Source of the DNA: a virus
Virus record (IMG/VR): IMGVR_UViG_3300032241_002251
Span: 1 to 25,524 of that record
Length of the DNA stretch: 25,524 bases
Direction: 5' to 3' (one strand)
The notes under the pieces: generated by a model
Seen by the model: the letters and a program-made list of their open reading frames with translations, nothing else
Told to the model about the DNA's origin: nothing
Databases searched by the model: none
Made by a program: the position numbers and the translations under genes
In this document: piece by piece, positions 1 through 25,524 of the stretch
Numbering within the stretch: position 1 is the first letter of the stretch
Layout of the letters: every line of letters starts with the position of its first letter

Positions 1-126
1 GTAAGGGCAGCACGACTTACGATGTTCCTTGAAAACCGATTTGTTGTGTGTGGGGGTGTGCGTTGGGACTTGGCGTTTCGGCGTATTCGCTCGCAATAGT
101 GGCGTGATGGTACATATGCTTCATAG
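1..126. other. Intergenic stretch before candidate RNA
   Basis: I see no credible coding region here. Bases 1-5 (GTAAG) can pair with 16-20 (CTTAC) to make a small hairpin with a 10-base loop, which could be the tail of an upstream terminator. The rest is G/T-rich and leads into a weak promoter-like site near 91-120. Nothing else is recognised. Confidence 0.4.
91..120 (+). promoter_or_regulatory. Weak candidate promoter for the structured RNA
   Basis: A -10-like TATGCT lies at 115-120, with a poor -35 (TCGCAA, 91-96) 18 bases upstream. Transcription would start near 126-128, right where the long pairing of the candidate RNA begins (A129). The spacing matches the other promoters in the window, but the -35 does not, so this is a weak call. 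Confidence 0.25.
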
Positions 127-620
127 ATAGTTAGTCTCTGCTGTGTAGCGACGGCTACCTACCGGCTCTCCTTCGGTGCACCCGGACAGCCAGACTACTG
201 ATGGAAGTAATGACGCACGCTGACGAAAACGGGGTCTGCCCATCCGCACTCGCCCAGACACAACAAATCAACATTCGATCGGTGTGGAGAACTACTTTGG
301 GCAGCGGGCTTCTAAGGCACCGTTGCGAGGTGGGGCTACCGCTTAGAACGGGAAATCCCAATGTGAGTTCTGCGCCAAAGAGTGACGAGCGAGAGCGGGC
401 TGGCAGGCTGCGCTTGACCTTCCACTCGGAGGCGTGTGGGCGAGCAGGGTGGTTCTGCCAGACCTATCGAATGAAACCGAAAACTGCGGTGCCATTATTC
501 GGTGCTGTCATACGGGGCGAACCAGCAACATCGGGGAGAACTAAGCAGGCAGACTAAACCTTCGGGGCTGGGTAGTGAGAGCAGTAAAGCGACGAGCCTC
601 ACCTTCGGGTGGGGCTTTCG
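127..620 (+). ncRNA. Candidate large structured noncoding RNA (about 0.5 kb)
   Basis: This stretch lacks a convincing gene but has many helices. An outer stem pairs 132-137 (TAGTCT) with 192-197 (AGACTA) and 140-144 (GCTGT) with 186-190 (ACAGC). It encloses hairpin 145-149/154-158 (GTAGC/GCTAC, loop GACG) and helix 162-165/182-185, giving a three-way junction. Further stems are 310-316/342-348 (TTCTAAG/CTTAGAA) enclosing 318-321/329-332, then 350-359 (GGGAAATCCC), 553-556/573-576 around CC-TTCG-GG, and a strong UUCG hairpin at 596-615. A 118-residue open frame (201-557) crosses it but looks non-protein-like. Large structured RNAs of unknown function such as GOLLD and ROOL are known from phages. 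I cannot match this one to either family, nor to tmRNA or RNase P, whose conserved segments I do not see. Confidence 0.5.
596..620 (+). terminator. UUCG hairpin, probable end of the structured RNA
   Basis: GCCTCACC (596-603) and GGTGGGGC (608-615) form an 8-bp stem with one G-U pair, closed by a TTCG tetraloop and followed by TTTCG. The U run is short. It could be an intrinsic terminator of the weak-tail type or just the last helix of the RNA. Confidence 0.45.
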
Positions 621-646
621 CCATTTCCAAAAGTCGGTTGTAGCCT
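617..646 (+). promoter_or_regulatory. Possible leaderless promoter
   Basis: TTCGCC (617-622), an 18-base spacer and TAGCCT (641-646) lie 6 bases before the ATG at 653. Geometry is the same as the clearer TTGACC promoters at 1858 and 23408, but the -35 is degenerate. If real, the mRNA would start at or next to the start codon. Confidence 0.35.
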
Positions 647-652
647 GTAGGT

Positions 653-1213
653 ATGTCCTTTCCTCACGTTCCGTGCGAAATCAACCTGAAGCCCAGTGAA
701 ATCCGCATTGGCGACACCGGCTACGCCAAGACCGACGGGCAGGTTGGCCGCCTGATCCGCATTGGCGAGAAGATCAAGTTCCATCACGCCACCTACAACC
801 ATGTGTTCACGGTTGTTCGAGAGGGCGACACCTACGAAACCATCTGGGTCGTCCAAGCCACGCCGAAGAAGGGCATTATCTTGTCCCGCTTCAGTGAAAT
901 CTCGAACTACGCCCAAATCGTCACGGTGCTTCCGCCGCCGGAAGGCTGCAATGGCACGAATGTTGCCATCTTCGCCAACAAGCAACTTGGCGACCCCTAC
1001 GGCTTGCTCACCATCGCTTGCATCGCCATTGACGTTCTGACCCCTGAATGGTTCGTGGCGTTCCGCCGATCCGGATCGTGGATTTGCTCCGCTCTCGGCG
1101 GCGAGGCGTTGCGCTTTGGTGGGTTCTATTTGGACTGTGGCGACATTTACACGATTACGCCGCAGCAGTTGTTCGACGCTCACAGTAAAGCACTTATGCC
1201 GTCACAACCATAA
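653..1213 (+). CDS. Permuted papain-like (NlpC/P60/YiiX-type) cysteine hydrolase
   Basis: The 186-residue protein has the motif order of permuted NlpC/P60-like enzymes. An early 'GDTG...GRLIRIGEKIKF' strand region leads to YNHVFTVV with a candidate catalytic His at residue 50. Much later comes WICSAL with a candidate nucleophile Cys at residue 145, then an 'ITPQQLFD' end typical of the family. In the circularly permuted members (YiiX/DUF830-like) His precedes Cys, as here. Such enzymes cut amide or ester bonds in peptidoglycan peptides or lipids. In a phage it could help lysis or cell-wall passage, but no signal peptide or wall-binding domain is visible. The start is chosen because a -10-like TAGCCT lies six bases upstream and there is no good ribosome site, suggesting a leaderless mRNA. 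Fold assignment is by motif only. Confidence 0.6.
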   Translation: MSFPHVPCEINLKPSEIRIGDTGYAKTDGQVGRLIRIGEKIKFHHATYNHVFTVVREGDTYETIWVVQATPKKGIILSRFSEISNYAQIVTVLPPPEGCNGTNVAIFANKQLGDPYGLLTIACIAIDVLTPEWFVAFRRSGSWICSALGGEALRFGGFYLDCGDIYTITPQQLFDAHSKALMPSQP

Positions 1214-1227
1214 GGTATCCTGTTCTC

Positions 1228-1851
1228 ATGATGACCAACCCTTTTCATATCGACAACCTTGACCCCATCGGCAAGGCCGCTGTTTCGATCCTGAAGGGTG
1301 GTCCGGGCAGTGGCCGTCACCCCGAGGGGACTACGGTTCACCAGCCCAACTCATTTTTCTCGGGTGGCAAGCCATACACCACCACGAGAGATGGCGATTG
1401 GACGAAAATCAACTCCATTGAGCCAAGCAACCCAAATAGCACCCATGCTGTAAAGAACATTGAGGTTCATCCAACCGGCTTACTGAATATGGAAGTTAGG
1501 ACTTACGCCTACGGGAAGCAGATCAGTAGCGGGAGTTGGTACGAACCGCCGGAACGGGAAGAAGGCGAATGGGAAGGTGAGTTGGAGGACATCACGCCAC
1601 AAGATGTTTTGGACATGAACAACGATGTGGTTGGACGTGAAGCAAGTCTTAGTTTTCATCCCGACGGCTCTCCTGATGAGAATACCCGTTCGGTTTGGGT
1701 TGAGCATGACCTCCAAGACCCCATTTACTCACAGGGCGTTCAGGTTGGCGTGTACCAAGATGCGGTTGCAAACCTGCTTTTCGGTGGCGCAAAGTCAAAT
1801 GTTATTTCTAACCGAGTAGGAGAATACCTCGAAGGGCTTGACGACTACTAA
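1228..1851 (+). CDS. Tagged phage protein, FHIDxLDPIGK / GGPGSGRHP N-terminus, unknown cargo
   Basis: The first ~33 residues carry the tag shared with the genes at 18727 and 19588: PFHIDNLDPIGK, then ILKGGPGSGRHP. The rest (about residues 34-207) is unlike those two. It is acidic, has GGKPY, SGSWYEPPEREEGEWEGE and a C-terminal 'GVYQDAVANLLFGGAKSNVISNRVGEYLEGL' likely helical segment, and I recognise no family. Two ATGs in a row (1228, 1231) are possible; the second gives MTNPF, matching MTNSF in the paralog. A -10-like TATCCT ends six bases before the first ATG. The tag suggests this product shares a route (packaging, processing or export) with the other tagged proteins even though it is encoded about 13 kb or more from them. 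Confidence 0.7.
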   Translation: MMTNPFHIDNLDPIGKAAVSILKGGPGSGRHPEGTTVHQPNSFFSGGKPYTTTRDGDWTKINSIEPSNPNSTHAVKNIEVHPTGLLNMEVRTYAYGKQISSGSWYEPPEREEGEWEGELEDITPQDVLDMNNDVVGREASLSFHPDGSPDENTRSVWVEHDLQDPIYSQGVQVGVYQDAVANLLFGGAKSNVISNRVGEYLEGLDDY

Positions 1852-1857
1852 ACTCGC

Positions 1858-1887
1858 TTGACCCCGCTCCACCAAAAGGTGTAGCAT
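1858..1887 (+). promoter_or_regulatory. Leaderless promoter TTGACC-18-TAGCAT
   Basis: TTGACC (1858-1863), 18-base spacer and TAGCAT (1882-1887) end six bases before ATG 1894. There is no Shine-Dalgarno sequence between. This is one of four near-identical layouts in the window. Confidence 0.75.
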
Positions 1888-1893
1888 TTTCCC

Positions 1894-2103
1894 ATGCACG
1901 ACGAACACCCTGAGTCATTCCTCGAAAACGGTCGCCTGCTCTATATTCCGCACAACTGCGACAACCCCGATGCTGAAAACTACCCCATCGGGACGATCTG
2001 GCAGTGCGGTCGTTGCTATGACCACTGGGAAGTGCAGGACAGCGTTGGGCACCACCACTTTGTCCGTGTGCGCCGTGTGAAGTATGAGTCGTCGTCGAAG
2101 TGA
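1894..2103 (+). CDS. Small Cys/His-rich protein, possible zinc ribbon
   Basis: The protein has 69 residues. It contains HNCDNPD, then WQCGRCYDHW and a later GHHHF, enough Cys and His for one metal site (one upstream Cys plus a CxxC pair). The start lies directly behind a clear TTGACC/TAGCAT promoter, so translation is probably leaderless. It heads a small gene cluster running into the next gene by a TGATG overlap. No known family is recognised, and the zinc site is inferred from residue pattern. Confidence 0.65.
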   Translation: MHDEHPESFLENGRLLYIPHNCDNPDAENYPIGTIWQCGRCYDHWEVQDSVGHHHFVRVRRVKYESSSK

Positions 2104-2294
2104 TGGCTGGGCGTAGGAAGTCCACCCCAACTCCGGTTGGAAATCACGCAATCACCATTGAGGCCACTAAGAGCCAAATGATGAACCGTGAGTTGTTTCA
2201 GCCCATCTGCATTTGCGGCTGGACAACCCCAAAGTGGGGAAGTCACGGGCAAGCGTTCGTCGCTGGTGGAAAGCACACAGCCGAACAGGATTGA
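2103..2294 (+). CDS. Small CxCGW-motif protein
   Basis: This 63-residue protein starts with a basic MAGRRKSTPTP and carries PICICGWTTPKWGSHGQAFVAGGKHTAEQ. The CxCGW and following GxAFxxGxxH spacing resembles small phage zinc-binding proteins. Its ATG overlaps the stop of the preceding gene (TGATG), so the two are probably translationally coupled; a GTG one codon earlier (2100) is also possible. Function is unknown. Confidence 0.6.
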   Translation: MAGRRKSTPTPVGNHAITIEATKSQMMNRELFQPICICGWTTPKWGSHGQAFVAGGKHTAEQD

Positions 2295-2328
2295 GTGCAC
2301 CGTCGAACTCGACGGACACAGTAAGGGC

Positions 2329-2403
2329 ATGACCCTTACCACGATTTGCGCCCTTATCAACACCATCGTCGGCCTCGCAGCCTTTCACCGCAACCGGAAG
2401 TAG
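2329..2403 (+). CDS. Possible 24-residue membrane peptide
   Basis: A short frame reads MTLTTICALINTIVGLAAF followed by the basic tail HRNRK, a plausible single transmembrane helix with positive end. It fills the gap between the genes at 2103 and 2413. A purine-rich AAGGG lies just before the ATG but very close. The frame stays open upstream, so a longer version with another start cannot be excluded. It is weakly supported because of its length. Confidence 0.3.
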   Translation: MTLTTICALINTIVGLAAFHRNRK

Positions 2404-2412
2404 GCTTGACTT

Positions 2413-2910
2413 ATGACGGTAATCGCAGGCTGGACTGATGGTGAAAACGCAGTCATCGGCGGCGACAGCGGAGCCTTTGACGACGGTTCTGCGATCACAT
2501 CGACCAACCACAAGGTTTGGAAGTCGGCAGAACACCACACGCTCGTCGGCGTGTCCGGTTCATTCCGCATTATGGAACTCGTGCACCAAAGCGGGCTAGG
2601 CGAACCTCGCCAAATCCGTGACCACCTGCTTACTCAATGCGAGAAGGCAGGCTTCCCTGCATCACCCGACTGGGGCGTGCTTGTCGTAGGTTTGGAAGGC
2701 GTGTGGGAAATCGGTTCGGACTTTTCCCTAGTGAAATCCTCCGAACGCTACAACGCCATCGGTTCCGGCGGCCTCCCCGCTCTCGCCGCCCTGCACGTTT
2801 TGGAAACCCTTGATGACCTCACGCCGCAAAGCCGGATCAAGTTAGCCATCGCCGCCGCCATGTATCACACCGCCTACATTCGCAAGCCCATTAGGGTCGT
2901 GATGCTATGA
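2413..2910 (+). CDS. Proteasome beta / HslV-like Ntn-hydrolase
   Basis: The 165-residue protein begins M-T-V-I-A-G. Removal of Met exposes Thr1, and the two other catalytic residues of this family fall at the expected places: Asp17 in IGGDSG and Lys33 in NHKVW (counted from Thr1). VGVSGSFR and the AIGSGGLPALAALHVLE segment also match the fold. Proteasome beta subunits and HslV form ring-shaped proteases that degrade unfolded proteins inside a chamber; HslV needs the HslU ATPase. No ATPase partner or propeptide is visible here, so it may assemble alone or use a host unfoldase. It is near the usual HslV length (about 170). TAGGCT lies six bases before the ATG, though with no good -35, again suggesting leaderless translation. 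It overlaps the resolvase gene by ATGA. Confidence 0.8.
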   Translation: MTVIAGWTDGENAVIGGDSGAFDDGSAITSTNHKVWKSAEHHTLVGVSGSFRIMELVHQSGLGEPRQIRDHLLTQCEKAGFPASPDWGVLVVGLEGVWEIGSDFSLVKSSERYNAIGSGGLPALAALHVLETLDDLTPQSRIKLAIAAAMYHTAYIRKPIRVVML

Positions 2911-3266
2911 GTTGGACGCTGGAATACCCACAACGCCCGTGGACGCTCAACAAAGAGCGCACGCTCCACCACATGCAGCGAGCCAAGTTGGTCAAAGAGT
3001 GGCGCAACGCTTTCTGCGAGGCGGCTCAGGAAGCCATGATGCCCCATTTGGAGCAGGTCGAGGTCATCGCACAGCCGTATGTGCTCAACGCCCGCTACCG
3101 GCAAGATGTTGGCAACTGCTTTCCGGCGGTCAAGGCGGCAGTGGACGGACTTGTTGATGCCGGTGTCCTCATTGACGACAACGCCAACGTGGTGCTGAAA
3201 CTGACTTTCCTCGTTCCAAAGTTCGGCAAAGACGCTTTAGAAATCACCATCTCCGAAGTATCATAG
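2907..3266 (+). CDS. rusA: RusA-like Holliday-junction endonuclease
   Basis: The 119 residues match RusA in length and core pattern. A basic N-terminal half is followed by [26 protein letters not shown] and IDDN, with acidic residues D67, D80, D90 and D91 plus K75 in the places where RusA has its metal-binding aspartates and catalytic lysine. RusA-type enzymes cut four-way DNA junctions formed during recombination or replication, which phages need before packaging. The gene overlaps the peptidase gene by ATGA, so it is coupled to it. The symbol denotes family membership only. Confidence 0.85.
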
Positions 3267-3273
3267 GGAAGCC

Positions 3274-5847
<2,574 letters not shown>

Positions 5848-6129
5848 ATGGCTGGCGTGGGGGCTATTTCGGTAGCGGTCAATACATACGGGGCGACCGT
5901 TGTGGTAAATGAAAATCTCAACCGTAAGCAGTTGTGGCTGCAAAACATGAGTGCCAACGGTCAAGTCATCTACCTCGCAACGGGAAGCGGATCACCCAGC
6001 CTTGCCATTCCTCGACGAGGCGTGAGGCTCAACCCCGGAGGTGGAATGTGGATGACCGCCGGAACAGGTTGGATCGTTGCTGTCGCAAGTAGTCAGCCGG
6101 ACGGGTTGATTACGGGCTGGGAGTTGTAG
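5848..6129 (+). CDS. Small beta-module fiber-tip protein
   Basis: This 93-residue protein begins one base after the stop of the large fiber gene, with GGAGG five bases before the ATG. Residues 24-93 (NRKQLWLQNMS, VIYLATGSG, GVRLNPGGGMW) are clearly the same module as the C-termini of the proteins at 3274 and 6129. It may be a freestanding fiber-tip or trimer cap. Function is inferred from position and similarity within the window; no external family is recognised. Confidence 0.75.
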   Translation: MAGVGAISVAVNTYGATVVVNENLNRKQLWLQNMSANGQVIYLATGSGSPSLAIPRRGVRLNPGGGMWMTAGTGWIVAVASSQPDGLITGWEL

Positions 6130-7718
6130 TGGCACTTACCACCTACACCTACCAGCAAGCAGTTTTGGATACCACGCTTGTTTGCACGAACCGAACTTGG
6201 GGGTCATCTGACTACAATAACCCACCTACCGGCTTCGCTGGCGGCGGAAACCTTGGCAGCCTCATTGGGCATTGGCCGATGAACGAAGTGTCGGGAACCA
6301 CCATGACCGATACAAGTGGGAACGGCATCAACGGCACCTATCGGGGCGTGAACTCTGGGAACACCACCGTCGGAAATGGCCCTCTCATGATCGACGCTAG
6401 CGGCTCTTACTCGGCGTATTTTGACGGCGATTACAACAATGGTGGGGCTTCGATCCCCTACAACGCCTCGGCATCACCGAACATCAACGCCTTCACCACC
6501 ACCATCAACGCTTGGGTCAAGGTGGAGACGATCCCAACCGCAGCCATCGCCCTGTCGGTGTCGGCTACCGCAGTTTCAGGCTCGACCAACCTCTCGATTT
6601 CACTGCCCGACCAAGCGTGGACGAACATCACCACCGCAGTTACCAACACTGAGCCGGTATCGGTCATCATCACCGGTGCGGCAAGTGGTTGGCTAACCAA
6701 GGGCAGTGGACAGTGGATACCTACGGGAGCAACCATCGTGGCTGCTTCATCAGGCACACCCGGCACCATCACCCTGTCGAAGCCCGTCGGGACAAGCGGG
6801 CAGATCACCGTCAATATCATTTCGGCAAATCAGAAATACGCTTTTGGACGGTTTGTGTCGAAAGGCAACGATTACGGTTTCCTCGCCTCACATTTCACCG
6901 GCGACTCCACATGGCTGCCCGTCGGCACAACTCAAAACACAAAGGCCACCCACTCGATCAACCCGGTTATGACCTACTACTCCGGCGGTCTAAGCCGCTC
7001 TACGGGTGAAGATACCTTCTATACCACCACCCCGGCGATGGTCACCTTCCGCCAATACCTTGACGTTGGCGGTGAGACGGTGGAAGCAGTGAGCCTAAAT
7101 GGAGTTGCCATTGAAACCTATGGGTTACCGTTCTCCTCCACCATCTTTCAGAACAACCCTTCGACGACCTCCGATATTGCCGTTTTCCAATCTTCCTCTA
7201 ACCAACTCACGAGTGCAGCAGGCGGCTTTACCGGCTACATGCAAAGCCTGTCCATCAGCGGAGCAAATGTGGGCGACTGGTATCTGAAACTGCTCTACAA
7301 CCTCGGCGTAAATGGAACCATAATCTACGATCCGGCGAACCCGTCGTATCGCTACCCCGGAACACTCAACGGGACGACCTATTCAGCCCCAACTAATGTG
7401 TATGCCCTGCCGTGGCCGACCACCATCATCGGACAGAACACGAACCGCAAGCGCATCACCATCACCAACGACAGCGATGCAACTATCTGGCTAAAACTGA
7501 GCGGCACGGATTTCACCAACCCCTACGATGACCCGCTTTGGATTAGCCGCCCGCAACCAGATATATTCGTTGCCCCGGAAGCGATCAAGCCCATCGGAAT
7601 ACAGTTGGAGCCACACGGAGGAATGTGGACGAGTGATTTCTACCAAGGCATGATTTCTGCGGTAGCAAACCCGTGGGTTGGCTCTTATAACCTGTGCGTT
7701 ATGGAGGAGGTGGCCTAA
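6129..7718 (+). CDS. LamG-like tail/fiber protein
   Basis: The 529-residue product starts at a GTG overlapping the previous stop (TAGTG). Residues from about 45 show the laminin-G/concanavalin-like pattern: LIGHWPMNE, DTSGNGINGTY, SAYFDGDYN and FTTTINAWVKV, closed by FTGYMQSLSISG near 370. A roughly 90-residue insert with GTSGQITV-type strands interrupts it. The C-terminal part (about 432-529) repeats the shared module: NRKRITITNDSD, IWLKLSG and IQLEPHGGMW. LamG-like domains often bind sugars, so host-surface glycan binding is a reasonable inference. It lies in the fiber operon and runs into the next gene with a one-base overlap. Confidence 0.75.
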   Translation: MALTTYTYQQAVLDTTLVCTNRTWGSSDYNNPPTGFAGGGNLGSLIGHWPMNEVSGTTMTDTSGNGINGTYRGVNSGNTTVGNGPLMIDASGSYSAYFDGDYNNGGASIPYNASASPNINAFTTTINAWVKVETIPTAAIALSVSATAVSGSTNLSISLPDQAWTNITTAVTNTEPVSVIITGAASGWLTKGSGQWIPTGATIVAASSGTPGTITLSKPVGTSGQITVNIISANQKYAFGRFVSKGNDYGFLASHFTGDSTWLPVGTTQNTKATHSINPVMTYYSGGLSRSTGEDTFYTTTPAMVTFRQYLDVGGETVEAVSLNGVAIETYGLPFSSTIFQNNPSTTSDIAVFQSSSNQLTSAAGGFTGYMQSLSISGANVGDWYLKLLYNLGVNGTIIYDPANPSYRYPGTLNGTTYSAPTNVYALPWPTTIIGQNTNRKRITITNDSDATIWLKLSGTDFTNPYDDPLWISRPQPDIFVAPEAIKPIGIQLEPHGGMWTSDFYQGMISAVANPWVGSYNLCVMEEVA

Positions 7719-10063
7719 TGCCCACGATGATCGGCAACATCGGTTCTGACGGGCAAACCATTACCCTCACCACCGGCTCGCTCTCGGACTGGATTTACAA
7801 CCTCACCCCGACGCAGCGTTCGCTTGTTCAGGTGTTCGGCTACGACGCAAACCACAACCAAGTCATTTCCAAAACCCTTCAGCCCGTCACCTTTGGGTAT
7901 AACGACCTTGGCTACAACGTAAATCCCTATGTTCCATCGGCGGGCGACCCATCGCAGTTGCTTGCCACCATCGCCGCTTTGCAGTTGGACGGCGGCGGCT
8001 ACACCATGTCTCGGACTGTGTTCAAGGTCACGGGTAACTGGACACCGAACCTGAGCAACATCAAGATCATCATTTGTGCCACGATGTTCGACCAAACGGG
8101 TCTTTTGCAGCACTCTGGGGAAACGCCGACGGGTCCTCCCTACTTTGCCAACCAAAACCCGATCCTCTACAACTCCGATGCCTACCCTCCCTACTTTTCA
8201 CCCCTTTACCTCGTCGCTTACGACAGCACTCATGTTGCCTTCACCCTGTCGAACCCGCTACTGGAATCCCCAATAACCATTGGCAACATCGCTTTTGCCC
8301 ACTCCAACCCGTATGTTGACCCCCGTGGTCACCAGATCGGAGCACCGATTTATGGCGGCGGCGGGTTCGGAGACCTGTCGGGCTATTCCCTCAATAAAAA
8401 AAGCATCATTGTTTCCAACGCAACTATCGGCGGCACCACCTATACCACCGACCTGAGCGCATCTGCCGATCCCGCCACCATCGTCGTTCAGGGCTACATC
8501 TCAAAGGGCAGCGGTTCCAACGAAGTCCGCTACGGCAGTAGCAACGGTCAAATACTTTACAATGTCTATAGCCACTGTAACGGCGCAGGCTTCTTTGGCT
8601 CCGATGGTGGAATGTCCACTCGTCTTGGTTCAATGGGTATTCCAAACGCCACCATTATCCCCTATACGGACTGCTTTTGGGAGTCTTACCCCGGTCAGCC
8701 ACGAGCCGATAACGGAAGTGCTAACCCCTACACCCACACCTCGTTCGGCATCCAATACACGGACAACATCGCCAATACTGAAATGCAGTTCTATGCAGGG
8801 GCGAAAGACACACCCGCCCCCATCACGCTCATTCCAAAGGACAGGCCGGACTACGGAGCAAATCTCGGCACATGGATCGTCGCAGGCCAAACCGCCTATG
8901 TTCCAACTGCAATACACGCCATCACGGAGGGTGGTTGGGAGACAACCTTGTATGCGGTGACGAACATCGCCGGATCGGTGCTCAATAGCCGCACCTACAA
9001 CTGCACCACCGTTGCAGGCAGCCGCACCGTTACCGTGAACTCAGCGACCGCACCTTGGGGTTCACAGGCGACCTACGGATCAGACCCCGGAGGCATCATC
9101 AAGTATCACGGCGTTTCGGGAGCCGGTATTCCGACGCAGGCATATGTTGGCTCGGTGAGCGGCAGCACTACCGCCCCCTTCACCTTCCAAATCGACCGAC
9201 CGGCGACGATTTCAGCAACCAACACCCTGACCTTTTCTATCTATGCGGCGAACACTCCCGACCAATGGGTGTGGACGGAGTTGCCCAACCACCCGTGGGT
9301 GGAGGGCTTGCAGCGAAACGGTGGAGGCTTCACCTTTTACAGCGACCCAACCGTGTCGTGGACGCTCAACGGACAAACCGTTTGTGGTGACGGCTACATC
9401 TACACCTATCAGGGAACCTTCGACTCCTACTATCCGGCGATGCAACAGCAGACGGGTTCATACTACGCATACCGAGTGAAATACGCTGACCTGTTTACCG
9501 GAGAACCGTTTGGAACGGGCGAGTGGTATCTGGGAACCTACGCCGGGAACTGGACGGGATCGGCAGCGAAATCCTATGTTGTCGTCAACGCCGATGGGAC
9601 AACAACCACCCCCGAAACCTCTGGGTGGGTGGCGCAGAACATCGTCCAAAATGATCGCCACCTCCTCTCACTGAAGCAGCCGCTTATCAAGTACAACGGC
9701 GACGGCGGTTCGATTACCCAACGCTCCGACGGGACATACCTCGCCGTAAGCCGGACGACCTACCGACATTTCTGGGCAACCACGACTACCAACCTGTCTG
9801 GCTGGGGCAACTTTGGAACATGGTCTTACTTTGGACCTGTCCCGTATGCCTTTGGCTATGACGCATCAAACTACATGAACTCCGATGGTGCACAAAACGC
9901 TAACAAGTATTGGGCGTATGGTGCATTTCTGCGATCCGAGGTCACTTGGCAAGGTCAAGGCGTTGATGATTTCTGCGTGAGCCATGCCACGCACGACCTT
10001 GGGGGCAATCTCTATGACCCTATGAAATATTGGACTAAACTTTGGGTCGTCAGCGGCCTATGA
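7718..10063 (+). CDS. Large beta-rich virion protein, possibly glycan-binding or glycan-cleaving
   Basis: The protein has 781 residues, starting at the ATG that overlaps the previous stop; GGAGGAGGTGG lies just upstream. It is rich in Gly, Thr, Tyr and Trp with no long helices. The last 250 residues have repeated blade-like motifs (DGYIYTYQG, GEWYLGTYAGNW, SDGTYLAVSRTTYRHFWATT, WGNFGTWSYFG) that recall five-bladed propellers of glycan-active enzymes, but I cannot identify catalytic residues. The N-terminal 130 residues form a separate beta domain. Position between fiber genes argues for a structural or depolymerase role. The propeller idea is inference. Confidence 0.7.
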   Translation: MPTMIGNIGSDGQTITLTTGSLSDWIYNLTPTQRSLVQVFGYDANHNQVISKTLQPVTFGYNDLGYNVNPYVPSAGDPSQLLATIAALQLDGGGYTMSRTVFKVTGNWTPNLSNIKIIICATMFDQTGLLQHSGETPTGPPYFANQNPILYNSDAYPPYFSPLYLVAYDSTHVAFTLSNPLLESPITIGNIAFAHSNPYVDPRGHQIGAPIYGGGGFGDLSGYSLNKKSIIVSNATIGGTTYTTDLSASADPATIVVQGYISKGSGSNEVRYGSSNGQILYNVYSHCNGAGFFGSDGGMSTRLGSMGIPNATIIPYTDCFWESYPGQPRADNGSANPYTHTSFGIQYTDNIANTEMQFYAGAKDTPAPITLIPKDRPDYGANLGTWIVAGQTAYVPTAIHAITEGGWETTLYAVTNIAGSVLNSRTYNCTTVAGSRTVTVNSATAPWGSQATYGSDPGGIIKYHGVSGAGIPTQAYVGSVSGSTTAPFTFQIDRPATISATNTLTFSIYAANTPDQWVWTELPNHPWVEGLQRNGGGFTFYSDPTVSWTLNGQTVCGDGYIYTYQGTFDSYYPAMQQQTGSYYAYRVKYADLFTGEPFGTGEWYLGTYAGNWTGSAAKSYVVVNADGTTTTPETSGWVAQNIVQNDRHLLSLKQPLIKYNGDGGSITQRSDGTYLAVSRTTYRHFWATTTTNLSGWGNFGTWSYFGPVPYAFGYDASNYMNSDGAQNANKYWAYGAFLRSEVTWQGQGVDDFCVSHATHDLGGNLYDPMKYWTKLWVVSGL

Positions 10064-10072
10064 GGTGGTGAA

Positions 10073-11251
10073 ATGTCGTCAGAACTGCTGTATTGGAACG
10101 CCGCCACGAGCACTTGGCAGTCTGTAGCCGCCGGACCACAAGGCGCAACGGGACCTACCGGACCCACGGGAGCGAAAGGCGACACGGGCGCAACCGGAGC
10201 AAGTGGAACCGGACCGACCGGAGCGCAGGGCGCAGCCGGTCCGCAAGGTAGTAGCGGAGCGTATTTCAGCGTTGGAACAACCCCTGCGCCTTCGACGACC
10301 GGCGTAATCTGGGTTCAGTCGTCCACATCGTCATCTTCGATCTACGGCTTTAGCCAAACGAACCCTCTGCCTGTTTCAGCGCAAAACGGTGGCTCACCTC
10401 CGACTATCTATGTGACCTCAACCGCAGGCATGAGCATCGGAAACTACATTTACGACACCACTCTTGGCATCGGAGCCACGATCACCGCAGTCAATACTGG
10501 CTCGGTCACTGTGGACTCCATCGCTTTTGCCCCTATCGGTGGGGATAACATTGTTACGGGAACATGGACGCAGGCAGTCGTCGGCGCACAAGGCGCAACG
10601 GGCGCAACGGGAGCCGCAGGCGGCAACGGAACCAACATCTCGCAGTTCCCTCTATCGAGCACGACGGCGATCCCACAGAAAGCGTTTTTGCCTTTTGGAA
10701 GCACCGCCGCAAGTGGGACGACGCTTCCGGACATGGATTACTCCATTATCAATAGCAGATATGCGGCAACTCGTGGCATCGGCTCCACTCCGGCTTCATC
10801 AACGAACGCTGTAATGATCGGGACGACCTATGCGGGTGTGTGGGGAGTTTTCACCCCAAATACAAGCCCGTGGTCGGGCTGGGTGGGCACCAACCGCCTA
10901 ACCGCTTACTACCGAGTGACCTTATTCCTCGCCACCACCTCATCGCAGTCCTACAACTTGGTTGTTGTGGCGGGTTCAAGCACGAGCAGCATCAACGCTG
11001 GTGGTTCAGGGACCGCATCGTCTTATGCGGCTCCTTCAGCGCACGCTTTCTGGCCGATTTCCCACAGTGGCATTGAGTCCACGCACCAAATCGTCGTCCC
11101 GCTACAAGCCGGAGAGCAGATCGGTGTCGCCAACTACGGTTCGACCTCCGCAAGTTTCATGAGTGCTGGAAACTGGACTGGGATACCCCCATCGACGGCT
11201 CAGGCATACTTGGGTTCCCACATCTCCTTCGAGTTGCTCGGCCTCGACTAA
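10073..11251 (+). CDS. Collagen-like fiber protein with C1q/TNF-like end
   Basis: The 392-residue protein opens with a short adaptor (SSELLYWNAATSTWQSVAA), then Gly-X-Y repeats at about residues 22-62, a beta domain, a short second repeat (about 173-186) and a C-terminal jelly-roll-like region of about 190 residues rich in Ser/Thr/Gly strands. The short-adaptor plus collagen plus globular-head plan is typical of phage fibers with C1q-like heads. GAGGTGGTG precedes the ATG. It is the last gene of the fiber operon. Confidence 0.75.
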   Translation: MSSELLYWNAATSTWQSVAAGPQGATGPTGPTGAKGDTGATGASGTGPTGAQGAAGPQGSSGAYFSVGTTPAPSTTGVIWVQSSTSSSSIYGFSQTNPLPVSAQNGGSPPTIYVTSTAGMSIGNYIYDTTLGIGATITAVNTGSVTVDSIAFAPIGGDNIVTGTWTQAVVGAQGATGATGAAGGNGTNISQFPLSSTTAIPQKAFLPFGSTAASGTTLPDMDYSIINSRYAATRGIGSTPASSTNAVMIGTTYAGVWGVFTPNTSPWSGWVGTNRLTAYYRVTLFLATTSSQSYNLVVVAGSSTSSINAGGSGTASSYAAPSAHAFWPISHSGIESTHQIVVPLQAGEQIGVANYGSTSASFMSAGNWTGIPPSTAQAYLGSHISFELLGLD

Positions 11252-11269
11252 AGATTTCACCTAAACCCC

Positions 11270-11301
11270 CTGAGCCAAACCCTAGATGTGTGTAGTAGGG
11301 T
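11270..11301 (+). promoter_or_regulatory. Possible promoter for small Zn-finger gene
   Basis: TAGGGT (11296-11301) lies eight bases before the GTG at 11310. An upstream CTGAGC (11270-11275) is a partial -35 match. The position right after the long fiber operon makes a new promoter plausible. Confidence 0.35.
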
Positions 11302-11309
11302 TTCCAAAT

Positions 11310-11462
11310 GTGGAAGAAGTTGACGACCCTACCGACGAGAACGGCTACTGCCCCATCTGCGGCCCTCGCCACTTCTTCCTGTCTGGCCCGTGGTTTCACC
11401 GGCAGCACATCGAGGAAGCCAAGAAACGCCACCCTTCCAACCCCCAAGGAGAGAATAAATGA
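11310..11462 (+). CDS. Small CPxCG...H zinc-finger-like protein
   Basis: The frame gives about 50 residues with GYCPICGPRHFFLSGPW and FHRQHIEEAKKRHP. CPIC plus a pair of His later is the layout of a single zinc finger. A GTG at 11310 fits the nearby -10 element; an in-frame ATG at 11286 would add eight residues but overlaps the promoter-like site. The stop overlaps the next ATG (AATGA), so the two genes are coupled. Function is unknown. Confidence 0.55.
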   Translation: MEEVDDPTDENGYCPICGPRHFFLSGPWFHRQHIEEAKKRHPSNPQGENK

Positions 11463-11731
11463 CTGACCCAGTGACCCCACTGCCGCAACGGAAGCCGATG
11501 GACGAAAACTTTTCAGCAGAAGTCGCTGCGCTGCTTAGTCACATCAAGGACCTTTGCAAGCAGATGCGAGATCACGAGAAGGCTGTGATTTCACTAGGGG
11601 AGGAGCGTCGCCAGACCGTTACCCGCCTCCGTGAGCACAATGTTCCGTGGCTCAAAATCGCTGAGTGGGCGAACACCACCGATCAGGCATTGTTCAAGCA
11701 CCAGAACCGCAAGCCCAAGGCCGATAAGTAG
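11459..11731 (+). CDS. Small protein with helix-turn-helix-like C-terminus
   Basis: This 90-residue, helical protein has an N-terminal amphipathic stretch (EVAALLSHIKDLCKQMRDHEKAVISLGEERRQ) followed by VTRLREHNVPWLKIAEWANTTDQALFKHQNRK. The second part reads like a helix-turn-helix of the sigma/MarR-like kind (xxLRExxxPWxxIAExxxTTxQALxKxxN). It could bind DNA as a small regulator. AAGGAGAG precedes the ATG, which overlaps the preceding stop. The family is not identified. Confidence 0.65.
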   Translation: MTDPVTPLPQRKPMDENFSAEVAALLSHIKDLCKQMRDHEKAVISLGEERRQTVTRLREHNVPWLKIAEWANTTDQALFKHQNRKPKADK

Positions 11732-11753
11732 GCCGTAGCCCCATCACACTGAT

Positions 11754-11782
11754 TTGTGGTGTTTGCATAACCCTGCTATAGT
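11754..11782 (+). promoter_or_regulatory. Promoter of the helicase gene, extended -10
   Basis: TTGTGG (11754-11759), a 17-base spacer ending in TGC (extended -10) and TATAGT (11777-11782), eight bases before ATG 11791. CATCACA (11742-11748) can pair with TGTGGTG (11755-11761), a small hairpin followed by TTT that might end upstream transcription and overlaps the -35. Confidence 0.6.
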
Positions 11783-11790
11783 AGTTGGTT

Positions 11791-14250
11791 ATGACCGAAC
11801 AACTGCTCGCACGGGCAATGCAGATCATCGGGGGGAACTGCGATGGGGCTGTAGAGCAAGACGGCGTTGGCTTCAACGGGCCAGATAGTAAGTCCGGTAA
11901 AGCCATCGCCGCCACTCCACCTGAAGCGTGGAGCGCAGGGGTGCAGCGCACCGCCTATGAGATGCTCAAAAAGTATCGCAGCCAACTCGCAGCAGCGGGC
12001 GTGGACTACGACGCTATTCCCGAGCCGCCACAGGTCAATGCCACCGGACTACGGGCTATTGACGTTCGCTCTGGCAAGGTGCTGGTATTCCTGCCCTACG
12101 GTGACCCTGCATACCCTAAGACCGCACTAGGGGCTGTTTGGAACCGTGACCTCAGAGGTTGGCAGGTTGCGGTGAGTAAGTATGGCTCAGTGCTGGAATG
12201 GGCACGCCGCAATGAGGTTCCGGTCAGCGACCGAGCACGGGCGATCCTCGAAGCCACGCCAAAGCCGAGCAAGCCGGATTACTCCGGTCATGTTGTCGTT
12301 GAGCGCAACGAAATCGTCATCAGGTTCGACTACAACCCAATGCTCGTAGATGCCGTTCGCTCCATTCCGGGGCGCAAGTGGGATAACGACGATAAGAGTT
12401 GGCGTGTTCCAAAAGATACGGTCAGCATTGTTCGCAAACTTGCGAGCGACTACAACCTATTCCTCACCGACGATGTGAAGCGACTGCCCGATGTAGAGGT
12501 GCATCTCGGACCGAAGGTGAGCGTCGTCGGCAATGACTTTGCGATCTCGTTCACCTACGATGCCGAACTCCTTACTGCGGTTCGCCAAATGCCGGGAGCA
12601 CGATGGGCACCGGGCACGAAGGCGTGGATCGTCCCCATTGAGAGCGCAGAGGAAGTCGTCAAGTTCGTCAAGCAGCACAACGCTCGCACCTCGCCAGAGG
12701 CAGACCGTTTGGTGCAGGAGAGCACGCTCCTCCAAGATGTAATCGACGCTAGCGCAGCCAAAGACGCTCAAATCCAAATCGCAGGGTTGGGCAACGGTCG
12801 CTATGAACTGTTCCCTTTCCAGCGTGCAGGCGTGGCGTATGCCCTCCGTTCGATGGGGTGGGAGCACAAGGCCGATGGCGTGTGGGAGCGCACCACAGAC
12901 ACCGGCGCAGGTGGCGTGCTGATCGGTGACGAGATGGGGTTGGGCAAGACGAGCCAAGGGCTTGCTGTCCTCCAAGCCACACAGTCGTTCCCTGCCGTCG
13001 TGGTCGTCCCTGCCAGCCTCAAACTCAACTGGGAGCGTGAGGTCGCCATGTGGCTACCGCCAGAACGCACCGTCAAGGTGCTGAACGGCACCAGCGGCAA
13101 CCTCCCCGATGCCGATGTGTATGTCGTGAACTTTGACGTTGCCCACTATTGGGCGGAGAAGTTCGTCAGCGTCAAGGGTTTGGTTGTGGACGAGAGCCAC
13201 TACATCAAGAACGGTCAAGCCCGACGCACGAAGGCGTGCATCGCCATTTCCGACAAGGTAGTTGCAGGCGGCGTTCGTGTCTGCCTGTCCGGCACCGCCA
13301 TCGTGAACCAGCCGCTCGAAATCATGACCCAACTCCGTGTGATCTACCGGCTCGATGAGTTGGGCGGAGCACGGTCGTTCCGCAGCACCTACGGTAAAGC
13401 ATCAGCACGCAGCCTCGCAGCACTGAACCGCAAACTGCGCTCTAAGTGCTATGTCCGACGCAGGAAGGCCGATGTTCTCACCGAACTACCTCCGAAGCGT
13501 TGGAGCAGCGTGATTGTCGAAGGCGATCCAGCCATCATGAAGGAATACAAAAAGGCCGAAGCAGATATCGTGAAGTATCTTTCGCAACTTGCGATGCAGT
13601 TTGCTTTGGAGTCCGGCGCAAGTTCAGAGGAAGCCCGCAAAGAGGCATGGATGAAGGCACTCCGAGCACGCTCAGCCGAGCACCTCGTCTCCATTTCCAC
13701 CCTGAAGCAAATCGCCGCCAGAGCCAAGATGAAGGTTGCAAAGCAGTGGGTTGAGGATTTCCTTACCACCGACAAGAAGTTGGTCGTGTTTGGTTGGCAC
13801 CGTGAGGTCGTGGATCAGATCGCCACCGACTTTGCCGATGGGGTCAAAATCCAAGGTGGCATCACCGCCGAGCGTCGCCAGCAAGCGGTGGACTTGTTCC
13901 AAAACTCCGACGGTCAAAAAGTTATCGCTTGCAACATCAAGGCAGCCGGAGTGGGACTAACCCTCACGGCAGCGAGCGATGTGCTGTTCATCGAACAGGG
14001 GTGGACACCATCAGACATGGAGCAGGGTGCCGACCGTTGCCACCGCATCGGTCAGAAAGACAGCGTGACCGCATGGCTCATGCTCACCGCCGATACCATC
14101 GACGAAGATATCGCAGCCCTTATTCAGGCGAAGCGCAACATCGTGGATCGTGCCATCGACGGCAGCGAGGACGAGGACGACGAGGAAGGCTCGATCATCG
14201 GCGAACTCATCGTGGGTCTTGCCGAGCGTGGTATGCGACAGGCTTTCTAG
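11791..14250 (+). CDS. SNF2-family helicase with HARP-like repeats (SMARCAL1-like)
   Basis: The 819-residue protein has an N-terminal domain (about 1-80), then three copies of a HARP-like unit at about 88-146, 166-223 and 241-298. The last two share the pattern VxFDYNxxLVxAVRxxPGxxW...KxWxVP. The motor follows: FPFQRAGVAYAL, Walker A GDEMGLGKT (about 379-387), DESH Walker B (about 466-469), SGTAIVN, and the C-terminal lobe with VLFIEQGWTPSDMEQGADRCHRIGQ. HARP domains in SMARCAL1 give annealing-helicase activity, rewinding single strands at forks. Phage SNF2 proteins are usually linked to replication or recombination. The start is at ATG 11791 behind a good promoter with almost no leader. The gene converges on the minus-strand block with a two-base gap. 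Confidence 0.9.
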   Translation: MTEQLLARAMQIIGGNCDGAVEQDGVGFNGPDSKSGKAIAATPPEAWSAGVQRTAYEMLKKYRSQLAAAGVDYDAIPEPPQVNATGLRAIDVRSGKVLVFLPYGDPAYPKTALGAVWNRDLRGWQVAVSKYGSVLEWARRNEVPVSDRARAILEATPKPSKPDYSGHVVVERNEIVIRFDYNPMLVDAVRSIPGRKWDNDDKSWRVPKDTVSIVRKLASDYNLFLTDDVKRLPDVEVHLGPKVSVVGNDFAISFTYDAELLTAVRQMPGARWAPGTKAWIVPIESAEEVVKFVKQHNARTSPEADRLVQESTLLQDVIDASAAKDAQIQIAGLGNGRYELFPFQRAGVAYALRSMGWEHKADGVWERTTDTGAGGVLIGDEMGLGKTSQGLAVLQATQSFPAVVVVPASLKLNWEREVAMWLPPERTVKVLNGTSGNLPDADVYVVNFDVAHYWAEKFVSVKGLVVDESHYIKNGQARRTKACIAISDKVVAGGVRVCLSGTAIVNQPLEIMTQLRVIYRLDELGGARSFRSTYGKASARSLAALNRKLRSKCYVRRRKADVLTELPPKRWSSVIVEGDPAIMKEYKKAEADIVKYLSQLAMQFALESGASSEEARKEAWMKALRARSAEHLVSISTLKQIAARAKMKVAKQWVEDFLTTDKKLVVFGWHREVVDQIATDFADGVKIQGGITAERRQQAVDLFQNSDGQKVIACNIKAAGVGLTLTAASDVLFIEQGWTPSDMEQGADRCHRIGQKDSVTAWLMLTADTIDEDIAALIQAKRNIVDRAIDGSEDEDDEEGSIIGELIVGLAERGMRQAF

Positions 14251-14252
14251 GG

Positions 14253-15794
14253 TTATTCGTCGATGTATTGGTTCCCATGAAAGTTGGGACCGTGCGGGTT
14301 GTTCTGCTGGTCATTCGTCGGCGCAGGACGACCACTATCGGTTGCTTGATACCTATTGCCCACTTGATAGCGTTGGGATGCCTCCATTTGTGCGGGTGCG
14401 CTCGGCTTATGGGGAGCATCGTCCTTTGGTGCTGAGGTCTTAGGCTTGGAGTTATCGCCCTTTGGCTTCTCGCTACTTGCGGGCTTGCGACCACCGCCGG
14501 TTGGCTTAGGCTGCTTTTCAGCAGTCTTTTTGTCGCCGCCACCCTGACGCTTCCCTCCGCTTGCCCCCTTTTTTTCCTCGGTTGCCCGCTTCTTCTCCTC
14601 GTCCTTGATCTTTTTTTCCTCGGCAGAACCCGGTTTGACGACATGGTAGGAGACGGGCTGAACCTTTTTGGAGTCGCCCGGAAGCCGCTTCGCTGGCTTG
14701 CTCGCCGTCATCGACGGCTTCAGGCTGTGAACGCTCGAACCCGGCTCACGGTAAGACGCTATGCGCTCCTTGCGCTCGGCGTTCTCCCTTGTGCGCTCCC
14801 TGACCTTCTCTTGGTGTTCCTTTGTGGTGAAAAGGTTGGCGAGCATGTGGAAGAAGCCCTTAGTCACTTCTTCACCTTCGGGGTAGTTGCTCAACGGTTC
14901 CAATAGGGTTTCTGTGCTGAAATCCGACTTAGCAACCTTGGTTTCGCTGACCTTCTCCGCAGCCTTGACCGCTTCGTCAGCACTCTTGCTCGCACGAGCC
15001 GCAGCGTCAGATGCCCACTTAGCGTTTCCGGGGTGAGGGTGGCGGTTCGCCTCCACGCCCTCGACTTTGGAGGTGTTGTAGGCGTTGTCCTCGTTCGTCC
15101 GACCAGCCGTGTAGTGCGCTTCCATAGCAGCACGGTGCATCACCGAGGCATGGTCGTAAGCCCGTGACTTTGGAGTGTCGCTCCCGTTTGCCTTTGCCCG
15201 TTCCACCTCAGCGAGGCGTTGGAGGGAGTCGGCGAAATCGTGATGGCGGACACCTAATCCAATGTGCGCTCCACCGATCCCCCGCCAGTCAACCGTTGCC
15301 GCCATGTGCTTTTTGGCGAGTTCCTCAGCCTCTTTGCCGTAAATGTCGTAGGGGTGCACCTTCGTCACCGGCTTTTCACCAGCCGCTTCGGTTGCCTGAA
15401 GCGCATCGTGGCTAAACCGAGCAGCAGCGACGGCGTAGGTCTTTGCCTTACTGCCCGTCAGGTCATTGGAAGCCACCGAGCCGCCGGAGACAGACATGAT
15501 GGACTCGATCTCGTCCGCAGCCGTGTCGTGAGCCTTCGCCGCCTTACGGTGAGCACTCGCAGCCAACTTTGCTCCCTCACGGCTCAGCATGGCAGCCAAC
15601 TTGCGGTGGTCTTTGGCGATCTCACGGTGCGTGTTGATGGCGGTAGTCAGCGGCGTGTCGTAGCGGAACCGCATTGAGTTCGCCTTCTCAGCGAGGGCGG
15701 AAGCCTTTTGCCACTCCGCACCCTTTGTCGCAACTTTGGAAACGGGATAGGCAGCAACTCTTTGGAGGAGTGCATCGGTGCTGAAATCAGACAT
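14253..15794 (-). CDS. Long tagged protein: two FST tags, helical bundle, disordered Lys-rich region, HGNQY end
   Basis: The 513-residue protein starts SDFSTDALLQRVAAYPVSK. A second copy of the tag appears inside at about 290-312 (SDFSTETLLEPLSNYP then EVTKG). The C-terminus ends PNFHGNQYIDE, a motif seen near the N-terminus of the protein at 17945. Residues 30-285 are Ala/His-rich helices with H-x6-H pairs at H56/H63, H82/H89 and H220/H227. Residues 385-500 are Lys/Pro/Gly-rich and surely disordered. The upstream tagged gene overlaps it by eight bases, with AGGA before the ATG, so the two form one minus-strand operon. Paired tags suggest two modules joined in one chain, perhaps separated by proteolysis. 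Biochemical function is unknown. Confidence 0.75.
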   Translation of the reverse strand: MSDFSTDALLQRVAAYPVSKVATKGAEWQKASALAEKANSMRFRYDTPLTTAINTHREIAKDHRKLAAMLSREGAKLAASAHRKAAKAHDTAADEIESIMSVSGGSVASNDLTGSKAKTYAVAAARFSHDALQATEAAGEKPVTKVHPYDIYGKEAEELAKKHMAATVDWRGIGGAHIGLGVRHHDFADSLQRLAEVERAKANGSDTPKSRAYDHASVMHRAAMEAHYTAGRTNEDNAYNTSKVEGVEANRHPHPGNAKWASDAAARASKSADEAVKAAEKVSETKVAKSDFSTETLLEPLSNYPEGEEVTKGFFHMLANLFTTKEHQEKVRERTRENAERKERIASYREPGSSVHSLKPSMTASKPAKRLPGDSKKVQPVSYHVVKPGSAEEKKIKDEEKKRATEEKKGASGGKRQGGGDKKTAEKQPKPTGGGRKPASSEKPKGDNSKPKTSAPKDDAPHKPSAPAQMEASQRYQVGNRYQATDSGRPAPTNDQQNNPHGPNFHGNQYIDE

Positions 15795-16455
15795 ACTCGG
15801 GTCCTATCGGTAGTTTGGCGATGGCCTGCATCTGTTCGAGCGACCAACTTGATGTGAAATCTGTGGGATCACCACTAATGGGGTGGTAGGACGGGGTGAG
15901 CGTCCTCCCGATGGCACGGTGGTAGCCGTAAGCGTCGTTTGTTGCCGAACTCACGACATTCGTGTTGCCAGCGACCCGTGCGATGTAGTGTTCCAAAGCA
16001 GTTGCGGTTCCCGGCACCTCACCCGTCGAACCCAACTCGGTAATGCGCCAATCCCGACCTTGCCGGTGTTGCACCGCCCCGATTACGCCGACGACATTCC
16101 CATTTCGGTCTAAAGCGACATACGCCTCACGACCCTTCTCCCTGCCGAGCATGGCGAGGTTGCGGCGGATCATCTGGCAACCCTCGGACTTCTCACCACC
16201 GACGCTGCCGATCTTGTTGAGCAGGTCTAAGCGTGCATCTTTGAGCGTCTTACCGTTAGGGAGTGTGGTTGCACCAGACTTCAGTTTGATGATTTTTCCA
16301 CCAGCAGCGTAGAACTTGTTGGCGTTCGTGGTGATGAAATCCGCAACTTCCGGCGAAATGGCCTCAGGGTGCCGCCCCGAGCCGGGTCCGCCCTTGGAAA
16401 CGGGATAGTTAGCGACACTCCGCAACAGATCGTCTGTCGAAAATGAGGTCGCCAT
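15787..16455 (-). CDS. Tagged protein with GNAT-like acetyltransferase domain
   Basis: The frame is open further upstream, but I choose the ATG giving MATSFSTDDLL because it begins the tag and lies seven bases after a TAGCAT -10 on this strand; product 222 residues. The tag runs into VSKGGPGSGRHPE (residues 19-31). The rest resembles the GNAT fold: EAYVALDRNGNVVGVIGAV (strands 2-3), WRITELGSTGEVPGTATALEHYIARVA (strand 4 and the acetyl-CoA loop plus helix) and VVSSATNDAYGYHRAIG (strand 5, helix 4). The acetyl-CoA loop is degenerate (EVPGTATAL rather than QxxGxG), so activity is uncertain. GNAT enzymes move acetyl groups from acetyl-CoA to amines. Confidence 0.6.
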   Translation of the reverse strand: MATSFSTDDLLRSVANYPVSKGGPGSGRHPEAISPEVADFITTNANKFYAAGGKIIKLKSGATTLPNGKTLKDARLDLLNKIGSVGGEKSEGCQMIRRNLAMLGREKGREAYVALDRNGNVVGVIGAVQHRQGRDWRITELGSTGEVPGTATALEHYIARVAGNTNVVSSATNDAYGYHRAIGRTLTPSYHPISGDPTDFTSSWSLEQMQAIAKLPIGPEYV

Positions 16456-16504
16456 GTGAACAATGCTACAACCGAACAGGTGAAATCTTGTTAGGCTTAG
16501 CAGC
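16456..16504. promoter_or_regulatory. Divergent promoter region
   Basis: This 49-base gap separates the minus-strand tagged operon from the ParB-like gene. On the minus strand TAGCAT (complement of 16463-16468) lies seven bases before ATG 16455. On the plus strand TAGGCT (16492-16497) lies seven bases before ATG 16505. Both imply leaderless mRNAs. The -35 elements are poor (ACAACC on plus), so an activator may be needed. Confidence 0.45.
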
Positions 16505-17713
16505 ATGAACATCAACGTCAAGGCTGAAAATGTTGCCATCGACAGCATCAAGCCACACCTCAACAACCCCCGTCTGGGCGATGTGGCGGCTATCGCTGAG
16601 TCCTTAGAGGTCAACGGTCAATACAGCCCTGTCGTGGTTTGGAACGACACGATTATCGCCGGAACCCACACTTGGAAGGCGGCTAAGAGCCTCGGTTGGG
16701 ACAGCATCGCCATCACACGCTTCGACGGCAGCGAAGATGACGCACTTCGCATTTTGATTACCGACAATCGCACGAGCGATATTGCAACCTACAACAATGA
16801 CCTGCTCCTCGACCTCCTGCGATCCCTGCCCGACCTCGATGGAACGGGCTACGAACTTGCCGACCTCGACGACCTCGACGGATTACACAGCGCATCAGGC
16901 GGCGTAACGGAGACGACCCTGCTCGATGACGACCCCGTAGATGACCTCAACCCGCCCGTCACGATCCGTTTCGGCGACTTCTTCGGGCAACTTGACCCCA
17001 CGCTGCACGAAATCTGGCTCACCAGCCTCCAAGAAGCCGTGGGCGACAAGAAGGCCAAGATCAACAAGGAACTTCGGAGCCGCCTTGACCTGCCCGATAA
17101 TCCAAAAGTCGAGCGCAAGGAACCAGCGGCTAAGTCCACCGCCACCTCGCAAAAGGTCACGATGGTAGAAACCAGCCTCGTGCCCCTGTCGGAACTGAAG
17201 CGGTATCCGAGCAACCCCCGTGAGGGAGACATTGGAGCCATCAGCGAGAGCCTGCGGGTGCTCGGACAGTATCGCCCCATCGTGGTCAATAGCCGCAATA
17301 ACCAAATCCTGAAGGGCAACCACACCGCCGCCGCCGCATCAGCACTCGGTTGGAGTGAAATCGCCGTCGTGTGGGTAGATGTGACCGACGACGAAGCCGC
17401 CAAGATCGTCCTCGCCGACAACCGTATTGCCGATAAGGCGACCTACGACGACGACATGCTTGTTGCCACCATCGCTAAGTTGGACAGTTTGGAAGGCTCA
17501 GGCTTCGACGCTGAGGATTTCGCCGATCTCCGAGCCGGTAAGAGCAGCCAACAAGGCGAGAAGGCCAAGAAGGTCAAGTTCCAAGTGGGCGAATACGGCT
17601 TTTCAGCACCCGAAAGCGTCTATGAACAATGGCTGACCGAAACTTTGGTCCCAGACGAAGCCCTGCACCGCCTCGGGCTGCCACTCACGGCACTTTTGAG
17701 GGAAACGGAATAG
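16505..17713 (+). CDS. Tandem ParB-like nuclease-domain protein
   Basis: The 402-residue product has two ParB/sulfiredoxin-type domains. Copy one (about 7-125): IKPHLNNPRLGDVAAIAESL, GQYSPVVV, IIAGTHTWKAAKSLGW and LITDNRTSD. Copy two (about 230-350): LKRYPSNPREGDIGAISESL, GQYRPIVV, ILKGNHTAAAASALGW and VLADNRIAD. The GTHT/GNHT motifs replace the GxRR of chromosome-partition ParB. After each domain comes a weakly similar 'PTLHEIWLTSL' or 'PESVYEQWLTETL' tail, so the whole roughly 200-residue unit seems duplicated. ParB-like phage proteins bind or nick DNA, and some have CTP-dependent clamp activity; which applies is unknown. No ParA is nearby, so a partition role is not supported. Confidence 0.8.
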   Translation: MNINVKAENVAIDSIKPHLNNPRLGDVAAIAESLEVNGQYSPVVVWNDTIIAGTHTWKAAKSLGWDSIAITRFDGSEDDALRILITDNRTSDIATYNNDLLLDLLRSLPDLDGTGYELADLDDLDGLHSASGGVTETTLLDDDPVDDLNPPVTIRFGDFFGQLDPTLHEIWLTSLQEAVGDKKAKINKELRSRLDLPDNPKVERKEPAAKSTATSQKVTMVETSLVPLSELKRYPSNPREGDIGAISESLRVLGQYRPIVVNSRNNQILKGNHTAAAASALGWSEIAVVWVDVTDDEAAKIVLADNRIADKATYDDDMLVATIAKLDSLEGSGFDAEDFADLRAGKSSQQGEKAKKVKFQVGEYGFSAPESVYEQWLTETLVPDEALHRLGLPLTALLRETE

Positions 17714-17723
17714 ACTGTCCCCT

Positions 17724-17942
17724 ATGGGGAAACCAAACACCGCCGTCATTCTGGCTACGCCGCTGGCCTATCCAAAGCCGAGTAAGGCGTTGTCCGAGGT
17801 TGTTACATCCCTGCCGCCCGAAAAGATGCGTGATTTCTACGCTGCGCTCTACCAAACGACGAGCAAGCATGGCGAAATGGCAACGGTCGGCGACCTGCCA
17901 CCCACGCTGCAAGCAGCCGTGATCGCCAACTACCCCGTATAG
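17724..17942 (+). CDS. Small unknown protein
   Basis: The 72-residue product (MGKPNTAVILATPLAYPKPSKALSE then LPPEKMRDFYAALYQTTSKHG) has one or two predicted helices and matches no family I know. TAGACT (17711-17716) ends seven bases before the ATG, suggesting its own leaderless start, though no -35 is evident. It sits two bases upstream of the tagged ADP-ribosyltransferase-like gene and ends ANYPV, so the two may be co-expressed. Confidence 0.55.
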   Translation: MGKPNTAVILATPLAYPKPSKALSEVVTSLPPEKMRDFYAALYQTTSKHGEMATVGDLPPTLQAAVIANYPV

Positions 17943-17944
17943 CC

Positions 17945-18667
17945 ATGCCAGATTTCAGCACCGAGTCGCTGCTCTACCCCTTGACCAAAGGCGAGTTCCA
18001 CGGCAACCAGTATGTCGAGGTTCCAACCGAAGGGGAAACGCCCACACCGAGGCCGCCGGTTGGACAGTTCCAACTCACCCCCGATGAAATGAGATCGCTC
18101 GCCAGAGAACTCAGTGAGGCCGTCGGACAGAACGCAGCGCAGGATTTGTGCGCCGTCAAGATTTCCAAAATGCTTGGGTTGGACAAACCGGCTACCGAGG
18201 TCACCGAGCCGCTGAACAGACCACCAGACCTTCTTCGTGGCTGTGACCCGCAGGGCGCAGAAACCCTCCTCCGACCATTGGAACACTACGGCAACGGCGG
18301 TGGGTCAGCCTACGGCAACGGGATTTATACGGCGCATAGCAGGCCGGTCGCAGAGCAGTATGTCGAAGGTGCGATGGTGCAAATGTGGCTCAATCCCGGA
18401 GCGAAGATCGCAGAGGGGGACATGGCAAAGCCATTTGAGCAATATGAACGCATCATGCGGGCTTTCAGCGAGGAACGGCGTTCCGGTCATGGAGGTATGT
18501 CGGTTGACGACGCTGTGGCGTTAGGGCGTTTTATGGAGCAGCCAGCCAACTTTGCACTTTCCTGCGGCTACCAAGGCTGGAAAGGTGCCCACACGGTCAT
18601 CTTTGACCGCTCGGCACTGACCATCAGGATTGAGAAGCGTCAGCGCAACAAAGATTTCTCCTACTGA
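17945..18667 (+). CDS. Tagged ADP-ribosyltransferase-like protein
   Basis: The 240-residue protein begins PDFSTESLLYPLTKGEFHGNQYVEV, joining the FST tag to the FHGNQY motif. After a Pro-rich linker and a helical domain (44-88) comes an ADP-ribosyltransferase-like pattern: DLLRGCD (Arg98, the NAD-contacting first motif), GSAYGNGIYTAHSRPVAEQYV (middle STS-like position, about 120-140) and a later strand-rich region ending VIFDRSALTIRIE. Some phage ADP-ribosyltransferases, such as the T4 Alt and Mod group, modify host RNA polymerase or other targets, and some enter with the DNA. A clear catalytic Glu (R-S-E third motif) is not obvious, so activity is unproven. The tag supports virion delivery only as an inference. 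Confidence 0.65.
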   Translation: MPDFSTESLLYPLTKGEFHGNQYVEVPTEGETPTPRPPVGQFQLTPDEMRSLARELSEAVGQNAAQDLCAVKISKMLGLDKPATEVTEPLNRPPDLLRGCDPQGAETLLRPLEHYGNGGGSAYGNGIYTAHSRPVAEQYVEGAMVQMWLNPGAKIAEGDMAKPFEQYERIMRAFSEERRSGHGGMSVDDAVALGRFMEQPANFALSCGYQGWKGAHTVIFDRSALTIRIEKRQRNKDFSY

Positions 18668-18697
18668 GCATAAGACGGGAAAACGAGCAAGTCGTAG

Positions 18698-18720
18698 TAG
18701 CATTTCCCTAGCGGAAAGGA
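18698..18720 (+). promoter_or_regulatory. -10-like element and ribosome site before tagged gene
   Basis: TAGCAT (18698-18703) resembles the other -10 boxes, without a clear -35. GGAAAGGA (18713-18720) is a strong ribosome-binding site six bases before ATG 18727, so this gene is not leaderless, unlike several others. Confidence 0.4.
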
Positions 18721-18726
18721 CTTCTC

Positions 18727-18816
18727 ATGACAAACTCATTTCACATCGACGATCTTGACCCGATCGGCAAGTCGGCCTCAAACATTCTGAAGGGTGGACC
18801 GGGTTCGGGTCGCCAC
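18727..18816 (+). repeat. Tag-coding direct repeat, copy A
   Basis: The first 90 bases of this gene align closely, in frame, with 19588-19677; most differences are at third positions. A more diverged copy starts at 1228. The repeat ends where the protein sequences diverge, so the tag behaves as a mobile or recombining 5' cassette. Confidence 0.75.
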
Positions 18817-19557
18817 CCCGGCGGGTTGAGCGTTGGCGACAAGAACTCCCGTGACCACTACCAAACCGTGATTATGCGGGCATCTAACTTGGCGCACGAT
18901 GCCGATAGCCACAAGGACGTGGCGCAACTCCACCGCAACGCTACGATCAACTTGCTTCAGCAAGCAACGAAGGCATCGCAGACGGGCGACGCAGCGAAAC
19001 TCAAAGCAGTTTCCGAAGCCATCAACCAACACCTGCTCGCAGCAAACGCTCACGAGGAAGCGGCGGAACACTTTGCGGCTGGAAAGAGCAGCAGCGATTG
19101 GAAGCACACCTTGGCGCAGCGGGCTAGCGACTATGCCGATCTGGCAACCCGACGCATTGACGAGGACGACGACACGGTGGGCAAGTCCTCCGTTGTGAAG
19201 GGTGGAGAAGGCTCAGGCCGTCACCCGTTCAGCGAATACGTCTCGCTCAGCAACCAAGCCTCAGAAGCCACGAAACTCGGCGACCACGTTCGAGGTGGAA
19301 AGCCCGACCACTTTGAGGCTTCCCGTCACCACCAGCGCATCGCTCGTGCCCTCGAAGATGGTGTGAAGATGATCGACGGTGCTCGTGGCGTGTCTCGCCT
19401 CCGGTCGTCTTTCGAGAAGGGTGCGCAGGCTCACCGTGACGCTGCCGCCGCACACCTCGCCGTCATGAGTGGATCGGGTGACGAGCGAACCGCACAACTC
19501 ATGACCGAAAAGGCCGAGAAGGCTTCCATGAAGGCTGACGACCTCAACTACTCTTGA
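18727..19557 (+). CDS. Tagged two-module helical protein
   Basis: The 276-residue protein starts with the class-one tag (SFHIDDLDPIGK, ILKGGPGSGRHP). Residues 40-147 are an Ala-rich helical module (AANAHEEAAEHFAAG). At 156-167 VVKGGEGSGRHP repeats the second half of the tag, and a second helical module (168-276) follows with AQAHRDAAAAHLAV. Both modules look like small bundles and the second half may be a duplicated unit. His spacing (H236/H243) matches that in other tagged proteins. The repeated GSGRHP at a domain border would suit a protease site, but no cleavage is shown. Function is unknown. Confidence 0.7.
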   Translation: MTNSFHIDDLDPIGKSASNILKGGPGSGRHPGGLSVGDKNSRDHYQTVIMRASNLAHDADSHKDVAQLHRNATINLLQQATKASQTGDAAKLKAVSEAINQHLLAANAHEEAAEHFAAGKSSSDWKHTLAQRASDYADLATRRIDEDDDTVGKSSVVKGGEGSGRHPFSEYVSLSNQASEATKLGDHVRGGKPDHFEASRHHQRIARALEDGVKMIDGARGVSRLRSSFEKGAQAHRDAAAAHLAVMSGSGDERTAQLMTEKAEKASMKADDLNYS

Positions 19558-19587
19558 ACCACCCACCTGTGGAAGATTGGAAATCCC

Positions 19588-19677
19588 ATGAACGACTCAT
19601 TTCACATCGACAGCCTTGATCCCATTGGCAAGTCAGCCTCAAACATTCTGAAGGGTGGGCCGGGTTCGGGTCGTCAT
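19588..19677 (+). repeat. Tag-coding direct repeat, copy B
   Basis: Partner of 18727-18816. A 20-base core around CAGCCTCAAACATTCTGAAG is nearly unchanged between the two copies. Confidence 0.75.
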
Positions 19678-20130
19678 GCCGCAGAGGGCCATTACGCCGC
19701 TCTTGCCACCAATCCTTACATCAACACGGACACCGATCGTAGTGATGGCGGGGCATCTCTCGCTGCGTGGATGCTGGCAAGACACGCCGCCGACATGCAT
19801 CAGGGCGGCGCTACGGGGGAGCCTGTCGCTAGAGCGCACAAGGCTGCGGCATTTGAGCACCGAATCGCCCAACAAGTCATCAACAACGCCCTTGAAAAAG
19901 AAGATGATCTCGTCAAGCGGGGGCAGATGAAAGCGGCGATTTATGCTCACCGCCAAGCAGAACAAACTCACACCTACGCTGCCGCCGCTGAAAACGAAAG
20001 ATTTCCCAATAGTCCCATTACACGGGATACCAGCATGATGGCTGCTGGCATGAGTCTTCTGGCCAACGACCTGACCCACAACGCAGGTGTAGACCTTGGC
20101 GATGAGTTCCCTGCTTCAGAGGTCCGATGA
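19588..20130 (+). CDS. Tagged Ala/His-rich helical protein
   Basis: The 180-residue protein has the class-one tag (SFHIDSLDPIGK, then KGGPGSGRHAAEG). The cargo is a predicted helical bundle with H84/H91 (AHKAAAFEH) and H121/H128 (AHRQAEQTH), the same H-x6-H pattern as in the proteins at 18727 and 14253. No enzymatic motif is visible. A purine-rich GGAAGATTGGAAA lies before the start, and the stop overlaps the next micro-ORF (ATGATGA). It is probably co-transcribed with 18727 and likely a distant paralog of its helical modules. Confidence 0.7.
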   Translation: MNDSFHIDSLDPIGKSASNILKGGPGSGRHAAEGHYAALATNPYINTDTDRSDGGASLAAWMLARHAADMHQGGATGEPVARAHKAAAFEHRIAQQVINNALEKEDDLVKRGQMKAAIYAHRQAEQTHTYAAAAENERFPNSPITRDTSMMAAGMSLLANDLTHNAGVDLGDEFPASEVR

Positions 20131-20183
20131 TGAGCAACCCTTTTCGCACTCAGGAACTACTGAAATCCCCATTCGCCAGTTGA
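20127..20183 (+). CDS. Micro-ORF that is almost only a tag
   Basis: An 18-residue frame reads MMSNPFRTQELLKSPFAS. It resembles the FST-type tag (compare MSDFSTDALL) but ends in a stop where the cargo would begin. It overlaps the previous stop by ATGA and the next gene begins two bases after its own stop, so ribosomes would pass through it. It may be a remnant of a tagged gene that lost its cargo, or a functional small peptide. The start could be 20127 or 20130. Confidence 0.45.
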   Translation: MMSNPFRTQELLKSPFAS

Positions 20184-20184
20184 G

Positions 20185-20403
20185 ATGACCCAATGGTGGT
20201 CGTGGTGTCTAGACGGCCTCGGGCTGACCTGCACCTACCTCGTTGGTAGAAAGTTCTGGTGGGGTTGGCTCTGCTATCAGGGCTACAACGCCGTGTGGAT
20301 TACTTACGCCATCACCACTCGGCAGTGGGGCTTCCTGCCCGGCTGCATCGTCTACGCCACCCTCAACCACAAGAACATGAGGGCGTGGCGCAAAGACACT
20401 TGA
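20185..20403 (+). CDS. Small Trp-rich membrane protein
   Basis: This 72-residue protein is rich in Trp and Tyr, with two predicted membrane segments (about residues 8-33 and 35-58) and a basic C-terminal tail (NHKNMRAWRKDT). Small two-helix proteins of this type are common in actinophages, and some are holins. The Trp-rich, non-charged character does not distinguish a holin from another membrane factor, and no endolysin lies beside it. Confidence 0.6.
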   Translation: MTQWWSWCLDGLGLTCTYLVGRKFWWGWLCYQGYNAVWITYAITTRQWGFLPGCIVYATLNHKNMRAWRKDT

Positions 20404-20429
20404 CGGGGGTTCATGCCACCTGCTAGGTT
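20400..20429 (+). promoter_or_regulatory. Leaderless promoter TTGACG-18-TAGGTT
   Basis: TTGACG (20400-20405), 18 bases, TAGGTT (20424-20429), then six bases to ATG 20436. The -35 overlaps the stop codon of the membrane-protein gene. It probably drives the small-gene operon that follows. Confidence 0.75.
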
Positions 20430-20435
20430 GTCGCC

Positions 20436-20831
20436 ATGAGTGACTTTGACCACTTGGTTCCCGACCAAGCCTTACTCAATGAAGTCTGGGAAGCCGCCAA
20501 ACTCCTAGGCTACCTCACCATGCGGGTAGATGAAATGCTCGCCAAGCGGTGCAAGTTGGAGAAGGAAGCGATCAGTCGCCGCCTCGCCTACGACGAAGCA
20601 GAACTCATGCGCCAAATGGTGCAGAACGAAGTGTCGCTAGAGGACTACGCCGAGAAAAGCGTTCAGCGGCTCCGCATCCACATCGACGCTTACGGTGAAA
20701 TAGATGCCGCCCACAAAAACAACTCCAACCGGTTCAAGCAGACCGTTCAGGATAAGTTGGAGGAAGGCAAACTCAACGCCGTGATCTCGTTCACCATTGA
20801 CGACTTAGAGGGGAACCCCAATGCCGATTAG
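20436..20831 (+). CDS. Helical protein of unknown function
   Basis: The protein has 131 residues, almost all helical (VWEAAKLLGYLTMRVDEMLAKR, DEAELMRQMVQNEVSLEDYAEK). Its N-terminal VWEAAK segment shares an exact 19-base DNA match with the gene at 22024. It begins directly behind a leaderless promoter and is the first gene of an operon. It overlaps the next gene by 11 bases. No known family is recognised. Confidence 0.65.
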   Translation: MSDFDHLVPDQALLNEVWEAAKLLGYLTMRVDEMLAKRCKLEKEAISRRLAYDEAELMRQMVQNEVSLEDYAEKSVQRLRIHIDAYGEIDAAHKNNSNRFKQTVQDKLEEGKLNAVISFTIDDLEGNPNAD

Positions 20832-21156
20832 CGAACAGTTCCTCGCCCAAGCCGAACGCAAAGAGGAGAACCTGCAACAGTTCGCTAGGGAAATCTCCGA
20901 GGCAACCAACCTGACCCACGGCGAGAAGGTTATCCAAATCCTGTTCGCCCACTACGCCTTTCAGTCCGAGATCACGGAGTTGGTCGCTGCACTCGGACCA
21001 GACGAAGCCACCGTCGAACTCCGCAGCATCATCTACGGCGGTTTCACCGCACTCAACAATGTCGTAGCCACCATTCAGGCAAACGGACTCCTTCCAGCCC
21101 TTATGGACGGGAGCAAAGTCGAGCCTGTAGCACTTGACCAAGGGAGCGAAGCGTGA
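20821..21156 (+). CDS. Helical protein of unknown function
   Basis: The protein has 111 residues. The sequence is helical (SEQFLAQAERKEENLQQFAREISE, VIQILFAHYAFQSEITELVAALG) with a C-terminal acidic tail. GAGGGGAA sits before the ATG, inside the preceding gene. The stop overlaps the next GTG. I see no catalytic motif; it could be a small adapter partnering the gene at 20436. Confidence 0.65.
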   Translation: MPISEQFLAQAERKEENLQQFAREISEATNLTHGEKVIQILFAHYAFQSEITELVAALGPDEATVELRSIIYGGFTALNNVVATIQANGLLPALMDGSKVEPVALDQGSEA

Positions 21157-21308
21157 GCAAGCACAAGGAAGCCCGCAGCGAGGACAGTGAAATCCTCGAA
21201 AAGGCTCGCAACTACATGAAGCACCTCACTTTGGAGTATTACCGAGGCAACCTGCAAGATGTGTCGAAGCGTCTGCTGCTAGAGCGCATCAGCGAGCAAC
21301 TGAAGTGA
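21153..21308 (+). CDS. Short charged helical protein
   Basis: A GTG start overlapping the preceding stop (GTGA) gives 51 residues: VSKHKEARSEDSEILEKARNYM, then EYYRGNLQDVSKRLLLERISEQLK. AGGGAG lies six bases upstream. The helix pattern and tight coupling support a real gene, though no family is recognised. Confidence 0.55.
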   Translation: MSKHKEARSEDSEILEKARNYMKHLTLEYYRGNLQDVSKRLLLERISEQLK

Positions 21309-21310
21309 TA

Positions 21311-21350
21311 CCAAACGGTGCTACACTTGCTAGTTCACCTCACCGTTTGG
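21311..21350 (+). promoter_or_regulatory. Perfect 10-bp inverted repeat around a -10-like box
   Basis: CCAAACGGTG (21311-21320) and CACCGTTTGG (21341-21350) are perfect reverse complements, separated by 20 bases that contain TACACT (21322-21327). The right arm ends in TTTGG, immediately followed by AGAG, so it covers half of the ribosome site GGAGAG for ATG 21361. It could be an operator for a dimeric repressor or an RNA hairpin that hides the ribosome site. Confidence 0.55.
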
Positions 21351-21360
21351 AGAGCGAACC

Positions 21361-21495
21361 ATGCTCGTACTCGACCCGATCACGAAGCAACTGTGCCGCC
21401 GCCCTCGCTGCGGTCACGACAGAAACGACCACACCGACGAAGGTTGTCGCCAGTGTGAGTGCATCCACTACCGTTGGTCGCCAAACGCCGCATAA
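21361..21495 (+). CDS. Small Cys/His zinc-binding protein
   Basis: The 44-residue frame MLVLDPITKQLCRRPRCGHDRNDHTDEGCRQCECIHYRW has Cys and His spaced as in actinophage zinc proteins: C-x4-C-x1-H, then H, then CxxCxC-x1-H. It has GGAGAG before the ATG, within the inverted repeat structure. I infer metal binding. Function is unknown. Confidence 0.65.
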   Translation: MLVLDPITKQLCRRPRCGHDRNDHTDEGCRQCECIHYRWSPNAA

Positions 21496-21570
21496 CGCTA
21501 TCTGCTGCGGACACAACCTTTCTGGCTGCATCGGTGGCCGAGTTCCAAACCAAACCCTAGGAGGGGCACA

Positions 21571-21789
21571 ATGAACATTGGAGATTACGTCGAGGCAACC
21601 GACGACATTCGTGAGCCGCTCGGCGATCACCTCGTCAACCAAGGCAAGCGTGGGCATGTCGTCCGTGTCGCCGCCCACGGCGGACCATACCCCTACGAGG
21701 TTCTGTGGGAGAACAGCCGCCTGACCACCTTCGTCAACTCGTTCGATGTGGTCGTCGTCGAAGCAGCACCGGTGGCAGACGAGGGCTGA
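21571..21789 (+). CDS. Small SH3-like phage protein
   Basis: This 72-residue product begins MNIGDYVEATDDIREPLGDH and has GKRGHVVRV and YEVLWENSRLTTFV strands, the pattern of a small SH3-like beta barrel used to bind DNA or protein. AGGAGGGG lies eight bases before the ATG. The 75 bases before it hold no gene. Function is inferred only from fold-like spacing. Confidence 0.6.
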   Translation: MNIGDYVEATDDIREPLGDHLVNQGKRGHVVRVAAHGGPYPYEVLWENSRLTTFVNSFDVVVVEAAPVADEG

Positions 21790-21790
21790 G

Positions 21791-22027
21791 GTGTCTATTT
21801 CAGCACCGGACATGGTGAACCACCCACCGCACTACACGTCGGACAAATCCGGCGTAGATTGCATCACCATCACGCAGCACCGCAACTTTTGCGTCGGCAA
21901 CGCTATCAAGTATTTGTGGCGAGCAGGGCTAAAGGACGCAGAGAACCCGGACAAGACCATTGAGGACTTGAAGAAGGCCGTGTTCTACATCAAACAAGAG
22001 ATCACCCGACTAGGAGGACAGCCATGA
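21791..22027 (+). CDS. DUF3310 (SaV-like) protein
   Basis: The core MVNHPPHYTSDKSGVDCITITQHRNFCVGNAIKYLWRAGLKD plus the KTIEDLKKAVFYIKQEI helix is the hallmark of DUF3310 (VNxPxHY, GNAxKYxWRAG, DLxKAxxYI). It is common in phage nucleotide-metabolism or replication regions; its biochemical role is not established. GTG 21791 is used because AGGG lies just upstream; an internal ATG at 21812 would still keep the whole domain. The stop overlaps the next ATG. Confidence 0.85.
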   Translation: MSISAPDMVNHPPHYTSDKSGVDCITITQHRNFCVGNAIKYLWRAGLKDAENPDKTIEDLKKAVFYIKQEITRLGGQP

Positions 22028-22269
22028 CGAGAAACTCAAACGCAGTCTGGGAAGCCGCCAAAAGTGCCGAACTGCACCTGACGGCGGTGCGTTGCTACAT
22101 TAGCCTGAAGTCTAAGCCAGAGGGCGTTCCGGTTGAGGAATGGATGAAGCAAGACGAAACACCCGTCGATATTCACATTCCGGCGAAGGACATTGACGGT
22201 GAAATCGCCTTCCACACCCTTGCAGCGCAGGTTCACGCTTCCCTTGCTATTGCGGCGGCGCAACAGTGA
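22024..22269 (+). CDS. Small unknown protein
   Basis: The 81-residue product (MTRNSNAVWEAAKSAELHLTAVRCYISLKSKPEGVPVEEWMKQDE...) has a helical start and end and an extended middle. VWEAAK and its DNA match the gene at 20436. AGGAGG precedes the ATG by seven bases, within the DUF3310 gene. Function is unknown. Confidence 0.6.
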   Translation: MTRNSNAVWEAAKSAELHLTAVRCYISLKSKPEGVPVEEWMKQDETPVDIHIPAKDIDGEIAFHTLAAQVHASLAIAAAQQ

Positions 22270-22349
22270 ATAGCGTTCTCGCCTATTTCGCAGGCGTGAT
22301 CGCAGGGGGAGTTTTCACCTTGGCTGCCATTGGCGGTTGGCTGCGGTGA
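22266..22349 (+). CDS. 27-residue membrane peptide
   Basis: A GTG overlapping the previous stop gives VNSVLAYFAGVIAGGVFTLAAIGGWLR, a single hydrophobic helix with Gly-rich faces and one terminal Arg. Both ends overlap neighbours (GTGA on each side), which strongly favours translation. It may be a tiny membrane regulator, antiholin or subunit. Confidence 0.55.
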   Translation: MNSVLAYFAGVIAGGVFTLAAIGGWLR

Positions 22350-22522
22350 GGGGCTTTCGGGGAGAGTGGGTCATCAAGCCCAACGGCAAGCATTACACCA
22401 TCGTCGGCGTGAAGCGGCTACCCCGTAAGACCAAGAAGTTCTGCACCACCGTCCTGAACCAGTTGGACGGCACCTGCGTCATGACCAGCACCGCCTACCT
22501 AGAGCATTGGAGCAACAGGTGA
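22346..22522 (+). CDS. Small basic beta-rich protein
   Basis: The 58-residue frame begins GTG overlapping the previous stop: VRGFRGEWVIKPNGKHYTIVGVKRLPRKTKKFCTTVLN. It is basic and likely beta-rich, so nucleic-acid binding is possible but unproven. Its stop overlaps the next GTG. Confidence 0.55.
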   Translation: MRGFRGEWVIKPNGKHYTIVGVKRLPRKTKKFCTTVLNQLDGTCVMTSTAYLEHWSNR

Positions 22523-22776
22523 TTACCTGCGTGAACTGCAACCAGCCCATCGTCCTACTGAGCAACGGGGAGTGGATGCACGCCCCACCGTTCTCGATGC
22601 CCTGCGGCATTATCCCGGAGCCAGCACCACAGCCACCTCAGCAAGCCAACCTCAGTGAACTCATGGATCAACTCCGCCACAAAGAGGCAGAGTTGGCCTA
22701 CCTGAAGAAGCAGAAGGCGATGGTCAAGTTCGAGGTCAAGATGTTGCGTAGGTTGGTGGAAAGAGCAAAGCAGTAG
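22519..22776 (+). CDS. CxxC protein with C-terminal coiled coil
   Basis: The 85-residue product starts VITCVNCNQPIVLLSNGEWMH, a CxxC half-site that with the later MPCG could bind zinc. After a Pro/Gln linker (EPAPQPPQQ) comes a coiled-coil helix (LMDQLRHKEAELAYLKKQKAMVKFEVKMLRRLVERAKQ). The GTG start overlaps the previous stop; an upstream TTG at 22507 is a weaker option. This zinc-head plus coiled-coil plan suggests a dimeric adapter or regulator. Confidence 0.6.
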   Translation: MITCVNCNQPIVLLSNGEWMHAPPFSMPCGIIPEPAPQPPQQANLSELMDQLRHKEAELAYLKKQKAMVKFEVKMLRRLVERAKQ

Positions 22777-22808
22777 TAGGTTATGTTGCCTAGACCGGGG
22801 GTGAACCA

Positions 22809-22964
22809 ATGCACTGCGAGCACACAACCGTCATCGTCCGCACAGGTCGCTACCACGCCTATAAGCCGTGTTGGTGCGGCACAAAGCCCCCATACACCGA
22901 TGCTGAAATCGCCCACTACCTTCTCGGCGCACCACTAACCGATCCAAAGACGGGAACCCCATGA
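22809..22964 (+). CDS. Small Cys/His protein
   Basis: The 51-residue frame MHCEHTTVIVRTGRYHAYKPCWCGTKPPYTDAEIAHYLLG has CxxH and CWC, a plausible metal site, then a short helix. GGGGGTG lies just before the ATG. The stop overlaps the next ATG. Confidence 0.55.
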   Translation: MHCEHTTVIVRTGRYHAYKPCWCGTKPPYTDAEIAHYLLGAPLTDPKTGTP

Positions 22965-23101
22965 AGTTCTACACACTCCGCAACTACAACCCGATGTTCG
23001 GGCTGAACATCCAAAAGTTCGACGGCAAGTGGGGTTTCTACCTCGACCTCGGGCATCATTCATTGGTCTTTGAGCAAGGCCGACCTGAAAAGGAGTTCTA
23101 G
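22961..23101 (+). CDS. Small aromatic protein
   Basis: The 46-residue frame MKFYTLRNYNPMFGLNIQKFDGKWGFYLDLG has alternating strand-like residues. It overlaps both neighbours (ATGA, then TAGTG). No family is recognised. Confidence 0.5.
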   Translation: MKFYTLRNYNPMFGLNIQKFDGKWGFYLDLGHHSLVFEQGRPEKEF

Positions 23102-23265
23102 TGGCGACCCCGATCCCCTCAGACCACGAACGCTGCACCTGCTACCACGGACTAGACGACCACGATCAGGACGGTTGGGGTAAGTGCACGGTAGAGAACT
23201 GCCGCTGCTCTGCGATGGAGCCTGAAATCCTCGGACACCCCGACGCTCCGGCAGGTCGCTTCTAA
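23101..23265 (+). CDS. Small CxC/CxC zinc-binding protein
   Basis: The GTG at 23101 shares its G with the previous stop. The 54-residue product has ERCTCYHGLDDHDQDGWGKCTVENCRCS: two Cys-rich knuckles with a His between, a known pattern in actinophage small proteins. Its stop TAA overlaps the next ATG. Confidence 0.6.
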   Translation: MATPIPSDHERCTCYHGLDDHDQDGWGKCTVENCRCSAMEPEILGHPDAPAGRF

Positions 23266-23411
23266 TGGCAGACATTGAGGTTGATTTCACCGACGAGGAA
23301 TACGCCCTCATCAAAGAGGCGGCTGATCGCAACGGTGAAACCGTGCAGGAGTTCTGCGAGCGTGCCGTCGCTCGGTTCATCGAGGATCACCGAGGCGAAC
23401 TTTCCGCTTGA
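23265..23411 (+). CDS. Ribbon-helix-helix DNA-binding protein
   Basis: The 48-residue frame MADIEVDFTDEEYALIKEAADRNGETVQEFCERAVARFIED matches Arc/CopG ribbon-helix-helix: one strand (IEVDF), then EEYALIKEAADRNG and ETVQEFCERAVARFI helices. Such proteins dimerise and repress promoters. The start overlaps the previous stop (TAATG). Its stop codon lies inside the -35 of the next promoter, so it may control that promoter. Confidence 0.7.
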   Translation: MADIEVDFTDEEYALIKEAADRNGETVQEFCERAVARFIEDHRGELSA

Positions 23412-23437
23412 CCCCCCACTGCTCGGAGTGCTAGAGT
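23408..23437 (+). promoter_or_regulatory. Leaderless promoter TTGACC-18-TAGAGT
   Basis: TTGACC (23408-23413), 18 bases, TAGAGT (23432-23437), six bases to ATG 23444. It overlaps the end of the ribbon-helix-helix gene. Confidence 0.75.
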
Positions 23438-23443
23438 AGGGTT

Positions 23444-23704
23444 ATGACTAAACGCCCGATCCGGCTGCTGGTAAGCCGTGAGCAAGCCGAGCAAATCTTG
23501 GCGTGGTATGACGAACTGCCAGCAGATACCAACGACAACGAACAAGCAGCACTCGCCGCCAGCATTGAGCGAGCCATCGAGCAGCACGATGACGAAATGG
23601 AGCGTGAAGCCCGCTACGCCGAGCGTCAGAAGGGTAACAAAACCGACCCTGCATTGGCTACGGCTGCTCGTCATACTCGGATGTTGTTCGGGGGCAAACT
23701 ATGA
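23444..23704 (+). CDS. Small helical charged protein
   Basis: This 86-residue product (TKRPIRLLVSREQAEQILAWYDEL, then a long acidic helix QHDDEMEREARYAERQKG) has no recognised family. It begins six bases behind a clear promoter and is probably leaderless. The stop overlaps the next ATG. Confidence 0.6.
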   Translation: MTKRPIRLLVSREQAEQILAWYDELPADTNDNEQAALAASIERAIEQHDDEMEREARYAERQKGNKTDPALATAARHTRMLFGGKL

Positions 23705-23726
23705 ACCAGCAAGAGCGAGATGCCCT
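23696..23726 (+). repeat. 31-bp direct repeat, copy 1
   Basis: The 31 bases starting AAACTATGAACCAGCAAGAG recur unchanged at 23926-23956 and cover the start codon of both genes. Confidence 0.85.
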
Positions 23727-23934
23727 AACTAATACCGGCATACCTTATGTTGAGGGCTATCAAGGCAGGCAAGGAACCCAAGGTGCTTGGGGAACGGTAG
23801 TTCACGACGGCAGCGAAGTATCCACCATTCGTGAAGTATGCGACCACACCGACTGGACTAGTAATGCCTATTCTGACGGCATCTACGCTGACATGGGCTA
23901 TCGCTACTGCCCTAAGTGCGGAGAGAAACTATGA
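23701..23934 (+). CDS. Small protein with YCPKCGEKL end
   Basis: The 77-residue product begins MNQQERDAL and ends YRYCPKCGEKL, a zinc-ribbon-like CPxCG tail. Residues between are extended and Gly-rich (GYQGRQGTQGAWG). Only the start (exact 31-base repeat) and the end (CPxCGEKL) match the next gene, so the middle differs. CxxCG tails in such phage proteins usually bind zinc with a further Cys/His upstream (here CDHTD). Confidence 0.65.
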   Translation: MNQQERDALTNTGIPYVEGYQGRQGTQGAWGTVVHDGSEVSTIREVCDHTDWTSNAYSDGIYADMGYRYCPKCGEKL

Positions 23935-23956
23935 ACCAGCAAGAGCGAGATGCCCT
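23926..23956 (+). repeat. 31-bp direct repeat, copy 2
   Basis: Partner of 23696-23726; see that entry. Confidence 0.85.
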
Positions 23957-24569
23957 GCGAGAAAAGCACCGTTGCCTTGAAAGCAAGGTCGGCCCGTGGT
24001 GTCGTTCCTGTATGCACGGTTGGCCTTGCGACACGATCCACGCACTCAACCTCTACGACGACCTCGTGGACAACGCTCGGTTCATGCTGAAAGAGGTCAC
24101 GCCTAGCGAATACGGTTCCGCCTACGCACACGGCTACCGAGTGGCACTCCAAGACATGATCGGCGAGGACGACCTGTATGGGGAGCGTTTAGCCGAAGCA
24201 GTTTCCACCACCGAGCCAACTGAGGAAGTTATGCCGTCGCATACTATTGCCAGCCATACATTCCAGCCGCCGAAGTTCAAGGTGGGCGACAAGGTTCGGG
24301 TCATAGGCAACCCGGAGTGGGGCGACCTTACCGTGACACAAGTAGACACCGTCTATACGGTTGTCGATAGCAAGGGTCGTGATGACGCTTGGGTGGAAGC
24401 AGAGTTGATCGCCACGCCACCACCGTGTCAGCACATCGTCGGCACGGAACTACCGCCAACGGCTACTAACCCTCAGTTTCAGTGGTTTGACTACACCTAC
24501 TGCCCACTGTGCGGGGAGAAACTTACCCCTACGGGAACAACTGTGACCAAGGAAGGTGGAAACCTATGA
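23931..24569 (+). CDS. KOW/SH3-like protein with zinc-ribbon tail
   Basis: The 212-residue protein (start at the ATG giving MNQQERDAL, matching the upstream gene) has an N-terminal Cys/His part (HRCLESKVGPWCRSCMHGWPC), a helical part, and a KOW/SH3-like unit at about 117-160 (FKVGDKVRVIGNPEWGDLTV, TVYTVVDSKGRDD). It ends YTYCPLCGEKL plus 20 residues. The CPLCG tail parallels the preceding gene. KOW-like units bind nucleic acid or ribosomal/transcription factors, so a nucleic-acid role is inferred. Translational coupling with the next gene is by ATGA. Confidence 0.65.
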   Translation: MNQQERDALREKHRCLESKVGPWCRSCMHGWPCDTIHALNLYDDLVDNARFMLKEVTPSEYGSAYAHGYRVALQDMIGEDDLYGERLAEAVSTTEPTEEVMPSHTIASHTFQPPKFKVGDKVRVIGNPEWGDLTVTQVDTVYTVVDSKGRDDAWVEAELIATPPPCQHIVGTELPPTATNPQFQWFDYTYCPLCGEKLTPTGTTVTKEGGNL

Positions 24570-24799
24570 GCCGAGAAATCATCGCCAACATCAACCGGCA
24601 GGAGAAGTTGCTCCTAGACCTCATCTACGAGCGTGTCCTCGCCAACAAGCCTGAACCACCCGACACCATCGGGGAGACGGATAACGATAACTATAAGGGC
24701 TACTGCGAAGGCTGGTGGGACTGCATGGAAGCCCTCGGCAACGCTATGGCGCAACAACAAGAGAGCAACGATGCCGAGATGGAACGATGGAAACGGTGA
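24566..24799 (+). CDS. Small Trp/acidic helical protein
   Basis: The 77-residue product (MSREIIANINRQEKLLLDLIYE, then YKGYCEGWWDCMEALGNAMA) is helical and acidic, with GGAAGG before its ATG. It overlaps both neighbours. No family is recognised. Confidence 0.6.
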   Translation: MSREIIANINRQEKLLLDLIYERVLANKPEPPDTIGETDNDNYKGYCEGWWDCMEALGNAMAQQQESNDAEMERWKR

Positions 24800-24921
24800 G
24801 CGATCCATGCGGCTACTGCGGACACGCTAAGGAAGCACACCCTTTCGGCGGTTGCGACTACTGCGCCCTCGACAAGACCATTACCGCCCCCTGCGATGAC
24901 TACGAGGCTCCAAATGTCTAA
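24796..24921 (+). CDS. Small CxYCGH / CDYC zinc-binding protein
   Basis: The short product (41 residues from GTG 24796, or 44 from ATG 24787) has CGYCGHAKEAHPFGGCDYCA, a two-pair zinc knuckle. GTG overlapping the previous stop (GTGA) is the better-coupled start. The stop overlaps the next ATG by eight bases. Confidence 0.6.
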   Translation: MSDPCGYCGHAKEAHPFGGCDYCALDKTITAPCDDYEAPNV

Positions 24922-25357
24922 CCGCAAGCCGTTCAGCCAAACCCTCTACGACAACGACGACAGCGCAAAAGACCAACTGATCGCCTACCTCGCCAACCAC
25001 CGATTTCACAACCCCCGTGTGAACCCCGACCAATACGGGATCGACGTTCTCGCCGAGCGTGATGGGCAGCCGTATGCCTTCGAGGTGGAGGTGAAACACA
25101 ACTGGAAAGGCACCCATTTCCCGTATAGCACTGTTCACTTTGCCGGGCGCAAGGCGAAGTTCACGGATGAGGCCGCCGCACCTATCCAAAACACCCATTT
25201 CGTCATGCTGAACCACGACCGCACCATCGCCCTCGCCATTAGTGGTGAAATCATCGTCCAAGCCCAGAAAGTCGTCAAAGAGACGATCTACACACAGGGC
25301 GAGGAGTTCATTAGCGTTCCAAAGGCGCAAGCCAAGTTCTTCCGCATCGAAACTTGA
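24914..25357 (+). CDS. PD-(D/E)XK-like nuclease
   Basis: The 147-residue product has the core of a restriction-type nuclease: a helix (SAKDQLIAYLANH), then YGIDVLAERDGQPYAFEVEVKHNW, i.e. D (in GID) and ExExK on the next strand, the metal-binding set of the PD-(D/E)XK superfamily. The rest of the fold (TVHFAGRKAKF, HFVMLNHD) is consistent with small phage endonucleases or Holliday-type resolvases of unknown specificity. ATG 24914 is chosen as it overlaps the previous stop; a longer frame starts at 24896. Role is inferred from the motif; host DNA breakdown or repair are options. Confidence 0.65.
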   Translation: MSNRKPFSQTLYDNDDSAKDQLIAYLANHRFHNPRVNPDQYGIDVLAERDGQPYAFEVEVKHNWKGTHFPYSTVHFAGRKAKFTDEAAAPIQNTHFVMLNHDRTIALAISGEIIVQAQKVVKETIYTQGEEFISVPKAQAKFFRIET

Positions 25358-25383
25358 CCCCACAACCCCACTTTGGCTAAGGT
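25354..25383 (+). promoter_or_regulatory. Leaderless promoter TTGACC-18-TAAGGT
   Basis: TTGACC (25354-25359), 18 bases, TAAGGT (25378-25383), seven bases to ATG 25391. The -35 overlaps the stop of the nuclease gene. Confidence 0.7.
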
Positions 25384-25390
25384 ATCCACC

Positions 25391-25524
25391 ATGCCCTCCC
25401 ACCAACCAAACAAGGCAAAGCCGTGGGTCGCCAGAGTGAAGCGTGGCGGACAGAGCACCTACCTCGGACATTTCAGCACTTACGACGAAGCGTGGGACGA
25501 AGAACAGGCGTATGCCGCCATCTA
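25391..25524 (+). CDS. AP2-like DNA-binding protein, cut by window end
   Basis: The first 44 residues read KPWVARVKRGGQSTYLGHFSTYDEAWDEEQAYAAI. KPWxARVKxxGxxxYLGxFxTxxEA is the AP2/ERF-like fold found in phage homing endonucleases and integrases. The gene runs off the window, so the C-terminal part (often an HNH nuclease) cannot be seen. A clear leaderless promoter precedes it. Confidence 0.6.
   Translation, partial: MPSHQPNKAKPWVARVKRGGQSTYLGHFSTYDEAWDEEQAYAAI

Follow-up and report, generated by a model that had tools for sequence, protein, structure and literature searches.

The window analysed here is a 25,524-base IMG/VR fragment without head genes. In it, the initial annotation had singled out six genes and a micro-ORF that carry related short peptides; the open frames were confirmed, and the peptides are as it described them. 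The features are as follows, with ↓ marking a predicted cut.

1228..1851, plus strand: tagged gene with the class-one lead MMTNPFHIDNLDPIGKAAVSIL, K↓GGPGSGRHPEG and a cargo domain of no known kind
1294..1329, plus strand: dialect A tag KGGPGSGRHPEG, predicted cut I-L-K↓GG
14253..15794, minus strand: two-unit protein of 513 aa, with an N-terminal class-two lead, a helical unit, an internal lead, a second unit and a C-terminal FHGNQYIDE
14265..14282, minus strand: C-terminal FHGNQY, a partial dialect C motif
14859..14927, minus strand: internal lead SDFSTETLLEPLSNYPEGEEVTK, bounded by two sites that match the predicted cut consensus, V-A-K↓S and V-T-K↓G
15787..16455, minus strand: tagged GNAT-fold acetyltransferase-like protein, with the lead MATSFSTDDLLRSVANYPVS, K↓GGPGSGRHP and cargo
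16366..16395, minus strand: dialect A tag KGGPGSGRHP, predicted cut V-S-K↓GG
17945..18667, plus strand: tagged, putatively ADP-ribosyltransferase-like protein, with the lead MPDFSTESLLYPLT, K↓GEFHGNQY and cargo with a conserved YRGC...GxGxY
18727..19557, plus strand: two-unit helical protein, with a class-one lead, a K↓GGPGSGRHP tag, unit 1, a second tag and unit 2
19201..19227, plus strand: internal tag GGEGSGRHP, preceded by V-V-K, with V-G-K↓S slightly upstream
19588..20130, plus strand: tagged helical protein, with a class-one lead, K↓GGPGSGRHA and cargo
20127..20183, plus strand: lead-only micro-ORF of 18 codons, MMSNPFRTQELLKSPFAS, whose start overlaps the stop of the 19588 gene

These peptides had been regarded as a single tag family. 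They are indeed shared, but they represent two elements rather than one: the leads are lineage-specific, while the tag is widespread and has interchangeable dialects. The leads are approximately 14–22 aa long and sit on unrelated cargo. The class-one form, FHIDxLDPIGK, opens the genes at 1228, 18727 and 19588, all on the plus strand, and the class-two form, FSTDxLLxxYPVSK, opens those at 15794 and 16455 on the minus strand and at 17945 on the plus strand; leads also occur internally and C-terminally. The tag dialects are A (KGGPGSGRHP), C (KGDVPGHEFHGNQYT) and B (GGPGSGNFGHAGRPG, in other phages). The proposed order of a lead running into a tag holds in other genes but not in gene 14253–15794, where no GGPGSG tag follows the N-terminal lead; this gene has an extra internal lead, KVAKSDFSTETLLEPLSNYP, plus a C-terminal FHGNQY. 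An additional, internal tag, GKSSVVKGGEGSGRHP, is present in gene 18727. The occurrence of the tag is not due to chance, because its pattern gave four matches in the window and 35 and 20 in relatives, all on one strand there, while the reversed-pattern control gave none in any of them. In one relative, a regular expression detected 38 tags, whose coding DNA occurs in 37 distinct versions and draws on both families of Ser codons; the peptide is therefore what selection acts on. This diversity also ruled out a repeat or recombination sequence at the DNA level.

Between phages that are 95–97% identical, cargo is exchanged exactly at the tag. Homology of gene 1228 to the relatives L005 and L010 (DNA 96–97% identical) ends at 1329, the end of the tag, and returns at 1842, so that by sequence the counterparts have the same lead and tag with different cargo. 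With the sister contig G004, homology of gene 18727 breaks at 18803, within the tag, and that of gene 14253–15794 ends at 14948, approximately six codons ahead of the internal K-S/lead junction, where the G004 ORF has only 284 aa. The micro-ORF is possibly the remnant of a lost cargo cassette, with G004 homology returning at 20186; no other convincing lead-only ORF was found among the loci fetched.

The AlphaFold2 model of the 15787–16455 protein had a pLDDT of 84, with residues 1–29 (lead and tag) below 50 and the fold beginning directly after the tag. It has the GNAT fold, with matches in the PDB (E 6e-7). In contig G001, the third, internal unit of a 1005-aa polyprotein shares 62.5% identity with it, and a dialect C protein shares 42%. 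For the 17945–18667 cargo, which gave no Pfam match and a poor structure model (pLDDT 36), the putative ADP-ribosyltransferase (ART) identity rests on the conserved motif and the context of its homologs, which lie behind N-terminal or internal dialect C tags at 35–39% identity. Homologs of the 19588–20130 cargo (42–46% identity) are likewise preceded by dialect C tags, which are N-terminal or internal. PADLOC gave no clear matches. Homologous cargo domains were also found behind differing dialects in the wider collection: 33 cargo clusters spanned more than one dialect, and 40 spanned both N-terminal and internal positions. Zeta, ART, 2H/anti-CBASS Acb1 and GNAT domains are present among the tagged proteins, with ART-PolyVal in 5 of 105, and the G001 polyproteins of 1005 and 1222 aa contain GNAT and ART-like units.

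Related phages carry up to 38 tags each, also at all joints of long polyproteins and beside genes for portal, MuF and protease. Dialect C is all but confined to viruses, with more than 120 IMG/VR loci versus one in-frame match in 257 Gb of cellular genomes; the tags are not equally common in non-phage proteins, being essentially absent from cellular genomes. A short-tag tblastn search against 50,697 phage records returned no matches; low-complexity filtering may conceal some. The stretches examined of 13 isolates, chosen via a protease, MuF, DUF2213 or zinc-finger region, contained no tag (Laroye, Ottawa, ValentiniPuff, DalanDe, GMA6, BS162P1, MMB025, Zooman, StAshley, vsMR, Dulem 37, BlindUri1 and ZQG1). 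No mention of the tag strings was found in the open-access literature searched, and literature searches on the tag concept returned no description.

The distance from a tag to the nearest portal/MuF gene had a median of 1.0 kb, versus 12 kb in a rotation null (0/5000). Tags are also present within the portal, MuF and maturation-protease proteins, at polyprotein joints, and at the boundary between such a head protein and an effector domain. In G001, some tagged genes are tens of kb from head genes, and those of the window probably are likewise. The shared, head-related handling suggested initially is thus backed by the proximity to portal/MuF genes, the tags on head proteins and the near-absence from cells.

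The residues just before the first Gly of the tag appear to follow the head-protease family and not the dialect, in a comparison that covers contigs with an assigned protease (a minority of the dialect B contigs among them) and ignores kinship, with several close contigs in each group and an independent sample of perhaps 6 versus 6. In 11 contigs with a Peptidase_S78_2/XkdF protease, P1 was K in 117 of 127 tag matches of dialects A, B and C, and P3 was V, I, L or F in 115. P1 was never K in the 10 DUF2213 contigs, six of which had [RK]-x-[LA]↓G (dialects B and C) and three x-x-D↓GG; G024, with DUF2213, had H or N at P1, outside both consensuses. Among K-type tags of dialects A and C, P3 was V, I, L or F in 98%. 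A universal Lys at P1 was ruled out, because in dialects B and C this position is often L, D, R, N or A. Similar residues come after the protease domains as well: LRAA↓GG directly follows the DUF2213 domain in G016, HRAA/MRML or PRTA stands at the equivalent position in G012, G019, G042, G044 and G051, and [hydrophobic]-x-K follows four S78_2 domains. The scaffold N-terminus, VDHPAHLHEGWVVMK↓SS, also matches the predicted cut consensus, and [VILF]-x-K↓S was enriched elsewhere in K-dialect tagged proteins (0.315 versus 0.231, p 1e-5), with no enrichment in B-only tagged proteins. Few of these contigs have Peptidase_S78 (PF04586). G001 has an S78_2 protease domain at 80068–80430, with Laroye gp18 as a counterpart, and a protease identity of 58–66% to Arthrobacter phages points to a probably actinobacterial host for a tagged freshwater phage. 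No protease gene is present in the window, and we infer the protease of its own phage from relatives; an HslV-like window protein (2413–2910) was set aside as the processing enzyme, DUF2213/S78_2 accounting better for P1.

We consider it likely that each tag begins right after a cut site of the head-maturation protease and that cargo is thereby freed from head precursors, a prediction drawn from tag conservation, positions and swaps, head-gene linkage, restriction to viruses and the covariation of P3/P1 with protease family. Of capsid loading, injection with the DNA and cleavage by the maturation protease, the three options raised at the outset, the last has the strongest support, given that the protease family is tracked by the residues preceding the tag. 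Also in its favour are the similar sites after protease domains, the Lys/Ser cut of HK97 and the disorder of lead and tag in the GNAT model; the G024 exception, the uncorrected kinship and the distance of some G001 tagged genes from head genes speak against it. The precursors would take the form of lead-site-tag-domain, of domain-site-tag-domain-site-tag chains, or of portal/MuF/protease-site-tag-effector, and would enter the prohead by means of their lead or as fusions with a head protein. The phage's own protease would then cut C-terminal to P1, which is Lys in this family of phages ([VILF]-x-K↓G), removing leads and splitting polyproteins into effectors such as GNAT, ADP-ribosyltransferase, Zeta and anti-CBASS proteins. 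Each freed domain would keep the glycine-rich tag as a flexible N-terminus, exit the head alongside the DNA and then act upon the host. We infer cleavage itself, capsid entry, ejection and the role of leads as targeting propeptides; the tagged products would presumably be present in the virion and injected.

Conservation runs 8–20 residues beyond the predicted cut and is common to phages with different proteases, which cleavage alone does not account for. A dual function would explain it, in which the tag left at the N-terminus after the cut is itself a signal, e.g., for release or passage through the portal or tail. The P side varies with the protease while the P' side is conserved across protease families, as this reading predicts, but it has no known partner and dialects A, B and C are strongly unlike, A retaining only GGxGSG; we regard it as somewhat unlikely, noting that it extends the cleavage reading and that their probabilities overlap. 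The same conservation in unrelated phages, together with the coherence of dialect within a locus (97% majority versus 63% when shuffled), would fit a docking or loading signal for the scaffold, portal or shell without cleavage. This is improbable, since one signal per chain would be enough, yet polyproteins have up to six; portal and MuF fusions, already in the head, are still tagged between head domain and effector, and the protease-tracking variation at P1/P3 is left unaccounted for. Very improbable is a flexible, recombination-friendly linker for domain shuffling that is never cut: in its favour, the tag is Gly-rich, the GNAT model shows it as disordered, close relatives have their DNA breakpoints at or near tags and domain shuffling is pervasive, but tags are also found at the N-termini of proteins, which need no linker there, P3 and P1 behave as described above across dialects, and the copies are diverse in DNA, hence no conserved recombination sequence.

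Building on cleavage before the tag, we tentatively suggest a phage-wide cargo code, with a swappable cut-and-release tag through which unrelated phages may exchange injected effectors as ready-made cassettes and load dozens per virion; the upstream half would be read by each phage's own head protease, and the downstream half would be a conserved signal staying on the cargo. If the cleavage reading is right, a simple peptide search would list the proteins that thousands of uncultivated phages carry in their heads and deliver to cells. These would form a large reservoir of anti-defence and takeover effectors, most of them unannotated; cleavage specificities that can be tested would follow for two protease families, as would a ready-made tag to load cargo into phage heads.

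Several known systems resemble this arrangement. In SPN3US and phiKZ, a single prohead protease cuts many inner head or ejection proteins at a short motif, and a targeting role has been proposed for the propeptides (PMC5694885, PMC10052503); unlike here, these mostly exceed 100 residues, the motif ends in E and no conserved post-cut tag has been described. The N-terminal 30 residues of P1 DarB are enough to load foreign cargo into the head, and no shared sequence was found among Dar proteins (PMC9024508), whereas here dozens of cargoes have one tag in common. ART, GNAT, 2H and RNase domains are found in polyvalent proteins and MuF/portal effector fusions, which are multi-domain phage proteins with a predicted packaging and injection (Iyer 2017, PMC5512222; PMC3482391). 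Like polyvalent proteins, the G001 polyproteins combine several unrelated enzymatic domains per polypeptide in a virion gene context. Release of polyvalent proteins is mainly credited to embedded metallopeptidases, present in ~36% of members, assemblin-like peptidases being noted in a few, and the text of that paper does not mention a linker or low-complexity region (PMC5512222). Unlike the metallopeptidase-bearing members, neither the window proteins nor the G001 polyproteins had a Pfam peptidase, and unlike MuF-delivered effectors, none of the window genes has a MuF domain (PF04233), which was found in 9 of 105 tagged proteins elsewhere. In HK97 gp5, the head-maturation protease cuts off the delta-domain at K103/S104 (PMC10275583). 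The cut lies between Lys and a small residue, as predicted here, but it is the capsid protein itself that is cut, not a cargo repertoire.

The T4 capsid targeting sequence (CTS) is, like the leads here, a short N-terminal peptide on diverse proteins; in T4 it is removed during head maturation. Substrate sites of T4 gp21 have a motif ending in Glu, whereas P1 here is K, L, A or D and the tags go with S78_2 or DUF2213 proteases. This prohead protease removes the CTS from Alt and internal proteins (PMC5694885, PMC9024508). A protease-type motif likewise ends the peptide here, [VILF]-x-K↓GG with S78_2 and other P1 residues with DUF2213; unlike the CTS, the element recurs internally, between polyprotein domains, in several dialects and across many phages. 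The tag system would work like the T4 CTS without being a member of that class, and compared with it, the tag is modular, repeated and widespread.

The six window genes and micro-ORF that the initial annotation had credited with related peptides carry them as described in the window sequence. The peptides are real, but two elements, merged there into single tag classes, must be separated: a lead, FHIDxLDPIGK(S/A)xxIL or F(S/T)TDxLLxxYPVS, and a tag behind it, which reads K-GGPGSGRHP in dialect A and K-GEFHGNQY in a shortened form of dialect C. The gene at 14253-15794 has an internal lead and, at its C-terminus, FHGNQY, while gene 18727 has an additional tag in its interior. None of the window cargoes (the domains behind the tags) gave a convincing Pfam match; the GNAT-like cargo suggested earlier was confirmed as GNAT by PDB matches to a structure model (pLDDT 84), in which lead and tag are disordered and the fold begins directly after the tag. 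Head genes are absent from this 25.5-kb IMG/VR fragment. The window also holds the following genes:
2413-2910 (+), HslV-like peptidase (phrog_1040, E 8e-14); syntenic copy at 20397-20882 of the relative G001
3274-5847 and 10073-11251 (+), tail-fibre-like genes with collagen-like GXT/GXQ repeats
11785-14250 (+), SNF2/HARP-type helicase, 821 aa; syntenic counterpart at G001 16989-19475
16505-17713 (+), amid the tagged genes, protein in which two stretches are of ParB_N type (phrog_8071, E 2e-84); homolog in the same neighbourhood of G001 (14325-15515)

Pattern scans of IMG/VR yielded the relatives G001 (113.7 kb) and G003 (25.5 kb), which contain 35 and 20 tag matches, respectively, each on a single strand (control, 0). 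In G001, tagged proteins reach 1222 aa and have tags at one joint after another, six in one case; most tags fall in three blocks, the central one flanked by portal (81672-83339) and XkdF-like head protease (80008-81519) genes, and by scaffold and MCP genes (59489-62060), an order also seen in G003. Other G001 products were noted:
L035:17243-17698 (G001 77243-77698), Dps/ferritin-like DNA-binding protein (phrog_3636) within the tagged head module
L032:7885-9618, pentapeptide-repeat cargo, possibly of DNA-mimic-like fold, behind a class-two lead and tag
L035:13888-15096, and L196:7653-8957 elsewhere, tagged protein whose CxxC zinc region has its counterpart in the head maturation protease of Gordonia DalanDe and Alicyclobacillus MMB025, directly upstream of the capsid gene

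Among 105 dereplicated tagged viral proteins, mean identity was 4%, and the alignment was nearly invariant in the tag alone. Pfam assigned MuF (9), ART-PolyVal (5), ADP-ribosyltransferase exoenzyme (4), 2'-5' RNA ligase/2H (4), portal (3+3), Zeta toxin (3), DUF2213 (2), topoisomerase IB (2), Acb1 (1), GNAT (1) and other domains, and PHROGs assigned portal (12) and head maturation protease (10). Examples of domain order are as follows:
L200, portal 72-395, tag 532, 2H/Acb1 706-825
L126, MuF 106-207, tag 220
L168, DUF2213 119-246, tag 294
L116, tag 282, Zeta 417-566
The median distance from a tag to the nearest portal or MuF gene was 1.0 kb, versus 12 kb in rotated controls (0/5000).

Two further tag forms were expected and both were found, each with at least 120 matches in the viral scan: dialect B, GG(P/E)GSGNFGHxGRPGxxGGS, and dialect C, KGDVPGHEFHGNQ(Y/W)T, for which open frames hold 197 of 198 among the matches listed. 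A and C are also joined in hybrids, e.g., GGPGSGAQPGHPFNGNQYT. Within loci, dialects agreed in 97% of cases versus 63% when shuffled. Because the window leads also precede C tags but none stands ahead of B, the leads are lineage-specific and the tag core is common. As for non-phage proteins, searching 257 Gb of genomes from bacteria and archaea for the dialect C pattern gave four matches, only one in frame (L295:3343-5028, an ART-like protein); its 12.7-kb Armatimonadota MAG contig is probably itself viral.

Splitting all tagged ORFs at their tags gave 776 units, among which 33 homologous clusters cross dialects and 40 cover both N-terminal and internal positions; many unit alignments start a few residues past the tag. 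For the window GNAT protein, identity is 62.5% with the third unit of a 1005-aa G001 polyprotein and 42% with a dialect C protein; dialect C units also match the 19588 protein, at 42-46%. In comparisons of phages with 95-97% identity, the homology ends at 1329 (the tag end, with different cargo beyond), at 18803 (within a tag) and, about six codons ahead of the internal K-S/lead junction, at 14948. Tag copies differ in DNA and use both Ser codon families, which argues that selection acts on the peptide.

The residues preceding the tag co-vary at P3 and P1 with protease family, irrespective of dialect. Where Lys precedes the first Gly in dialects A and C, P3 is V/I/L/F in 98%. Eleven Peptidase_S78_2/XkdF contigs show [VILF]-x-K|G (the bar marks the predicted cut) with A (G001, G003), C (G039, G047, G052, G056) or B (G045), and P1 is K in 117/127 matches, the others being partly hybrids counted in a second register. 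P1 is K in none of 10 DUF2213 contigs, which instead have [RK]-x-[LA]|G with B (G012, G016, G019) or C (G042, G044, G051), x-x-D|GG (G014, G021, G023) or H/N (G024). A naive contig-level Fisher test gave 2.8e-6, its true weight being smaller given relatedness. Similar sites come after the protease domain, directly behind DUF2213 (LRAA|GG in G016; HRAA and MRML in relatives) and behind S78_2 (VYLVK|S, FSIHK, FNVQK, FEVMK), and at the scaffold N-terminus (VVMK|SS in G001, VVCK|SA in Laroye). HK97 is cut at K103/S104 (PMC10275583), and tagged proteins of the K dialects are enriched in [VILF]-x-K|S at other positions too, whereas B-only ones show no such enrichment. Taken together, these patterns are the footprint of a predicted cut directly ahead of the tag. 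The cargo would keep the tag; the part behind the predicted cut is conserved over phages with differing proteases and may have a second signal function. The leads resemble short propeptides for targeting, with predicted cut sites at both ends, namely I-G-K|S and I-L-K|G in class one and V-A-K|S and V-T-K|G in the internal lead (14859-14927).

Arthrobacter phages Laroye and Ottawa and Microbacterium phage ValentiniPuff possess head genes and a protease related at 51-66% identity, and none of the three has tags; tagged cargo is thus an add-on. GenBank annotates the Laroye-like XkdF/S78_2-type protease as RNA ligase or aldolase; the match of its C-terminal domain is to head maturation protease:
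L036:8-1519 (G001 80008-81519), XkdF/S78_2-type head protease
L048:13353-14474 (Laroye gp18), XkdF/S78_2-type head protease

The tag strings were not found in the open-access papers searched, and an earlier description elsewhere is possible. The system, with its predicted capsid entry, cutting and ejection, would work like the T4 CTS and giant-phage propeptides, and its cargo repertoire overlaps that of polyvalent and MuF/portal fusion proteins (PMC5512222, PMC3482391, PMC5694885, PMC9024508). Unlike in these, one modular tag is reused at N-termini and joints, in several dialects and in many phages.
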